A DNA stretch of 64,000 nucleotides from Lachnospiraceae bacterium (lineage in GTDB: Bacteria > Bacillota > Clostridia > Lachnospirales > Lachnospiraceae), in NCBI GenBank assembly GCA_017618075.1, contig JAFZUY010000050.1, positions 1 through 64,000 of the forward strand, read 5' to 3'. Of the stretch, positions 1 to 64,000 are shown one piece after another; position 1 is the first letter of the stretch; the number at the start of each line of letters is the position of its first letter. The notes under the pieces were generated by a model. It worked only from the letters and a program-made list of their open reading frames with translations. It did no database searches and was not told where the DNA came from. The translations under genes were made by a program, and so were the position numbers.

Positions 1-951
1 AGGTCCGGTAACAGGTCTTCCTCTTCTGCCGTTATCAATAAGTGCATCAACAGCTTCCTGAAGCATTCTCTTCTCGTTACGAACGATGATATCGGGTGCA
101 CCGAGTGTAAGAAGCTTTGCAAGTCTGTTGTTTCTGTTAATAATTCTTCTGTATAAGTCGTTTAAGTCGCTGGTTGCGAAACGTCCGCCGTCAAGCTGTA
201 CCATAGGACGAATATCAGGCGGGATAACAGGGATTACATCAAGAATCATCCATTCGGGCTTGTTGCCTGACTCACGGAATGCCTCGATTGCCTCGAGTCT
301 CTTCATGAGTTTGGATTTCTTCTGACCCTTTGAGCTGTCGGAATCAAGTTCTTCTTTGATAGCTGCGTACTCTGTTTCAAGATCTACGCCCATAAGAAGT
401 TCCTTAACAGCTTCGGCACCCATACCTACGCGGAAACCGTCGCCGTACTGTTCTCTGGCTGTCTGGTACTCTTTCTCTGACAGAACCTGCTTGAATTCAA
501 GTCCTGAATCTGCGGGATCAAGTACTACATAAGACACGAAGTAAAGAATCTTTTCAAGTGCCTTGGGGCTTAAATCAAGAATGAGACCCATTCTTGAAGG
601 AATGCCCTTAAAATACCAGATGTGCGAAACGGGAGCGGACAGTTTGATATGTCCCATTCTCTCTCTACGAACGCTGGCCTTAGTAACTTCTACGCCACAA
701 CGGTCGCAGACAACGCCTTTGTAACGAATCTTTTTATATTTACCGCAATGACATTCCCAGTCTTTGCTCGGTCCGAAAATCTTTTCGCAGAACAAGCCTT
801 CTTTTTCGGGCTTTAATGTTCTGTAGTTGATGGTCTCGGGCTTTTCAACTTCACCTCTGGACCATTCAAGTATTTTCTCGGGTGATGCCAAACCGATTTT
901 GATTGAATCAAATGTTATCGGTTCATATCCATCTCTTTTTATATCAGACAT
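1..951 (-). CDS. rpoC: RNA polymerase beta' subunit, N-terminal part (truncated by window edge)
   Basis: This is the first 317 codons of the beta' subunit; the gene continues past the left edge. It starts at ATG 951 ([20 protein letters not shown]) with the ribosome site AAAAGGAGAG just upstream at 959-968. The N-terminal zinc ribbon is visible as CHCGKYKK followed by CDRCGVEV, then the clamp segment with [21 protein letters not shown], which is typical of the family. It lies 41 bases downstream of rpoB and is surely co-transcribed with it. The reading frame is open to base 1. No alternative identity is plausible. Confidence 0.98.
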
Positions 952-992
952 TTCCTGGCTCTCCTTTTTAAAATAATGTGTTAAATGTTCAA

Positions 993-3900
993 CTATTCGT
1001 CTTCACCTGCAAAATCATTTACCGATTCATCTTCGTAAACGTACTCTTCTGAGTAATCGTCTTCGAATCTGTCATCGTTGTCTTCCTCACCGATTGTGTG
1101 CTCCGTGAAGCCCATCTCGGTCAGTTTCATGCCTTCATAATCTGCGGTGTCTGAATCGTCGCCCATTTCCGCACGGTATGTATTTGTACTAACTTCAGTA
1201 TTTTCAAGAAGCACTACTTCGTTGCCGTCTTCGTCGAGAACCTTAACATCAAGACAAAGTGACTGAAGTTCCTTAAGTAATACCTTGAATGATTCGGGTA
1301 TACCGGGTGTAGGAATGTTCTCGCCCTTGATAATTGCCTCGTATGTCTTTACACGACCTACAACGTCATCGGACTTAACTGTAAGGATTTCCTGAAGTGT
1401 ATAGGATGCACCGTATGCTTCAAGTGCCCAAACTTCCATTTCACCGAAACGCTGTCCACCGAACTGAGCTTTACCGCCGAGAGGCTGCTGAGTTACGAGT
1501 GAGTACGGTCCGGTCGAACGTGCATGGATCTTATCATCAACAAGGTGATGGAGTTTAAGATAATGCATGTGTCCGATGGTAACGGGTCCGTCGAAGTATT
1601 CGCCGGTACGTCCGTCACGAAGTCTTACTTTACCGTCTCTTGAAATAGGAACGCCTTTCCAGAGTTCTCTGTGGTCTCTGTTTTCATACAGATACTCGAG
1701 AATTTCAGGAAGAAGAACGTCTTTATATTTCTTTTCAAAATCTTCCCATGAACCGTTTACATAGTCGTTAGCCATGTCAAGCGTATCCATGATATCATTT
1801 TCGTTTGCGCCGTCGAATACGGGGGTTGCAATGTTAAATCCGAGAGCCTTTGCAGCAAGTGAAAGGTGGATTTCAAGTACCTGACCGATATTCATACGGG
1901 AAGGAACGCCAAGAGGGTTAAGCACGATATCAAGAGGACGTCCGTTAGGAAGATAAGGCATATCTTCTACAGGAAGAACTCTTGAAACAACACCCTTGTT
2001 ACCGTGACGTCCGGCCATCTTATCACCTACAGAAATCTTTCTCTTCTGTGCGATGTAAATTCTGACCTTCTGATTAACTCCGGGTGAAAGTTCGGAATCG
2101 CCCTGAGCACGTGAGAATACCTTGGCATCAACTACTACACCGTATTCACCGTGAGGTACCTTAAGAGATGTGTCTCTTACTTCTCTTGCCTTCTCGCCGA
2201 AGATTGCTCTTAAGAGTCTTTCTTCGGGTGTTAATTCTGTTTCTCCCTTAGGAGTAACTTTACCTACAAGGATATCGCCCGCACGAACCTCTGCACCGAT
2301 ACGGATGATACCATTTTCGTCAAGGTCTTTACGTGCATCTTCGCCGACACCGGGAAGATCTCTGGTAATCTCTTCGGGTCCGAGCTTTGTATCTCTTGCT
2401 TCTGTTTCATATTCTTCAATATGTACAGATGTGTATACGTCTTCTTTTACGAGTCTTTCTGATAAAAGAACAGCATCCTCGTAGTTGTAACCTTCCCAGG
2501 TCATGAAACCGATGAGAGGGTTCTTACCTAAACCTAATTCGCCGTTAGCGGTTGAAGGGCCGTCTGCGATAACCTGACCTGCTTCAACATGGTCGCCCTG
2601 GAATACGATAGGCTTCTGGTTGTAACAGTTGCTCTGGTTACTTCTTGCGAACTTGGAAAGTTTAATATCTTCTTTTGTGCCGTCATCATATGTCATCTTG
2701 ATTAAATCAGATGCAACATAATCGATTGTACCGGCTTTCTTTGCTACCTTACATACGCCTGAGTCAACAGCCGCCTTAGCTTCCATACCTGTACCGACAA
2801 CGGGTGCCTCGGTAAAGAGAAGGGGAACTGCCTGACGCTGCATGTTCGAACCCATGAGGGCACGGTTAGCATCGTCGTTCTCAAGGAAAGGAATAAGTGC
2901 TGTAGCTACCGAGAATACCATCTTAGGAGATACGTCCATGTAATCGAACATAGCCTTGGGATATTCATGTGTTTCTTCTTTGAAACGACCGGTAACCATC
3001 TTTCTTACGAAATGGCCTTCCTCGTCGAGTTTTTCGTTAGCCTGTGCTACATGATAGTTATCTTCTTCGTCTGCTGCCATGTAAACAACTTCATCGGTTA
3101 CACGAGGATTCTCGGGATCGGATTTGTCAATCTTTCTGTAAGGAGCCTCGATAAATCCGTACTCATTAATTCTTGCATAGGAAGCAAGTGAGTTGATAAG
3201 ACCGATGTTAGGACCTTCGGGCGTCTCGATAGGACACATTCTTCCGTAATGTGTATAGTGAACGTCTCGAACTTCGAATCCGGCACGATCTCTTGAAAGA
3301 CCGCCGGGTCCTAATGCCGAAAGACGTCTTTTATGAGTAAGTTCACCAAGAGGGTTGTTCTGGTCCATGAACTGTGAAAGCTGTGATGAACCGACGAATT
3401 CCTTCATGGCTGCCTGTACGGGCTTGATATTTACAAGACTGGAAGCTGATACATCGTCTGCATCATGTGTGGTCATTCTTTCACGAACAACTCTTTCCAT
3501 TCTTGAAAGACCGATTCTGTACTGGTTCTGGAGAAGTTCTCCGACAGCACGAATACGTCTGTTGCCTAAGTGGTCGATATCGTCCTTATTGCCGATACCG
3601 TACTCAAGATGTAAGCAGTAGTTAATACTTGCAAGGATGTCTTCCTTGGTAATGTGCTTGGGAATAAGATCAGCGATATTGTTCTTGATAGCATCGCCGA
3701 GCTCTTCGGGCTTTTCAGCATATTCGCCGAGGATTGTCTGAAGTACGGGGAAGTAAACGAGTTCGGTAATACCAAGCTCTTCCTTGTCGCAGTCAACCCA
3801 CTCGGAAATATCAACCATCATGTTGGAGAGTACTTTTACGTTTCTTTCTTCTGTCTGAATAAGAACGGAAGGAACAGCGGCGTTCTGAATCTTTGTAGCA

Positions 3901-4886
3901 GTTTCCTTATCTACAACATCGCCCGCTTTTGCAAGTACGTCACCTGTAAACTCGCTTACAACATCTTCGGCTAAAACATGGCCGACGATTCTCTTGTTGA
4001 AATTGAGTTTCTTATTATATGTATAACGTCCAACCTTTGCGAGGTCGTAACGTCTGGGATCAAAGAACATGGAGTTCATGAAGTTCTCTGCGTTTTCTAC
4101 GCTGAAAGGCTCGCCGGGGCGAAGTCTTGCATAGAGTTCCCTGAGGCCTTCCTGATAGTTCTTGGAAGGATCCTTAGCGATTGTGGCAATGATCTTGGGA
4201 TCGTCACCGAAAACGCTGATGATATCTTCGTCGCTGCTGATTCCGAGCGCACGAATAAAAGCGGTCATGGGCATCTTTTTGTTTCTGTCAACATGCACGC
4301 TGGCGATATCATTAGAGTCTGTTTCATATTCAAGCCATGCACCACGGTTAGGAATAACTGTGGATGCGAAGAGCTTCTTTCCTAATTTATCATGTGTATA
4401 ATCATAGTAAATGCCCGGGGAACGAACAAGCTGTGAGACGATTACACGCTCGGCACCGTTGATTACGAAGGTACCGGTTTCTGTCATGAGAGGGAAGTTA
4501 CCCATAAAAATGTCGGATTCCTTAATCTCAAACTGACCTGTCTTGTTGCCGTTCTTGTCTTTCTCCGGTACATACAAACGGGCCTTTACTCTCAAAGGTG
4601 CTTCATAGGTAAGGTCTCTTTCCTTGCACTCTTCGATTGTGTGCTTAGCCTCATCCTCGGCAAGAGTAAAATCAACAAAGTCAAGACGCATGTCGCCACC
4701 GAAGTTGGTGATGGGACAAATATCGGCGAAAGCTTCCTTCAGACCTTCTTTGAGAAACCATTCGTACGATTTTTTCTGCACTTCAATCAGGTCGGGAATT
4801 TCGAGCACTTCTTCCTGTCTTGAATAGCTGATTCGTAAGCTGTTACCGTTGTACACCGGACGAATTCTTTTCTTTTCCATTGACAT
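993..4886 (-). CDS. rpoB: RNA polymerase beta subunit
   Basis: This is the complete catalytic beta subunit of RNA polymerase (1297 aa, normal for Firmicutes). The rifampicin pocket at about residues 495-530 reads [17 protein letters not shown] then [13 protein letters not shown]. The Asp, His and Ser positions most often changed in resistance are wild type, so by sequence rifampicin sensitivity is expected. The conserved C-terminal block [18 protein letters not shown] is present, followed by an acidic tail rich in D and E. Two in-frame ATG codons (4886 and 4880) sit close to GGAG; either could be used. It is preceded by a terminator-like hairpin after rplL and followed by rpoC. Confidence 0.98.
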
Positions 4887-5011
4887 TCTGCTCCAATCTT
4901 TATATAATCACTAATTTTTCGGAGAAAATCGGGCTTTTTTTGACCCTTTTTTTAGGCAATAAAAAGTCAAATGGGCCACATCTCCCACATTAGCGCATTT
5001 TCCATCATAAC

Positions 5012-5050
5012 AAAAAAACAACCGGAAGTCAAATACTTTTTCCGGTTGTT
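5012..5050 (-). terminator. Terminator-like attenuator between rplL and rpoB
   Basis: A 10-bp perfect stem (5017-5026 with 5041-5050, AACAACCGGA/TCCGGTTGTT) is followed on the minus strand by a run of seven U. It lies 27 bases after the rplL stop codon. In other bacteria this gap attenuates transcription so that rpoBC is expressed below L7/L12. That role here is inferred from position. Confidence 0.8.
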
Positions 5051-5076
5051 TTGAATATTTTTTTCTAAGTTTTAAA

Positions 5077-5457
5077 TTACTTTAAAGTAACCTTTGCGCC
5101 TTCAGCTTCAAGTTTAGCCTTGATGTCGTCAGCTTCTTCCTTAGAAGCGCCTTCCTTAACCATCTTAGGAGCTGCATCTACGAGATCCTTAGCTTCCTTA
5201 AGACCTAAGCCTGTAGCTTCACGAACTACTTTGATAACCTTAACCTTGTTAGGTCCTACATCTGTAAGTTCTACATCGAACTCTGTCTTCTCTTCTGCTG
5301 CTGCGCCTGCATCACCAGCACCTGCTGCTGCAACTACAACGCCTGCTGCTGCAGATACGCCGAATTCTTCCTCACATGCCTTTACAAGATCGTTTAATTC
5401 AAGTACGCTGAGCTCTTTAATAGCAGCGATAAATTCTTCTGTTGTTAATTTAGCCAT
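5077..5457 (-). CDS. rplL: 50S ribosomal protein L7/L12
   Basis: This is the stalk protein that recruits elongation factors to the ribosome (126 aa, normal length). The N-terminal dimerisation helix ([20 protein letters not shown]) leads to an Ala/Gly-rich hinge at about residues 37-53 and the C-terminal domain with [20 protein letters not shown]. It follows rplJ by 46 bases with AGGA before the ATG, and shares its L10 leader and promoter. An attenuator-like hairpin follows. Confidence 0.98.
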
Positions 5458-5503
5458 TTTAATTTTCCTCCATATTGATAAATAAATACTAATTTACAGT
5501 TAA

Positions 5504-5995
5504 TTATGCACCCTGCTGCTGCTCTGCGATCTGATTGATAACGCGAGCAAAATTGGAAATGGGTGACTTCATGCTGCCGAGCAGCTTTGCGAGAAGTTCT
5601 TCCTTTGAAGGTACGCTTGCAATCTGTGTAATACCAGCTGCATCATAAGCTGTTCCTTCTACGATACCTGCTTTAACTTCAAGCTTGGGAGCCTCTTTTG
5701 CGAATTTGCAAATAGCTCTTGCAGGTGCTGTAGCATCTTCAGTAGAGATTGCGATAGCTGTAGGTCCTTCAAGATAAGGAGCAAGGCCTTCGAACTCTGT
5801 TCCCTGAATTGCAAAGTTGATCATTGTGTTCTTGTATACTTTGTAAGTAATGTTGTTCTCACGAAGAGTCTTACGAAGTCTTGTATCCTGCTCAACGGTA
5901 AGTCCGCGGTAGTCAACTACAACAACTGACTTTGCATCTTTGATGCTTGATTGAATTTCTTCGATAATGGGTTTCTTTAATTCAATCTTTGCCAT
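5504..5995 (-). CDS. rplJ: 50S ribosomal protein L10
   Basis: This is the base of the ribosomal stalk, which binds 23S rRNA and carries L7/L12 dimers on its C-terminal helix (163 aa). Typical motifs are VVVDYRGLTVEQDTRLRKTL near the N-terminus and an alpha-helical C-terminus ending in NQIAEQQQGA. It is the first gene of the rplJ-rplL unit. Its leader carries the L10 binding structure and an attenuator, so it is very likely autoregulated by the L10(L12) complex. Confidence 0.97.
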   Translation of the reverse strand: MAKIELKKPIIEEIQSSIKDAKSVVVVDYRGLTVEQDTRLRKTLRENNITYKVYKNTMINFAIQGTEFEGLAPYLEGPTAIAISTEDATAPARAICKFAKEAPKLEVKAGIVEGTAYDAAGITQIASVPSKEELLAKLLGSMKSPISNFARVINQIAEQQQGA

Positions 5996-6045
5996 TTTCT
6001 TTTTTTCCTCCTTCTTTATTTTGATTGCCGAAAGAGTTTATTGAA

Positions 6046-6163
6046 TAAAAAATCTCCCGCCGACAAAGCGAGAGAGCAAAATTTAATCCAAAACTTTTCT
6101 CCTCGGTAGGCGATTACACTTACGTCTTTCGACACCTACTGTCTTCGGCATGGTCTGACGACC
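6046..6163 (-). promoter_or_regulatory. L10 ribosomal protein leader with intrinsic attenuator
   Basis: Read on the minus strand, the leader contains GAAGACAGTAGGTG and, further on, CGCCTACCGAGGAG. These are the paired conserved blocks of the Firmicutes L10 leader. It ends in a 7-bp stem (6054-6060 with 6068-6074, one G-U) followed by a run of six T at 6047-6052 (plus-strand A), which is an intrinsic terminator. Binding of L10 is known in the family to shift folding towards termination; use of that mechanism here is inferred. Confidence 0.88.
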
Positions 6164-6169
6164 TTTTCT

Positions 6170-6198
6170 AATTTAACATTATGAATATTAAATGTCAA
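6170..6198 (-). promoter_or_regulatory. Promoter for rplJ-rplL(-rpoBC)
   Basis: On the minus strand a perfect -35 TTGACA (6193-6198) is followed by a 17-base spacer and a -10-like TAAATT (6170-6175). It sits directly after the rplA terminator, and its predicted start near 6163 coincides with the 5' end of the L10 leader. Confidence 0.75.
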
Positions 6199-6210
6199 GA
6201 ATAAATTTGT

Positions 6211-6237
6211 AAAAAGAGCGCTTCTTTCGAAGCGCTC
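6211..6237 (-). terminator. Terminator of the rpmG-secE-nusG-rplK-rplA unit
   Basis: A 9-bp perfect GC-rich stem (6216-6224 with 6229-6237, GAGCGCTTC/GAAGCGCTC) with a 4-base loop is followed by five U on the minus strand, ten bases after the rplA stop. Confidence 0.9.
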
Positions 6238-6246
6238 GATTTTATC

Positions 6247-6939
6247 TTACAGATACTTAATTGTGTTAACCTTGACACCGGGGCCCATGGTTGAAGAAAT
6301 TGTAATGCTCTTTAAGTATGTACCCTTAAGTGAAGCGGGTTTAGCCTTAACGATAGCATCCATGATAGCCTTAAGGTTATCAACGAGCTGTTCCTCGCTG
6401 AATGATACCTTTCCGATAGGGCAGTGAACAATGTTGGACTTGTCGAGTCTGTACTCGATCTTACCTGCTTTGATATCGTTGATTGCCTTTGTTACATCCA
6501 TTGTAACTGTGCCGGCCTTAGGGTTGGGCATGAGACCTTTAGGTCCGAGTACCTTACCGAGACGACCAACAACACCCATCATGTCGGGAGTTGCAACTAC
6601 AACATCGAAATCAAGCCAGCCTTCATTCTGAATCTTGGGAATGAGTTCATCTCCGCCTACGAAATCTGCGCCTGCTGCTTCAGCTTCGCTTACCTTGTCA
6701 CCCTTAGCGAAAACAAGTACTCTAACTGTCTTACCTGTTCCGTGAGGAAGAACTACAGCGCCACGAATCTGCTCTTCTGCATGACGTCCGTCACAACCTG
6801 TTCTGATATGAAGTTCAACTGTTTCGTCAAACTTAGCTGTTGCTGTTTTCTTTACGAGTGCAACTGCTTCAGCGGGATCGTAGAGAGTTGCTCTGTCTAC
6901 CTGCTTTGCAGCTTCATTGTATTTTTTTCCGTGTTTCAT
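6247..6939 (-). CDS. rplA: 50S ribosomal protein L1
   Basis: This is the L1 stalk protein, which binds 23S rRNA helices 76-78 and moves E-site tRNA; it is also a translational repressor of its own operon in studied bacteria. The 230-aa length is normal. The family signature appears as [20 protein letters not shown]. The gene follows rplK by 50 bases, and that gap holds a GTGGGAGC hairpin that may be an L1 target. A strong terminator follows. Confidence 0.98.
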
Positions 6940-6954
6940 TTAAATTACCTCCTT

Positions 6955-6980
6955 GTGGTCAATGCAATTAATGCTCCCAC
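6955..6980 (-). promoter_or_regulatory. Candidate L1-binding hairpin upstream of rplA
   Basis: The minus strand reads GTGGGAGC, a short AU-rich hairpin, then TTGACCAC, so that GTGG pairs with CCAC around an asymmetric loop. GUGGGAG is also the sequence of the L1-binding region of 23S rRNA. A second copy precedes rplK at 7438-7470. The resemblance is seen; L1 binding is inferred. Confidence 0.5.
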
Positions 6981-6989
6981 TTACTTAGA

Positions 6990-7415
6990 TTAATCTTCTA
7001 CTACGATACCCATTGAACGGGCTGTACCTGCGATCATGCTCATTGCTGCTTCAATGCTTGCTGCATTTAAGTCTTCCATCTTGGTCTCTGCGATTTCTCT
7101 GATCTTAGCCTTTGAAATCGTAGCAACCTTATCCTTGTTAGGTCTGGCGGAAGCGCTCTTTAAATTACAAGCCTTCTTTAAAAGTACTGCAGCGGGAGGA
7201 GTCTTTGTAATAAAACTGAAACTCTTGTCTGCGTAAACTGTGATAACAACAGGAATGATTACGTCACCCTTATCTGCTGTTCTTGCGTTGAATTGCTTTG
7301 TGAATTCAACGATGTTAACACCATGCTGGCCTAATGCGGGACCAACAGGGGGTGCCGGTGTTGCTTTGCCGGCAGGAATCTGTAACTTGATATAACCTGA
7401 AACTTTCTTTGCCAT
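6990..7415 (-). CDS. rplK: 50S ribosomal protein L11
   Basis: L11 binds the GTPase-associated centre of 23S rRNA and is needed for stringent-factor activation (141 aa, normal). The N-terminal [20 protein letters not shown] block and the C-terminal rRNA-binding domain ending in [12 protein letters not shown] are diagnostic. It lies between nusG and rplA, the usual order, and its leader carries a candidate L1 site. Confidence 0.98.
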
Positions 7416-7437
7416 TTTGGCTACCTCCTAATAAAAT

Positions 7438-7470
7438 GTGGTTCGGCGCCGAAACCATTTCGGCTCCCAC
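7438..7470 (-). promoter_or_regulatory. Candidate L1-binding leader upstream of rplK
   Basis: The minus strand reads GTGGGAGCC, then a 7-bp hairpin (GCCGAAA/TTTCGGC), then GCCGAACCAC, which closes GTGG with CCAC. An alternative fold is possible because GGTTTCGGC can also pair with GCCGAACC, so two mutually exclusive helices exist. It ends just before the rplK ribosome site. The position matches the known site of L1 autoregulation in other bacteria; binding is not shown here. Confidence 0.55.
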
Positions 7471-7517
7471 TGTTCAAGAACATCTATAAAATATAGGAAA
7501 TCCTATGAACAAACAAC

Positions 7518-8096
7518 TTAGATTTTCTTAATATCAGCAAAGCTGATTTCAACAGGTGTTTCACGACCGAACAATTCGACGTTAATTGTAACAACCTGCT
7601 TGTTGGCGTCAACTCTCTTAACGACACCGACTGTTCCGACCCAGACACCTGCGATAACATCAACAGTATCTCCTTCGGCAACATCGATACGAATCTTCTC
7701 GGGTCCTTCGAAGCTTAATGCCTTCATTTCGTCCTCTGTTAAAGGAACGGGCTTACTTCCGGGTCCTACGAATCCTGTAACGCCTCTTGTATTTCTTACC
7801 ACATACCATGCTGCATTGTCGTCAGCATCCATATGAATAAGTACATATCCGGGGAACATCTTCTTTTCAGATGTTTTTCTGACACCGTTCTTAACTTCGG
7901 TAACTTCCTGCATGGGAACCTTTACCTCAAGAATGGTCTCACGAAGCTCGGGTCTGTTCTCGATGGCTTTTTCAATGTTTGTCTTTACCTTATTCTCATA
8001 TCCTGAATAAGTATGAACAACATACCATCCCATACCTTTGCCGGATTTATTATCACTCTGACCAATGTCATACTCTTCTTCGATGAATTCTTCCAT
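7518..8096 (-). CDS. nusG: Transcription termination/antitermination factor NusG
   Basis: NusG binds RNA polymerase and links it to Rho or the ribosome. The NGN domain starts at GMGWYVVHTYSGYENKVKTN and the C-terminal KOW motif is AGVWVGTVGVVKRVD. The 192-aa product has an extra acidic N-terminal segment of about 20 residues (MEEFIEEEYDIGQSDNKSGK) before the usual NusG start. The ATG at 8096 is supported by GGAGG seven bases upstream, so the extension appears real. It follows secE by 47 bases. Confidence 0.97.
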   Translation of the reverse strand: MEEFIEEEYDIGQSDNKSGKGMGWYVVHTYSGYENKVKTNIEKAIENRPELRETILEVKVPMQEVTEVKNGVRKTSEKKMFPGYVLIHMDADDNAAWYVVRNTRGVTGFVGPGSKPVPLTEDEMKALSFEGPEKIRIDVAEGDTVDVIAGVWVGTVGVVKRVDANKQVVTINVELFGRETPVEISFADIKKI

Positions 8097-8143
8097 TTAA
8101 ACCTCCGTGCCGGCATTAAAACAAATCTGCCGGTTTGTCAATC

Positions 8144-8344
8144 CTACAGACCTGTTAAAAAATTAATTCCGTACTGAACGCCCAAATCGATAGCGGCAAT
8201 CAAAGCGGCTACAACAACCGTAATAACGGTAACAACAAGAGTCTGCTTTAATACATCATCTTTTGTCGGCCATGTAATCTTCTTGAATTCAGATTTAACG
8301 CCCTTGAAAAAACTTCTCTTGGACTTCTTCTGTGTATCTGCCAT
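8144..8344 (-). CDS. secE: Preprotein translocase subunit SecE
   Basis: This small subunit of the SecYEG channel (66 aa) is typical of the single-membrane-span SecE of Firmicutes. A basic amphipathic segment with [20 protein letters not shown] precedes one hydrophobic helix at about residues 35-58. It lies between rpmG and nusG, the standard place. Confidence 0.96.
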
Positions 8345-8379
8345 ATTTTATCCCTTTCCGGATCAAGCCGAATACCCGA

Positions 8380-8529
8380 TTACTTTGTTTCCTTATGTAA
8401 AGTATGCTTCTTGCAGAATCTGCAGTACTTCTTGGTTTCCATTCTGTCGGGATGGTTCTTTTTTTCCTTTGTGGTATTGTAATTTCTCTGCTTGCATTCA
8501 GTGCATGCCAATGTAATTCTTGTACGCAT
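8380..8529 (-). CDS. rpmG: 50S ribosomal protein L33
   Basis: This 49-aa protein begins [17 protein letters not shown] and ends [10 protein letters not shown]. It has two CxxC pairs (C9/C12 and C36/C39), so it is the zinc-binding (C+) form of L33. The ATG at 8529 is preceded by GGAGG. It is the first gene of the unit that runs through secE, nusG, rplK and rplA, and a promoter lies about 100 bases upstream. Confidence 0.96.
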
Positions 8530-8597
8530 TATTTATTACCTCCGTAACCGTATGTTCACAGTTATTTTTGCTATCTGACTGATTTTTGAGTGCATAA

Positions 8598-8677
8598 AAA
8601 AAAGACCTAAAAAGCAATCTTGCTTATGTAGAATAACATAACGTTTAGTCTACGTCAACAACTTTTTGGTCTTTTTT
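8598..8677 (-). terminator. Long-loop terminator downstream of ptsH
   Basis: Inverted arms 8598-8614 and 8662-8677 (AAAAGACC-type/GGTCTTTT-type, each flanked by A/T runs) pair around a 47-base loop and end in a U-rich run on the minus strand. The loop contains the candidate rpmG promoter and a small inner stem. The long loop makes termination efficiency uncertain. Confidence 0.55.
8630..8658 (-). promoter_or_regulatory. Promoter for rpmG-secE-nusG-rplKA
   Basis: On the minus strand TTGACG (8653-8658), a 17-base spacer and TATTCT (8630-8635) form a good sigma-A-type promoter. It is embedded in the loop of the ptsH terminator. Confidence 0.65.
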
Positions 8678-8683
8678 GAATAG

Positions 8684-8971
8684 TTACGCCAAAGGCTTCA
8701 TGTCCTCGGTCTCGCCGAGTCCTTCCTCTATTACCCTTACCATGTTTTCCATTGCTTCCTCTTCATCATCGCCCTCTATCACAAGTTCGATGGACTCGCC
8801 CTGCTTTACGCAGGCTGCCAGTACCGAAAGCACACTCTTGGCATTGGTATTATTGTTTCTGTAATTAAATGTAATCTTTGATTTGTACTTTACTGCTTCT
8901 TTGCATAAATTACCTGCCGGTCTTAAGTGCAGGCCGGTAGGGTTGTTAATAACCACAGTCTTAGTAAGCAT
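8684..8971 (-). CDS. ptsH: Phosphocarrier protein HPr
   Basis: HPr passes phosphate from Enzyme I to sugar-specific EIIA proteins. The catalytic histidine is H15 in GLHLRPAG, and the regulatory serine for HPr kinase is S46 in NAKSVL. It can therefore serve both sugar transport and CcpA-type catabolite control. At 95 aa it is slightly longer than the usual 85-88, with an acidic C-terminal tail (EEGLGETEDMKPLA). It follows ybbR; a GGGGGG-containing ribosome site precedes it. An Enzyme I-like gene lies 51 kb away at 60.4-61.9 kb. Confidence 0.95.
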   Translation of the reverse strand: MLTKTVVINNPTGLHLRPAGNLCKEAVKYKSKITFNYRNNNTNAKSVLSVLAACVKQGESIELVIEGDDEEEAMENMVRVIEEGLGETEDMKPLA

Positions 8972-9038
8972 ACGTTTTCCCCCCGTATTTTTACCCCAAT
9001 AATTATTTTAAATATTTTACCACTTTTTCGCCCGAAAC

Positions 9039-10331
9039 TCAAGTTTCGTCAGCTTTAACGCGGATCCTTATTTTAAGCGTATCGCTCACGCGAAGTCCCT
9101 CGGGAAGTGTAACCTTTAAGGGAACCGTCATGTAACCCTGATTTATCTGAGCGATATTGTTTTCTTCCATATATTTATCAAAATCGGCTTCAACCTTAAT
9201 ATCGGAAGCAGTCACATTGTCAAACTCGTCTTCAAGTCCGTATGCAACTATCTCCACTCTGTTATCAAGTGCAGCTTCGGTGTTGTTTATAATCTCTGCA
9301 CTCAGACCATCGGGAAGTGAGTCGAAAGAAATCTTACTGAAATATATATTGTAGGTTTTCTCTATTTCTTTTTCTATTCCGACCGTTACGCTTACCGAAC
9401 CCTTGAAGGATTCTTCCGCGGATTCAACTCCGGAAGGAAGGTAGTTGAAAATGTTCACACTGGTCTTGTAGTTTGAATCCTGGTTGTTGATATTAACGGC
9501 TGATGCAGGGATGGTAACCTGGCTTATGTTGTCAAGCACCGACTTCATTCCCGCAATAGTAACCTTGGAAGGTACTATCTGAATTTCTCCGTTAGTCTTG
9601 TAGCCTTCTTCGGGTTCTCCGGAAACATTTGCTACAACATCCACCGTCTTTGTGTAAAGGACTTCCTGGCTGACATTGATATTGTCGAGGTTCATCTTAA
9701 GTTTGGATGTGTCGAGTCTCTCTCCGAGCGCATCATAGAGGATAATCGGTGCGGAAGCGGAAATGTTGCCTGTTGCTCCGTCAACATCCACCTGAACCTT
9801 TGCCGACTGAACCTTGTCGATTACCGACTTGGGCCCTTCTATGTTTACACGGTTAAGGCTGATGGTATAGTCTCCTAAAATATATCCGTCTGCAGGGAAG
9901 CCTATAGGCTCAACCTGGATGGCCTTCTGAATCTTCTTTAATTCCTCGACATTAAGCGAAACCTTGTCGAATTCGGGTTTCATGGAATCAATGTCTCCCG
10001 AATATTTATTGGAAGAAACTTTTAATGTAAGAGTTTTGGTTTCGTCCAAATCCTTACAGTCAACAGATACGCTGATATTGTCTTTCGAAAGATCCTCGAT
10101 GACAGATCTTCTGCCGCTTACCGTAACGTCTACTGTTTCCTGACCTTCGGTAATATCTCCCACGAGATTTTTCTCAGTGAGAAGCTGCTTGTTTAAGACA
10201 TCAATGGTTATATCGTTGAACTGCACACTTTTAATAGGATCGTCAATATTAACGACAACTATCCATATAATAATGGAAAAAAGTACGGCAAGGACTTTAA
10301 GATTGAGATTATGCGTCAGCTTTTGCTTCAT
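9039..10331 (-). CDS. ybbR: YbbR-domain protein, regulator of CdaA
   Basis: This is a membrane-anchored extracellular protein with several YbbR repeats, known in Firmicutes as a modulator (CdaR) of the diadenylate cyclase CdaA. I chose ATG 10331 (MKQKLTHNLNLKVLAVLFSI), which has GGAGGAGGAG directly upstream and gives 430 aa; a longer frame upstream would be an artefact of overlap with cdaA. One N-terminal hydrophobic helix (about residues 12-30) is followed by YbbR repeats of about 85 residues. It overlaps the end of cdaA by 23 bases, which suggests translational coupling. Confidence 0.93.
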   Translation of the reverse strand: MKQKLTHNLNLKVLAVLFSIIIWIVVVNIDDPIKSVQFNDITIDVLNKQLLTEKNLVGDITEGQETVDVTVSGRRSVIEDLSKDNISVSVDCKDLDETKTLTLKVSSNKYSGDIDSMKPEFDKVSLNVEELKKIQKAIQVEPIGFPADGYILGDYTISLNRVNIEGPKSVIDKVQSAKVQVDVDGATGNISASAPIILYDALGERLDTSKLKMNLDNINVSQEVLYTKTVDVVANVSGEPEEGYKTNGEIQIVPSKVTIAGMKSVLDNISQVTIPASAVNINNQDSNYKTSVNIFNYLPSGVESAEESFKGSVSVTVGIEKEIEKTYNIYFSKISFDSLPDGLSAEIINNTEAALDNRVEIVAYGLEDEFDNVTASDIKVEADFDKYMEENNIAQINQGYMTVPLKVTLPEGLRVSDTLKIRIRVKADET

Positions 10332-11202
10332 CTTTCTTCTCCTCCTCCTTCTTTTTTCCGTTCTTTCTGGTCTTGCCTTCCTTCTTGTCCTGAATAGCCT
10401 CAAGTTTTCTTCTTAAGTCGATTACGTCAAGACATCTGAAAAGCTCTCCGTTCTGTGCAACGGAGACTTTACCGGTTTCTTCGGATACTATAATAACGAG
10501 GGCATCGGTAACTTCGGATATACCTACGCCCGCACGGTGTCTGGTACCGAGCTCTTTACTTAAACTCCTGTTGTCGGAAAGCGGGAGATAGCATGTGGCG
10601 GACTGAACTCTGTCGCCGCGAATGATAACTGCGCCGTCATGCAAAGGAGTATTGTGTTCGAAAATATTTACAAGAAGCTGACTGGAAACAAGTCCGTCAA
10701 CCGTAATACCGGTTCTTTCATATTCTTCAAGAGGGGAATCACCTTCGATTACAATAAGAGCACCTGTTTTGGCACGTCCCATCTCGAAGCATGCGGAAAT
10801 GATTTCGTTTAAAGTCTTATCCGTAAATCTTCCGTCATTCTGCTTTTCGCCGAGTAAAATAAGTGTTGTTAAAAGATTGTTCTTTCCAAGGTCTTCAATG
10901 AGTCTTCTGATTTCGGGCTGAAGTGCTACGATAATAGCAACGGCGCCCAGAGTAAAGAGGCTCTTGCCAATCCAGATAATAGTCGTCATATCAAGGATTT
11001 CGGCTATAGCCATAAATACCAAAATAACGGCCAGTCCTTTTACAACCGCCCATGCTCTGGTATTCTTCATCCATTTCATTACCTGGTACAGAAGAAATGC
11101 AAGAATTATAATTTCGAGAACGTCCAGAATACCTACTCTGGGAAGTCTGAATACCGTAAGATATTTACTTATGAAATCAAACATTCTCTGAAATACTGCC
11201 AT
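10309..11202 (-). CDS. cdaA: Diadenylate cyclase CdaA (c-di-AMP synthase)
   Basis: This enzyme makes c-di-AMP from two ATP at the membrane. Three hydrophobic helices lie within about residues 25-95, followed by the DAC domain with DGA at 189-191 and RHR at 221-223, the nucleotide-binding and catalytic motifs. The 297-aa product has an extra basic tail rich in Lys and Glu. The gene starts five bases after the preceding gene and overlaps ybbR. The usual third partner glmM is not seen next to it. c-di-AMP normally controls potassium, osmolytes and wall homeostasis. Confidence 0.96.
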   Translation of the reverse strand: MAVFQRMFDFISKYLTVFRLPRVGILDVLEIIILAFLLYQVMKWMKNTRAWAVVKGLAVILVFMAIAEILDMTTIIWIGKSLFTLGAVAIIVALQPEIRRLIEDLGKNNLLTTLILLGEKQNDGRFTDKTLNEIISACFEMGRAKTGALIVIEGDSPLEEYERTGITVDGLVSSQLLVNIFEHNTPLHDGAVIIRGDRVQSATCYLPLSDNRSLSKELGTRHRAGVGISEVTDALVIIVSEETGKVSVAQNGELFRCLDVIDLRRKLEAIQDKKEGKTRKNGKKKEEEKKDEAKADA

Positions 11203-11207
11203 TTACT

Positions 11208-12587
11208 TTACTCGTCGTTTCTGTTTAATCTTTCCTCAAGTTTTCTTCTCTGATATGCCATTCTCTGGCTCATTGCAAGTTCGGAATCTTCTTCCGCACT
11301 CGCTTCGGGTACAACTCTGGTGGGCTCGTCATCGCTTAAGTTCACTCGAAGTCTTTCTTTTGCCGCCCTTGCCGCTTCTCTTCTTCTGGCTATCTCTGCC
11401 TGTCTTGCTTCGTATGCGGCTCTTTCCTTTGAAAACTCCTTATCCACATCAATCATTTTCTGGCGGTTTGGAGTTCTCTTTACAGGTGTTGCGGTTTTTG
11501 CAACCTTTACTTCTTCCTCGGGTGCTTCTGCCTTTTCGGTCTCGGCTGCTTCGGCTTTTCTTCTTGCCTTGGCTGCGGCTATTGCCTTTTCTCTTCTCTC
11601 TTCATCGCTCATTCCTTTTTTGGCGAATGCTTTGGGAGATTTTTTAGGCTTAGCTCTTTTAGGAGCGTCCGATGAATCTGCGTTATCTCTTATATTGCCT
11701 GCGGTAATCTTGGGAACCGCTTTAACGTAGTAGTAATAATCGTCGTCTTCGAACTGGACTTTTTCGGCTTTCGAATAATCGACGTCGAATACCAGGAACT
11801 GAATTATCTTCACGACACCACATGCAAGAATTGTACCGAAGATAAGTCCGACGATTGAAATGTCGGTCTTGTATAAAATGTCGCCGACAAGAATGGTAAG
11901 GATTCCGGTAAGTGCACCGGTTATCATTGCGATTGTCCATGCGTAGTTAATCGACATTCTTCTGACAAGATAAACAACGATTACTATCAGCGCAAATGCT
12001 GCCGCGCAGACTAACATCTCTTTGTATTTAATAATTCCTTCCAGAAGTGCACGGAGTCTTGTGAGTAAATCTGTTTCTCCGTTTTCCTCAAATGCCTTTG
12101 CGGCTTTGGACATGTAGCTTAGCACATAGAAAACTATCGTTCCGCATGCTACCGATACCGCGCTTGATGCAGATCCTACCAAACCGAATGACATCGGTAT
12201 TACGTAAGGAATCTTTAGCATAAAACAAATCGGCGTAAGTATAACCGCAAATGAATCTTTCGGGGAAAACCTGAAAAACAGCAGAAACATTATTATATAA
12301 ACCACAGCCAGCACTATCGCAAACTCAATTGATATCGCATAAGCGTGAGCCAGGGTTAAAAGTGCGCCTATGATAATAATCATGCTCATCGGCATGAACG
12401 AACAGAAGAGTGCAAGAATAACCACCAAAGGGAATTTGGTGATACTCTTCATGTATCCGAATTTTGCATTGATAATGCAAAATACAATCATTGCTGTTAT
12501 GAATTTTCCTGCGGGAACCAGATATGCTTCAAACTTACTTAAAAAAGTTACTACCTGAAGTCTGATTTCTCTCAACTTAGTCATCAT
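11208..12587 (-). CDS. Uncharacterised polytopic membrane protein with charged C-terminal tail
   Basis: I do not recognise a named family. The N-terminal 290 residues hold about eight to ten hydrophobic helices. They are followed by an acidic patch (FEDDDYYYYVKAVPKI) and a long Lys/Ala/Glu-rich, probably coiled, cytoplasmic tail of about 150 residues. The start is taken as ATG 12587 (MMTKLREIR), which has GAGGAAG upstream; a TTG five codons earlier is less likely. It overlaps the preceding gene by 11 bases and ends six bases before the cdaA start codon, so it is probably co-expressed with c-di-AMP synthesis. A transport or envelope role is only a guess. Confidence 0.75.
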   Translation of the reverse strand: MMTKLREIRLQVVTFLSKFEAYLVPAGKFITAMIVFCIINAKFGYMKSITKFPLVVILALFCSFMPMSMIIIIGALLTLAHAYAISIEFAIVLAVVYIIMFLLFFRFSPKDSFAVILTPICFMLKIPYVIPMSFGLVGSASSAVSVACGTIVFYVLSYMSKAAKAFEENGETDLLTRLRALLEGIIKYKEMLVCAAAFALIVIVVYLVRRMSINYAWTIAMITGALTGILTILVGDILYKTDISIVGLIFGTILACGVVKIIQFLVFDVDYSKAEKVQFEDDDYYYYVKAVPKITAGNIRDNADSSDAPKRAKPKKSPKAFAKKGMSDEERREKAIAAAKARRKAEAAETEKAEAPEEEVKVAKTATPVKRTPNRQKMIDVDKEFSKERAAYEARQAEIARRREAARAAKERLRVNLSDDEPTRVVPEASAEEDSELAMSQRMAYQRRKLEERLNRNDE

Positions 12588-13005
12588 CGTCTTCTTCCTC
12601 AAAGTCTTCTTTCTTGCCGTAATGAGACAAAAGTTTTTTCAGATTTCTTGAAAAAATTCTTTTATATCTGACTGCTCTGTTGTATTTCACAAAGAAAGCA
12701 ATCGCAACTATTGTTACATACGCACTGACAAAAGCAATATATGCAAGAATCAGTTTACGTGCCTCGCCGAGCAAATCTATTCTGTAGAAATCTACCATAA
12801 GAGTCTCGGAATTACAGAGAACGTAAAGTCCGATAATCATCAAGAAAACAACGGTAGCACAGATGACCGAACTGAGAATCTTAAGACCGATGTAATCGGA
12901 TCTGAAATATCTCGCTACGGGTTCGTTCTTTCTGCCTTCCGTCTTTTCGTATATGGCGATTCTCGTCATAAGACGTATTTTCTTTTTTCCCTGATCGTTA
13001 ATCAT
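12577..13005 (-). CDS. Small uncharacterised membrane protein
   Basis: This protein of about 142 aa starts at ATG 13005 (MINDQGKKKIRLMTRIAIYE), seven bases after the end of comF; a longer version from 13053 would overlap comF. Two hydrophobic helices (near residues 40-65 and 85-110) are flanked by basic segments. The C-terminus is a basic stretch followed by EEEDDDD. I recognise no family. Its overlap with the next membrane protein suggests the two work together. The start codon is uncertain because neither ribosome site is strong. Confidence 0.65.
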   Translation of the reverse strand: MINDQGKKKIRLMTRIAIYEKTEGRKNEPVARYFRSDYIGLKILSSVICATVVFLMIIGLYVLCNSETLMVDFYRIDLLGEARKLILAYIAFVSAYVTIVAIAFFVKYNRAVRYKRIFSRNLKKLLSHYGKKEDFEEEDDDD

Positions 13006-13012
13006 AATCTTT

Positions 13013-13705
13013 CTAACTGCCTGAACCAATCGCGACGGTAACGAAAAAAACATTCTTTAAACCGCCCGAAATAAGGGTTCTGCTCGCTTCATCCAGAGTA
13101 GCACCCGTGGTATAGACATCATCAACTAATATAATATTATTATATTTTACACCATTTGGGAGCATATGAAAAGCCCCAACGGTATTCTTTAGACGTTCGT
13201 TTCCGGTCAGTTTTTTCTGCTCTTTTGTCTTCTTTGTTCTCTCAAGCAGATGCGTATCCACAGGGATGTCAAAACGCTTTGAAAGTTCGTTTGCAAGAAG
13301 CTCGGACTGGTTGTATCCGCGCTTCTTAAACTTCGTGGGATGAAGCGGAATCGGAACGAGCACATCTGCATGAAAACTCTTTATAATATCCGACAGATAC
13401 CTGTCGATTCCGTCCGCATAAAAGACGGCATATTCAGGTCGACCGTTGTTTTTGAAGCTGTTAATTGAATCTTTTACGGAGTCATATTCGTAAAGGGCTA
13501 TTCCTCTTAAAAAACTCTTCTTGTGCTTTTCGCAGTCCGGACAGTATTCGGCGTAAGGTGAATCAAGATGTTTGGAGCACTTAAAACACCTCTCTCCCGT
13601 GACACGCCTCGGAATACGTATGCACTTGTCGCAGATTAATTTCCCTTTATCGAGTATCTCGTCGCACATCGGACATCTCCTTGGGAAAAGCAGCGAACCC
13701 GTCAA
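13013..13705 (-). CDS. comF: ComF-family phosphoribosyltransferase-like protein
   Basis: ComFC-like proteins take part in DNA uptake in competent bacteria. The N-terminal zinc fingers are CPMCDE, ICDKC, CFKCSK and CPDCEK, and the C-terminal PRTase motif is IILVDDVYTTGAT. The gene starts at a TTG (13705) that overlaps the recD2 stop codon (TTGA), with AGAGG seven bases upstream. At 230 aa it is normal. ComF proteins often occur without a full competence system; no other competence gene is in the window. Confidence 0.9.
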   Translation of the reverse strand: MTGSLLFPRRCPMCDEILDKGKLICDKCIRIPRRVTGERCFKCSKHLDSPYAEYCPDCEKHKKSFLRGIALYEYDSVKDSINSFKNNGRPEYAVFYADGIDRYLSDIIKSFHADVLVPIPLHPTKFKKRGYNQSELLANELSKRFDIPVDTHLLERTKKTKEQKKLTGNERLKNTVGAFHMLPNGVKYNNIILVDDVYTTGATLDEASRTLISGGLKNVFFVTVAIGSGS

Positions 13706-15936
13706 TCCATTACCTCTTTGAGTCTCTGTGTAAAATCCGTGTATCTTCTTCTGTCTGAATCGTTTGAAACCATCTCTTTTATCTTTTCGCTGCTGCCTAA
13801 AATCATCACGCAGTCCGTGGCTCTGGTAATCGCAGTATAAAAGAGGTTTCTTGTAAGAAGCATTCTCGGAGTATCGAGTATCGGAATTACTATGGCCGGA
13901 TATTCGCTGCCCTGGGACTTGTGAATAGTTATCGCATACGCAAGCTCGAGTTCTTCGATTTCATCCCTTGCATATGTGGCCTCTCTCGTCTCGTCGAACA
14001 AAACCGTGATGCTTCTTTCAAATTCGTTTATTCTTATAATCTTTCCTATATCACCATTGTAAACACCCTCGCCCCTCTCGACGATGATGTCGTTAAAGCC
14101 CCTGCAGACCCACTCCAAATCGTAATTGTTTTTGATCTGCATAACTTTGTCTCCTATGCGGAATATGTTGTCGCCTCTGGTGATTTCGCTTTTTCTCTTA
14201 TCCTCGGGATTAAGGTGCTTTTGCAGAATTCTGTTTAGGGACTCAACGCCCAGATCACCTTTTCTGCTCGGGGATAATACCTGTATTTCCGCAGGATCCA
14301 CCTTAAACTTCTTCGGAATCCTGTTTTTAACCAGTTCGATAATATCGTTGGTAAGACGGTTCTTCTCGCCTCTCTCAAGGAAGAAGAAATCATTGCTCTC
14401 ATCGTTTTTATCAAGTGGAGGACAGACGCCCTTGTTTACACTGTGTGCATTTACGATTATTTTGCTGTCGATGCTCTGTCTGTGAATTTCTGTCAGACGT
14501 TCGCTTGCAAAATATCCGCAGTTTAAAAGGTCTCTGAAAATATTGCCTGCGCCAACACTCGGGAGCTGGTTCATATCTCCGACTAATATTACTCTCGAGC
14601 CGACCTGAACAGCTTTTAAAAATGCCGCAAAGAGAAACACATCCACCATCGACATTTCGTCAATGATAAAAACATCCGCTTCGAGGGGATTTGCTTCGTT
14701 TCTCGCAAACCTTGCTTTCTCGCTGTCGTCTCCGAGTGCCTTTGCTTCTAAAAGCCGGTGAAGTGTTTTGGCCTCAAAACCCGTGGCTTCACTCATTCGC
14801 TTTGCCGCTCTGCCTGTAGGGGCTGCAAGCACAACATCTCTTCTGTCTTTAAAGAAATATTCTATAAGTGCTTTTATGATGGTTGTTTTGCCGGTACCGG
14901 GTCCGCCTGTTAAAAGAAATATTCCGTTTTCGATGCCTGCATGTATCGCTTCCTTTTGCGAATCATCAAGTTCAAATGAATAGTTGCTCATGATTCTTTC
15001 TATCGCATCTTCACGATATTCTTTTTCCAAAGATGTTTCCTTAGTCTTGGCGAATGCATCTTTTAGGGACTTTAATTTGGAAGCGCAGTATGCCTCTTCG
15101 TTGTAAACATATTTTAGGAAAACCTTATCGGGATTTTTGATGGTAATCTTGCCCGAAATAGTCAGGCTGCTGATGTTTTCTTCGATTAAGTCTTCGCTTA
15201 CTTCAAGTATCTCTTTGGATTTTTCGACGAGAAGATCCATTGGAAGATACGTGTGGCCGTCCTCGAGAGCAAGGGTTAAGGAGTACTGAATGCCGGACAT
15301 AATTCTTTCGGAATCGTTTTCTTTTATGCCGACTTCACGAGCGATACCGTCGACGGTTTTAAAGCCGACGCCGAATATATCTTCAGCGATTTTGTAAGGA
15401 TGCTCCCTTACGATTAAATACATTTTCTCGTCATATTTCTCGTAGATTTTGGCTGCGAGACTGTTGGAGATATTGTAGTTTTGAAGGAACATCATCGCAT
15501 CTCTCATGCTTTTCTTGGAAGCATATTCGATGGCGATGTTTCTTGCCATATTTTCGCTGATGCCCTTTACTTCGGCGAGACGCTCAGGCTCTTTTTCGAG
15601 AATATCAAGAGTATTCACGCCAAAAGTCGTGAAAATACGCACGGCCATTTTAGGACCGATACCCTTTAGTGCGCCCGATGCGAGATATTTAATTACAGCA
15701 TCTGTATCTGTGGGCTGAACCGCCCTGTAAGAGGTCATTTTTATCTGCTTGCCGTACACGGGATGAATGACTTCGTTGCCCGTCACTTCGATATAATCTC
15801 CCTCTGAAAGACCGAAAACATTGCCTGTAACGGCAATGCTTCCATCTTTAACTTCAGAAGTATTCAAGATAAAAATACCAAAATGATTTATATCATTGAC
15901 ATATTTAAAAGAATCGACAGAACCTTTAACTACCAT
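13702..15936 (-). CDS. recD2: ATP-dependent 5'-3' DNA helicase RecD2
   Basis: RecD2 is a RecBC-independent superfamily 1 helicase. The N-terminal helix-hairpin-helix repeats (for example GALKGIGPKMAVRIF) are followed by the Walker A motif GGPGTGKTT near residue 345, Walker B FIIDEMSMVD, and the C-terminal motifs AYAITIHKSQGSEYP and YTAITRA. The 744-aa length matches the Firmicutes form. The ATG at 15936 has GAGGTGA eight bases upstream. It is coupled to comF by a 4-base overlap. Confidence 0.96.
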   Translation of the reverse strand: MVVKGSVDSFKYVNDINHFGIFILNTSEVKDGSIAVTGNVFGLSEGDYIEVTGNEVIHPVYGKQIKMTSYRAVQPTDTDAVIKYLASGALKGIGPKMAVRIFTTFGVNTLDILEKEPERLAEVKGISENMARNIAIEYASKKSMRDAMMFLQNYNISNSLAAKIYEKYDEKMYLIVREHPYKIAEDIFGVGFKTVDGIAREVGIKENDSERIMSGIQYSLTLALEDGHTYLPMDLLVEKSKEILEVSEDLIEENISSLTISGKITIKNPDKVFLKYVYNEEAYCASKLKSLKDAFAKTKETSLEKEYREDAIERIMSNYSFELDDSQKEAIHAGIENGIFLLTGGPGTGKTTIIKALIEYFFKDRRDVVLAAPTGRAAKRMSEATGFEAKTLHRLLEAKALGDDSEKARFARNEANPLEADVFIIDEMSMVDVFLFAAFLKAVQVGSRVILVGDMNQLPSVGAGNIFRDLLNCGYFASERLTEIHRQSIDSKIIVNAHSVNKGVCPPLDKNDESNDFFFLERGEKNRLTNDIIELVKNRIPKKFKVDPAEIQVLSPSRKGDLGVESLNRILQKHLNPEDKRKSEITRGDNIFRIGDKVMQIKNNYDLEWVCRGFNDIIVERGEGVYNGDIGKIIRINEFERSITVLFDETREATYARDEIEELELAYAITIHKSQGSEYPAIVIPILDTPRMLLTRNLFYTAITRATDCVMILGSSEKIKEMVSNDSDRRRYTDFTQRLKEVMD

Positions 15937-15985
15937 AGATTATTTCACCTCATCTGCCCGTAAAGGATCTGTGCTTAGAGCAGTA

Positions 15986-16981
15986 TTAAACTTCGTAATA
16001 CTTGGTATCAAGATATTCAACATATTTTCCGGTACCGATGGCAACGCAGGTCAAAGGCTCGTTTGCGGTGTTGGTTTCGATACCTGTCTTGATCTCGATT
16101 AAGTCCTCGAGACCTCTTAACATTGAACCGCCGCCGGTTAAAACAATACCACGTTCTGCGATATCTGCGGAAAGTTCGGGCGGAGTTTTTTCAAGTACGG
16201 AGTGGATGGCGTCAACTATCTGTGTGGTAGTTTCCTTTAAAGCCTCTTCCATTTCCGTTGATGTAACGGTAACAGTGTTGGGAAGACCTGATAAAACATT
16301 GAGACCCTTAACTTCCATAGAGTCTTCCTCAAGTCTTCTGTAAGCTGAACCGATCTTTATCTTGATATCCTCGGCTGTTCTTTCACCGATGGATAAGTTG
16401 TGTTTTCTCTTAATGTATCTTGCGATAGCTTCATCGAAATCATCGCCTGCAATCTTGATGGATTCGGATACTACGGTACCGCCGAGTGAAATAACTGCGA
16501 TATCCGTTGTTCCGCCGCCGATATCGACAATCATGTTGCCGCAGGGCTTTGAAATATCGATACCTGCTCCGATAGCTGCTGCAATAGGCTCCTCAATAAT
16601 GGAAACATCTCTTGCACCGGCCTGATATGTAGCATCAAGTACAGCCTTTCTTTCAACTTCGGTAACACCCGAAGGAACGCAGACTGCTACTCTGGGCTTT
16701 CTGAACATTCTTCTGCCGACTGCCTTCTGGATGAAATATTTCATCATTTTCTCTGTAACGGTATAGTCGGAAATAACTCCGTGTCTAAGAGGTCTTATCG
16801 CCTGAATAGTACCGGGTGTACGGCCAATCATAAGTCTGGCCTCTTCACCGATAGCTCTAATTTTATTTGTATCTTTATCAAAAGCCACTACTGAGGGCTC
16901 TTTTAAAACAACGCCCTTGTTCTTTACATAAACAAGTACTGACGCTGTACCTAAATCAATTCCTAAATCAGAATTCTGCAT
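15986..16981 (-). CDS. mreB: Rod-shape actin homologue MreB/Mbl
   Basis: This is a bacterial actin that positions wall synthesis along the cell cylinder. The actin-fold motifs are IGIDLGTA-like (LGIDLGTASVLVYV), the phosphate-2 loop DIGGGTTDIAVISLGG and the adenosine motif GGGSMLRGL. The 331-aa length is typical. No mreC or mreD follows, so this may be an Mbl or MreBH paralogue rather than the mreBCD copy. It has its own promoter at 17028-17055 and a strong ribosome site AAGGAGAGG. Confidence 0.94.
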   Translation of the reverse strand: MQNSDLGIDLGTASVLVYVKNKGVVLKEPSVVAFDKDTNKIRAIGEEARLMIGRTPGTIQAIRPLRHGVISDYTVTEKMMKYFIQKAVGRRMFRKPRVAVCVPSGVTEVERKAVLDATYQAGARDVSIIEEPIAAAIGAGIDISKPCGNMIVDIGGGTTDIAVISLGGTVVSESIKIAGDDFDEAIARYIKRKHNLSIGERTAEDIKIKIGSAYRRLEEDSMEVKGLNVLSGLPNTVTVTSTEMEEALKETTTQIVDAIHSVLEKTPPELSADIAERGIVLTGGGSMLRGLEDLIEIKTGIETNTANEPLTCVAIGTGKYVEYLDTKYYEV

Positions 16982-17027
16982 TTCTATATCCTCTCCTTAA
17001 CGCAGTAACGCATAATAATCTATGATG

Positions 17028-17055
17028 ATTATACTCCAATGCGCGAAAAAATCAA
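17028..17055 (-). promoter_or_regulatory. Promoter for mreB
   Basis: On the minus strand TTGATT (17050-17055), a 16-base spacer and a perfect TATAAT (17028-17033) lie about 50 bases before the mreB start. Confidence 0.7.
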
Positions 17056-17073
17056 ACTTAAAATATGACGAAC

Positions 17074-17228
17074 GCTGTGGGGGTACCGCACGATACTACG
17101 CGGGCACGCTCTCGCTAAGATGTCTCACGTAGCGGCTGCTAAATTCGACTTCGCATTAAAATGCTCGTCTCATTAAGCACCGACGGAGCCATATTACCCG
17201 CTAAAGCATCATACGGTACCCCCACAGC
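17074..17228 (-). ncRNA. Candidate structured RNA or palindromic repeat between uvrA and mreB
   Basis: Outer arms 17074-17104 and 17197-17228 pair over about 24 bp plus a further GCGGG/CCCGC helix. The first 15 bp are perfect. On the minus strand the three deviations further in are G-U wobbles; on the plus strand the same positions would be A-C mismatches. An inner hairpin (17137-17179) has helices TGCT/AGCA, AAT/ATT, GAC/GTC and GCATT/AATGC, separated by GA/GA and GA/GAA loops that could form sheared G-A pairs only on the minus strand. It begins 15 bases after the uvrA stop and ends just before the mreB promoter. No U-run follows, so it is not a plain terminator. I cannot assign a family; a MITE-like repeat is the alternative. 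Confidence 0.55.
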
Positions 17229-17243
17229 TGTGCATTGATATTT

Positions 17244-20093
17244 TTATTTATTCTTTTTGAGCATTTTAGCGATATATTGGCCTGTGAAGGACTTTTTGTT
17301 TTTGGCTACTTCTTCGGGTGTGCCTGTGGCGATAACTGTACCACCTCCATCGCCACCTTCGGGTCCTAAATCGATTATATAGTCAGCAGTTTTAATTACG
17401 TCCAAATTGTGTTCGATGACGATAACCGTGTTGCCGGCATCTGTAAGTCTCTGAAGAATGTCAACAAGTTTGTGTACATCCGCGAAATGAAGACCTGTTG
17501 TAGGCTCATCCAGAATATAAATGGTGTTGCCCGTTGAGGCGCGGCTTAATTCCGTAGCGAGTTTGATACGCTGTGCCTCACCGCCGGAAAGCTGGGTTGA
17601 AGGCTGGCCGAGTCGGATGTAGGAGAGGCCTACATCGTTTAATGTCTTCATCTTTTTCTTGATGGAAGGTATCGCATCAAAGAAATCGAGTGCTTCGGCT
17701 ACAGTCATTTCGAGTACATCGGAAATGCTCTTGCCCTTGTATTTTACTTCGAGTGTTTCTCTGTTGTATTTCTTGCCTCCGCAGACTTCGCAGGGAACAT
17801 AAACGTCAGGAAGGAAGTGCATTTCAATCTTTACGATACCGTCACCCGAGCAGGCTTCACAACGGCCACCTTTTACGTTAAACGAAAATCTGCCCTTCGC
17901 ATATCCTTTTGCTTTTGCATCTTTAGTTTCGGCAAAAAGAGTTCTGATAAGATCGAATACTCCGGTGTAAGTCGCAGGGTTTGACTTAGGAGTACGTCCG
18001 ATCGGAGACTGATCAATGTCGATGACCTTGTCAAGCTTCTTAATGCCTTTTATGTTTTTATGCTTGCCCGGTACACACTGCGCGCGATTTAAATCTCTGG
18101 CAAGTCTCTTGTATAAAATCTCATTGATAAGTGAACTCTTGCCCGAGCCTGAAACACCGGTTACACATGTGAATACGCCAAGCGGTATATCTACATCAAT
18201 ATTCTTTAAGTTGTTTTCCGCAGCGCCCTCGATTGTAATGAAATCTTTGGGCTTTCTTCTCTCTGTGGGAACGGGTACGAAAAGGTCGCCCTTTAAATAC
18301 ATACCGGTAATAGAGTCGGGACAGTTCATGATGTCTTCTGCCGTACCGCATGCAACGACCTGACCGCCCTTTTCGCCGGCCAGAGGTCCGATATCCACGA
18401 TGTAATCCGCCTGAAGCATAGTATCTTCGTCGTGCTCAACGACTATAAGATTGTTGCCCAAATCTCTTAATTTTTTAAGTGATGCGAGGAGCTTGTCGTT
18501 GTCTCTCTGATGAAGACCGATACTCGGCTCGTCGAGAATATATGTTACGCCTACAAGGCCTGAACCAATCTGTGTGGCAAGACGGATTCTCTGTGCTTCG
18601 CCGCCCGAAAGAGTTGCAGTCGGACGCGACATTGCAAGGTAGCCAAGACCAACATCCATTAGGAAACCTACACGGGAACGGATTTCTTTTAGGATCTGAT
18701 TTCCTATAAGGGCAGCGTTGCCTGTAAGCTCCATTTCGGTAAAGAACTTATGCAGTTCGCCGAGAGGCATCTGCGTTACTTCGAAAATGTTTTTATCATT
18801 GACGGTAACCGCGAGTGAAGTCTTTTTAAGTCTCATACCCTTACATTCTGCACACTCTGTGTCGGACATGTATTTCTCATATTCGAGTCTCGCACTTTCA
18901 AACGGTGTCTGACGATATCTGTCTACGACGTTTTTATAAAGACCTTCGAACTGAATGGGATATACTCCTCTTCCTCTCGAGCTCTCGTAATAAACGTCTA
19001 CAAATTCATTGGTTCCGTTGATGATAATGTCCTGTATCTTTGCAGGCAGTTCCTCAAAAGGAGTATCAAGCGAAAACTTAAAATGCTTTGCAAGTGCCGT
19101 TAAAACGCCGTTTGAAAATGAACCGTCGTTCTTGCTGTTTTTCCAGCCGATGACCTGAATCGCACCCTCTGATAAAGAAAGTGAGCGGTCGGGAATCATC
19201 AGGTTGATGTCAAATTCTCTCTTAAATCCGAGACCGTCGCACGCAGGACATGCGCCGAAGGGATTGTTAAACGAAAAGCTTCTCGGCTCTATTTCGTCGA
19301 TGCTGACACCACAGTCGGGACATGAAAACGACTGGCTGAAATTGTATTCCTTGCCGTCGGAATCAGCCACAGTAAGAAGGCCTTCGGAGAGCGCGAGTGC
19401 ATTTTCCACGGATTCCGTCAGTCTGCTTTGGATATCTTCTTTTACGACGAGTCGGTCGATAACGATATCGATATTGTGCTTTATGTTTTTATCAAGTTTG
19501 ATTTCTTCGTCAAGCTCGTATAAGTTTCCGTCGATTCTCGCACGAAGATAACCGCTCTTTGCGGCTCTGGTTAAAAGCTTTTCGTGCTCGCCCTTTCTGC
19601 CTCTGATAACAGGAGACAATACCTGAATCTTGGTACCTTCGGGAAGTGATAAGATTCGGTCGACCATTTCGTCGACAGTCTGTCTGGAAATCTCCTTACC
19701 GCATTCGGGGCAGTGCGGAATACCGATTCTCGCATAAAGAAGTCTTAAGTAATCGTAAATTTCTGTAACGGTTCCGACCGTAGATCTCGGGTTTCTGTTC
19801 GTGGACTTCTGATCGATACTGATGGCAGGTGAAAGACCCTCGATGAATTCGACATTGGGCTTTTCCATCTGTCCGAGGAACTGTCTCGCATAAGACGAGA
19901 GCGATTCCATATATCTTCTCTGGCCTTCGGCGTAAATCGTATCAAACGCAAGTGACGATTTGCCGGAGCCCGAAAGTCCCGTGATAACTACAAATTTGTT
20001 TCTCGGGATTTCCACATTCAGACTTTTTAAATTATGTTCTTTTGCACCTACTATCCTGATAACATCGGATTTCGGAAGCATCTTCTCAGCCAT
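17244..20093 (-). CDS. uvrA: Excinuclease ABC subunit A
   Basis: UvrA is the damage-recognition ATPase of nucleotide excision repair (949 aa, normal). It has two ABC modules with Walker A motifs [14 protein letters not shown] and [14 protein letters not shown]. The signatures are LSGGEAQRI (twice), and there are two zinc modules, CPECGKEI and the CEACSGDGI...[10 protein letters not shown] pair. It begins one base after the uvrB stop with GAGGAATAAT before the ATG, so it shares the LexA-controlled uvrB promoter. A structured element follows its stop. Confidence 0.98.
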
Positions 20094-20094
20094 A

Positions 20095-22080
20095 TTATTC
20101 CTCTATTTCATTTCTAATCTTTTTAAGTTCGGCAAGCTGGTCTCTGTAAACAGCCGCATTTTCGAAGTCAAGATCCGTTGCCGCTTTTTTCATCTGTTTT
20201 TCGACGGAAGCAATGAGCTTGTTAATCTCATCAAGAGTCATGCTCTCAGGCTCCATCTTCCATGTGTTTTCAGCCTCAGCCACTTTCTTCGAGATTGAAA
20301 TCACGTCTCTGACCGCTTTCTTGATTGTGGTCGGAATGATGCCGTGTTCTTCGTTGTACTTCATCTGAATCTCACGACGTCTCGCAGTCTCGTCTATCGC
20401 AACCTTCATCGAATCGGTGATGGTGTCTGCGTACATGATTACGTGGCCTTCGGAGTTTCTCGCCGCACGGCCCACCGTCTGTATCAGTGAAGTTGCGGAA
20501 CGAAGAAAGCCTTCCTTGTCTGCATCGATTATGGCCACGAGTGCTATCTCCGGAATGTCCAGTCCTTCTCGTAAAAGATTGATACCGACTAAAACATCGA
20601 ATACATCGAGACGCATATCTCTTATTATTTCCGCTCTCTCCAAAGTGTCAATATCAGAGTGAAGATATTTTACTCTGATGCCGACTTCTTTTAAATAGTC
20701 GGTCAAATCTTCGGCCATTCGTTTTGTAAGCGTGGTAACGAGGACTTTGTTTCCGCCCTTCGTTACTTTGTTTATCTCCGATATCAGATCGTCTATCTGA
20801 CCTTCCGTAGGGCGTACGAAAATTTCCGGATCAAGCAGTCCGGTAGGTCTTATAATCTGCTCGGTTCTAAGCATTTCATGTTCTTCCTCGTACTTCGAAG
20901 GAGTAGCGGATACGCATAAAAGCTGGTCTATTCTGTCTTCAAATTCCTCAAAGGACAAAGGTCTGTTATCAAGGGCAGACGGAAGTCTGAAACCGAAATC
21001 AACGAGCGTATTTTTTCTTGCTCTGTCTCCCGCATACATACCGCCTATCTGAGGAATTGAAATGTGGGACTCGTCTATGATTAAAAGAAAATCGTCCTTA
21101 AAATAATCCATCAGACAATGAGGCGGATCGCCGGGCTTTAATCCTGCGAGCACGGGTGCATAGTTTTCAATGCCCGAGCAGGTACCGGTTTCTTTGAGCA
21201 TCTCTAAATCAAATGTGGTACGCTCAAGTATCCTCTGCGCCTCCACGAAACGATCCTCGCTCTTAAAATATTCAACCCTCTCTCGCATTTCCTGTTCGAG
21301 TTTGTCACACGCGATATCTATTTTTTCCTTGGAAATAACGTAGTGCGAAGCAGGGAAGATTGCGACATACGAAAGAATCGCTTTCTTTTTGCCGGTCACA
21401 GGGTCAATCTCCGCTATCTCTTCAATCTCATCGCCCCAGAATGAAAGACGTACCACACCTTCGCCGCCTTCAGCCTTGGCTATCTCAAGCGTATCGCCCC
21501 TTACCCTAAAAGAAGAACGCGTAAGGTCCATATCGTTACGCTCATACTGCATGTCAACGAGTCTTGCGATGATTTCATCACGGTCAATCTGCATTCCCGG
21601 GCGAAGCGACATTATCATGCTCTCGTAATCTTCGGGGCTACCTAAGCCGTATATGCACGAAACGGAAGCCACAACAATAACATCCCTTCTTTCCGTAAGG
21701 GATGCGGTGGCGGAAAGTCTTAACTTGTCTATTTCTTCGTTTACCGACGAATCTTTTTCGATGTAAGTATCCGTCGAAGGAACATACGCCTCAGGCTGGT
21801 AATAATCGTAGTACGAAACAAAATACTCTACGGCATTCTCGGGGAAAAACTCTTTCATCTCCGAGTAAAGCTGGCCCGCAAGTGTTTTGTTGTGTGATAT
21901 GATCAGCGTGGGCTTATTTAATGCTTCGATGACATTAGCCATTGTAAATGTCTTACCGGAGCCCGTAACGCCAAGCAGTGTCTGGCACTGATTGCCCTTT
22001 TTAAAGCCCTCCACCAGTTCTTTTATGGCCTGTGGCTGATCGCCTGTAGGTTTATATTCCGAATGAAGTTTAAAATCCAT
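20095..22080 (-). CDS. uvrB: Excinuclease ABC subunit B
   Basis: UvrB is the helicase-like subunit that verifies damage and recruits UvrC (661 aa, normal). Visible features are Walker [15 protein letters not shown], the beta-hairpin region [16 protein letters not shown], the DESH motif ([11 protein letters not shown]), helicase motif [11 protein letters not shown], and a C-terminal UVR domain. The leader carries a hairpin and, upstream, a LexA box, so it should be DNA-damage inducible. The ribosome site (GGGTAAAAGAA) is modest. Confidence 0.98.
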
Positions 22081-22095
22081 TTCTTTTACCCAAAT

Positions 22096-22130
22096 AAAAA
22101 TGATATGCCGAAGTTAAGCATATCATTTTT
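22096..22130 (-). terminator. Terminator-like hairpin in the uvrB leader
   Basis: A 13-bp perfect stem (22096-22108 with 22118-22130) with a 9-base loop is followed on the minus strand by UUUUUAUUU. It should terminate the upstream gene at 22182-23432. However, it lies between the LexA box and the uvrB start, so transcripts from the SOS promoter would also carry it near their 5' end. The mirror T-run makes it potentially bidirectional. Confidence 0.8.
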
Positions 22131-22153
22131 TTCATCATATGTCTATATTATTC

Positions 22154-22167
22154 AGAACATTTGTTCG
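22154..22167 (-). promoter_or_regulatory. LexA (SOS/DinR) box for uvrBA
   Basis: The minus strand reads CGAACAAATGTTCT, which fits the Gram-positive LexA consensus CGAACRNRYGTTYC at all but the last position. It lies 74-87 bases before the uvrB start and next to a TAATAT -10-like sequence. uvrB is a known LexA target in Bacillus. Confidence 0.85.
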
Positions 22168-22181
22168 TGTTTTTGCAACTT

Positions 22182-23432
22182 TTATTTGCTTTCTTTTTCC
22201 TTTAGTTCGTTGTACTTTGCAATCATATAATCGACGGTATTCTTGGTTCCGTTACCGTACTCCTGCCAGCATTCGTTTCTTACTTCCTCCCTGCCCTTTG
22301 CGAACTCGTCGCTCTCTATGCAGGAATCGATAAGATTTTTAATATCCGACAGATTATCTGCGGTAATCATTTTGCCGAGCTTAGGAAGTGCACCAAGCGT
22401 CCAGATATCTTCATCGAGCCACCAGAGGTCGTAAGCCGAAGTATCGAACTCGGTATCCGTATAAATGACCGGCTTGTCGTAAACAAGCGCAAAGTCAAAT
22501 ACAACGCCCGAGAAATCAGAGATTAAAATATCGGATCTTTTAAGAACTTCAAAATTGTCGCGATCCCTGTTCCATTCAAGTCTGTCGGACTCTGGGAATT
22601 CTTTCATCAGCGAATCCATCAGTTCCTTTTCCGCCGTAAAAGACTGCGGATGCGGTCTAACTATAACGTGATATCCGGTATCAAGCAAAGCTTTTATGAT
22701 TTCGCCTTTGAATTTATTAAAGAGCGACGTCTCGCCCCAGGTGGGTGCGAGAAGAACCGTTCTCTCGTGGTCGGGAGTTTCACCGCTCGCCTTTAATCTT
22801 TTGACCATCTCATCCATATAAGGGATGCCGCACATGTGAAGGTCTTTCGCGGGAAGGCCACGCATCTCTTCGAGTTTTCTGATCTGTCTTTCGTGGAAAT
22901 CACCTGCGATTAAAACAGCATCGTAATAATCGAGGCCGAACATTCTGTAGAAATTGATTTCACCTGCGGCATGAGGAATGTGAATATAATAGTCTACATC
23001 TCTCGAGCGCTTCCACTGATAGACTTCAAGACCCGGTGTTGTTGCAAGAACAACCGAGGCATTAAGGAAATTAAGTTTCGAAAATGCCTTGTTTCCCTCT
23101 CCTAAGAATCTGGCTTTAACGTGCTCGAAGCCCGCGTTAAGTCCGGGATCGTCCTCGGACGCCGTAAGATACTCCACATCTATGCCTCGCTCGTTGAATT
23201 CACGGCAGATGGGCTCGAATGTGTTCCAGTATCTTTTATCATCCGAAAAAATAACGTATGGAATTTTGTCACTTTTAATTTCTTCTTTTTTTCCGCTTGT
23301 AAGTTTAAAGCGTATCTTTACCCAGGCCACTCTGATAATATATCCGACAGCGCCGAATATACCGATTAGCACCGCAAAAAGCATGCTTCCCGTTCCGGGG
23401 TCTATGTAAAGCAGTAAATTTTCAGTCGACAT
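22182..23432 (-). CDS. CDP-glycerol glycerophosphotransferase-family membrane-associated protein
   Basis: The protein resembles TagB/TagF-type enzymes, which transfer glycerol phosphate (or related groups) from CDP-glycerol in teichoic-acid-like polymer synthesis. A hydrophobic helix at about residues 10-35 would anchor it to the membrane. Conserved blocks include YIHIPHAAGEINFY, VLLAPTWGETSLFN, VIVRPHPQ and DILISDFSGVVFDFAL. At 416 aa it is a single catalytic domain. It lies 13 bases after the YidC/sulfatase fusion gene, which suggests they make or modify one polymer. Exact donor and acceptor are unknown. Confidence 0.85.
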   Translation of the reverse strand: MSTENLLLYIDPGTGSMLFAVLIGIFGAVGYIIRVAWVKIRFKLTSGKKEEIKSDKIPYVIFSDDKRYWNTFEPICREFNERGIDVEYLTASEDDPGLNAGFEHVKARFLGEGNKAFSKLNFLNASVVLATTPGLEVYQWKRSRDVDYYIHIPHAAGEINFYRMFGLDYYDAVLIAGDFHERQIRKLEEMRGLPAKDLHMCGIPYMDEMVKRLKASGETPDHERTVLLAPTWGETSLFNKFKGEIIKALLDTGYHVIVRPHPQSFTAEKELMDSLMKEFPESDRLEWNRDRDNFEVLKRSDILISDFSGVVFDFALVYDKPVIYTDTEFDTSAYDLWWLDEDIWTLGALPKLGKMITADNLSDIKNLIDSCIESDEFAKGREEVRNECWQEYGNGTKNTVDYMIAKYNELKEKESK

Positions 23433-23445
23433 TACTTTTCTCTTT

Positions 23446-26211
23446 CTATCTGTTGTCTTCTAAAAGTTTCCAGTTGTTTTTATCTCTCATATCGTCTTCA
23501 ACGGAATACCAGATTCCGTCAATGAAAACAGTTCCGTTGTTGGTGATTACGTCGGGATAGTGCGATCCCAAAATCTTCTGCGGTCCTTCCTTGGCATCGT
23601 TTGTAATAGCTTTGCCCGTAAAAGGATTGACAGGATTTTCAATGATTCCGTCCAGTGCGTATGTCGGAACATCCGCATTGGTCATAAACTGTTCATCCAC
23701 AGTAAAACCGTGGCTGTCAAAGTCTTTTATCATCAGAAGCGGATAATAACTTTCGATATCCGTTTCATAGTCTCCGCTGCCGTCCAGGTCGAACATATCA
23801 TTGTGATAAACCCACTTGCCGTGGTCCGATACAATGATGATTCTGGTGTTGTCATAAACGCCCTGCTCTTTTAAGTATTCAAGCCATGCACCGATTTTAA
23901 GAAGCGCACACATATTTACCTGATAACTTCCGATCTGAACATCATTTTCCATCTCAAGCGTTACGCCGTCTAAAGTATATCTGTCCGCATGCTCTTTTTC
24001 GTACTGTTCGTTGTCGACAAAGTATGCAACTTCGTATTCGGGCTCCTTAAAATAAATCGGCCAGTGCGTAAGCTCGTTATCAAGCATTAAGAAGTTGTCG
24101 GAGTTGTCATCACTTATCGTCGTCATATCCACAAGATTTGAGATGGTAAGATAATCCTCCATGACCTCTTCGTTGATACCCGTACATCTGTAAAGGCCTT
24201 CCTTTACTAACGCCGTCGAATTCTTCATTTCATCCAGGAATCTCTTGTTACCTATACTCTCGTTGTACGAACCATGGTTGTAAAGATGATTCTGAATTGC
24301 CAGAGGCGCAATCTTGGTAATCGAATAGCAGAAAAAGTTTCTGAAGTTTCTGTCGGAAACATTTGCCTTCTGTGCATTCCAGTAATAGCCCTTGGTAATA
24401 AAGGTTCTTATCTCCGGATAATCGTCATATATCGAAAGGTCGGGAACCGTGCTGTATCCTGCATAAGGAGGATCGCAAACGGTGACATTATATCCCTCAT
24501 CATAAAAGAGAGCAGGCATAACCTTCAGTGCTTCGTCATGTTTGTCTCGTAAAAGTTCGGTATCCCTCGCATTCATTTCTTCAGGCGTATACTCATATCC
24601 GCCGAATATCGCGGGTGCACCGTAATTGGTGCAAAGGCCGTAAGAAATGGTGTTGGGATAGTAGCAGAATCCGTCGTAAATTTCTTTTAATTCCGGCTTC
24701 TCGTTTACGAAGTATGGGATGTATTCGTTCATTCCTCGATCAAGCATGAATATGATTACGTTTTTGCCGTTTTTGCTTAAGTTAAACGAGGGCTTTTCTT
24801 TATTGACGGATTCGATAACGGACTTAAGTCCTTTAATTTCTTTTTGAATGGCCGAGCAGTTAATAACCGACATTCCGAGTATTGCAAGAGTACCTGCGAT
24901 AATAAGCACTCTTAACTTTTTGCCGAGCAAAAGAGTAATCGCAACACCTGCCACTACAACAGCCAGTATAACTGCAAGATTAATCAAAATCAGCTTATGC
25001 GGAGCCGTGTATTCTTCGGTATAGGCAAGCGCACTGTTTAAGATAACGTTGTTTTTGCCAAAGAACATATAGTCTACGGTTGCCACAAAACAAACCACGC
25101 ACATCACAACGTTTAATATGCTCTTAATCTTTTTATCCAACAGACCATAAAAGACGGAGAACCACACTAAGAAAAGTCCTGCCGCAATGCATGTGGCACT
25201 TAAGACAAACCAGAGCGGATTTAAGAAATGATAGATATCCACGAATTCCTGCGGCGAAGATTTAATAACGGCCGAAGGAATGAGGATACCGGTTAATATC
25301 GTCATATATATTCCGCCGAGTAAGAAAAGCTTTCCGTCGGTTTCTTTGATTTCTTTCTTTTTGAATATTTCCTTTTTCGAAACTATGGATATAAGCAAAG
25401 GAACAAAGCATATAAATGCCAAAAGAACAAGTATCAAAAGAAATGATTTGCTGCCTGTTTTCTTCATCGCCAAAGGAAGCGAACAAAGTAAGCCTACACC
25501 TACAACAGAAAATGCAATGTTAAGCACTTTCTTCGCGGTCTTTGATTTGTAATATATGGTTTTAACCAGTGAGAAAAGGTTATTTAAAGTCCAGTAGAAT
25601 ACGAGTCCCGCGGGAGATTTATACAAAAAGAAAAAGAAGAAAACTGCCATGGCATAAAGCTGAATCTTGTTCTTTAAGGGATATCCTTTCGTAAATACGA
25701 TGCAGGATATAAGGTTCAGCGATGTCATAACAATCGGCAAAAGATTAATTGAAAAAGCACCGATTGTAATCAGGGCATCGGGAGCCCCGAGATTGGCAAT
25801 CGGACCGAATGAAACATTTTGAATTGCATCCAGATGGGATAAAAACTGATATGCGGCTATAAAAAAGGGAATCTCCAAAAGAAGAGAGACAGAACTTTTG
25901 AATACATCCGTAGGCTTGTATCCGTTCTGTCTGTAATATGTTTGCAGCATCATCATTCTTTCGTCGCCTTTGAAAGTCTTTCTGATGTGTGCAACACCTT
26001 TTCTTAATTTGTTTTCGATATTCCTTTCTTCTTCCTGTACCGCATCCGCTCTGTTGTATAAAGGAAGAACCAAAAGGTTCATTGAAAGGCTTAACGCAAT
26101 GATCGAAAGACCGGGATTGTTAAGCCCTTTTTGTGCTACTGAAAAAACGTATTCGAAAAAAATCTGAAGCGGTCTTATAAGGACCGTGTAAATCACTTGA
26201 AAAACACTCAT
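23446..26211 (-). CDS. Fusion of YidC/Oxa1-like membrane domain with LTA-synthase-like alkaline-phosphatase-superfamily domain
   Basis: Residues 1-225 look like a YidC/Oxa1 core (SIIALSLSMNLLVLPLYNRA, then a charged coiled hairpin, then ALITIGAFSINLLPIVMT and SPAGLVFYWTLNNLFSL). Residues 228-450 add about seven more helices. Residues 484-921 form an extracellular sulfatase/LTA-synthase-like domain: D491 in FMLDRG, the probable nucleophile T528 in GLCTNYG, H716 in LTHWP and D796/H797 in SDHG. In my alignment from memory, the groove arginine of true YidC insertases is Asn45 here, so the YidC-like part may not act as a general insertase. It has almost no ribosome site and starts two bases from the ctpA-like gene's end, so it is probably translationally coupled. 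Substrate is unknown. Confidence 0.85.
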   Translation of the reverse strand: MSVFQVIYTVLIRPLQIFFEYVFSVAQKGLNNPGLSIIALSLSMNLLVLPLYNRADAVQEEERNIENKLRKGVAHIRKTFKGDERMMMLQTYYRQNGYKPTDVFKSSVSLLLEIPFFIAAYQFLSHLDAIQNVSFGPIANLGAPDALITIGAFSINLLPIVMTSLNLISCIVFTKGYPLKNKIQLYAMAVFFFFFLYKSPAGLVFYWTLNNLFSLVKTIYYKSKTAKKVLNIAFSVVGVGLLCSLPLAMKKTGSKSFLLILVLLAFICFVPLLISIVSKKEIFKKKEIKETDGKLFLLGGIYMTILTGILIPSAVIKSSPQEFVDIYHFLNPLWFVLSATCIAAGLFLVWFSVFYGLLDKKIKSILNVVMCVVCFVATVDYMFFGKNNVILNSALAYTEEYTAPHKLILINLAVILAVVVAGVAITLLLGKKLRVLIIAGTLAILGMSVINCSAIQKEIKGLKSVIESVNKEKPSFNLSKNGKNVIIFMLDRGMNEYIPYFVNEKPELKEIYDGFCYYPNTISYGLCTNYGAPAIFGGYEYTPEEMNARDTELLRDKHDEALKVMPALFYDEGYNVTVCDPPYAGYSTVPDLSIYDDYPEIRTFITKGYYWNAQKANVSDRNFRNFFCYSITKIAPLAIQNHLYNHGSYNESIGNKRFLDEMKNSTALVKEGLYRCTGINEEVMEDYLTISNLVDMTTISDDNSDNFLMLDNELTHWPIYFKEPEYEVAYFVDNEQYEKEHADRYTLDGVTLEMENDVQIGSYQVNMCALLKIGAWLEYLKEQGVYDNTRIIIVSDHGKWVYHNDMFDLDGSGDYETDIESYYPLLMIKDFDSHGFTVDEQFMTNADVPTYALDGIIENPVNPFTGKAITNDAKEGPQKILGSHYPDVITNNGTVFIDGIWYSVEDDMRDKNNWKLLEDNR

Positions 26212-26212
26212 T

Positions 26213-27478
26213 TTAGTTAATTTTATCCTTCAGGTAATCCATTGCGTAATCCAACTGATTGTCGGTCTCGTCCTCGAGATATTTCTCTGAATCAAATGTA
26301 ACTTCTTCGTCGGGATCGATACCGATCTTATGAATATTGTTACCGTTAGGAGTGTAGTATTTGCTGGTTGTAATCTTGATGGCCGAACCGTCGCCCAAAG
26401 GTAAAATACTCTGAACGATACCTTTGCCGTATGTAGTGGTTCCTATAAGCGTTCCGATTCCGTAATCCTTAATCGCGCCTGCCATAATCTCGGAAGCTGA
26501 AGCAGAACCACCGTCTATTAAAACAACCAAAGGAACATCTATTTCATTCTTGCCGTCGCATGAGAATTCATTTCGGTTGCCGTACTTGTCTTCTGTGTAA
26601 ACAATGAGTCCCTGAGGAAGAATTTCACGGCAGATGTCAACGACTACGTCAAGGTTTCCGCCGGGGTTACCTCTTAAGTCGATAATAAGGCCCTTCATGT
26701 TTGCTTCTCTTGCAGCATCGATTGCTTCTTGGAACTGGCTCGTTGTAATTGCATCAAACTCTGAAATCTTGATGTACCAGATACCGTTATCCTTTTCGCT
26801 GTATTCAACGGTAGGTGTATCAATCTTTCTTCTCTCAAGAGTAACGTCACGCTTGCCGCTTGTACCTTCAACGGTTAATGTAACAAATGTACCTTCCTCA
26901 CCTCTGATGTAGGAAACAACTTCGTTTAAAGTCTTGCCATACATTTCAATGCCGTCAACAGCAACTACATAATCGCCGACATAAAGCTCTCCGCATTCCT
27001 TGGCCGAACCGCCTTCGATAAAGCTTTCAATCTGTGCATATCCGACATCGGTATCCATCTTAAGATAAGCGCCGACACCTTCGTAATTGCCGTTCCAGCT
27101 GGCAGTCATATCCTTGTATTCTTCGGGTGAATAATAAACGGTATAAGGATCGCCGACGCCGTTCATAATGCCGTAGTAAAGACCGTTTTCAAGGTCTTCT
27201 TCATCTACGTCCTCGTAATAATATGCTCTGATATATTTTTCGAGCTGATCTATTTTACCCAAAGTTTCCGCATTTAAGAAATCACTTTGTGCGGTAAGCT
27301 TTTCATACTTTTCTTTGTTTAAACCGATTGTCAGTCCTACTATTAAAAGGACTATTAAAAGAATAGATCCCGAACCGATTACCAGTCCTAAAATAAATAC
27401 TAAAATTGTTCTGATTACAGCCCAGACTTTGCTTTTCTTCTTAGACTTTGTCTGGGTGTTTAAATTTGTGTTGTCCAC
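26213..27478 (-). CDS. C-terminal processing protease (S41, CtpA/Prc type)
   Basis: A membrane-anchored extracytoplasmic protease with one N-terminal helix (residues 22-52), a PDZ domain (about 125-215) and the S41 catalytic core. The Ser/Lys dyad is S327 in GGSASASE and K352 in TYGKG, spaced 25 residues as in Prc. The start is GTG at 27478, six bases after GGAGG. It follows the M23 gene and the ftsEX genes, a common arrangement in which such proteases process or limit cell-wall hydrolases. The 421-aa length is normal. Confidence 0.95.
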   Translation of the reverse strand: MDNTNLNTQTKSKKKSKVWAVIRTILVFILGLVIGSGSILLIVLLIVGLTIGLNKEKYEKLTAQSDFLNAETLGKIDQLEKYIRAYYYEDVDEEDLENGLYYGIMNGVGDPYTVYYSPEEYKDMTASWNGNYEGVGAYLKMDTDVGYAQIESFIEGGSAKECGELYVGDYVVAVDGIEMYGKTLNEVVSYIRGEEGTFVTLTVEGTSGKRDVTLERRKIDTPTVEYSEKDNGIWYIKISEFDAITTSQFQEAIDAAREANMKGLIIDLRGNPGGNLDVVVDICREILPQGLIVYTEDKYGNRNEFSCDGKNEIDVPLVVLIDGGSASASEIMAGAIKDYGIGTLIGTTTYGKGIVQSILPLGDGSAIKITTSKYYTPNGNNIHKIGIDPDEEVTFDSEKYLEDETDNQLDYAMDYLKDKIN

Positions 27479-27494
27479 AACGGGCCTCCGATAA

Positions 27495-28826
27495 TTAAGG
27501 TTTTACTATATAATTCCAGGGCGATACATAATCGCCGTTTACTCTGACGCTGAAATGAAGATGGTTGCCGGTACTTCTTCCTGTGGAGCCTACGAAAGCG
27601 ATAACATCTCCACGCTTAACTTCCTGACCCTCTGTTACATTGAGTTTGGAAGCATGCATATAAACCGTATACAGTCCGCCGCCGTGATCAATCATTACGT
27701 AGTTGCCCATAGCACCGGTGTATGATGCGGATACAACTTCTCCGTCATATGCCGCTAAAATATTCGAGCCTGCGGGAGCCGCAAGATCAACACCGTTATG
27801 GAACAAATTGATTTTAAGCGTAGGATGAATTCTGTTGCCGAAATCCGAAGAAACTCTGGTATATGCGGGGCAGGGCCAGCAGAATGCGCCGCCGTCGTAA
27901 ACACGCATGTTCTCAAGTGCTTTCTTTTCTTCGGCTACTATTCTTTCGAGCTCGGAAATCGTAGCGTTCTGCTCTGCGATTTCTGCCTCGTATTCTCTGA
28001 TGGCTCTTTCCTGATCGACTATCTCGTCCTGAACTGCTGCAATTTCAGCCTCTTTCTGAGAAATAAGCTCTTCCACCGCTGCCTGTTCATCTTCTGCGGC
28101 TTTCTTCGTAGCCTGTAAAAGTTCTTCTTCCTCTTCGAGCTCTGCTTCGCAGACTTTTACATATTCTACGGTTTCGGCATATTCCTTGAACATTCTGTCG
28201 TCGTATTTTGAAAGATCCTCGATATAATCCATCTGATTGAGGAAATCACCAAGACCTTTTGAATTTAAAAGAAGTTCCAGATAGAAACTGTCGCCCTGCT
28301 CGTAGAGTGCCTGGACTCTCTTTTTCATGCACTCATACTGATGGTCTTTGATAGCGATTGCTTCCGCCAAATCCTCTTTGGCCTGTTCGATTTCTTCTTC
28401 TTTTACCGTAATCTGGCCTTTTAAGTCTTCGATTTTTTCTTCTATGGAAACAACCTGGGCATCCAGTTCGGAAACATACTGAGAAAGATCTGCCTTACTC
28501 TTTTCAAGTGACTGTTTTATCTTCTCGACATCCGTTTTACCTTTTGCAAGAGCATTCTTTTCGTTCTTTGCGTTACTTATTTGAGCTTCTTTTTCTTTTA
28601 TGGAGTTTTCGAGTGCACTCTTTTCAGCTTCCTTTTTCTGCTTTTCCTCTTTTTCCTTTTTCTCTTCATCTTCCTTTGAGTCTTCGGTCGTTTCGGTCGT
28701 TGTCTCGGATGAATCGTCAGGAGCCGCATAAACAGGCGCGGAAAAAGGAGTCGAAAAGAAAAGTCCCATTATCAAAACCGGAATGATTATAAAACTTACC
28801 AGTTTGTTAAGGTTAATTCGACTCAT
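27495..28826 (-). CDS. Murein hydrolase activator, coiled-coil plus M23 domain (EnvC/PcsB-like)
   Basis: An exported protein: signal sequence within residues 1-33 (ends VYAAP), an acidic linker, a long coiled coil (about 45-310) and a C-terminal M23/LytM domain. The zinc-site residues are H and D of FHNGVDLAAP and the HLH of GNHLHFSVR, so the domain looks active. It follows ftsX by 14 bases. FtsEX is known to gate such coiled-coil hydrolases or activators at the septum. It is 443 aa. The expected partner relationship is inferred from gene order. Confidence 0.92.
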   Translation of the reverse strand: MSRINLNKLVSFIIIPVLIMGLFFSTPFSAPVYAAPDDSSETTTETTEDSKEDEEKKEKEEKQKKEAEKSALENSIKEKEAQISNAKNEKNALAKGKTDVEKIKQSLEKSKADLSQYVSELDAQVVSIEEKIEDLKGQITVKEEEIEQAKEDLAEAIAIKDHQYECMKKRVQALYEQGDSFYLELLLNSKGLGDFLNQMDYIEDLSKYDDRMFKEYAETVEYVKVCEAELEEEEELLQATKKAAEDEQAAVEELISQKEAEIAAVQDEIVDQERAIREYEAEIAEQNATISELERIVAEEKKALENMRVYDGGAFCWPCPAYTRVSSDFGNRIHPTLKINLFHNGVDLAAPAGSNILAAYDGEVVSASYTGAMGNYVMIDHGGGLYTVYMHASKLNVTEGQEVKRGDVIAFVGSTGRSTGNHLHFSVRVNGDYVSPWNYIVKP

Positions 28827-28840
28827 AAAAAACTCCGAAA

Positions 28841-29731
28841 TTACACTTTCAAATGTTTGCGCACCGTAAAGAAACTTCCTACAAAACCGATTCCTACGCC
28901 TATAGCAAGTGAGAAAGGAATCAGGTAAGTGAATATTTCATATGCCGGCAAAAATGTCAGGAATGAAAGGAATGCAAACTTTTCCTTGATAAGATTGGTG
29001 GCAATTTCATAAAGGTAATACAAAAGTCCCATAGGGATTGCCGCACCGATAAGTCCTATTATCATTCCTTCGAATACGAAAGGAGCACGTACGAAAAAGT
29101 CGGTAGCACCCACGTATTTCATAATCGTAATTTCTTCCTTACGAACAGAAATACCCATCGTAACCGTATTGTTGATAAGGAATATACTTACTGCAAAGAG
29201 TACAACTATAATTCCTATAAATACATAAATCAAAACCATATTGATGCCTGACAGAGTGTCTGCGGTAAAATCAGATTTGTTGATTTTTCTGACACCGTCA
29301 ACGCCTTCAAGATAATTTACAAGCTGGCTCTGTTTGGTAACATCGCTTAAGTAAATCTGATAGTTCGCGCAGTTCTCAAGAGGATTCTCCGTGAAGCCTT
29401 CTGCGTATTCACCGAGTTGTTCGGAGAACTCTTCCCACGCCTGTTCCGCGGTAATGAGCTCATATCTTGCAACCTCGCTGCGGCGTCCAATCATATCTCC
29501 GATTTCATCGATACGTTCTTCCGTTATTCCCTCATCGAAAAATACCGTGATGGAAACGCTCTGCTCTGCGTTTTGAACTATATTTAACACATTGAATGCT
29601 ATCGCATAAAAGATACCGAACACGAAAAGACAGGCCGAAATGGTGGCTACTGTCGCAAAGGTAAACCATTTGTTTTTAAATACGCCTGCGACACCCTGTT
29701 CGATGGTATAAAAGAAAGTTCTAATCTTCAT
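28841..29731 (-). CDS. ftsX: Cell division protein FtsX
   Basis: This is the permease-like partner of FtsE (296 aa from ATG 29731, MKIRTFFYTIEQGVAG). The start has GAGG eight bases upstream and overlaps the ftsE end by 11 bases; a longer frame from 29764 is rejected. One N-terminal helix, a roughly 110-residue extracellular domain (with ITVFFDEGITEERIDEI) and three C-terminal helices match the FtsX fold. FtsX couples ATP hydrolysis to activation of the following M23 protein. Confidence 0.95.
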   Translation of the reverse strand: MKIRTFFYTIEQGVAGVFKNKWFTFATVATISACLFVFGIFYAIAFNVLNIVQNAEQSVSITVFFDEGITEERIDEIGDMIGRRSEVARYELITAEQAWEEFSEQLGEYAEGFTENPLENCANYQIYLSDVTKQSQLVNYLEGVDGVRKINKSDFTADTLSGINMVLIYVFIGIIVVLFAVSIFLINNTVTMGISVRKEEITIMKYVGATDFFVRAPFVFEGMIIGLIGAAIPMGLLYYLYEIATNLIKEKFAFLSFLTFLPAYEIFTYLIPFSLAIGVGIGFVGSFFTVRKHLKV

Positions 29732-30464
29732 CGAAATAACCTCCGTTCTCGGCGTCGGAAACAATCATACCCTGTCTGATTGTAACTACTCTCTTCTTCA
29801 TCTCGTTGACGAGTTTTTCGTTGTGAGTAACTACAACAACAGTAGTGCCGTTTTCATTTATAGTCTCCAGGAGACGCATGATTTCCTGTGTATTGTAAAG
29901 GTCCAGGTTTCCGGTAGGCTCGTCTGCAAGAAGGAGCTTCGGCTGATTAACCAGAGCACGTGCAATAGCAACCCTCTGCTGCTCACCGCCGGCAAGCTGC
30001 TTGGGTTTAGCCTTATATTTTCCTGCAAGTCCTACGAGGGAAAGCATGCTCGGAACATTGGTTCTTATTTCTCTTTCGGATTTCTGGGCGATTCTTTGTG
30101 CGAATGCGACATTCTCATACACGTTTCTGTCTTTTAGGAGTCTGAAGTCCTGAAAAACGACTCCGAGAGTTCTTCTGAACTTAGGAATCTTGCCGTGTCT
30201 GATTGTCATAAGATTGTATCCGTTAACATATGCGGTACCGCTGTCTGCTTTAAGTTCTCTTAAAAGAAGTTTGATAAGGGTGGACTTACCGGCACCGGAA
30301 ACTCCGACGATAAATACGAATTCGCCCTGCTTAACTTTCAGATTGATATTTGAAAGAGCGGGAACACCGTCAGAAAATGTTTTGCTTACATCATCAAGAT
30401 AGATGGCGTACTCGGCTATTTCATCAAGCAACGGGTCGCGTCTTCTTCTCTTTTTTTCTGCCAT
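29721..30464 (-). CDS. ftsE: Cell division ATP-binding protein FtsE
   Basis: ABC ATPase of 247 aa with Walker A GVSGAGKSTLIKLL, signature LAGGEQQRVAIARA, Walker B LLLADEPTGNLD and H-loop VVTHN. It has a basic N-terminal extension (KKRRRRDPLLDE) not seen in short FtsE proteins. AGGAG lies nine bases before the ATG. It overlaps ftsX by 11 bases, so the two are made together. Confidence 0.95.
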   Translation of the reverse strand: MAEKKRRRRDPLLDEIAEYAIYLDDVSKTFSDGVPALSNINLKVKQGEFVFIVGVSGAGKSTLIKLLLRELKADSGTAYVNGYNLMTIRHGKIPKFRRTLGVVFQDFRLLKDRNVYENVAFAQRIAQKSEREIRTNVPSMLSLVGLAGKYKAKPKQLAGGEQQRVAIARALVNQPKLLLADEPTGNLDLYNTQEIMRLLETINENGTTVVVVTHNEKLVNEMKKRVVTIRQGMIVSDAENGGYFDED

Positions 30465-30481
30465 TAAATTAAACTCCTAAA

Positions 30482-31570
30482 TTAATATTCAAGTGACTCC
30501 ATGTACTTCATGTACTTAACTACCATAAGTGCAATTCTGAATGTAATCGCATCTTCAAATACTCTTAAGTCAAGACCGGTTGTTTTCTGAATCTTGTCAA
30601 GTCTGTAAACAAGAGTATTTCTGTGAATAAACAACTGTCTCGAAGTCTCGGAAACGTTTAAGCTGTTTTCGAAAAACTTCTTGATGGTTGTGATTGTTTC
30701 TTCGTCGAATTCCTCGGGATTGACATTGTCGAAAATCTCTTTGATAAACATCTTGCAAAGAGGAATCGGCAACTGATAAATCAGTCTTCCTATACCGAGT
30801 TCGCTGTATGCGACAACATTTCTGTCTTCAAAGAAAATACCGCCTACATCAAGTGCCATCTTGGCTTCCTTGTATGAACGCGAAACATCCTTGATTTCGT
30901 TAACTACCGTACCGTAGGAAATACGGATATTCTTTGCATTCTCTTTGGCAAGAAGCTTGTGAAGTCCGGCGATTGCAACATCGATTTCTTTCTGTGCATT
31001 GTCGCCCTGAATTTCTTTTATAACAACAACATTCTTTTCATCTACCGCGCTGACAAAGTCACGCTTCTCTGCGAGCATGGCTTCTTTTACGATGGAAAGA
31101 ATATCCATGTCTTTGTTGCGTGTGTTGTCTATTAAAATAACAACTCTTGATGCGTCAAGAGGAATATGAAGTCTTTTTGCATAACCGTATATATCCACGA
31201 GAAGGAGGTTGTCCAAAAGGAGGTTTTTAATAAAGTTGTCTTTATCAAATCTCTCTTTGTAAGCAACGGCAAGACTCTGAATCTGGAATGCCGCCATCTT
31301 GCCGACAAGATAGGAATTGTCACCGCTTGATGCGCAGATCACAATGTATTCGAGTGTCTGTTCGTCATAAATCTTAAAAAACTGACTGCCCTGAATCTCC
31401 TGGCTGTCTGCGGAAGATTTTACGAATTCTCTTACCTGTGACTGATAGTTAACGGATGTACTCATAGTACTTGCTATGGTTTTTCCTTCTGCGTCGGTCA
31501 CGCACAAATCCACTCTGGATATGCTCTTAATGCCTTCGATTGACTGTTGTAAAATTTGGTTAGATACCAT
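30482..31570 (-). CDS. PucR/CdaR-type transcriptional regulator
   Basis: A 362-aa regulator of the sugar-diacid-recognition (CdaR) family. The N-terminal sensing domain (about residues 5-130, VSNQILQQSIEGIKSISRVD) is followed by a GGDEF-like non-catalytic middle domain. A C-terminal helix-turn-helix contains NVSETSRQLFIHRNTLVYRL. It lies 17 bases upstream of ftsE and is read in the same direction, so it may be co-transcribed with the division genes. It has its own likely promoter with a small palindrome at the start site. Ligand unknown; the CdaR name here is unrelated to the YbbR regulator of CdaA. Confidence 0.87.
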   Translation of the reverse strand: MVSNQILQQSIEGIKSISRVDLCVTDAEGKTIASTMSTSVNYQSQVREFVKSSADSQEIQGSQFFKIYDEQTLEYIVICASSGDNSYLVGKMAAFQIQSLAVAYKERFDKDNFIKNLLLDNLLLVDIYGYAKRLHIPLDASRVVILIDNTRNKDMDILSIVKEAMLAEKRDFVSAVDEKNVVVIKEIQGDNAQKEIDVAIAGLHKLLAKENAKNIRISYGTVVNEIKDVSRSYKEAKMALDVGGIFFEDRNVVAYSELGIGRLIYQLPIPLCKMFIKEIFDNVNPEEFDEETITTIKKFFENSLNVSETSRQLFIHRNTLVYRLDKIQKTTGLDLRVFEDAITFRIALMVVKYMKYMESLEY

Positions 31571-31604
31571 ATCTTCTCTCCACCCCTATACAAAACTCAC
31601 AATA

Positions 31605-31623
31605 TGCCGTAACGGCAATTATA
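31605..31623 (-). promoter_or_regulatory. Promoter -10 with adjoining palindrome, before the PucR/CdaR gene
   Basis: A TATAAT (minus strand, 31618-31623) with a weak ATGATA 17 bases upstream is followed at once by TGCCG-TTA-CGGCA (31605-31617). The palindrome spans the expected transcription start and could be an autoregulatory operator. The rest of the 208-base gap holds AT-rich sequence and the terminator of the next gene. Confidence 0.45.
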
Positions 31624-31743
31624 TATTTTTACATGCCTACTATCATAGTGTAATATATTTACCAAAAAATTTCCACCTTTTTTATATATTTTGTCTGTTT
31701 AATCTTTGTTTTTTTTATAACACTCGCGTTCAAATATAGTAAA

Positions 31744-31780
31744 AATGCACAAAAGCCCGAATTTTGAGCCTTTGTGCATT
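31744..31780 (-). terminator. Terminator of cvfB
   Basis: A 10-bp stem (AATGCACAAA/TTTGTGCATT) around a GC-containing loop, overlapping the cvfB stop codon, is followed by five U on the minus strand. Confidence 0.82.
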
Positions 31781-32624
31781 ACTGTCTTCTTTCTTTCGAA
31801 TATATAACTTTTTCCCCGATTTCTATCTCTCCCAGCTTTAAAAGATGCCCTACGGCTCGCTTAAACTGGTTTTTGCTCATATTGCATTCACGCTTTATGA
31901 TCTCGGGTGAAACCTTGTCGTTGAAAGGAAGTACTCCGTCATACTGTCTGATTAAGTACATTACGTAGTCCGCATCCTTGTCAATCGTTGCATACGCTTT
32001 GTCACGAAGCGCAAGGTTTAATCTGCCGTCTTCAAGTACTCCTGTCACTCTCGCTTCGAAAGTGTCGAGTACGTGAATTTCCTTCGTCAGTTCCTTGGCG
32101 GGAATAAGCGCCGAGTACTTATCATCCACGGCGCAGAAAGCGCCGAATCTCTCGGATATCTCGTATACTCTGGTGTTTACCCAGTCATCCTTTTGATAAC
32201 CGCTGTCGGTTTCAAGGTATTTATAAATTTTCATCGAAGCACAGATTCTTGAGGACTTGTCTATGTAAGCCCTGACAAGAACTTCGTCTCCGACATTAAG
32301 CTTGGTCGTCTGTTCCTTAAAGGGTAAAAACAAATCTTTTTCGAGACCCCAGTCAAGAAACGCTCCGATTTTGGAAACCTGCTTAACTGATAAAAGAGCA
32401 ATGTTTCCGACCGTAATCTTCGGATTTCGTCTCGTTGCTATAAGTCTGTCGTTTGAATCCTTGTAAAGAAACAGCTCGAGCGTATCTCCGGTTTTGAGAT
32501 CTTCGGGAACTTCTTTTTTAGGAAGAAGTACCCTTTCATCCTCATGACCGTCTTCGGCAAAATACATACCGAAGTCCACTCTTTTAACGGCCTTTAAGGC
32601 CTGTCTGTTACCGATTAAAAACAT
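31779..32624 (-). CDS. cvfB: CvfB/YitL-like S1 RNA-binding protein
   Basis: This 281-aa protein has S1-like domains in tandem. The clearest, in the first half, reads VKQVSKIGAFLDWGLEKDLF. It ends in a winged helix (KRECNMSKNQFKRAVGHLLK), the architecture of CvfB, an RNA-binding virulence regulator in staphylococci. It follows the DUF1189 gene by 11 bases and ends at a terminator. Target RNAs are unknown. Confidence 0.88.
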   Translation of the reverse strand: MFLIGNRQALKAVKRVDFGMYFAEDGHEDERVLLPKKEVPEDLKTGDTLELFLYKDSNDRLIATRRNPKITVGNIALLSVKQVSKIGAFLDWGLEKDLFLPFKEQTTKLNVGDEVLVRAYIDKSSRICASMKIYKYLETDSGYQKDDWVNTRVYEISERFGAFCAVDDKYSALIPAKELTKEIHVLDTFEARVTGVLEDGRLNLALRDKAYATIDKDADYVMYLIRQYDGVLPFNDKVSPEIIKRECNMSKNQFKRAVGHLLKLGEIEIGEKVIYSKERRQ

Positions 32625-32635
32625 GTTTATCCGTC

Positions 32636-34522
32636 CTAGAATATATTGTTGCCAAAGCCACCTCTGGGTTTAAAATCTTCGGCATAGTTTTCTCTTTCCC
32701 ATGCCGCAAAGTCATCATCAGAATATCTGTTAACGGTCTTACCGCCTTTTTTAACTGTATTGGGATGAGGAGTGGAAGCACCTTTCTTGGGAGGAGCGGA
32801 AAGATAAAATCCGCCGTTTCCGAAAGGATTGCTGCCGTCCTTGGTAGTAAATGATACATGCTCGCTGGGCTGTGAAGGAGCATTATCATGATGATTTGCG
32901 TAAAGACTTCCGCCGAGTCCCGAAGAAGCCGATGTGCTTGTCGTCGAAGCTGAAGCTGTAGGTACACCGAGTACAGATGCGAAAGGATTCGACGAAGTGC
33001 TTGATTCGGGTGCACCGAGTGTCTTGCCGTATGCGCTTCCTCTGTCAACAAGAGTACCTGAGCCGTAGTTGCTTTCGTAACTTTCTTCAGAATCCGAACC
33101 GCTGTAATAAAGTCCGTTGTATGCATCGGGTGCGGTAATCGGTCTGTCCCATTTGGATTTGCTCTTCTTTTCGCCGCTGCCGGGAGTAATTCCGCCGAGA
33201 CCTCCGAATGTACCTATATCGCTCTTTACAATAGCGGAAACGGGTTCGGGTGCGGGTGCGGGTTCGGGCTCTGTGTATGTTGTATAAGCAGTTTCGGGCT
33301 CTGCATATGTAGTTGCAGGTTCGCTGTAAGAAACACTTTCATATGAAGATGTTTCGGGAGCGCTCTCAGAGATACCCGAACTGAAAGATAAATTCTCTGT
33401 TGAAGTCGTCTCGCTTGCAACGCCTTTCTTCGTAAAAGGTGTGCTGGTGGAAACGGATGAAGCAGAAGCGCCGCCTCTGTATAAAGCTCCGCCCATTCCT
33501 GCAGAAGGTGCGCTGTCAACCGTAGCAACCGTCTTAGCAGGTTCGGGTGCGGGACTCTCGGTTTTTCTTGAGAAAGAAATCGAAGAATTCTTAGGAGCAT
33601 CGTAATTCTTTTTTGCAAAAGGATCGGGTGCGGGAATATCCTCAAACTTCTTTGACGAAGGTTTGTTGAATACGATTGTACTCGAAGGTCCTGTCTCTTC
33701 GGTAGAACCTGCAAGTGCAAAGAATAAATAAATGCCGACTATAAGAAGGAAGGCAATATTAAGAAGCATCCAGGCCGGCTTAACCGGTGATGCGTTGATT
33801 GCATTTCTTAAGATGTTGGTAAATCCCGTGATGTAAAGGGATATTCTTACCATTTCCTTATAGTTATAAGGCTGCTTGATAATCTTGTTGATACCAAAGC
33901 CGACTCCGCCGAAGAAGAATCCGAGCACAACTGCTTTAATACCGAACCAGATAAGTGAAACGCCTGCCACGATAAGGAAGAATATAATAAATTTCTCTTT
34001 GAAAATATTTATGAGACCTTCTCTGTTGAAGTTGTTGGGAAGACCTATCATGTTGGCGATGTCGGAATATTTGAGAGTAGAAGTTACGCCAACCATATTG
34101 ATGTTGGTAAGTGATTTGCCGTTAAACACGATAACTGATTTGCCGTTCGACCAGTCAGTTAAAATTTCAACCTGGTCAATATATGCCTTGTCGGCATTAT
34201 CGATATCAGAGTTGAATACAACGTACTGATTCTCGTTGACCTGAATATAAGAATTTTCTTCAAATTTTACCAGTCCCCCGGTATAAGTAAACTGAGGAAC
34301 CGTCTTTATGGTTTCCACGGTCTGCGTAATAAAACCATTACCGCCAAGGCATCTTAAATAAATAATGCCCCAGTAAACAGCAGCTGACGCAATAACCGCA
34401 ATGATGGTATAAACTACAACCTTGAATGTGGACTGGTTGGCCAGTCTGTTGAAAAATCGAGGTTTGATTATACCTTTAAATACATACTTTAATTGTCCGA
34501 ATAAACCAATATTGCTTTCCAT
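32636..34522 (-). CDS. DUF1189-type membrane protein with long low-complexity tail
   Basis: Residues 1-275 carry about six hydrophobic helices and an extracellular segment, resembling the DUF1189/YIP1-like family. Residues 280-628 are a Ser/Pro/Glu/Tyr-rich low-complexity tail, probably disordered, ending in GGFGNNIF. Such a tail is far longer than in the usual family member. It has its own promoter and a strong AGGGG ribosome site. It lies directly before cvfB. Function unknown; the tail could be cytoplasmic or act as a binding platform. Confidence 0.75.
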   Translation of the reverse strand: MESNIGLFGQLKYVFKGIIKPRFFNRLANQSTFKVVVYTIIAVIASAAVYWGIIYLRCLGGNGFITQTVETIKTVPQFTYTGGLVKFEENSYIQVNENQYVVFNSDIDNADKAYIDQVEILTDWSNGKSVIVFNGKSLTNINMVGVTSTLKYSDIANMIGLPNNFNREGLINIFKEKFIIFFLIVAGVSLIWFGIKAVVLGFFFGGVGFGINKIIKQPYNYKEMVRISLYITGFTNILRNAINASPVKPAWMLLNIAFLLIVGIYLFFALAGSTEETGPSSTIVFNKPSSKKFEDIPAPDPFAKKNYDAPKNSSISFSRKTESPAPEPAKTVATVDSAPSAGMGGALYRGGASASSVSTSTPFTKKGVASETTSTENLSFSSGISESAPETSSYESVSYSEPATTYAEPETAYTTYTEPEPAPAPEPVSAIVKSDIGTFGGLGGITPGSGEKKSKSKWDRPITAPDAYNGLYYSGSDSEESYESNYGSGTLVDRGSAYGKTLGAPESSTSSNPFASVLGVPTASASTTSTSASSGLGGSLYANHHDNAPSQPSEHVSFTTKDGSNPFGNGGFYLSAPPKKGASTPHPNTVKKGGKTVNRYSDDDFAAWERENYAEDFKPRGGFGNNIF

Positions 34523-34587
34523 ATTTTCCCCTTATTTTTTATAAAAACAACCCTTAAAACCCTTTTGGTCTTCTGCAGACCTATACT

Positions 34588-34615
34588 ATTATAATGGAAA
34601 GATATTATTTTGCAA
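34588..34615 (-). promoter_or_regulatory. Promoter for the DUF1189 gene
   Basis: On the minus strand TTGCAA (34610-34615), a 16-base spacer and a perfect TATAAT (34588-34593). A small GGTCT/AGACC stem lies just downstream. Confidence 0.6.
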
Positions 34616-34629
34616 ATAATTACTCGTGA

Positions 34630-36363
34630 TTATTTTTTGTTTACTGATACAATTTCATAATATCCGTTGTTCAGTAAAACCGATGTCTCATTGTTGTCCT
34701 CAAGCCATTTGAAAATATATTCATTTTCCTCTGAGTAATAGTATGCGGGGTTGACGTCAAACGATGCGTCACGCACCACAATCTCGGGATATTTCTCCGG
34801 AAATACCTCGTAATACTTTCCAAACATTTCGTTAAATGCCGTAGTTCCCTGCACGGAAGGCGTCGCCACTCTGTCAACAAAAGTTACGTAGAAAAGCTGC
34901 TCCTGTCCGATATAAAGAACATTTTTGCCGGAATCTATGGCTTCTTTGAAATCTTCATAAGAACTGTTCCATGCATTCGCCTGGTCCTTTAAAATGTAAA
35001 TTCCCTTCGCAGGACCGTTTTCCACTTTCTCAAGTTTGGCTCTTACGGTAACAGGCAAACATCCGTTAACTCGTAAAAGAAACAGTCTGCATGATAAAAG
35101 ACATAAAAGACAGAAAGCTATGCAAACGACACAAAGAATTCTGTCCGATGCACCCTTCTCTTCTTTTTCTTCTTTTACGAGATATTTTTTGCCGATGATA
35201 ATAATGCCTGCCATCACGGCGATGAAAAGCTTCGAATAAAGTGAATTGGAATCCATGTTCGTTATCACAAATACCATCGGAAGCGTAAATATCGAAGGAA
35301 TGATTGCATACCAAAGCTCTGCGGAAAAACGCCTGTAATCCTTAATGCAGATAAGAATAAACAGCACGGCATATACGATATATCTCGACTGAAGATAAAA
35401 CTGGTTTTCATCTCCGAATGCATATCCGAAAAGCGTCTTAAGCGAAAGCCATACGGTCGCGAAGATCAGAATATTTATTATAAAAGAAAAGGCTTCGATT
35501 TTTCTCTTCCATACGATTCTCTGGATGATTCGGTAAATAAGTGCAAGTACAACTCCTACACCCAGTCCTATAGCAATCTCTATTCCCTGCTCTTTTAACT
35601 GCATGGGATATGTTGCAAGCTTATAAGCCATTCCGCCCGAAGTGTGCGACGAATCCATTAAAATATAGCTTATAAAAAACGGCAGTTCCTTCGGCGAAAC
35701 ATTTATTATAATCACGAGCATTGTGATAAGGCCCACCAAAATTGTTCCTGCGAAGAAAGGAAGGATGCCTTCTTTTTTCTTTCTTACCGCCATGGCAATT
35801 ACAAAGATAAAAAAGATCGGAATCATCGACGGATAACAAAGCACACTCACGCCAAAGAAAACGCCGGCAAGTAAATAAAGAACAATCTTCTTTCCCTTAT
35901 CTGCCGTCAGCAAAAGAAGAAAGACCGCAAGCATGCTCCAGTAATGCATCACCTCGAACTCGGGCATTGCAACCCATTTGGGCAGGAAATTCATGTGAAC
36001 CAGAAACGCCAGGGCAGCCACTTTCGCATCGGTTTCTTTTTGGGAAACAAAGAAAAGAAAAACTCCGAGAGCCAGATGAATCAGAATCCCTGCCATTCTT
36101 AAATAAATCACGCAGTAATCCGTGCCGTTAAAAATCTTTACAAAAGGATAAAGAAAGATTGCAGGGAGAAATGCCGAAAACTGATGCGGCTCCCACATAT
36201 CATACATGAGCTTGTCTCCGGTAACCAGACGGTACGCCTGCGCCACCGCATAGGATTCGTCAACGTCAATGCTCACAAACAAGGCCTTTACTATACCGAT
36301 TAAAGTAAGCAGGGCCAGTACAATATATGCAATTCTTACAGTGTATGTTAAAGTCTTTTTCAT
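34630..36363 (-). CDS. Polytopic GT-C type glycosyltransferase (PMT/ArnT-like)
   Basis: This 577-aa protein has about 11 to 13 hydrophobic helices and a C-terminal extracellular domain of about 150 residues. The first loop has VDVDESYA-like acidic residues (SIDVDESYAV), the place where GT-C enzymes bind the lipid-linked sugar, followed by WEPHQFSAFLPAIF. That layout matches glycosyltransferases of the GT39/GT83 type, which transfer sugars from polyprenyl phosphate outside the membrane. Acceptor unknown. The start has no strong ribosome site. Confidence 0.75.
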   Translation of the reverse strand: MKKTLTYTVRIAYIVLALLTLIGIVKALFVSIDVDESYAVAQAYRLVTGDKLMYDMWEPHQFSAFLPAIFLYPFVKIFNGTDYCVIYLRMAGILIHLALGVFLFFVSQKETDAKVAALAFLVHMNFLPKWVAMPEFEVMHYWSMLAVFLLLLTADKGKKIVLYLLAGVFFGVSVLCYPSMIPIFFIFVIAMAVRKKKEGILPFFAGTILVGLITMLVIIINVSPKELPFFISYILMDSSHTSGGMAYKLATYPMQLKEQGIEIAIGLGVGVVLALIYRIIQRIVWKRKIEAFSFIINILIFATVWLSLKTLFGYAFGDENQFYLQSRYIVYAVLFILICIKDYRRFSAELWYAIIPSIFTLPMVFVITNMDSNSLYSKLFIAVMAGIIIIGKKYLVKEEKEEKGASDRILCVVCIAFCLLCLLSCRLFLLRVNGCLPVTVRAKLEKVENGPAKGIYILKDQANAWNSSYEDFKEAIDSGKNVLYIGQEQLFYVTFVDRVATPSVQGTTAFNEMFGKYYEVFPEKYPEIVVRDASFDVNPAYYYSEENEYIFKWLEDNNETSVLLNNGYYEIVSVNKK

Positions 36364-36400
36364 TTAAGCCAACCAATATGTGATATCTGATATTATAACA

Positions 36401-36447
36401 TAAATAAAAAACCGACACGCAATCTTTTGGCGAAAACATGTCGGTTT
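36401..36447 (-). terminator. Terminator of degV
   Basis: A 9-bp stem AAACCGACA/TGTCGGTTT (36409-36417 with 36439-36447), loop 21 bases, followed on the minus strand by UUUUUAUUUA. Confidence 0.8.
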
Positions 36448-36470
36448 ATTTAAGTATGAACTTGGATGGG

Positions 36471-37358
36471 TTAGATTTCTCTCTTGTTTCCGAAGAAGAA
36501 CAGTGCTACCGTTCCTCTGCCTGTATGTGTACCTATGATGGTTCCTATATCAAATATCTTTACGCCGTCTTTTATATTCGGGAACATTTCTTTTAAAAGC
36601 CCTGCCAGATATTCGGCATCTTCACGACAGCCCGAATTTGAAATGAAACAGCGCTTGGAATATTCTTTTCCAAACTCACAGTTTTCAAGCATCTTTTCGG
36701 CAGCTTCTTTTGCAGCCTTTTTCTTGCCTTTAACCTTATACTGAACAGCGAGCTTGCCTTCGGCATCCACATTCATGACCGGACAGAGATTAAGGAAGTT
36801 TCCTATCGCACATGCTGTGGCTGAAATTCGGCCGCCTCTCTTAAAATGTGTAAGATCAGTGGTGTAAAACCAGTGCTGAACATTCAGTTTCTCGGCTTCA
36901 GCAAATGCGGCCAGTTCTTCAAGAGAAGCACCGTCTTCTTTTCTTTCAATCATTGCGTCTAAAAGAAGTCCGTATCCCGAGGATGCGGCAAGCGAATCGA
37001 TTACGACTATCTTTCTGTCGGGATATTCGCTTTTAAGTTCTTCAGCCGCAGTGTGAACACTGTTGTATGTTCCGGAAAGGCCTGATGAAAATGCAAGGTG
37101 CAGAATATCATAGCCTTCTTTTAGGAACGACTCAAAAAATTCAATGGCATCCGCTATGTTTACCTGAGAGGTAACCGGCATTGATCCGTTATCAATTTTC
37201 TTGTAGAAATCTTCATAAGAAAGGGTCTCGCCCAGATCGTCCTTATAATCCGTACCGTCCAGATTATAATGGAAACTGACAAAAGGAATATTTTTTTCTT
37301 TTAAATATTCAAGGTTTAAATCGACTGCAGTATCGCAAGTAAGTAAATATTTTTCCAT
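36471..37358 (-). CDS. DegV-family (EDD-fold) lipid-binding protein
   Basis: DegV proteins such as FakB bind a fatty acid and present it to the kinase FakA. The start is taken at ATG 37358 (MEKYLLTCDTAVDLNLEYLK) because AGGAG lies six bases upstream; the open frame extends 50 codons further but reads through the promoter. The product is 295 aa. EDD-fold landmarks are HLAFSSGLSGTYNS and KRGGRISATACAIGNFL. No FakA kinase is adjacent, but a FakA C-terminal-like small protein lies at 60.1-60.4 kb. A palindromic operator sits over its promoter. Confidence 0.88.
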   Translation of the reverse strand: MEKYLLTCDTAVDLNLEYLKEKNIPFVSFHYNLDGTDYKDDLGETLSYEDFYKKIDNGSMPVTSQVNIADAIEFFESFLKEGYDILHLAFSSGLSGTYNSVHTAAEELKSEYPDRKIVVIDSLAASSGYGLLLDAMIERKEDGASLEELAAFAEAEKLNVQHWFYTTDLTHFKRGGRISATACAIGNFLNLCPVMNVDAEGKLAVQYKVKGKKKAAKEAAEKMLENCEFGKEYSKRCFISNSGCREDAEYLAGLLKEMFPNIKDGVKIFDIGTIIGTHTGRGTVALFFFGNKREI

Positions 37359-37390
37359 CGTTAAACTCCTGTGGTATTTATGAACTCCAG

Positions 37391-37411
37391 ATGTAGTTTT
37401 GAAAACTACAT
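37391..37411. promoter_or_regulatory. Perfect palindromic operator at the degV start site
   Basis: A 10+1+10 inverted repeat (ATGTAGTTTT G AAAACTACAT). It lies immediately downstream of the degV -10 box and covers the expected transcription start, a classical repressor position. Confidence 0.7.
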
Positions 37412-37413
37412 AC

Positions 37414-37442
37414 ACTATATCACAGCAGCCACGTATAATCAA
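37414..37442 (-). promoter_or_regulatory. Promoter for degV
   Basis: On the minus strand TTGATT (37437-37442), a 17-base spacer and TATAGT (37414-37419). It precedes the degV start by about 55 bases. Confidence 0.75.
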
Positions 37443-37475
37443 CAAAAACCAAATTATCATTTTTAAAAATATTTG

Positions 37476-37504
37476 TTGCGTTTTCAATTGATATCGTGTA
37501 CAAT
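37476..37504 (+). promoter_or_regulatory. Promoter for tRNA-Gln
   Basis: TTGCGT (37476-37481), a 17-base spacer and TACAAT (37499-37504). The tRNA begins 20 bases after the -10 box. Confidence 0.75.
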
Positions 37505-37523
37505 ACATTAGTGTCTAAAAAAT

Positions 37524-37595
37524 AGCGCCATCGCCAAACGGTAAGGCAACGGACTCTGACTCCGTCATCTCAAGGTTCGAATCCTTGTGGCGCTG
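37524..37595 (+). tRNA. tRNA-Gln (anticodon CTG)
   Basis: A complete cloverleaf: 7-bp acceptor AGCGCCA/TGGCGCT, D arm GCC/GGC, anticodon stem ACGGA/TCCGT with loop CTCTGAC (anticodon CTG, reads CAG), T arm CAAGG-TTCGAAT-CCTTG, and discriminator G. CCA is not encoded. It stands alone between its own promoter and terminator. Confidence 0.96.
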
Positions 37596-37597
37596 CT

Positions 37598-37629
37598 AAG
37601 GTTTCAGCAGAAATGTTGGAACCTTTTTT
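37598..37629 (+). terminator. Terminator of tRNA-Gln
   Basis: An 8-bp stem (AAGGTTTC with GGAACCTT, one G-U) followed by a run of T. Confidence 0.8.
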
Positions 37630-37634
37630 ATTTC

Positions 37635-37672
37635 TTCAATGATTTTTTAAGAATTTAATTTTAGTATATAAT
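37635..37672 (+). promoter_or_regulatory. Promoter and shared 17-bp box before the two-component genes
   Basis: TTCAATGATTTTTTAAG (37635-37651) is followed by TATAAT (37667-37672) with no good -35. The same 17 bases with one change occur upstream of lafA at 39609-39625. It could be a binding site for the adjacent OmpR-type regulator; the sequence is AT-rich, so chance is possible. Confidence 0.45.
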
Positions 37673-37711
37673 TTGTTATTATTATCTCGTAAAACAAACA
37701 AAGGTGATCAT

Positions 37712-38389
37712 ATGCGAATTTTAATTGTTGAAGACGAAAAAGAAATAACTGACGGTATTAAGGCCATTCTCGAAAAAGAAGGCTACTCCACAGACGTTGC
37801 TTATGACGGAAAAAAAGGACTTGAATGTATTGAAAACAATGTCTACGATCTGGTTCTTTTAGATATAATGCTGCCTTACATGAGCGGCATAGAAATCCTA
37901 AAAGAAATCCGTGAAGAAGAAATTCAGACTCCGGTAATACTGCTGACCGCAAAATCCCAGATTGACGATAAAATCACCGGTCTGGATGCCGGCGCCGATG
38001 ATTATATGACCAAGCCCTTTGATGCGGGAGAACTTTTGGCCCGCGTAAGAGCGAGGGTCCGCAACAATGCCGACGTTAAAAAGAACATCATTTACGCTTA
38101 TGATATAAGCCTTGATATTTCAACATACAAACTCAGCTGCGGCGACAAGTCGGTAAAATTATCCAAGACCGAGTATCAGCTCCTTGAATACCTTATGTTA
38201 AATAAAGGACAGGTTCTTTCCAAGGACATGATTCTTGATAAAGTCTGGGGATTTGAATCGGACAGCGAATATAACAACCTTGAAGTCTACATTACTTTTT
38301 TACGAAAAAAATTCGCTTTCCTTAACACAAAAACTTCTATAGTAAACAAAAAGGGCATCGGTTATTCCCTTGTATCCGGAGAAAATTAA
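37712..38389 (+). CDS. OmpR/PhoB-family response regulator
   Basis: This 225-aa DNA-binding regulator has a receiver domain with the phospho-acceptor D51 in LVLLDIMLPYMSG and K in LLTAKS, and a C-terminal winged helix (SKTEYQLLEYLMLNKGQVLS). The start is ATG 37712 (MRILIVEDEKEI), with AAAGGTGATC just upstream. It is followed directly by its histidine kinase (no gap) and then by the glycolipid genes, which it may control through the shared upstream box. Confidence 0.95.
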   Translation: MRILIVEDEKEITDGIKAILEKEGYSTDVAYDGKKGLECIENNVYDLVLLDIMLPYMSGIEILKEIREEEIQTPVILLTAKSQIDDKITGLDAGADDYMTKPFDAGELLARVRARVRNNADVKKNIIYAYDISLDISTYKLSCGDKSVKLSKTEYQLLEYLMLNKGQVLSKDMILDKVWGFESDSEYNNLEVYITFLRKKFAFLNTKTSIVNKKGIGYSLVSGEN

Positions 38390-39595
38390 ATGACTGCAAA
38401 ATTAAGAAAAAAATTCGTTATAGTTACCGCTTCCCTTTTACTGGTTGTATTCGGGCTCTTTTTTATCGCCAATACCGCATATAACAAATACTGGAACAAC
38501 ATCACTCAGAAGGAAATGCTCGACTGGATTTCCGACAGCGGTGTATTTGATTTAAACAATATTGATGTCGAAACGGAAGAACTGGTTAATAATATCACCG
38601 AAGGTGAAAACCCGATTGTCGGCCTCCATCTTGCCAAAGACGGACTGATTTTAAACACCAAAATAATCGGTGAGGATACTTATTCCAAAATATCCGAAAA
38701 AACCATCAACAATATTCTTAAAAAAGGCGAAGGAAACTATAAGGTCGGAAAATACATTTATTCGTATAAAGAAGAAAGTGACGGCAGTATTATGCTTGTC
38801 ATCATGGATTCTTCCATGTATTCAAGAAGTTTCTGGAAAACCATCGGAAAAGGCGCTCTTATCATTCTTGGCGCAGCCGCTCTGTTGGTAATAATTTTCT
38901 TCCTTTCCCGTTTTATAACCGCGCCCGCCGAACAGGCGATTCTTAGAGAAAAACAGTTTATCTCCGATGCAAGCCATGAATTAAAAACACCCTTAGGCGC
39001 CATCAGCATAAACGCACAGGCCCTCGCGGCACAGGATAAAGACAATCTTTATTTAAACAACATCATAAAAGAATCAGAGCGCATGAAGCGCCTGATTGAA
39101 AGATTACTGACTTTATCCAAGCTCGAAGAACAGCCCAATGACAATCACAGCAAAATATCTTTTTCCGAGGCCGTAGAAGAAATAGTACTTACATATGAAA
39201 GCGTCGCTTTCGAAAAGGGTGTCAAATATAACTACAATATTGATAAAGATATTAATATCATGGCCAACAGGGATGAAATATCGGAACTCGTGGAAATACT
39301 CGTTGATAACGCAATTAAAAATACCGAAAAAGACGGAGAAATCTTTGTTGAATGCCATGCAAACAAAAATAAGGCCCTTCTTGAAGTTAAAAATACCGGA
39401 AAAGGAATCGACGAAAAAGACATTCCTTACGTATTCGAACGTTTTTACACAACCGACTCTTCAAGAAATTCAGGCAGCTTCGGACTGGGACTTGCCATTG
39501 CAAAATCAATTGTTTTAAGGCATAAAGGCGAGATTAGCGTCTACTGCCCTGTCGAAAATGAAACGGTTTTTAACGTAAATTTTAAAAAAATTTAA
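38390..39595 (+). CDS. Sensor histidine kinase
   Basis: A 401-aa membrane sensor. Helices at about residues 9-28 and 153-173 enclose a small extracellular domain of about 120 residues. The HisKA motif is DASHELKTP with H196, followed by HATPase motifs VDNAIKNTEK, NTGKGI and SGSFGLGLAIAK. No clear HAMP domain is present. Its ATG follows the regulator stop directly. The signal is unknown; an envelope stimulus is plausible given the downstream glycolipid genes. Confidence 0.95.
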   Translation: MTAKLRKKFVIVTASLLLVVFGLFFIANTAYNKYWNNITQKEMLDWISDSGVFDLNNIDVETEELVNNITEGENPIVGLHLAKDGLILNTKIIGEDTYSKISEKTINNILKKGEGNYKVGKYIYSYKEESDGSIMLVIMDSSMYSRSFWKTIGKGALIILGAAALLVIIFFLSRFITAPAEQAILREKQFISDASHELKTPLGAISINAQALAAQDKDNLYLNNIIKESERMKRLIERLLTLSKLEEQPNDNHSKISFSEAVEEIVLTYESVAFEKGVKYNYNIDKDINIMANRDEISELVEILVDNAIKNTEKDGEIFVECHANKNKALLEVKNTGKGIDEKDIPYVFERFYTTDSSRNSGSFGLGLAIAKSIVLRHKGEISVYCPVENETVFNVNFKKI

Positions 39596-39608
39596 AAACT
39601 TTAAAATT

Positions 39609-39641
39609 TTCAATAATTTTTTAAGTTTCGCTGTTTATACT
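39609..39641 (+). promoter_or_regulatory. Candidate promoter and shared box before lafA
   Basis: TTCAATAATTTTTTAAG (39609-39625) matches 16 of 17 bases of the box at 37635-37651. A TATACT -10 (39636-39641) follows and AGGAGG precedes lafA. Lack of a good -35 would fit an activated promoter. Confidence 0.45.
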
Positions 39642-39671
39642 CCAATCATACATAGGAGGAAAACAGCGAAA

Positions 39672-40856
39672 ATGAAAATACTAATTACTTCTGATATGTT
39701 TACACCCGCCGTTAACGGCGTTGTAACTTCAACACTTAATCTTATCAAAGGTCTTAAGGAAGACGGGCATGATGTCCGTATCCTTACTCTTTCAGATTCA
39801 GCATTTGAGAAAAAAGAAAATAATGTTTATTATATGCCTGCCCTGCCCTTAGGTGCGGTTTATCCCGAGGCAAGGATTATGCTTCCGCCCGTCCTTAACT
39901 CTCTGTTGGAAGAACTCGTGGAATGGAATCCCGACATAATTCACAGCCAGTGTGAGTTCTCAACATTTATTTATGCGAGAATGATTGCCAAAAGAACCGG
40001 ATCTCCCATCGTTCACACATATCACACAGTCTATGAAAACTATACTCATTATGTGTGCCCGAGCAAAACCATCGGAAGAAAGGCTGCAATCAAATTTACA
40101 AACTCCATTTCAAAACATGTAACAAACATGATTGTTCCTTCGGGAAAAATGCACAGAATGTTAAGCGACTATGAAGTCAGTGCACCATTAACAATTATTC
40201 CTACCGGAATCAACACAGACAAATATCTGAATGCAGACAAATCCAAAAGAGATACACTCCGTGCGGAATACGGAATAGGTAAAGACGAGTTTATATTACT
40301 CTATGCCGGAAGACTTGCTAAGGAAAAAAATCTTGAAGAAATTCTCGATTTCCTTGCTGATTCAAGACTTAACAATTTAAGACTTGTAATTGTCGGAGAC
40401 GGACCTCACAGAGAGACTCTTGAAAACAAATGCAAAGAAAACGGTATTGAAAACAGAGTTATTTTTACAGGTATGGTTTCTCCCGAAAAGATTGAAGAAT
40501 ATTACTTAATCGGTGATGTTTTTGTCAGCGCTTCACAGAGTGAAACCCAGGGCTTAACCTACATGGAAGCCATGGTTTCCGGCTTGCCTCTTTTATGCCG
40601 TGAAGACGAATGTCTTACAGACGTAATCGAAAACGGAACAAACGGATATCTTTACAAAGACAAAGAGGATTTTATCGAAATGCTAAAAGTACTTTGGAAC
40701 GATAAAGAAAACCGAATTTCCATGGGACAGAAAGCCAGAAGAACCGTAATGGATCATTTCTCCGAAGGAGCCTTTGTCAAATCCTGCGAGAGACTGTACG
40801 TAAATACCGTATCTGATTTCTCACATAACTTTAATCGTAACCTGGTATCTGTATAA
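39672..40856 (+). CDS. lafA: GT4 diacylglycerol glucosyltransferase, LafA/BgsB-like
   Basis: LafA-type enzymes add the first sugar to diacylglycerol to make the glycolipid that anchors lipoteichoic acid. The 394-aa protein begins MKILITSDMFTPAVNGVVTS and has HTYHTVYENYTHYV, VGDGPHRETL and the GT4 E-x7-E motif in SETQGLTYMEAM. These resemble streptococcal LafA and enterococcal BgsB. AGGAGG lies before the ATG. It is followed by a TVP38 protein and lafB, with 13- and 1-base junctions. Sugar specificity cannot be read from the sequence. Confidence 0.85.
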   Translation: MKILITSDMFTPAVNGVVTSTLNLIKGLKEDGHDVRILTLSDSAFEKKENNVYYMPALPLGAVYPEARIMLPPVLNSLLEELVEWNPDIIHSQCEFSTFIYARMIAKRTGSPIVHTYHTVYENYTHYVCPSKTIGRKAAIKFTNSISKHVTNMIVPSGKMHRMLSDYEVSAPLTIIPTGINTDKYLNADKSKRDTLRAEYGIGKDEFILLYAGRLAKEKNLEEILDFLADSRLNNLRLVIVGDGPHRETLENKCKENGIENRVIFTGMVSPEKIEEYYLIGDVFVSASQSETQGLTYMEAMVSGLPLLCREDECLTDVIENGTNGYLYKDKEDFIEMLKVLWNDKENRISMGQKARRTVMDHFSEGAFVKSCERLYVNTVSDFSHNFNRNLVSV

Positions 40857-40869
40857 ACGGGGTCTGAAA

Positions 40870-41457
40870 ATGAACATAAAAAAACTGTTTAACATACTGT
40901 CGGTAATCGGCCTTATCTGCACCTTTGCCTACATGTTCTACCTCTGGAAAAACGGAATACTGACCGATCGGGCAAAAATGGATGAATACATTACTTCACT
41001 GGGAGTTGCGGGAATGTTTGTTTTTGTTCTGATTCAGATAATCCAGGTCGTAATTCCGATTATTCCGGGCGGTGTAAGCTGCGTGGTGGGAATAGCAATG
41101 TTCGGATATGTTAAGGGCTTTATCTTCAACTACATAGGAATATGCATAGGTTCGATAATTGTATTTCTGATTGCCAAGCACTACGGACAGGATTTAATGC
41201 ATAAACTCTTTAGCGAAAAGAAAATTGAGAAATATAAGAATTGGACCGAAACAAACAACCGGTTTGCAAAGCTTTTCGCTCTGGCAATCTTTTCACCGGT
41301 AGCTCCGGACGATTTCCTCTGCTACCTGGCAGGAACAACCAACATGAAATTAAAGACTTTCGTTCCGATTATTCTTTTAGGAAAGCCTTTACCGATTATT
41401 ATTTACAGCATGGGACTTAATGTAATTTTACAATTTATACTTACGAGGATCGCATAA
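40870..41457 (+). CDS. TVP38/TMEM64 (DedA-like) membrane protein
   Basis: This 195-aa protein has about five to six helices and the family signature segments PGGVSCVVGIAMFGYVKG and FSPVAPDDFLCYLAGTT. Proteins of this superfamily are implicated in lipid scrambling or flipping of undecaprenyl phosphate and other lipids. Its place between two glycolipid glycosyltransferases suggests it moves the lipid acceptor or product across the membrane, which is inference. Its stop overlaps the lafB start by one base (TAATG). Confidence 0.85.
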   Translation: MNIKKLFNILSVIGLICTFAYMFYLWKNGILTDRAKMDEYITSLGVAGMFVFVLIQIIQVVIPIIPGGVSCVVGIAMFGYVKGFIFNYIGICIGSIIVFLIAKHYGQDLMHKLFSEKKIEKYKNWTETNNRFAKLFALAIFSPVAPDDFLCYLAGTTNMKLKTFVPIILLGKPLPIIIYSMGLNVILQFILTRIA

Positions 41458-42497
41458 TGAAAGTATACATTCACTCATTCGGAATAGGACTAATCGAAAA
41501 AAGCGGTGTAGGAAGAGCTATTCATCATCAGCGTGAAATGCTTGAGCGAAGCGGTATTTCCGTGAGCACCAAAAGGATAAAAGACTCTGATTTTGTTCAC
41601 ATTAATACCGTATTTCCTGACAGTTTGTTGGTATGTCTTTTTGCGCGTATGACGGGGCGGAAAATAATCTATTATGCACACTCAACCATGGAGGATTTTC
41701 GAAACTCCTTTATCGGTTCGAATTTAGTTGCTCCGCTTTTTAAAAAATGGATTACTTTCTGCTATAACCACGGAGATTTAGTTGTAACTCCTACAGAATA
41801 TTCAAAATCTCTTTTATCGTGTTACGGAATCAGAAAACCCATTGTTGCCGTGTCAAACGGAATTGATAACTCTTACTGGAACAAGCCCGTAAAAGAAACT
41901 TCTTCGACTTTCAAAAGCAGGTACAATATCGATGAATCAAGACCTGTTGTTATGTCCGTCGGCCATATGATCGAAAGAAAAGGAATAACGGATTTTATTG
42001 AACTGGCAAAGAAAATGCCCGAAATAACCTTTATCTGGTTTGGTTACACACCGCCTGCAATCATTCCGGCGAATATTAAAGATGCCATTAAAGGCGCCCC
42101 TGTAAATCTTATATTCGCCGGATATGTGCCAAAAGAAGAATTATGCGTGGCATATCATTCGTGTGATATCTTTTGTTTTATGAGCCATGAGGAAACCGAG
42201 GGCATCGTTGTTCTCGAGGCATTGTCTTCAGGTATTCCAACCATTGTAAGAGACATAGGCGTTTACGATGACTGGCTTTCAGACAATAAAAATGTTAAAA
42301 AATGCAATGCTCTCTCAGACTTTGAAAATGCCGTATCCGACCTTCTTTCCAAAGATAATTCATCCCTCATAAAAGAAGGCTTACGCACCGCAAAAAGCAG
42401 GGATTACAAAGTGATTGCGAACAAAATGAGAAAACAGTATGAATTAATGCTGTACCGATATATATTAGATTCCGATAAAAAAAGCGCTCTCAGCTGA
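41457..42497 (+). CDS. lafB: GT4 second-step glycolipid glycosyltransferase, LafB/CpoA/BgsA-like
   Basis: LafB/CpoA adds the second sugar to glucosyl-diacylglycerol. The 346-aa protein has SGVGRAIHHQREML at the N-terminus, AHSTMEDFRNSFIGSNLVAP and VVTPTEYSKSLL, which closely resemble pneumococcal LafB. The E-x7-E motif is ETEGIVVLEALSSG. It is the last gene of the three-gene operon and its stop codon lies inside the palindromic terminator. Confidence 0.87.
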   Translation: MKVYIHSFGIGLIEKSGVGRAIHHQREMLERSGISVSTKRIKDSDFVHINTVFPDSLLVCLFARMTGRKIIYYAHSTMEDFRNSFIGSNLVAPLFKKWITFCYNHGDLVVTPTEYSKSLLSCYGIRKPIVAVSNGIDNSYWNKPVKETSSTFKSRYNIDESRPVVMSVGHMIERKGITDFIELAKKMPEITFIWFGYTPPAIIPANIKDAIKGAPVNLIFAGYVPKEELCVAYHSCDIFCFMSHEETEGIVVLEALSSGIPTIVRDIGVYDDWLSDNKNVKKCNALSDFENAVSDLLSKDNSSLIKEGLRTAKSRDYKVIANKMRKQYELMLYRYILDSDKKSALS

Positions 42498-42515
42498 GAG
42501 CGCTTTAAATTTTTT
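42481..42515. terminator. Bidirectional terminator between lafB and the DUF1232 gene
   Basis: A perfect 26-base palindrome (AAAGCGCTCTCAG/CTGAGAGCGCTTT) centred at 42493/42494, flanked by A-rich sequence on the left and TTTTTT on the right. It overlaps the lafB stop codon and should serve both converging genes. Confidence 0.88.
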
Positions 42516-42990
42516 ACTGTTCGTTATTTATAGTTTCGTTCGGAACATCTACTATTTCGGGTTCCGGTTTGTTGAAAATATCCTGATTCGGCTCATTCTT
42601 TGTTTTCGAATGAGTATCTTCAACATTCTTTGCCTTCGAGCCGTTTACAAATCCCGAGATAAGTGCTGCGATACCGAGTGTGGAACCGGTTGTTAAAACT
42701 GCGATATCGTCCAGGAAACCTGCAACAGGAATTGCATCAGGTATAACATCAAGAGGAAGAATAGTATATCCGCCTGCCGCTACAAAAATAACAACTCCGG
42801 CAGCTATAAGAACCTTCTTCATTTTCTCATGATGAGCTCTTTTACATTCGGGGCAACGCTTTGTCTCCGAACCGAATAACTGTCTGTTACAGTCCTTACA
42901 TCTTGCGATTAAAATACGCTGATGGCACTTAGGACAAATCTCTGTATTGTCGGGAAGATCCATTAAATTGCAATGCGGGCAAATAATCAT
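42514..42990 (-). CDS. Zinc-ribbon plus DUF1232 (YkvA-like) membrane protein
   Basis: This 158-aa protein starts at ATG 42990 (MIICPHCNLMDLPD), with GGAGGAG upstream; an ATG five codons earlier overlaps that ribosome site. Four zinc-ribbon CxxC knuckles (CPHC, CPKC, CKDC, CPEC) precede one hydrophobic helix and the DUF1232 signature LPLDVIPDAIPVAGFLDD. The polar C-terminal tail is likely disordered. The function of DUF1232 proteins is not known. Promoter sequence shared with the divergent YegP gene is AT-rich. Confidence 0.82.
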   Translation of the reverse strand: MIICPHCNLMDLPDNTEICPKCHQRILIARCKDCNRQLFGSETKRCPECKRAHHEKMKKVLIAAGVVIFVAAGGYTILPLDVIPDAIPVAGFLDDIAVLTTGSTLGIAALISGFVNGSKAKNVEDTHSKTKNEPNQDIFNKPEPEIVDVPNETINNEQ

Positions 42991-43081
42991 TTTTTTCTCC
43001 TCCATAATTTCATTTTTTTAACTGTATTCTATTATACCTTTTCTTTTATAAAACATAAACCTTTTTCTTAGCAAATACTTG

Positions 43082-43110
43082 TTTTCATACAGATTCTGTT
43101 GCGGTATAAT
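43082..43110 (+). promoter_or_regulatory. Promoter for the YegP-like gene
   Basis: A perfect TATAAT (43105-43110) with a weak TTTTCA 17 bases upstream, about 75 bases before the start codon. Confidence 0.5.
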
Positions 43111-43183
43111 ATATATGTATTCTATCCTTATTTTTCTTTTATGGGAGAATAGTCATATGTAAAATCAAAAAGGAGGTTCTTAT

Positions 43184-43552
43184 ATGGGAAAATTTGTTAT
43201 TTCTGAAGCAAAAAAGGGATTTAAGTTTAATCTGGTTGCAGGAAACGGGGAAGTTATCGCATCCAGCCAGGTTTACAAGAGTGCTGCTACCGCAAAGAAA
43301 GGCGTTGCATCAGTTGCCGCAAATGCTCCGATAGCTGCAATCGAAAATCAGACCGTAAAAGATTTTCAGGTAGAAAAGAATCCTAAATTCGAAGTTTACA
43401 AGGATAAAAAAGGCGAATTCAGATTCCGTCTTAAAGCTAAAAACGGACAGATCATCGCAACCGGCGAAGGCTATGCAAAGCTTGACGGCTGTATGAAGGG
43501 AATCGCTTCCGTACAAAAGAATGCTAAGGACGGCAAGATTGCTGAGAAATAG
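43184..43552 (+). CDS. YegP-family (DUF1508) two-repeat protein
   Basis: This 122-aa basic protein has two YegP repeats: KKGFKFNLVAGNGEVIASSQ and KKGEFRFRLKAKNGQIIATG. Each is followed by the ASV(A/Q) helix. The family forms a small beta-sheet domain of unknown function, common in gut Firmicutes. AAGGAGG lies eight bases before the ATG. It stands alone between its own promoter and terminator. Confidence 0.9.
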   Translation: MGKFVISEAKKGFKFNLVAGNGEVIASSQVYKSAATAKKGVASVAANAPIAAIENQTVKDFQVEKNPKFEVYKDKKGEFRFRLKAKNGQIIATGEGYAKLDGCMKGIASVQKNAKDGKIAEK

Positions 43553-43569
43553 TTGTTATAAATAAATTT

Positions 43570-43597
43570 GGCGCTCTCTTTCGAGGGCGCCTTTTTT
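43570..43597 (+). terminator. Terminator of the YegP-like gene
   Basis: A 9-bp stem (GGCGCTCTC/GAGGGCGCC, one G-U) with a TTTC loop followed by TTTTTT. Confidence 0.88.
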
Positions 43598-43613
43598 ATT
43601 GCTCATAAAAGAA

Positions 43614-46016
43614 TCATTCGACAATTCTGATGTTTGAAATCGCTACCTGATCGCCGGTTAACGCCACGTAGACATCGGGAACATCGTCGATGATTGTAAC
43701 CACGCTGTTAATGTAGATACCGAAATTTTCGGTGATGACCGTAATCTTGTTCTTGTTTCTCTTAAAAGTAACCGTGACATCAATGCCTTTACGGTTGTTC
43801 TCTTTCCAGACATCCCAGCCTTCGAAAGTATCGTCCTTATTGATAAAGGTTTTGCTCTCGACACCGTCGTGTGTATCCCACGCTTCACCGTCGAGTCGAA
43901 CGAGCGCAAACTGATGGAAATTCTTACCGTTTACAAGCTTGTCGTCTGCATAGAAAAGCTCGATATAAGGGCAGTGCCAGATAAGTCTCGCGGTCGGAAG
44001 GCTCATGGCATGGAATGCAAGCTTCATTCCGTCTGTAATCTCAATACCGTGCGATGCGGTATAGCACCAGCCGTCTATCTGAACATTGGGAACTATACCC
44101 ACGGGTTCGTCTTTTACGAAGCTTATTTCTTCGGCGATTCTCGGGATGTAATTCTCGTCTACCGGCTCCTCTTCCTTTTCCATGGAAATATTGGTCATCA
44201 CGCAGTGCTCGCCCGTCAGGCCGATATACGCATATCTTACGCTGTCGGGAAGAGCCATGATTATCTCGATTGTCTCAAACTTATTCTTAATTCTGAAAAG
44301 AACATGATCCTTCACCTTGACGGCTTCGAGAACATAATCTACTCCGGCAGGATCTAAAAGAGATTTTTCGTTCTTCTTTTCACCCGGATGTGGAATTACC
44401 TTCTTTTCAATCTTTCTGGCGCCCAAAACTTCCGTCTCGCCGTCAAAACGAATTTTGCCGTACTCGAAATACAGCATTTCTTTTACCTTTTCATCCTCAT
44501 GCACTCTGCCGTCGAGAGCATCAAAAACGATGATTGAAGGTATGCATTCTTTCTTTAAATGATTCTTATCCGTCACGGAACGGAAGCCGAGTTTTGTCAA
44601 GTTGGCAGTCAGCTGAATGCCCTCGGAAATATTTTCTCCGAATTCTTTGCATTCAAATTTGCTCTTGGCCGAAAGCGCGGTTTTTTCCTCACGTTCCTTC
44701 ATTTCATACTCGGCATCAAGGTCGATTAAATGAATCATCAGCTTCGCAAATTTCGGATCGAACTGCGTACCGATACCTTTTACGAATTCTTCACGAACCT
44801 TGTCCTGCGGTATAGGGTCTCTGTAGCTTCTCTTCGAAGTCATGGCATCATACGCATCCGCAACGGCGATAATACGTGCAATCTCAGGAATATCCTCGCC
44901 CTTAAGTCCGTCGGGATAACCTCTGCCGTCATATCTTTCATGATGATAGTGAGCACCGATGCTTAAGTACGGAGATTTGCTGATACGCGACAAAATCTTA
45001 TTGCCGTGTACAGGGTGCATTTTTATCGCTTCAAACTCTTCTTTGGTAAGTTTGCCGTCTTTGTTGATGATGTCGGTCGGTACAAGGATTTTGCCCACGT
45101 CATGAAGAATGGCCGCGAGATAAATCTCATCGCACTCTTCCGTGGATTTGCCGGCCTGCTCGGCTATCTTTCTCGAATACTCGGCCACTCTGGTGGAATG
45201 ACCGTGCGTATACGGGTCTTTCACATCGATTGCGGTTGCTAATGCTTCTGTGGTCTGTTCAAGCAAAACCTGAATATCTTTCTGCTCTTTTTTGAGGTAT
45301 TCGATTTCCATGTCATTTGCTTTTACCGCATCGTTGCTGACATCGATAAGAGTAAATAAAAACAGCAGAATGACTACCGTTGCAAGAGCTATGTTCGTAA
45401 AAGAAATGCCCCTCGTCGCAAACTGTACTAAGGATGCCGCAAGCGGAACCAGCGTGAAGATTGCAAGGAACAGTCTGACGCTTAATTTGACTCTTTTACG
45501 ATATGCAATAATAACCGAAAACTGAATAACCAGCGAAAGCAGAGGAATTAAATAGCAGAGCCAGAAAGTCGATGATCTCTGGTACTGATTGAACTCGTCA
45601 AAAGTATAGTAAAGGCCTGTAAACTGCGATATGGCCAGAAGAAGCATTCCTAAAAGAGTTAATGCTTTAACTATCTGAAGGGGAATGGGTGCTTTGCCGA
45701 GCTTAACATCCTTTGAATAAAGGTCTGCAAGGAAAGCATTGAACATAAGTATGCAAAAAAGAGTAAGGAAAAAGACGAGGAAATTGCTCACGCGAACCAT
45801 AACAAATCCAAGTTCGCTCACATCGCCTCGGAAAATATATGCGTATCTGTCAAAGACCAGCAGAAGACCGGCACTTATATCCATGATTATAAGTATCGCT
45901 TTTCTGTGGGCCGACATGGTTTTAATGAAGAGCACAAATATAGCAAGGACTGCGCAGATTCCGCTTAAAACCAGCATCGCATTCAATTGATGTTTGGCAA
46001 TAAACTCAAAAATCAT
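43614..46016 (-). CDS. Membrane HD-GYP protein with tandem C-terminal beta-sandwich-like repeats
   Basis: From ATG 46016 (MIFEFIAKHQLNAM) the product is 800 aa; an upstream TTG is rejected. About eight helices (residues 10-230) form a 7TM-like sensor. They are followed by a coiled linker and an HD-GYP domain with HD at 305-306 (AILHDVGK) and HHERYDGRGYP at about 358-368, so c-di-GMP phosphodiesterase activity is expected. Residues 455-800 are unusual: two copies of a module ending in RYAYIGLTGEHCVMTNI and DVYVALTGDQVAISNIRI, which resemble the end of laminin-G/DUF1080-type beta-sandwiches. These should face the cytoplasm. Confidence 0.85.
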   Translation of the reverse strand: MIFEFIAKHQLNAMLVLSGICAVLAIFVLFIKTMSAHRKAILIIMDISAGLLLVFDRYAYIFRGDVSELGFVMVRVSNFLVFFLTLFCILMFNAFLADLYSKDVKLGKAPIPLQIVKALTLLGMLLLAISQFTGLYYTFDEFNQYQRSSTFWLCYLIPLLSLVIQFSVIIAYRKRVKLSVRLFLAIFTLVPLAASLVQFATRGISFTNIALATVVILLFLFTLIDVSNDAVKANDMEIEYLKKEQKDIQVLLEQTTEALATAIDVKDPYTHGHSTRVAEYSRKIAEQAGKSTEECDEIYLAAILHDVGKILVPTDIINKDGKLTKEEFEAIKMHPVHGNKILSRISKSPYLSIGAHYHHERYDGRGYPDGLKGEDIPEIARIIAVADAYDAMTSKRSYRDPIPQDKVREEFVKGIGTQFDPKFAKLMIHLIDLDAEYEMKEREEKTALSAKSKFECKEFGENISEGIQLTANLTKLGFRSVTDKNHLKKECIPSIIVFDALDGRVHEDEKVKEMLYFEYGKIRFDGETEVLGARKIEKKVIPHPGEKKNEKSLLDPAGVDYVLEAVKVKDHVLFRIKNKFETIEIIMALPDSVRYAYIGLTGEHCVMTNISMEKEEEPVDENYIPRIAEEISFVKDEPVGIVPNVQIDGWCYTASHGIEITDGMKLAFHAMSLPTARLIWHCPYIELFYADDKLVNGKNFHQFALVRLDGEAWDTHDGVESKTFINKDDTFEGWDVWKENNRKGIDVTVTFKRNKNKITVITENFGIYINSVVTIIDDVPDVYVALTGDQVAISNIRIVE

Positions 46017-46121
46017 TAAATATCTCTCTCCCAAAAAACATACCTAAAAAAATTATACTCCGAATTTTTCAAGATTAAATATGATTTAAGTAAAAATCAT
46101 AAAAAAATTTACACGAAAAAT

Positions 46122-46161
46122 GACAAAAAAAGGAAGCCCCGCTTCACACAGGACTTCCTTT
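46122..46161 (-). terminator. Terminator of the lipoprotein gene at 46178
   Basis: AAAGGAAG-type arm (46129-46139) pairs with 46151-46161 (11 bp, one wobble), followed by a run of seven U on the minus strand. A TATAAT (minus strand, 46052-46057) further on is the likely -10 box of the HD-GYP gene. Confidence 0.8.
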
Positions 46162-46177
46162 AATCATTCATTAAATC

Positions 46178-47392
46178 TTATTTATTATAATCATTTTCAC
46201 ATTTAGGAACACCGGAGCTGCCATTTCCCGTGGTATTATTACTGTTCATTGTAACAGCAAGATAACCTCCGACATAATTAAAAGATTCATTTCTTGTTTT
46301 GTCGCTCATTCCAAAGAATACCATATCAGACTCATAATCTTCTTTTGTTTTTCTCTGCTCATCCAATAACAATTCATCCATCAGAATATCGCAATTGTAA
46401 GAATTATTGTCTTCATCATTGACTATAATCCAGGCCCAAATGCCGCCTGACGATTCCATGTCTTCATTAAGCCAGTCGAAGGCGTATTCTTCTTCTAAGG
46501 TACGGCCAAGTACAACATAGTGCTCAACATTAAGTTCGCTCAAAAAATAATCATATAGGAATAAGAATTGATAGTGATTCAGTTTTTTGGTTTCCGGCAC
46601 ATCAATTATATCCGTATCGTATGAGTCTCTGATATCATACATCGGATTGGATAGGTTTGCTTTTCCCAGTATTTCTGTATCATGAACCAGTTCGATGTCT
46701 TCAATAAGAGCTTTGTATATCTTCTTTGCGCGTTGCATATAATCGTCATCGGCGGTTATATTGTTGTTAATCATTTCTGTAACATATTCTTCGAATGCGT
46801 TTAATCTGTTTTCCACTTCCGACATATCTTGATCTTCTTCAAAGTTTATAGTGCCGTCTGCAGAAACTGCAGGAAAATAATTTATTTTGTATTTATTGGT
46901 ATCCACCATGGTTATATCAACACATGTTGCCATCGGGCTTGTAATTCTGGCGAGTTTGAAACCACGGTTAAAATCCAATTCATCAACTTCGTCATCGCCT
47001 GAAAGTTCAAATTCGGTTTTGTGTTCATGAATTGCATTGAGAATATCTATGCCAACTTTGTAAGAAGTCTCTTTGTTTTTCATTTCTTCCTTTAAAACAG
47101 GATTGACGGCTTCGGGATTAAATACAAAAGTACCTGTATCGTATATTGAATCGTACCCACGATCAATAGTTTCCTTTGCCACAACAACTTCTTCGTCCTC
47201 GTCGACTACCGGAGTCACTTCGACATCTGTGATTTCCTCTACCGGCACCTGAACTTCAGGATAATCGTCAATTGTCTCTGCTTTGTCACAGCCGTTTGCC
47301 ATTAAAACCGCAAATGTCATTACGATTGATAACCCCAAAGACATACCTCTTTTTAAATTAGTTCCAAGTCGCGTTTTGTTAGTCTTTTTCAT
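46178..47392 (-). CDS. Acidic exported lipoprotein with degenerate transglutaminase-like segment
   Basis: From ATG 47392 (MKKTNKTRLGTNL) the product is 404 aa, with GAGG before the start. A basic N-terminus and hydrophobic core end in LMANGCDK, a near-lipobox. A Glu/Asp/Val-rich linker follows. In the second half, NVEHYVVLGRT, GGIWAWIIVNDEDN and SYNCDILMDE align by eye with the order of transglutaminase-core motifs. The catalytic Cys and His do not appear at the expected places (WAW instead of HAW), so it may be an inactive relative. That relation is weak. An inverted repeat lies at its promoter. Confidence 0.65.
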   Translation of the reverse strand: MKKTNKTRLGTNLKRGMSLGLSIVMTFAVLMANGCDKAETIDDYPEVQVPVEEITDVEVTPVVDEDEEVVVAKETIDRGYDSIYDTGTFVFNPEAVNPVLKEEMKNKETSYKVGIDILNAIHEHKTEFELSGDDEVDELDFNRGFKLARITSPMATCVDITMVDTNKYKINYFPAVSADGTINFEEDQDMSEVENRLNAFEEYVTEMINNNITADDDYMQRAKKIYKALIEDIELVHDTEILGKANLSNPMYDIRDSYDTDIIDVPETKKLNHYQFLFLYDYFLSELNVEHYVVLGRTLEEEYAFDWLNEDMESSGGIWAWIIVNDEDNNSYNCDILMDELLLDEQRKTKEDYESDMVFFGMSDKTRNESFNYVGGYLAVTMNSNNTTGNGSSGVPKCENDYNK

Positions 47393-47426
47393 ATTCTTTT
47401 CCTCACTGTATCTCCAATACACCAAA

Positions 47427-47484
47427 TAAGAGAAGGACAATTAACGCCCTTCTCTTATAAAGTAACATATTATTACACTGTAAA
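47427..47484 (-). promoter_or_regulatory. Promoter with 10-bp inverted repeat before the 46178 lipoprotein gene
   Basis: On the minus strand TTTACA (47479-47484), a 17-base spacer and TTTATA (47456-47461). A perfect 10-bp inverted repeat TAAGAGAAGG/CCTTCTCTTA (47427-47436 with 47448-47457) spans the expected start site. It may be an operator, or a weak terminator for the GGDEF gene upstream, because UAUUU follows. Confidence 0.5.
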
Positions 47485-47503
47485 CAATGGATTTTATTGC
47501 TAT

Positions 47504-50167
47504 TTAGATGTATTTTAGGAACTTTTTGTTCTCATACATTTTTGCATCCGCGCGTTCAAAAACATCGGATAATTTTTTGTCGTTAACCGAGTCGTAATCC
47601 GCTATTCCGGTAGCTATTACAACGCCTTCTTTTTTGCCGATGTTTTTAATCACTTCGGAACGAATTTGTTTAAGAAGTTTTTCTCTGTTGATGTAATCTC
47701 CCGCGTTTAATACTACCACAAATTCATCGCCGCCGATACGGTAAACGGGACTGTGCGTAAAAGTTGTGCAGATCAGTTTGGATGCTTCGATAATGTACTC
47801 ATCGCCGACTTTATGTCCCGCGGTATCGTTAATGATTTTAAGATTGTTTATATCGCAGACAATAACCGCAAACGGAGAAATTGCCGTACCTGCTGCCATT
47901 TTACGCTGCATGGATTCTTCGAATTCCTGATATGCGTTTTTGTTCTTGACTCCGGTAAGCTCGTCTTTTCTTGCAAACTCTCTCTGAGTGGTAAGTTCGC
48001 GAAGCTGCTCTTCTTCTTTTTTTACCTGTTCGTCAATGTTTTCCAAACCGATTACGAAGTGAACCTTATCGCTTGACCAGAGCACCGTCAGACGCATATT
48101 TTTCGTAATATCTTTGTCGATTATCTTAAAATCGATTCCGATCTTTTTCTTGCTCTCTAAATCTTTTATGAGGCTGTCTTTGTTTAAGACATCAAGCACG
48201 TTTTTCTTGTCTTCTGGAGATATTTCAAAATTGGATTCCTTTGAGATATCGTCAAAGAAATCTCCGCCGTTTTCTTTTATTTCAAACCTGCCTGTTTTCT
48301 TGCTGGTCCTGTACTCGGTATACTCTCCGCTTAACGAATTGACATTGTAAATAACGTCATATTTCGTTGCAAGGGACTCTGCGATACGCGTGTAGGTAAT
48401 TCTCTCTTTTTCGGTATTATCCGATTCCTGTGTATGCGAAATGTAAATCGTTCTGCCAAGCTGTCCCGCTACATACTCGCCCTTATCAACGATATCTCCG
48501 GACAGTACGCAAACCAAAATACCGTAAATATAATCCTTGAAGATAATCGGAAAAGCTATGAAGCCTCTTTTCTTCGAGGTAAGTTCTTCTCTCCTGAAAA
48601 TATCGGCTATGGGACTCTTCTGTCTCTCGGGAGGAATTACAAAGAGCTCGCCCGCTTTTGTGTAGCAGCGAAGGCTGACCTCGTCCGGATAGACATGTGC
48701 GTTATCCTTCTCAAAAATAGCAGGAGACTCAAACATGAAAAGCGACGCATCTTCGAGTCCGAGTTTGTCAAATCTTCCTACGATTGCACTAATCAGTTCG
48801 GTGCTCGAGGTGCTTATATCCATGCACTCGGTTAAGAAGTTTTCAAGGATAATTCTATTTGATGCAAAGCTCGAAGTCTCGGTGCTCATTCTTCTTGAGA
48901 GTGCCTGAATAGCGCTGTTTCTCATATGAATGAACAGACGGTTTATCGTAACGGCCGTGGAAGGATTTCTCTGAAGAGCGTTGAGCGAATTCTGGAATTT
49001 AATCATGCTCTTTAACATCTTGGTGGAATCGGTATAGTCGGTCGCATTATTGTCAAAGAAAGTTTCGATAAGTTCCCTGGTCTCTTCGTAATCTTCCTCG
49101 CTCATATATCTGTTTTTCAATGCTTTTATGATTCTGCTGATAAACTCATAAAAGAGTCGTCTTAAATCAACCGAATCTTCATCAATACGGTTATATCTGT
49201 ATCTGTAAAAGCAGTCGTCGAATATTCTGTAAATAAACTCTTCATCCATATTTAATATCTCTAAGGATGAATAATCGTTTGATTCATAATCACAGGAATC
49301 TCTGCCGTAAAGTTTGGTAGGAATCATTACGGATTCCGCCTGCTCTCCGTCAATCATTTTTAAAAGAAGTTCGAGTGATTTCTGGCCGAGTGTTACACTC
49401 TCTGCACCGATGGTTGCAAGAGACGGAATCATATCGCCTGCTTTTCTTGTATTGTCAAAACCGAATACATAAATGTCCTTGCCCGGAACGAGTCTTTTCT
49501 TTTTCAGGGCTTCGTAAAGACCTACTGCTGACTCGTCGTTTACGCAGAAAATTACTTCAAGATCCGGACATCTGTTTAAAAGTCTTTCGGACTCGGGAAT
49601 GGTATTTACGGACATATCCGTAGCTTCATAACACTCAGGCTTTAATTCGAGTTTGTATTTTTTAAGACAGTTTTCGTAGATGGCTTTTCTTCGACAGGAA
49701 TCGAGGTTATCATCTCGCCCGCCCAACATTCCGAACTTCGTAAAATTACAGATGTTTACAAGATAATCCACGGCTTCCTTGATACCCGGCTCATTGTCGT
49801 AATTGACATTTACCATGCCTTCAAGTTCAGATACGAAAAACACCTTCGGAACATTCGCCAGAGTTTCAACAAATCTCTTGATGATAATCTGTTTTTTAAC
49901 TTTGGCCATACTTCCGAGAGCAACCAGAAGACCGTCAAATTTGCAGAGCTCTTCGAGTCTGTAAATCGAATTGTAAACATTCTTGTAGCGCGACTGCATA
50001 TCGTCTTCATGTCCGATATCCACATATTTGCCGGCTACAACCACTATTTCGACATCTCTGTTTTTGGGAACAGAACTGACAATACTGTGAACAACGTCTT
50101 TTGCAAATTCGGTATAGACATTCTCGATGATAAGACCGATTGTCAGTTTGCTATCTTTTTTCATCAT
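47504..50167 (-). CDS. Cytosolic LacI-type sensor - GAF/PAS-like - GGDEF diguanylate cyclase
   Basis: This 887-aa protein has no membrane helix. Residues 8-290 match the LacI/periplasmic-binding sensor fold (IGLIIENVYTEFAKDVVHSI, VIFCVNDESAVGLYEALKKK, VFGFDNT) but lack the DNA-binding head. A helical region, a GAF-like domain (about 430-580) and a PAS-like domain (about 600-720) follow. The GGDEF domain begins ARKDELTGVKNKNAY and has an intact RIGGDEF at 811-816. The inhibitory RxxD site is absent. It is likely a c-di-GMP synthase controlled by a small ligand such as a sugar. The FIST-EAL gene lies 21 bases upstream, in the same direction. Confidence 0.9.
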   Translation of the reverse strand: MMKKDSKLTIGLIIENVYTEFAKDVVHSIVSSVPKNRDVEIVVVAGKYVDIGHEDDMQSRYKNVYNSIYRLEELCKFDGLLVALGSMAKVKKQIIIKRFVETLANVPKVFFVSELEGMVNVNYDNEPGIKEAVDYLVNICNFTKFGMLGGRDDNLDSCRRKAIYENCLKKYKLELKPECYEATDMSVNTIPESERLLNRCPDLEVIFCVNDESAVGLYEALKKKRLVPGKDIYVFGFDNTRKAGDMIPSLATIGAESVTLGQKSLELLLKMIDGEQAESVMIPTKLYGRDSCDYESNDYSSLEILNMDEEFIYRIFDDCFYRYRYNRIDEDSVDLRRLFYEFISRIIKALKNRYMSEEDYEETRELIETFFDNNATDYTDSTKMLKSMIKFQNSLNALQRNPSTAVTINRLFIHMRNSAIQALSRRMSTETSSFASNRIILENFLTECMDISTSSTELISAIVGRFDKLGLEDASLFMFESPAIFEKDNAHVYPDEVSLRCYTKAGELFVIPPERQKSPIADIFRREELTSKKRGFIAFPIIFKDYIYGILVCVLSGDIVDKGEYVAGQLGRTIYISHTQESDNTEKERITYTRIAESLATKYDVIYNVNSLSGEYTEYRTSKKTGRFEIKENGGDFFDDISKESNFEISPEDKKNVLDVLNKDSLIKDLESKKKIGIDFKIIDKDITKNMRLTVLWSSDKVHFVIGLENIDEQVKKEEEQLRELTTQREFARKDELTGVKNKNAYQEFEESMQRKMAAGTAISPFAVIVCDINNLKIINDTAGHKVGDEYIIEASKLICTTFTHSPVYRIGGDEFVVVLNAGDYINREKLLKQIRSEVIKNIGKKEGVVIATGIADYDSVNDKKLSDVFERADAKMYENKKFLKYI

Positions 50168-50188
50168 TCCTTTATCCCCGTAAAATCA

Positions 50189-52717
50189 TTACTCCAAATT
50201 AATTTCAGGTGTCGGTTTCGAGAATAAAAATCCCTGAGAATAATCCACTCCGAACCTGGTCATTTTCTCCTGTATTCCCTGATTCTCCACATACTCTGCC
50301 ACGATGGCGATATCTCTGGTGGAAAAGTTCTTCCATCCTGCAATAATTGCTATCAGTTTTTCGGACTCTTCACTGTCACAGCATTGTTTTACGATCGAAC
50401 CGTCAATCTTGATAAAATCCGAATGAACACTCATCAAGTGCTGAAGATTCGAATAACCGCTTCCGAAATCGTCGATGGAAATCTTGCCGCCGAGTGCGTG
50501 GATTCTGTCGACGAAAGCAACCATTACGTCATACTCGTCTATATCTTCGTTTTCAAGTATTTCAAATACAAAGTTTCCGGGATGTTTTACGGAAGCCATA
50601 AAATCAAAAATGTATTCCGTAAGTTCCGAATTCTTGATATCTCTGATTCCCATGTTAATGCTGACACTTGTCTTTTCGCAATCTTTGAACATATTAAACA
50701 CTCTGGAAATCATTTTCTTTGAAAGCGAATCGTACAAATGTCCGAAGCTTCTTGCAACACCTAAAAACTCGTCGGGGTAATATACCTTTCCGTTTTCGTC
50801 CTCGAGTCTCATAAGCGATTCGTAATGGTGAATCTTATTTTCCCTGTTGTCATAAATTCCCTGGAAATAGGGAATAATTTTATCATGTGCAATCGCATAG
50901 TTAACCACATTTACCATGTGATATTTACGGCGGATGCTCTCTTCATCGAGCTGGTCGTTCGTGGGTGATGTAACAAAGAACTGAATGTTTTTGTTCATCA
51001 TTTCGACTCTTGCCTTGGAATATGCGGATTCCATATTTTCCAGAGTACATCCGTCAATCAGGCAGAAAAGAGGCACAATTGCGATAAACTCTCTGGATGA
51101 TTCAAAAAGAGTATTCTGTAAAATTTTCATCTCTTCTTCAAAGTCCGAAAGAGAAGTCTTGTACGAAGGCGATCCGATTGCGATATGCCAGCCTCTGATT
51201 AAATACATTTTATACTTCTTTTCCTGGCAGAATCTTGAACAGGTTGAAATATAGTTTTTGTATGTAAGATCGATGAGCTGTTTGGAAAATACGCTCTTCA
51301 TACCGGCGTTGTCTGTAATATCTATCATACAGATTCTGTCGTATCCCTTGGCTGCGATATCGGTGTTTAATGCAACTTCGTTGGGCAGGGCTTCGCTCTC
51401 GTCCATTAAGAGTTTCTTTTCACAGCCTCTTAAGAATTCTTTCAGGCCGTATTCATCGTCATTTTCGTCGGAATCGTCGTTTTTGTATTCACTCTCCATA
51501 TCGATAATGTAATCGACGAGTCTTACGTTGTCATCTGCAAGCACTTCGGGATGAGAGAAAATAAAAGGATTGTAAATCTGTGTTCCGAATTTTTCTCCTA
51601 AAACAGACAATGCGAAAGTACAGTTAGCAAAAGCAAATCTGCCGTTAATCGTCACGATTTCGCCGTCAGTCAGACAGCCGCTCATATTAGAATCGGTATA
51701 TGCGGAAAGTTCCCATCTTGAAGCATTCGGATAAGCCTTTGAACGTAAGTGGCAGGAATATGCAAACAGTGTTTCGGACTTTTCGAAGTTCTCGATTTTT
51801 CTGAACATTTCGCGGTTGTCATCCACGACTTTTTTATCATAAATGAATGCTCTTTTAAGTTTTTTACCTGCTTTTATGAACTGGTTTGCCTTAAGAGGAT
51901 TATCTTCATAATATTTTACGAATACAGGAACATTGTTGTCGCTGTATGCAAAGGGGAAGAGTTCAAAGAGCTTCTGGTCGGACTTAATCTTCTCGCCGAT
52001 GCCTTTTTTATAAAGCTCTGCCGCATTTTTTCCGTCAAGGGAAATAATACTTCTGCCGGATGTTTCGGTTACCTCATAATCTTTGCCAACGGTTTCAATA
52101 CCCGAGGCACACGAAGTAACGCATTCAACATCAGCACCGATTACTGCTGCGATAAGCACCGCTTCATCGGATGCACCGCTCTCGTCGAATACAAATCCGG
52201 GCGCATATTCATTTTCATACATTGCTTCGGAAGAAATGGCGAAACCGCCGAGCATATTCGCGTTGGGATATTTGTCGTTGCATTTATCCACATAGTCGTA
52301 TACGTTGAAATATTTTGAAGAAAGGAATGTAAGAAGAAGTTTAATGTTTTCATCATTCAAAACATCAGCCGTTCTCTTGCAGAGTTCCTCGCCCGAAAGT
52401 ATTCCTTCGTTGTCTTTATACGTAAAAGGAATCATTACGGACTGAAACTTTGCATTGTCGCTCTGTGTGACGGAAACAATACACTGGTTTCTGTAGATTT
52501 TTCCCTGGTAAATAACACCGGAAGTACTGGTTCCGATGATCTTAACCTTGGGTACTATATGTTTTATGAATCTGGCGAGGTCGACAGCCTCATCTTTCTG
52601 ATGGATAGCCGTGTGAATTCTGACCAATACATCGCCTTTTTCATCATTAATTCGAATCTGATTAAGCGTTTCTGCAAGTTTCACTCTGGAAACGTACTGA
52701 AAGTTCCACGTAAACAT
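50189..52717 (-). CDS. FIST sensor - degenerate GGDEF - EAL c-di-GMP phosphodiesterase
   Basis: This 842-aa protein is soluble. Residues 1-400 resemble FIST N and C sensor domains (KIIGTSTSGVIYQGK, SKAYPNASRWELSAYTDSNMSGCLTDGE-type C-terminal block, quoted in part). Residues 440-590 resemble a degenerate GGDEF domain without the motif. The EAL domain (602-842) keeps E633 (ESL in place of EAL), N688, E719, D749-D750, K770-D772, E808 and Q828, so hydrolysis of c-di-GMP is expected. It has GGAGGAG before the ATG and is followed by the GGDEF gene, forming an opposed synthase/hydrolase pair. Confidence 0.9.
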   Translation of the reverse strand: MFTWNFQYVSRVKLAETLNQIRINDEKGDVLVRIHTAIHQKDEAVDLARFIKHIVPKVKIIGTSTSGVIYQGKIYRNQCIVSVTQSDNAKFQSVMIPFTYKDNEGILSGEELCKRTADVLNDENIKLLLTFLSSKYFNVYDYVDKCNDKYPNANMLGGFAISSEAMYENEYAPGFVFDESGASDEAVLIAAVIGADVECVTSCASGIETVGKDYEVTETSGRSIISLDGKNAAELYKKGIGEKIKSDQKLFELFPFAYSDNNVPVFVKYYEDNPLKANQFIKAGKKLKRAFIYDKKVVDDNREMFRKIENFEKSETLFAYSCHLRSKAYPNASRWELSAYTDSNMSGCLTDGEIVTINGRFAFANCTFALSVLGEKFGTQIYNPFIFSHPEVLADDNVRLVDYIIDMESEYKNDDSDENDDEYGLKEFLRGCEKKLLMDESEALPNEVALNTDIAAKGYDRICMIDITDNAGMKSVFSKQLIDLTYKNYISTCSRFCQEKKYKMYLIRGWHIAIGSPSYKTSLSDFEEEMKILQNTLFESSREFIAIVPLFCLIDGCTLENMESAYSKARVEMMNKNIQFFVTSPTNDQLDEESIRRKYHMVNVVNYAIAHDKIIPYFQGIYDNRENKIHHYESLMRLEDENGKVYYPDEFLGVARSFGHLYDSLSKKMISRVFNMFKDCEKTSVSINMGIRDIKNSELTEYIFDFMASVKHPGNFVFEILENEDIDEYDVMVAFVDRIHALGGKISIDDFGSGYSNLQHLMSVHSDFIKIDGSIVKQCCDSEESEKLIAIIAGWKNFSTRDIAIVAEYVENQGIQEKMTRFGVDYSQGFLFSKPTPEINLE

Positions 52718-52749
52718 ATTCTCTCCTCCAAAATTATACCCTCAGTATT

Positions 52750-52777
52750 ATTTTACCACCGAAATTTAAATCGGCAA
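52750..52777 (-). promoter_or_regulatory. Promoter for the FIST-EAL/GGDEF pair
   Basis: On the minus strand TTGCCG (52772-52777), a 16-base spacer and TAAAAT (52750-52755), about 33 bases before the start codon. Confidence 0.5.
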
Positions 52778-52786
52778 ATTTTTTTG

Positions 52787-52816
52787 TTGACTTAATATAC
52801 AAATTATATATATAAT
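52787..52816 (+). promoter_or_regulatory. Promoter for the ABC exporter operon
   Basis: TTGACT (52787-52792), an 18-base spacer and perfect TATAAT (52811-52816), 35 bases before the start codon. It lies back to back with the FIST-EAL promoter. Confidence 0.75.
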
Positions 52817-52851
52817 AGCGCTTATTCATTACTAATTTAGGGTATTTTGAC

Positions 52852-54690
52852 ATGGACGAAAAAAAGACTAAAAAGAACAATACCTTCAGACGTACCGCAT
52901 ACGCCTTAAAACTCGTTTGGGAAGCCGACAAACTGCTTCTTGTTTTTTCTATATTCAAAAACTCGATTGAGCAGATATTCTACGTATTTTTCTTCGTATA
53001 TCTGACCAAATTCATATTCAACTGTATCGAGAGAAATATTGAGTACAGCAAGCTTTTCTGGTTCCTTATCATAGCCTGCTTAGGCCATATCTGCGTGCAT
53101 TTCACATGCGGCTGGTACGAGGCGTACAGAAAGGTCAAAACCCCCGAGGTCTACAGATATATATTCCACCGCGTGATGGATTTGTCGGATTCGCTCGAAT
53201 TAAAAGACTACGAAAACCCCGAATTCTATGATAAATACGCCAGAGCCCTCGACCGCGTCGTTGACTCAGCCATCGATCTGGCCATTAAATTCGGCGTTTA
53301 CTTCGGTAATGTGGTCTCCACAATCGCATCGCTTGTAATCATCGTAATGGTTGACCCGGTACTTCTCGTATTTATGATAGTTCCGATGTTTGTGAGCCTC
53401 TACTTTGGCAACAAAAACGGCAAATGCAACTACGAGAGAGAAAATGCCATCACAAGAGATAAAAGAATCGCAGACTACGTAAAACGTGTTTACTACGAGA
53501 AGAAATATGCCGCAGAGGTGCGCCTCTTTGACATCAACTCCATCATGCTTGAAAAGCAGGAAGATGCGGTCGACAGAATGGAAAAAGTTTCGATGAAATA
53601 CCGTATGAAATCGGCTCTCTTTTCTTTTATCATGAAGGGCAGCTATTCGATATTCGCAGGCATCATCGCTTACTTTTATGTTGTTGCAAGAGTTAAATTC
53701 GGACATGCGACCGATATTTCAAGTTACGTTGCAATGATAACCGCAATGTCGTTTTCGACCAACCAGTTAAAACAGGCGGTTGAAAACAGAATATTCTTAA
53801 GCAATGAAAGCCGACTCTTTGCGAACCTCGAGGAGTTCCTTGAACGCCCCATAAAAGAAAAAGAAGAGAAAATTCTCATCGACGAGATTAAAAGCATCGA
53901 ACTTAAGAACGTTTCTTTTACCTATCCCGGTGCAAAGAGCGAGACCTTAAAAGATATAAGTTTCAAATGGAACAAAGGCGACAGACTCGCCATCGTCGGC
54001 TATAACGGTGCGGGCAAAACCACGCTCATAAAGCTTCTGATGGGCCTCTATGAAATTCAGTCCGGCGAAATCCTCGTAAACGGAATCAACATACAGGATA
54101 TCGACGGCAATTCGTACAGAAAAAGATTCGGAACGGTTTTCCAGGATCTGCAGGTATTCGCAATGCCTCTTATAGAAAACGTGCTCATGAGAAGACCTGA
54201 GGGCGAGGAAGACTATAAGACGGCCGAGAAGGCCCTTAAAAACGCTCAGTTTGAAGTAAATCACCCCGGCCTTATAAAAGGTCTGGATACTGTCGTAAGC
54301 CGCGAATTTGACGAAGAGGGCTTCGTTCCTTCGGGCGGTCAGGCACAGAAGATTGCCATCGCCAGAGTCTTCGCAGCGAAGCCCGACATGGTCATCCTCG
54401 ATGAGCCATCCAGCGCTCTCGATCCTCTGGCCGAATACAATATGTACAACAATATGATGAAACTCTCCGAAGGACGAGGTGTGATTTTTATATCGCACAG
54501 ACTCTCCTCCGCGAGAATGGCAGATAAAATCTACTTAATGAAAGACGGCGAAGTCGTTGAAAGCGGAACACATGAAGAGCTGATAGCACTGAATAAGTAC
54601 TATCATGAAATGTTCACGCTCCAGGCCGAAAACTATCAGGAAAGTCTGCCCGAAGAAATGCTGAAAGGAGCTGAGGCGTTTTATGGCTAA
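52852..54690 (+). CDS. ABC exporter half-transporter (membrane + ATPase), subunit 1
   Basis: This 612-aa protein has five to six helices (about residues 25-330) and a C-terminal ATPase. Walker A is GYNGAGKTTLIKLL, the signature PSGGQAQKIAIARV (Pro in place of the usual Leu), Walker B MVILDEPSSALDP with the catalytic Glu, and the H-loop ISHRLSS. It overlaps the next gene by 8 bases, so the two probably form a heterodimer. No peptidase domain or nearby precursor peptide is seen; the substrate is unknown. Confidence 0.92.
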   Translation: MDEKKTKKNNTFRRTAYALKLVWEADKLLLVFSIFKNSIEQIFYVFFFVYLTKFIFNCIERNIEYSKLFWFLIIACLGHICVHFTCGWYEAYRKVKTPEVYRYIFHRVMDLSDSLELKDYENPEFYDKYARALDRVVDSAIDLAIKFGVYFGNVVSTIASLVIIVMVDPVLLVFMIVPMFVSLYFGNKNGKCNYERENAITRDKRIADYVKRVYYEKKYAAEVRLFDINSIMLEKQEDAVDRMEKVSMKYRMKSALFSFIMKGSYSIFAGIIAYFYVVARVKFGHATDISSYVAMITAMSFSTNQLKQAVENRIFLSNESRLFANLEEFLERPIKEKEEKILIDEIKSIELKNVSFTYPGAKSETLKDISFKWNKGDRLAIVGYNGAGKTTLIKLLMGLYEIQSGEILVNGINIQDIDGNSYRKRFGTVFQDLQVFAMPLIENVLMRRPEGEEDYKTAEKALKNAQFEVNHPGLIKGLDTVVSREFDEEGFVPSGGQAQKIAIARVFAAKPDMVILDEPSSALDPLAEYNMYNNMMKLSEGRGVIFISHRLSSARMADKIYLMKDGEVVESGTHEELIALNKYYHEMFTLQAENYQESLPEEMLKGAEAFYG

Positions 54691-56497
54691 AAACAAAGAA
54701 GACAAAATCTCAATCAGACGATTAATCAGCAACACGGCATTTATGATTAAATACGCAGCTAAATACGACAAGCCGTTAATCATCAAGATATTCCTGATGA
54801 ACCTAATATTAAAGGCCGCAATGTCGTTAAACGGCACATTTATCCTAAAGATGATAATCGACGGTCTGACAGGCGAAGCTACTTTCGGCGATATCGCAAT
54901 TATCCTTTTGATATCTCTCGCACTTGTAGTCTGCATCGAATGGATCAATCAGATTCTCGAAGAATGGACCAAAGCGAAAATCATCAAGCTCGACGGCAAA
55001 ATCCAGAGAGATCTCGTCGAGAAAAACAGCAAGATGGATTTGATATATTACGATAATCCGGACTACTATGATACCTACGTTTTCGTCGCAAACAACGCGG
55101 ACCATATGATAGAAGGCGCCGTTGTAATATCAAGTAAGATATTCGGCGGAATTGTGGCACTGCTTGTTGCTGCAGCATTAATCCTTACCATCAATCCGTT
55201 CCTTGCGGTATTCCCCATCGTAGGCTTTGTAGTCAATCTCATCACGAGATTTAAGATGGAGGAAATCGAATACACCTGGTGGCTTGAATTTAAAAAGCAT
55301 TTAAGAAAAGCCGATTATTCAAAGCGTGTGTTCTATCAGCCCGAGTATGCAAAGGAATGCAAGTTAACCAACGTAAAAGAACCATTAAGACTCCAGTTTG
55401 ACGAGGCACTCGATGCCGCTTCCGCAGCAGGCAGAAAATACACTCCTCTTCTTACATGGATATCTCTTTTAAACTGGATAACGGTATTTACGGTACTCTC
55501 GTTCTTCGCGGTACCCGCATACCTTGGATACCTTGCGCTCGTGCTTCGTAAAATCGCACTCGGCGAAGTTGCATCGGCCAACAACGCGGCAAACTACGTA
55601 AGAGGAAACTTAAACGAAATCAATTACTGTCTCGTTGATTTTCAGATTATCGGACAGTATGCGGAGAAGTTCAGAAAACTCCTTGATTATGAGCCCGTGA
55701 TTGAAGTGGCGGATGGTCTGACACCGGATAAAGGCGCAGGCTCGCTTGAACTTTCGAATGTAAGCTTCCGCTATCCGAACACTGAAAAAGACACCCTAAA
55801 AGATATATCCATCGAAATAAAGCCCGGCGAAAAGATTGCCATCGTAGGCGAAAACGGCGCAGGCAAAACAACCTTCGTAAAACTTTTGATGCGTCTCTAC
55901 GATGTAACGGACGGAAGCATTAAATATAACGGTCACGATATCAGAGAATACAAAACAAAAGAGTATCGTAAAAAGATAAGTGCGGTATTCCAGGACTACA
56001 ATATTTACGCAACAACACTCGCTGAAAACGTGCTCTTAAGGACATACAAGAAAGAAGATGAAAAGGACGTAATCGCAGCACTTAAGAAAGCGGACTTTTC
56101 AAAGAAACTTTCAAAGCTTCCCGACGGTATATTTACAAATCTAACGAGGGAATTTTCCGAGGACGGTGTCAATCTCTCAGGCGGTGAAAGCCAGAAGATT
56201 GCAATCTCAAGAGTATTCTTAAACGACGAGGACCGTGCGATTTCAATCCTTGACGAACCGTCATCCGCACTTGATCCCGTATCGGAATACAAGCTTAACA
56301 AAAACCTGATTGACCACGCACAAAACGATACGGTTATCTTTATCTCTCATCGTCTTTCAACCACCAGGATGGCCGATCGAATTTATCTCTTTGAGAATGG
56401 CTCGATCATCGAGCAGGGCAGCCACGAAGAACTGATGGCACATAACGGACGATACCGTGAAATGTTCGACAGACAGGCGAAGAATTATATCTCATAA
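54683..56497 (+). CDS. ABC exporter half-transporter, subunit 2
   Basis: This 604-aa partner has the same layout: membrane domain to about residue 330, then Walker A GENGAGKTTFVKLL, canonical signature LSGGESQKIAISRV, Walker B SILDEPSSALDP and H-loop ISHRLSTTRMAD. Both catalytic sites therefore look competent, unlike many heterodimeric exporters with one dead site. AAAGGAG precedes its ATG inside the end of subunit 1. A bidirectional hairpin follows. Confidence 0.92.
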   Translation: MAKNKEDKISIRRLISNTAFMIKYAAKYDKPLIIKIFLMNLILKAAMSLNGTFILKMIIDGLTGEATFGDIAIILLISLALVVCIEWINQILEEWTKAKIIKLDGKIQRDLVEKNSKMDLIYYDNPDYYDTYVFVANNADHMIEGAVVISSKIFGGIVALLVAAALILTINPFLAVFPIVGFVVNLITRFKMEEIEYTWWLEFKKHLRKADYSKRVFYQPEYAKECKLTNVKEPLRLQFDEALDAASAAGRKYTPLLTWISLLNWITVFTVLSFFAVPAYLGYLALVLRKIALGEVASANNAANYVRGNLNEINYCLVDFQIIGQYAEKFRKLLDYEPVIEVADGLTPDKGAGSLELSNVSFRYPNTEKDTLKDISIEIKPGEKIAIVGENGAGKTTFVKLLMRLYDVTDGSIKYNGHDIREYKTKEYRKKISAVFQDYNIYATTLAENVLLRTYKKEDEKDVIAALKKADFSKKLSKLPDGIFTNLTREFSEDGVNLSGGESQKIAISRVFLNDEDRAISILDEPSSALDPVSEYKLNKNLIDHAQNDTVIFISHRLSTTRMADRIYLFENGSIIEQGSHEELMAHNGRYREMFDRQAKNYIS

Positions 56498-56540
56498 AAA
56501 AAGAAAAGTGCCTGGCACGCTACACATGCCAGGCACCTAT
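56495..56540. terminator. Terminator between the ABC operon and the LRR lipoprotein gene
   Basis: A 10-bp perfect stem GTGCCTGGCA/TGCCAGGCAC (56508-56517 with 56527-56536). The U-run is strong on the minus strand (from the A-rich left flank, 56496-56507) and weak on the plus strand (TATTTT), so it mainly serves the LRR gene. Confidence 0.8.
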
Positions 56541-56546
56541 TTTAAA

Positions 56547-57788
56547 TTAATAGATCAGTTTGCAGTTAAGAGGAACCTGAATCTGGCCTTCATGACCTTC
56601 AACGCCGTCCCAAGCCTGTCTGTCACTGATAGTATTCTTTTCGCCGTTCTCAACAACGTCAATTAACATCGGACAATTGCTGATATCAAGCTCTTTAAGC
56701 TTCAAAAACTGAATATCAAGATACTGTAATTCAGGATTGTTGCTAAAATCAAGTTCTGTGATTTCTCCGCCCTGACAGGAGAAGAGATTAAGTTTAGGAT
56801 TAGCGCTTACGTCTATTGTCTTGATTGGAGCGTCGTCTATAATCAAACGATCCAGATTTGGATTGTGGCTTAAATCAAGTGTTTTAATATTTGACCATCC
56901 GCAGGTCAAACCCTTAAGATTTTCATTTGCGCTTACATCTATTGATTCCATAGGGGTATGATCAATTCCCAAATCTTCCAGATTAATGTTTTTGCTTACA
57001 TCAAGTTCGGTAATATCATTTCCACGAAGATAAGCAATTCTAAGATTAGGATTGTTGCTTAAATCAATTTCGGTAAGCAGGTTGTTTCCGCAATGAAGAT
57101 AATCCAGACTTTCCAATGAACTTAAATCCAGTTCTTCTATCGAACATGTAAAGCAGTTAAAAATTGCCAGATTAGGATTATCAAGCTTTATTGACTTTAA
57201 CTCCTTATTATAATCACATGACACTTTTGCAAGTGAGGGGCATACCGACAAATCCAATTCTTTCAGATTGTTGTTTGATATATGAAAGTTTACAAGTTTT
57301 TCGTTTTTGCTTAAATCTACTTCTTCGATGGCATTGCTCGTGGCATAAATTTCCAACAGATTAGGTAAATATTCTATTCCTTCAAGAGACTTGCAGTCAG
57401 CATCCGAAGGCTCTGCTCCGTATCCTCTTGAACCGTGTACATCGAGGATTTCCGCATATCCGATTTCTTCAGAAGAAAGAACTCCGTCCTCATCATCATC
57501 GAAGCAATCAGCGACAGCTGTTCTTAATACTTCATCAGGGAAATGTTCTTCATCAATTGCAATCGGTTCAAAATCAAACTCTTCGTCTTCATCTTCGTCC
57601 ACAACCACTATAATGGGCTGTTCTTTTACTTCCTCTTCTTCCTCATCATCTACACCTGTAGGAAGGGGTGGCGTTTCAATGATCTGAGTTGTTACTTCTT
57701 CTTTTGTTACAGTACTCACAGGCGAAGCACATCCTGCAAGACTTAATCCGACAATTCCGATTAAAGAAATGTACAAGCTTTTTTTCAT
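56547..57788 (-). CDS. Leucine-rich-repeat lipoprotein with EF-hand-like loop
   Basis: This 413-aa protein has a lipoprotein signal ending in LSLAGC (cleavage before C20), then an acidic linker rich in E, D and V (residues 35-75). An EF-hand/dockerin-like calcium loop DDDEDGVLSSEE follows at about residue 97. About ten leucine-rich repeats of 21-22 residues come next (pattern LDLSxNPxLxxL). It would sit on the outer face of the membrane and bind proteins or carbohydrate. The linker resembles that of the lipoprotein at 46178. AGGAGG precedes the ATG. Partner unknown. Confidence 0.9.
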   Translation of the reverse strand: MKKSLYISLIGIVGLSLAGCASPVSTVTKEEVTTQIIETPPLPTGVDDEEEEEVKEQPIIVVVDEDEDEEFDFEPIAIDEEHFPDEVLRTAVADCFDDDEDGVLSSEEIGYAEILDVHGSRGYGAEPSDADCKSLEGIEYLPNLLEIYATSNAIEEVDLSKNEKLVNFHISNNNLKELDLSVCPSLAKVSCDYNKELKSIKLDNPNLAIFNCFTCSIEELDLSSLESLDYLHCGNNLLTEIDLSNNPNLRIAYLRGNDITELDVSKNINLEDLGIDHTPMESIDVSANENLKGLTCGWSNIKTLDLSHNPNLDRLIIDDAPIKTIDVSANPKLNLFSCQGGEITELDFSNNPELQYLDIQFLKLKELDISNCPMLIDVVENGEKNTISDRQAWDGVEGHEGQIQVPLNCKLIY

Positions 57789-57801
57789 TTTTTCATCCTC
57801 C

Positions 57802-57851
57802 TAAAAAACATCCTTTTTACACAGCATGAATGGATTCGTAAAAAACATCCT
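57802..57851 (-). repeat. Two 13-bp direct repeats in the LRR gene leader
   Basis: AGGATGTTTTTTA occurs at 57802-57814 and 57839-57851 (minus strand), 37 bases apart. The proximal copy runs into the ribosome site; the distal one lies near the predicted start of transcription. Confidence 0.6.
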
Positions 57852-57855
57852 ATCC

Positions 57856-57884
57856 ATGATACTATGATAAAGTTTATTTTCTAA
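57856..57884 (-). promoter_or_regulatory. Candidate promoter for the LRR lipoprotein
   Basis: On the minus strand TTAGAA (57879-57884), 17 bases, TATCAT (57856-57861). The -35 is weak. Confidence 0.4.
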
Positions 57885-57949
57885 GGAAAAAATATCTTTA
57901 GTCTCGAATTACGCGCACTTTATTGCACTACTACAGCAAATTATGATTT

Positions 57950-60037
57950 TTAATTTTCTGCAGGCTTCGGAAGTGCTTCTTCCGTAGCCTTGTACAGATA
58001 TTCTACCAGTCTGCCGTCGATGTTGCCGTCTTTTACCATACCACGCATGATGTCGAAAGCCTTTTCACGCGGAATCGGTCTTTTATAAGGTCTGTCGTCT
58101 GCTACGAGCGCATCGTAAATATCCGCAACGGCGATGATTCTCGCATCGGTATTTAAATCGTCTGCGGTAAGACCGTTAGGATAGCCCTTACCGTTTAAGC
58201 ATTCATGGTGCTTTACAGCGAGAACCGGCGAGTCTGCAAAGTATTTGTTAAAGTGAACCTTGCTTAAGATACGGCCGGTAATCTCTACGTGGCTTTGCAT
58301 TATTTTACGTTCTTCATTGGTGAGCGTTCCTTTTACGATGCTTAAGCATTCTTTTTCCTCGTCAGTAAAGAACGGTTCTTTGTTGCCCTCAGAGTCCTCG
58401 TATTCGTACTCCAATACATTCTTTAACTCAGCACGCAATTCATCGTTTACAAAGCCCATTCCGTTGATCTTATTGATAAGCTCTACGGCTCCTTTGGTCT
58501 TGTCTTCAAATTCGTTATATGTTTCTTCGGATATCCTGCCTTCAAGCTGTTCTATTTTCTTTTTAAGTCTGAAGGTATTTAATCTGTCTTCGATGACCTT
58601 TTCTCGGCCTGCGAGTCTGGTCTCTTTGTTCATGACTTCAAGCGGAATCGCAAGTTTACCGATATCGTGTAAAAGAGCGCCCATGACAAGCTGTTCCTTA
58701 CGCTGAGTGGAGAAGACTTCTTCTTCCTCGCCCGCTTCGTGAAGCTTATTAATATAGTCTGCAATCATACCCGAGTACTTTGCGACATTTCTTGTATGTG
58801 AAGCATTGTAAGGGGTTCTTTCGTCGATTGCAGCAGCCATGGCCTCGGTGAAGGACCACATCTGCTCTTTGATTTCTTCCTGATATCTTAAATTCTCGAG
58901 GAGTTCGAGAATGTATTTTTCGAATATAAAATAAAGGTCTGCCAGAGCAAGCGCAACGAAAAGATAAATGCACGGAATACATATTCCGTTGCCGGATAAA
59001 ATTCTTCCGACCAGTGCATAAGTGAGCGCTATAACAAACGAAACGGGAATAGTGATATAAAGTACTTTCTTTCTGAAGAAAAGTATGAACAATACGAAGA
59101 TAAGCGAAGTAATGGCAGCCATCAGATATTTGTTTGCCAAAAGCATTGTTCTGCCATTCATATAGGCCTGAACAATATTCGCATGAATTTCACATCCGTA
59201 CATAACCGTATCACGGTCGGATGTGGCCTGATAAGAATCCTGAGTACCGGGAGCATAAGCACCGACGATAACTATCGCATCCTTAAAAAGTTTGGGATCA
59301 ACAGTATCACCGTCCAAAACTCTCTCAAACGAGGCCTGGGAATACTCTCCCGCGGTACCTGCATACATAAACTGGAAGCGGCCGTTGGTATCAGGTGTAA
59401 CTACAGTACCGCCGGTTACTTCCATATATTTTTTGTAAATGCTGTATGCAAAACTGTCCTGGGTTTTTCCTGCTTTATCCTGTAATGCAGAAGGCACGTT
59501 TATAGTGTTTGTCGCATAACGAACGTATCCGTCCGGAGCAATATCCGGATTTGTAAAACCGCTGATTGTGACTACCCTTAATTCTTCAAAGGGCATTTCA
59601 ATATCATAAATATGATTTTTGTTAAAGAATTTTTTACCGTTTTCTTCTTCGGTTTCTCCTCGGCGAACAATATTGGTTGCAACGACGATATTTCTTCCCC
59701 TGCAGGCTTCAACAAGCTTAGCATCTGCCTCTTCATCAAAATGATCCACGAACATAATATCGAGAGCAACTACCGCGGGAGAATTGTTCTCGTCCGAGTA
59801 AAGCTTGTTGATTAAATCCGCGGTCTTATCCCTGGACCACAGAGTAAGATTGCCGTATTTGGAAAGCGTTTCTTCGTCGATACCGATTACAACTATATTC
59901 TGTTCAGGGCCATCATAATGAGCATAAAGATGGTCCGTAACAAACATATCAGCCGTATAAAGAATATCCTTGCCTGTTGCGACAAAAATCAAAGCAACCG
60001 CAATTGCAATCCATAAAAGAAAACGGTATTTTTTCAT
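57950..60037 (-). CDS. CHASE2 sensor - HD-GYP phosphodiesterase with interrupted catalytic domain
   Basis: This 695-aa protein has an N-terminal helix, an extracellular CHASE2 domain (about residues 30-300, with IVVIGIDEETLSKYG and ALDIMFVDHF) and three further helices (305-375). A cytoplasmic HD-GYP domain follows. HD is at 457-458 (GALLHDIGK) and GYP at 618-620 (HHECLNGKGYP). The distance between them is 160 residues, about 100 more than in the HD-GYP protein at 43614, because of a Lys/Glu-rich insertion at about 475-575. The later metal-site motif ARIIAVADIYDAL is intact. A c-di-GMP phosphodiesterase role is probable. Confidence 0.88.
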   Translation of the reverse strand: MKKYRFLLWIAIAVALIFVATGKDILYTADMFVTDHLYAHYDGPEQNIVVIGIDEETLSKYGNLTLWSRDKTADLINKLYSDENNSPAVVALDIMFVDHFDEEADAKLVEACRGRNIVVATNIVRRGETEEENGKKFFNKNHIYDIEMPFEELRVVTISGFTNPDIAPDGYVRYATNTINVPSALQDKAGKTQDSFAYSIYKKYMEVTGGTVVTPDTNGRFQFMYAGTAGEYSQASFERVLDGDTVDPKLFKDAIVIVGAYAPGTQDSYQATSDRDTVMYGCEIHANIVQAYMNGRTMLLANKYLMAAITSLIFVLFILFFRKKVLYITIPVSFVIALTYALVGRILSGNGICIPCIYLFVALALADLYFIFEKYILELLENLRYQEEIKEQMWSFTEAMAAAIDERTPYNASHTRNVAKYSGMIADYINKLHEAGEEEEVFSTQRKEQLVMGALLHDIGKLAIPLEVMNKETRLAGREKVIEDRLNTFRLKKKIEQLEGRISEETYNEFEDKTKGAVELINKINGMGFVNDELRAELKNVLEYEYEDSEGNKEPFFTDEEKECLSIVKGTLTNEERKIMQSHVEITGRILSKVHFNKYFADSPVLAVKHHECLNGKGYPNGLTADDLNTDARIIAVADIYDALVADDRPYKRPIPREKAFDIMRGMVKDGNIDGRLVEYLYKATEEALPKPAEN

Positions 60038-60081
60038 TCCTTGAATCCCCTAAAAATTTACCCCTAAATCTCTAAAAAGAA

Positions 60082-60375
60082 CTATCCCTGAAGTCCGTTG
60101 GACTGCCTGATCATATCTTCAACAACGATGTCGTAAATCTCACCGACTGTGTTGCAATATTCAAGAACTTTCCAGGGCTCGTTGGTGTGAAAATGAATCT
60201 TGATAAGATCCTCGTCACCTGCGGCAATAAGAGAATTGCCTTCGAAATGTGATGTGATGTAATCCGAAATTTCATCCTCATCGAGATCTTTGTCTCTTCT
60301 GTCGATCAAGAGCTGAGTATCATAACGATACGCGAACTGATCGTCTTCAGCATCAATGCTTTGAATGGGTTCCAT
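60082..60375 (-). CDS. Small FakA/Dak (YloV) C-terminal-domain-like protein
   Basis: This 97-aa protein resembles only the C-terminal end of FakA/YloV-type dihydroxyacetone-kinase-like proteins. The matching part is SLIAAGDEDLIKIHFHTNEP followed by KVLEYCNTVGEIYDIVVEDM. The kinase (DhaL-like) part is absent. AGGAGG lies nine bases before the ATG, so it is a real short gene and not a chance remnant. It follows the Enzyme I gene by 21 bases. It may bind a DegV/FakB-type or PTS partner; this is inference. Confidence 0.8.
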   Translation of the reverse strand: MEPIQSIDAEDDQFAYRYDTQLLIDRRDKDLDEDEISDYITSHFEGNSLIAAGDEDLIKIHFHTNEPWKVLEYCNTVGEIYDIVVEDMIRQSNGLQG

Positions 60376-60396
60376 ATATGAATTCCTCCTAAAAAA

Positions 60397-61947
60397 TTAT
60401 TTACACTTTATTTTTTCAAGCACCGGAATCGACACTGAAACATAGTCAAATCCGATACCTTTTAAATTGCTCATAAAAGATATATCCGACGCAAGTTCTC
60501 CGCAAATACCAACTGTAATTCCCGCATTGTGTGCGGCTTTTACAGTCTTTTCAATAAGTGCTAAAACCTTCGGATCTTTCTGGTTGTAATTCTTCTCTTC
60601 CGCACTGCTTAATCTGTCTACATTAAGCGCATACTGCGTTAAATCATTGCTTCCGACGGAGAAGAAATCAAACTCTTTTGCAAGTGCTTTTGCAATCTCT
60701 ACTGCTTCGGGAGTTTCTATCATTGCACCGATTTTAATTGATTCGTTAAAGGTGATGTTTTTGTTTCTTAATTCAGCCTTAACTTCATCAAGAATTTGCT
60801 TGGTTGCTATGACTTCATCCATCGAAGAAATCATCGGAAACATTACCAAAATATTGCCAAACGAGGATGCACGAAGAAGTGCTTTAAGCTGCGTTTTAAA
60901 AATCTCAGGCATTGAAAGACAAAGCTTAATTCCGCGAAGGGTTTTATCCTTTAAGTTAAGATATGCAGGAGTTTTGTCATCGCCCAAATCAATGGTTCTT
61001 AAAACTATATCTTTACCTGCTGCATTTATTGCGGCCTGTTTGTAAATCTCAAACTGTTCTTCTTCTGTGGGGAAATAATCATTCTCCAAGAAGAACATTT
61101 CTGTTCTGAATAAACCAATTCCATCCGCACCAAATTTAATGGCATCATCAACATCTTTAGCGCTTGTTACATTGGCATAAACCGTAATGCCGTCAGCACT
61201 GTGCACATATACCTCTTTCTCACTTTTCTTCTCTTGTACGATTTCTTCCGAAGGCTCGATGTAAATCTTTCCTTCAAAACCGTCGATGAGAATCTTCTTT
61301 CCTGCGAGTGAAGAGATGTCTTTTAAATCATTCACAATTATTGCAGGGATTCCAAGCGATCTCGCAACTATCGATGCGTGTGAGTGTAATGTATTCTTCG
61401 TAGAGATAAGGCCTGCGATGTTTTCTTTGCCGCGCTTTATAATCTCTGTAACGGACATATATTCCGAAACAAGGATTACCGCTTCTTTCGTATCGGTCTT
61501 TTCTGCAGGTGAATTATTCGCAGAGGAAATCTCTTTTAGGGTTTCTCTTATTCTGTCCGATAAATCGTACACATCGCTGACGCGACCTTTTATGTAAGCA
61601 TCACCGCTTTTTTTGAGTACTGATGCAAAATGTTCCGATGCTTTTTTTACAGCACATTCTGCGCTTGTTTTTTCCACGTTGATGATGTTTAAAACAAGCG
61701 AATCAAATTCCTCGTCTTCGAGGATTAAAATATAAGATTTTATGATGTCGTATACGTCACTGTCAAAGTCTGTCGCGCAAAGAGAAACCAAATCGTTTTT
61801 AACGTTTTCTTTGGCTTTAAAATAACGCTCTTTTTGCGTATACGCATCCTGCGTACCGTCGGTCTGATTACATCTTACAAATGATGAAATCGATGCACGT
61901 CCGACAGCTGTTCCCGGATAAATTGTTTTCCCCTCAAACACATTCAT
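60397..61947 (-). CDS. Phosphoenolpyruvate-protein phosphotransferase (Enzyme I family)
   Basis: Enzyme I takes phosphate from PEP and passes it to HPr. The phospho-histidine is H190 in TLHSHASIVARS. The PEP-binding motifs are GIGLFRTEMFF, LRTIDLGDDK, MIETPEAVEIA, VGSNDLTQYALNVDR and the C482 loop GICGELASD. At 516 aa it is about 55 residues shorter than typical PtsI, mostly in the N-terminal HPr-binding helices. It may be the cell's PtsI or a second, specialised Enzyme I. It is not next to ptsH but to a Dak-like small protein, recalling PEP-dependent dihydroxyacetone kinase systems. Confidence 0.9.
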   Translation of the reverse strand: MNVFEGKTIYPGTAVGRASISSFVRCNQTDGTQDAYTQKERYFKAKENVKNDLVSLCATDFDSDVYDIIKSYILILEDEEFDSLVLNIINVEKTSAECAVKKASEHFASVLKKSGDAYIKGRVSDVYDLSDRIRETLKEISSANNSPAEKTDTKEAVILVSEYMSVTEIIKRGKENIAGLISTKNTLHSHASIVARSLGIPAIIVNDLKDISSLAGKKILIDGFEGKIYIEPSEEIVQEKKSEKEVYVHSADGITVYANVTSAKDVDDAIKFGADGIGLFRTEMFFLENDYFPTEEEQFEIYKQAAINAAGKDIVLRTIDLGDDKTPAYLNLKDKTLRGIKLCLSMPEIFKTQLKALLRASSFGNILVMFPMISSMDEVIATKQILDEVKAELRNKNITFNESIKIGAMIETPEAVEIAKALAKEFDFFSVGSNDLTQYALNVDRLSSAEEKNYNQKDPKVLALIEKTVKAAHNAGITVGICGELASDISFMSNLKGIGFDYVSVSIPVLEKIKCK

Positions 61948-61994
61948 AACAGCCTCACTAATCAGTCAAAAATTCTAAGTCCTGTGCTACAATG

Positions 61995-64000
61995 TTACTT
62001 TTCTTCCGGCAGGAATTCCATGATTCCTTCTTCCTCTAATGCTTTTTTCGCAGCGTCAGCTTCTTTGTTTTCAATCTGTTCTGCGGGTATACAAATATAA
62101 ATTGCCTCTGTTAAATCTTTATATTTTTTCATCATACCGTCATGATTTGCTTCGATAGCGCCTGCATCCAAAGATACTGCTGCCGCTTCAAGCGATGCTG
62201 CAAGAGACGATAAATCTTTTGCACCGATCATCTTCGAAGTACTCTTAAGCGAATGAACATGTACTTCGTAATTCTTCCAGTCCTTCGCATCAAAAGCCTT
62301 TTGAAGATCCGCGCTCTTTTCCTTTGAAACCTGCGCAAATTCAATCAGTACGGTACGGTAAAAACTCTCTTCGTTCTGACAGAATTTAAGTCCTGTCTTT
62401 ATATCCACGCCTGCGTTTGTAAGAGCCGAGAAATCGTTTTCTTTTGCGGGTGATGAAGGTGCAGTTGTCTTAACGTTTTCATCACGCACAAGCTCAACCT
62501 TCTTAACAGGCAGATGTTTTATGAGCATCTTTTCAAGTTCATAGCTGTCTATGGGCTTGGTAAGATAATCGGAGAAGCCTTCTGCGAGATATCTTTCCTT
62601 GGCACCTACTACTGCATCTGCGGTAAGGCATATAACAGGTCTGTCACTGCTCTTGCCACCCTCGGTATCACGTATGCGGTGAAGTGCTTCTGTGCCGTCC
62701 ATTTCAGGCATACGCTGGTCCATGAGGATTAAGTCATATTCATTCTTCTCAGCCATATTTACGGCCTGTGCGCCGCCTGTAGCAGTATCTATCTGAATGC
62801 CTGTGTTCTTAAGCAGATTCGTTGCAACGGTCAAGTTGATTCTTGTATCGTCTACAATCAGAATATGAGCCGAAGGCGCACGGAAGGATTCTCTGTAGGT
62901 CTTCGCTTCGATAACGTTTGCTTTAAAGCGGGCTTGGAAATCTCCGACTGCATCTGCGCTTAAAATCTTCTGGGGGATATAAACCGTAAATGTGGAGCCC
63001 TTGCCGTATTCACTCTCAACGGATATGCTTCCGCCCATCATTTCAAGGAGACGCTGCGTGATTACAAGTCCGAGGCCTGTACCTTCTACGGTTGAGTTTC
63101 TTTCCATCTCAAGACGCTGGAACTGTGTGAAAAGCTTCGCACGGTCTTCTTCCCTGATACCGATGCCGGTATCTTCCACTTTGACAGTCAGAAGAATTTT
63201 TTCTTCGCTTTGTTTCTCTCCTTTTATGGTGAGTTTAACGTGACCTTTTTCGGTATATTTTACGGCGTTGTTTAAGATGTTCGTAAGTATCTGTTTTACG
63301 CGCATTTCATCGCCGAGAAGTTCGTTGGGAATATTCTCATCCACATCGATGATAAAGTTAAGGCCTTTATCCTGTGCTTTGAAAAGAACCATGTTGCTTA
63401 TGTTGTTTAAAATCGATGTGAGCTTGTAAGGGCCTTCCACGAGGTCAAGACGGCCTGCTTCAATCTTGGAGAAGTCCAAAATATCGTTTACCAATGCTAA
63501 AAGATTGTGACCTGCATTTTCAACATCCGCAGCGTAAACACCGATGTTTTTAAGAGCATCTTTCGCAGTTTCAACATCTATATCCTTGTCGTCGGATTTA
63601 AGTGCACGACGGTCTTCACGAAGAATCATTTCATTCATGCCGAGTACTGCATTGATAGGCGTTCTGATTTCGTGGGACATGTTTGCAAGGAAGTCACTCT
63701 TCGCATGATTGGCACTCTCTGCTCGAACCTTTTCTTCCAAAAGTTCTCCCTGCTGACGAATATAAGGACGTACGGTAAGCATTGCCAAAATACCGCCGAC
63801 TAAAAGACAGAAAATAAGAATGATTAAGTAACTTGAAATTGTTTGGCGAGTCTGAGCTTTAAGCTGGCCGTCAAACCAGTCAACTGCGAAATCGACCGCT
63901 ACGATACCTGCTACATTTCCGGCCGAATCAAATACGGGACTGTATGCCGAGTAAAACTCGCCCCACTTATCCGTATAAGGTACTTCGTCGACTGCTGCCG
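61995..64000 (-). CDS. Hybrid sensor histidine kinase (Cache-like sensor, HisKA, HATPase, REC, HPt), truncated at right edge
   Basis: The frame is open to the window end, so the start lies outside; 667 residues are visible. At the edge is an extracellular Cache-like end (SAYSPVFDSAGNVAGIVAVD), then one helix (LIILIFCLLVGGILAM). HisKA (NMSHEIRTPINAV), HATPase (ILNNAVKYTEKG, VEDTGIGI) and a receiver domain (LILMDQRMPEMDG) follow. A C-terminal HPt domain (HVHSLKSTSKMIG) completes a full phosphorelay in one chain. An internal start near 63788 would lose the sensor and is not used. Output regulator unknown. Confidence 0.93.
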   Translation of the reverse strand, partial: AAVDEVPYTDKWGEFYSAYSPVFDSAGNVAGIVAVDFAVDWFDGQLKAQTRQTISSYLIILIFCLLVGGILAMLTVRPYIRQQGELLEEKVRAESANHAKSDFLANMSHEIRTPINAVLGMNEMILREDRRALKSDDKDIDVETAKDALKNIGVYAADVENAGHNLLALVNDILDFSKIEAGRLDLVEGPYKLTSILNNISNMVLFKAQDKGLNFIIDVDENIPNELLGDEMRVKQILTNILNNAVKYTEKGHVKLTIKGEKQSEEKILLTVKVEDTGIGIREEDRAKLFTQFQRLEMERNSTVEGTGLGLVITQRLLEMMGGSISVESEYGKGSTFTVYIPQKILSADAVGDFQARFKANVIEAKTYRESFRAPSAHILIVDDTRINLTVATNLLKNTGIQIDTATGGAQAVNMAEKNEYDLILMDQRMPEMDGTEALHRIRDTEGGKSSDRPVICLTADAVVGAKERYLAEGFSDYLTKPIDSYELEKMLIKHLPVKKVELVRDENVKTTAPSSPAKENDFSALTNAGVDIKTGLKFCQNEESFYRTVLIEFAQVSKEKSADLQKAFDAKDWKNYEVHVHSLKSTSKMIGAKDLSSLAASLEAAAVSLDAGAIEANHDGMMKKYKDLTEAIYICIPAEQIENKEADAAKKALEEEGIMEFLPEEK

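Follow-up and report, generated by a model that had tools for sequence, protein, structure and literature searches.

Introduction

The hairpins of REP repeats are roughly 20–40 nt long. In its main text, PMC2817692 describes REP/BIME sequences as inverted pairs that are separated by spacers of varying length and that carry complementary changes in their stems. A second described group comprises the mobile/repeat sequence candidates (MRSCs) of Narunsky et al. 2024, such as MRSC-65-2, of which the main text of that study (PMC11109978) counts 250; the criteria given there are many copies per genome, a covarying structure, and an orientation that is inconsistent with that of the genes, the candidates are described as "often" lying near transposase, integrase, nuclease or helicase genes, and the authors leave undecided whether the RNA or the DNA form is at work. 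In addition, the main text of a survey of the human microbiome (PMC8040213) reports 250 palindromic structured candidates, 20 of which are not predicted terminators and are possibly REP sequences.

Here, we describe an element that lies between presumed uvrA and mreB-like genes in a stretch of Lachnospiraceae DNA of 64,000 nucleotides, which at its full length is referred to as "the window". We consider it probable that this element is a dispersed and probably non-autonomous chromosomal repeat of the Lachnospiraceae that works like REP/BIME, and, judged from its sequence, it looks more like a spreading repeat kept in shape by evolution than like a one-off regulatory RNA. The element family was not found described in the titles and abstract openings covered by our literature search, and passages of PMC11109978, PMC8040213, PMC8632094 and PMC2817692 make no mention of it; the family is apparently undescribed. 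It reaches dozens of copies in many Lachnospiraceae genomes and has no match in Rfam 15. It also carries a caution, namely that an intergenic element should not be taken for a regulatory RNA on the strength of covariation only.

Fold and Position of the Element

The original prediction had placed a palindromic element at 17074..17228, and these coordinates are exact. The minus strand of this stretch folds with a minimum free energy of −86.5 kcal/mol (z = −10.0, equalled by 0 of 200 shuffles), and the plus strand folds too (z = −7.2); our covariance model R1, whose training includes this copy, matches at 17084–17218 on the minus strand with 145.9 bits. The parts of the fold are collected in Table 1. 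In the outer stem P1, 17228–17205 pairs with 17097–17074 over 24 bp. The outermost 15 bp contain no deviation, and the G-U pairs number exactly three (17213/17089, 17211/17091 and 17207/17095), all as originally described for the minus strand. We note that G-U is the commonest state across the genus at these three positions (16, 20 and 28 of 33 copies), and that the three pairs are thus not independent evidence at this copy. The predicted GA/GA and GA/GAA internal loops are present in the minus-strand fold, where they are formed by 17171–17170 with 17146–17145, and by 17166–17165 with 17152–17150, respectively. The second hairpin that had been proposed, GCTA/TAGC, does not appear in the consensus, and the alignment gives GC[GAGA]GC at 17115–17108 instead.

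Table 1. Positions in the window of the element, its parts and its neighbors.
Feature	Position	Strand	Basis
Dispersed structured element, this copy	17074..17228	minus	folding, DNA search, covariance model
Outer stem P1, 5′ arm, 24 bp, outer half variable	17205..17228	minus	fold and alignment
Outer stem P1, 3′ arm	17074..17097	minus	fold and alignment
P2 5′ arm GCGGGTA, genus-conserved	17195..17201	minus	alignment, covariation
P2 3′ arm TGCCCGC, genus-conserved	17100..17106	minus	alignment, covariation
Inner stem 5′ strand (ATG..CTCCGTCGGTGCT), strong covariation	17176..17192	minus	alignment
Inner stem 3′ strand (AGCA..CCG..ACG..GAG..CAT)	17120..17140	minus	alignment, covariation
Apical hairpin; GA/GA tandem in a Y-GA-R context, GA/GAA loop variable	17142..17174	minus	fold, consensus
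Mini-hairpin GC[GAGA]GC	17108..17115	minus	alignment
Promoter-like site before mreB, TTGATT-16-TATAAT, 3′ of the element	17028..17055	minus	sequence scan
Gene upstream of the element, presumably uvrA	17244..20093	minus	
Gene downstream of the element, presumably mreB-like	15986..16981	minus	

That the element is not a plain terminator was borne out, as a sequence scan of 16900–17500 at this copy returned 0 terminator-like sites, and the copy does not combine a GC-rich stem with a U-run in the manner of an intrinsic terminator. A promoter-like site 5′ of the element on its strand was likewise not found in 17229–17500 at this copy. As for the mreB promoter that had been predicted just after the element, a promoter-like site is indeed found there (Table 1), and a similar sequence also follows the element in close sister genomes, but such matches in the scanned region of the window are not above those in shuffles (2 vs a mean of 1.5).

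The Rfam covariance search that the original prediction had called for, run over the whole window with 4227 families, gave no match to the element at gathering score and, within 17050–17250, none at E ≤ 5, with 6S and raiA included. The window's only two gathering matches are a ribosomal protein L10 leader (RF00557, 74 bits, 6038–6166 minus) and a tRNA gene (37524–37595 plus), which ARAGORN gives as tRNA-Gln.

Copy Number and Distribution

The element's own genome holds at least 8 copies, which DNA search placed on 8 contigs (79–100% identity, in addition to two self-matches of the arms), the seven other copies being 79–95% identical to this one. The same search of 41 genomes found matches in 18 of the 25 from the genus and in 0 of the 16 from the order's other families, with 58 matches located in 57 loci. 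With the R1 covariance model, copies were found in 27 of 31 genus genomes (own genome included) at 1–55 each, such that copy number within one genus spans 0 to 55 per genome.

At wider range, R1 was positive in 63 of 150 genomes of the family, the own genome included, which corresponds to 62 of 149 genera; in 16 of the 246 genomes sampled from the order, every one a member of the Lachnospiraceae; and in 5 of the 398 sampled from the phylum, namely four Lachnospiraceae and G775, which belongs to another class and has 9 copies over 6 contigs. These wide samples were searched with strict filters and with the best 8–22 candidates per genome scored, which makes the counts lower bounds that weak matches may escape. 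A pattern scan of named genomes gave at least 120 stretches; the 80 loci listed are all titled Lachnospiraceae, Eubacteriaceae, Agathobacter or Coprococcus, and among the matches listed are many element-bearing contigs of the MAG CANRVK01, as well as the cultured carriers Lachnospiraceae NC2004 and Coprococcus comes. The element is nearly confined to one family of gut bacteria, the Lachnospiraceae, within which copies are intergenic and dispersed and copy number is lineage-specific. Viral contigs gave no match to one exact pattern, and phages and plasmids gave none to blastn with one genus copy, searches that distant forms could escape; the lack of plasmid and phage copies counts against mobility, as it is atypical of mobile elements.

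Covariation and Consensus Fold

The wider set contained 191 matches, of which we kept the 35 that had E ≤ 1e-24, did not run past the locus at either end and shared less than 95% identity with one another; L045 and L046 were then removed by hand to give an alignment of 33 copies. The consensus fold has 48 pairs. Paired cells amount to 96.4%, vs 82.9% in shuffles and at most 48.6% with partners slid, and there are 213 doubly changed cells vs 54.3 in shuffles; further pair types are barely raised (71 vs 64.6, reached by 10 of 500 shuffles). The covariation of this complex fold is strong. Together with the lack of an Rfam match, this supports the original prediction of a structured, possibly undescribed motif. 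The DNA search and covariance model that had been suggested to follow it up yield a dispersed repeat with at least one two-sided change in 32 of the 48 pairs.

By simple ungapped extension, P1 is 23–26 bp long in 19 of the 33 copies and 20–26 bp in 24 of them; in five copies the extension stops at 15, halted by an indel, or by an internal loop in the case of L020. The outer half of P1 keeps its pairing with unconserved sequence, and within the genus no part of the element is less conserved than the outermost arms. The genus consensus core reads CCGTCGG..CTTAAYGAG / CGARTTTAG..CCGYTACG, plus TTAGC[GNRA]GCGTGCCCGC, with CUUAAYGAG/CGARUUUAG as its internal loop, and the alignment backs pairing of CUACG with the CGUCGG side as well as the GC[GAGA]GC mini-hairpin. 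Of 123 aligned copies, 112 have a GNRA loop on this mini-hairpin (32/33 and 80/90) and none has GNYA, and in L036 the GNRA arm bears an extended hairpin.

Gene Context and Orientation

Neighboring genes were called with a simple ORF caller, and both neighbors were called for 55 genus copies (L001–L065). Relative to the element, these neighbors are same/same in 31 cases, opposite/opposite in 19, same/opposite in 5 and divergent in 0; a divergent call was also obtained for the genus copy L069, with ORFs that overlap the element. For comparison, 3 of the window's 18 intergenic regions of at least 60 bp are divergent, as are the placements of 19 of 89 copies in non-genus loci. When 13 orthologous groups are collapsed by hand, the genus sites come to about 12 sense and 13 antisense, and orientation is identical within 13 of the 13 groups in which species share a site, which indicates that much of the distribution is vertical. 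Antisense copies retain the pairing of the same strand as sense copies do. This, taken together with the neutral orientation, argues against the originally offered interpretation as a 3′-UTR-derived sRNA, as does the finding of a multicopy intergenic repeat.

A bias with respect to the replication strand was rejected, as flank GC skew shows no consistent trend: in the genus 37 of 56 copies have a positive value, and outside it 56 of 122. In G206, 3 of the 20 loci taken (L208, L216 and L218) lie near tRNA genes. The outer stems of L024 and L048 resemble a T arm, and a tRNA reading was discarded with no tRNA found at either.

Site History between uvrA and mreB

The uvrA–mreB site was examined in 29 loci. 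The element is present there in G000, G004, G006, G010, G020 and G023; the uvrA gene end was not located in G001, G005, G017, G019 and G041, and in G001 and G005 an R1 match lies at most 100 nt from the uvrA match. The G013 interval is without the element and also without some flank, and a clean empty site with a target-site duplication was not found. Right after uvrA, G044 (L234) has a short hairpin, GGGGATGCC-CGCGAAATATCGTGA-GGCATCCC, which by its sequence looks like what an internal deletion would have left of the element. Another hairpin, GGAGGTCTC..GTCTCC-TTTTT or a very similar form, lies between uvrA and mreB in L231, L232, L234, L235, L236, L237, L238 and L239. It is missing from the element-bearing G000, G004, G006, G020 and G023 and from the empty G013, and the G010 interval holds both this hairpin and the element.

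Orthologous copies provide insight into how the fold changes in place. The uvrA–mreB copies L001 and L021 share flanks and outermost pairs and differ at several P1 pairs, all of them standard, which points to compensatory change in place at a sense site. The antisense comparison of L027 and L031 is a thinner case, with one compensated pair and one pair that became a mismatch, and uncompensated mismatches occur in some orthologues (L018, L019 and L038). The copies in L005, L029 and L030 are identical across species, near flanks included. Some groups look, from their sequences, to have been reinserted or converted, as in the case of L022 in group g2 and of the cores of L045 vs L026.

Composite Pairs and Nested Remnants

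In G093, 26 of the 34 copies form 13 close inverted pairs, all minus then plus, such that the 5′ ends of the RNA face each other and the 3′ ends point outward, and two subtypes are joined in each of the 7 pairs read. Inverted pairs that face in this same way recur in CANRVK01, inverted pairs are also present in G206, and there are none among the separate-contig copies of the own genome. Several G093 composites have GTATAC-like words at both outer ends, where they resemble a terminal motif. The downstream flanks of L027, L028, L034, L045 and L051 hold remnants (3′ halves) of older copies right next to newer complete ones, a pattern that suggests that the same spots underwent nested insertion or conversion.

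We also considered an autonomous form, with a gene between two copies, and set it aside, as neither L206 nor L199 holds an obvious transposase. The ORF between two copies in L206 (753 aa) is presumably cell-surface-like. In L199 (G093:C3:158400-163300), the ORFs at 1872–3090, which we take to encode HTH and ImmA/IrrE-like proteins, have on either side a copy of one and the same subtype in direct orientation, and the flanks suggest that one of these copies is inverted relative to the usual composite.

Possible Strand Dependence of the Pairing

In 26 genus copies, G-U exceeds A-C by 36:6 at mostly Watson–Crick pairs and by 110:7 over all pairs; with conserved wobbles counted, the ratio is 69:3 in 17 sense copies and 46:1 in 11 antisense copies. 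In 49 copies of other genera together it is 86:44, and by genome 39:20 in G093, 48:15 in G206 and 11:3 in G775, with no G-U excess in CANRVK01 (42:56) and a count of 24:21 in P1 of the family-wide alignment A2. Controls from the same family gave 65:12 for 6S and 18:11 for the L10 leader, and since the latter is a real RNA with so modest a score, the measure is weak either way. Taking these controls into account, the counts favor strand-specific folding in four of five lineages, weakly and in an alignment-dependent manner. A DNA-only reading, based on the near equality of G-U and A-C in the family-wide P1, is not decisive in view of the two controls and the per-lineage counts.

One rival reading, which we regard as possible though unlikely, is that the element acts for the host within transcripts, as a structured RNA present in many copies. 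Its ~24-bp stem, equal to about two turns of the helix, would then serve RNase III-type processing or 3′-end protection, and the conserved core would be a candidate protein-binding site. A stem that keeps its length with free sequence, the GNRA loop, the covariation seen between orthologues at one sense site, the genus G-U excess next to that of 6S, and the absence of divergent placement among the 55 genus copies, set against the window's own 3 of 18, are all in line with such a function. However, it would have to accommodate a neutral gene orientation, copy numbers of 0 to 55 among genomes of one genus, and divergent sites that do exist elsewhere (and, with overlapping ORFs, at L069), and the same-strand bias is shared by antisense copies, so that the signal need not stem from neighbor-driven transcription. 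The bias would also be accounted for if the element were recognized as a folded single strand while it spreads.

An account at the level of DNA, with a cruciform or bidirectional hairpin whose pairing is kept by selection on both strands or by template-switch correction of quasi-palindromes, appears to us quite unlikely. The CANRVK01 and family-wide P1 counts agree with it, and tandem GA pairs and GNRA-like loops are stable in single-stranded DNA too. It is harder to reconcile with the same-strand G-U preference in the genus, G093, G206 and G775, and with that of the 49 other-genera copies, although the L10 control makes this a weak measure; moreover, conserved wobbles persist, when correction would remove them. 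A MITE of the classical kind, moved by a DDE transposase that reads the sequence of its terminal inverted repeats, is what dispersed intergenic palindromes of lineage-specific copy number might otherwise point to. It is already disfavored and very improbable, given that conservation in the genus is lowest in the outermost arms, that no constant target duplication was seen, and that no flanking transposase was recognized by eye in the 45 largest neighbor clusters. The original alternative of a MITE-like repeat nevertheless came closer than the sRNA, in that the element is a dispersed repeat, even if its copies are not near-identical, have changed in a compensatory manner and are not clearly flanked by target-site duplications. 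The original observation was partly confirmed and its interpretation partly supported.

Candidate Partner Enzymes and Proposed Mechanism

Y1_Tnp (PF01797) was found in 7 of 14 genomes, some of which are incomplete drafts (89% for the own genome). It is absent from G000, G005, G041, G206 and G219, which carry 8–45 copies, whereas G045 has the gene but yielded no copy of the element; a RAYT/Y1 transposase as the mover is disfavored by this comparison of presence with copy number. Y1-family transposase genes (open frame of 256 aa) occur in L259 and L260 (G020 and G023), flanked by GGGGACGGTTC palindromes. The same palindromes flank the element on both sides in L005, L029 and L030 and on one side in L004, L039 and L042, and their presence at the Y1 gene and at few copies indicates nesting rather than dependence. 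Inspection by eye of the 45 largest clusters of 1225 neighboring ORFs revealed no recurrent partner gene and no transposase-, integrase-, nuclease- or helicase-like cluster. The largest of these clusters covers 30 loci and is presumably UvrA, perhaps with other ABC ATPases.

Returning to the element as a REP/BIME-like repeat, copies would spread within genomes and occasionally between lineages, through a candidate trans-acting enzyme that may recognize the folded single strand, either as ssDNA or as an RNA copy. Recognition would depend on the ~24-bp stem length and the conserved core and not on the stem sequence, and copies that come to lie after genes would then be kept, being either tolerated or mildly useful as hairpins at mRNA 3′ ends. 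We can also conceive, as a rather doubtful extension, of an undescribed class of structured mobile nucleic acid, a bacterial counterpart to SINEs in its manner, whose spread would depend on a folded strand of ~155 nt. This strand would combine a branched core, capped by GNRA, with a helix measured by its length, and a putative enzyme would move it, possibly through RNA. As the covariation resembles that of an ncRNA despite the gene-neutral orientation in the genus, the question of RNA, ssDNA or DNA hairpin becomes testable and points to an enzyme.

Comparison with Known Systems

Like REP/BIME, the element consists of dispersed extragenic palindromes in many copies, with inverted pairs in G093, CANRVK01 and G206. 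It differs from them in being ~155 nt long with a branched core, where REP is a short hairpin; in missing the GT(A/G)G head that precedes the short GC-rich hairpin of REP (the A1 consensus has variable arms and a branched core); and in lacking, in several copy-rich genomes, the Y1/RAYT genes with which REP/BIME are associated. From MITEs and enterobacterial RU repeats, which in the text of the sources compared are likewise small, dispersed, intergenic and likened to MITEs, it is set apart by terminal arms that vary and yet covary, with no related transposase or target duplication found; the conserved terminal inverted repeats that a MITE shares with an autonomous transposon are not seen here.

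With respect to the human-microbiome survey, we compared the element with the four palindromes pictured in its main text, which are mostly or wholly from Bacteroidetes, and overlap with the others is possible. The copy number and inconsistent orientation of the element are those of the MRSCs as the main text of PMC11109978 defines them. MRSC-65-2 is described there as a single long stem with UYCCGG repeats, found in diverse phyla, and by this description the element is distinct from it, with a branched core, no UYCCGG repeat in the consensus and a distribution in nearly one family. In our best reading of these comparisons, the element would be placed with the REP/BIME-like and MRSC repeats, as a variant with a branched core.
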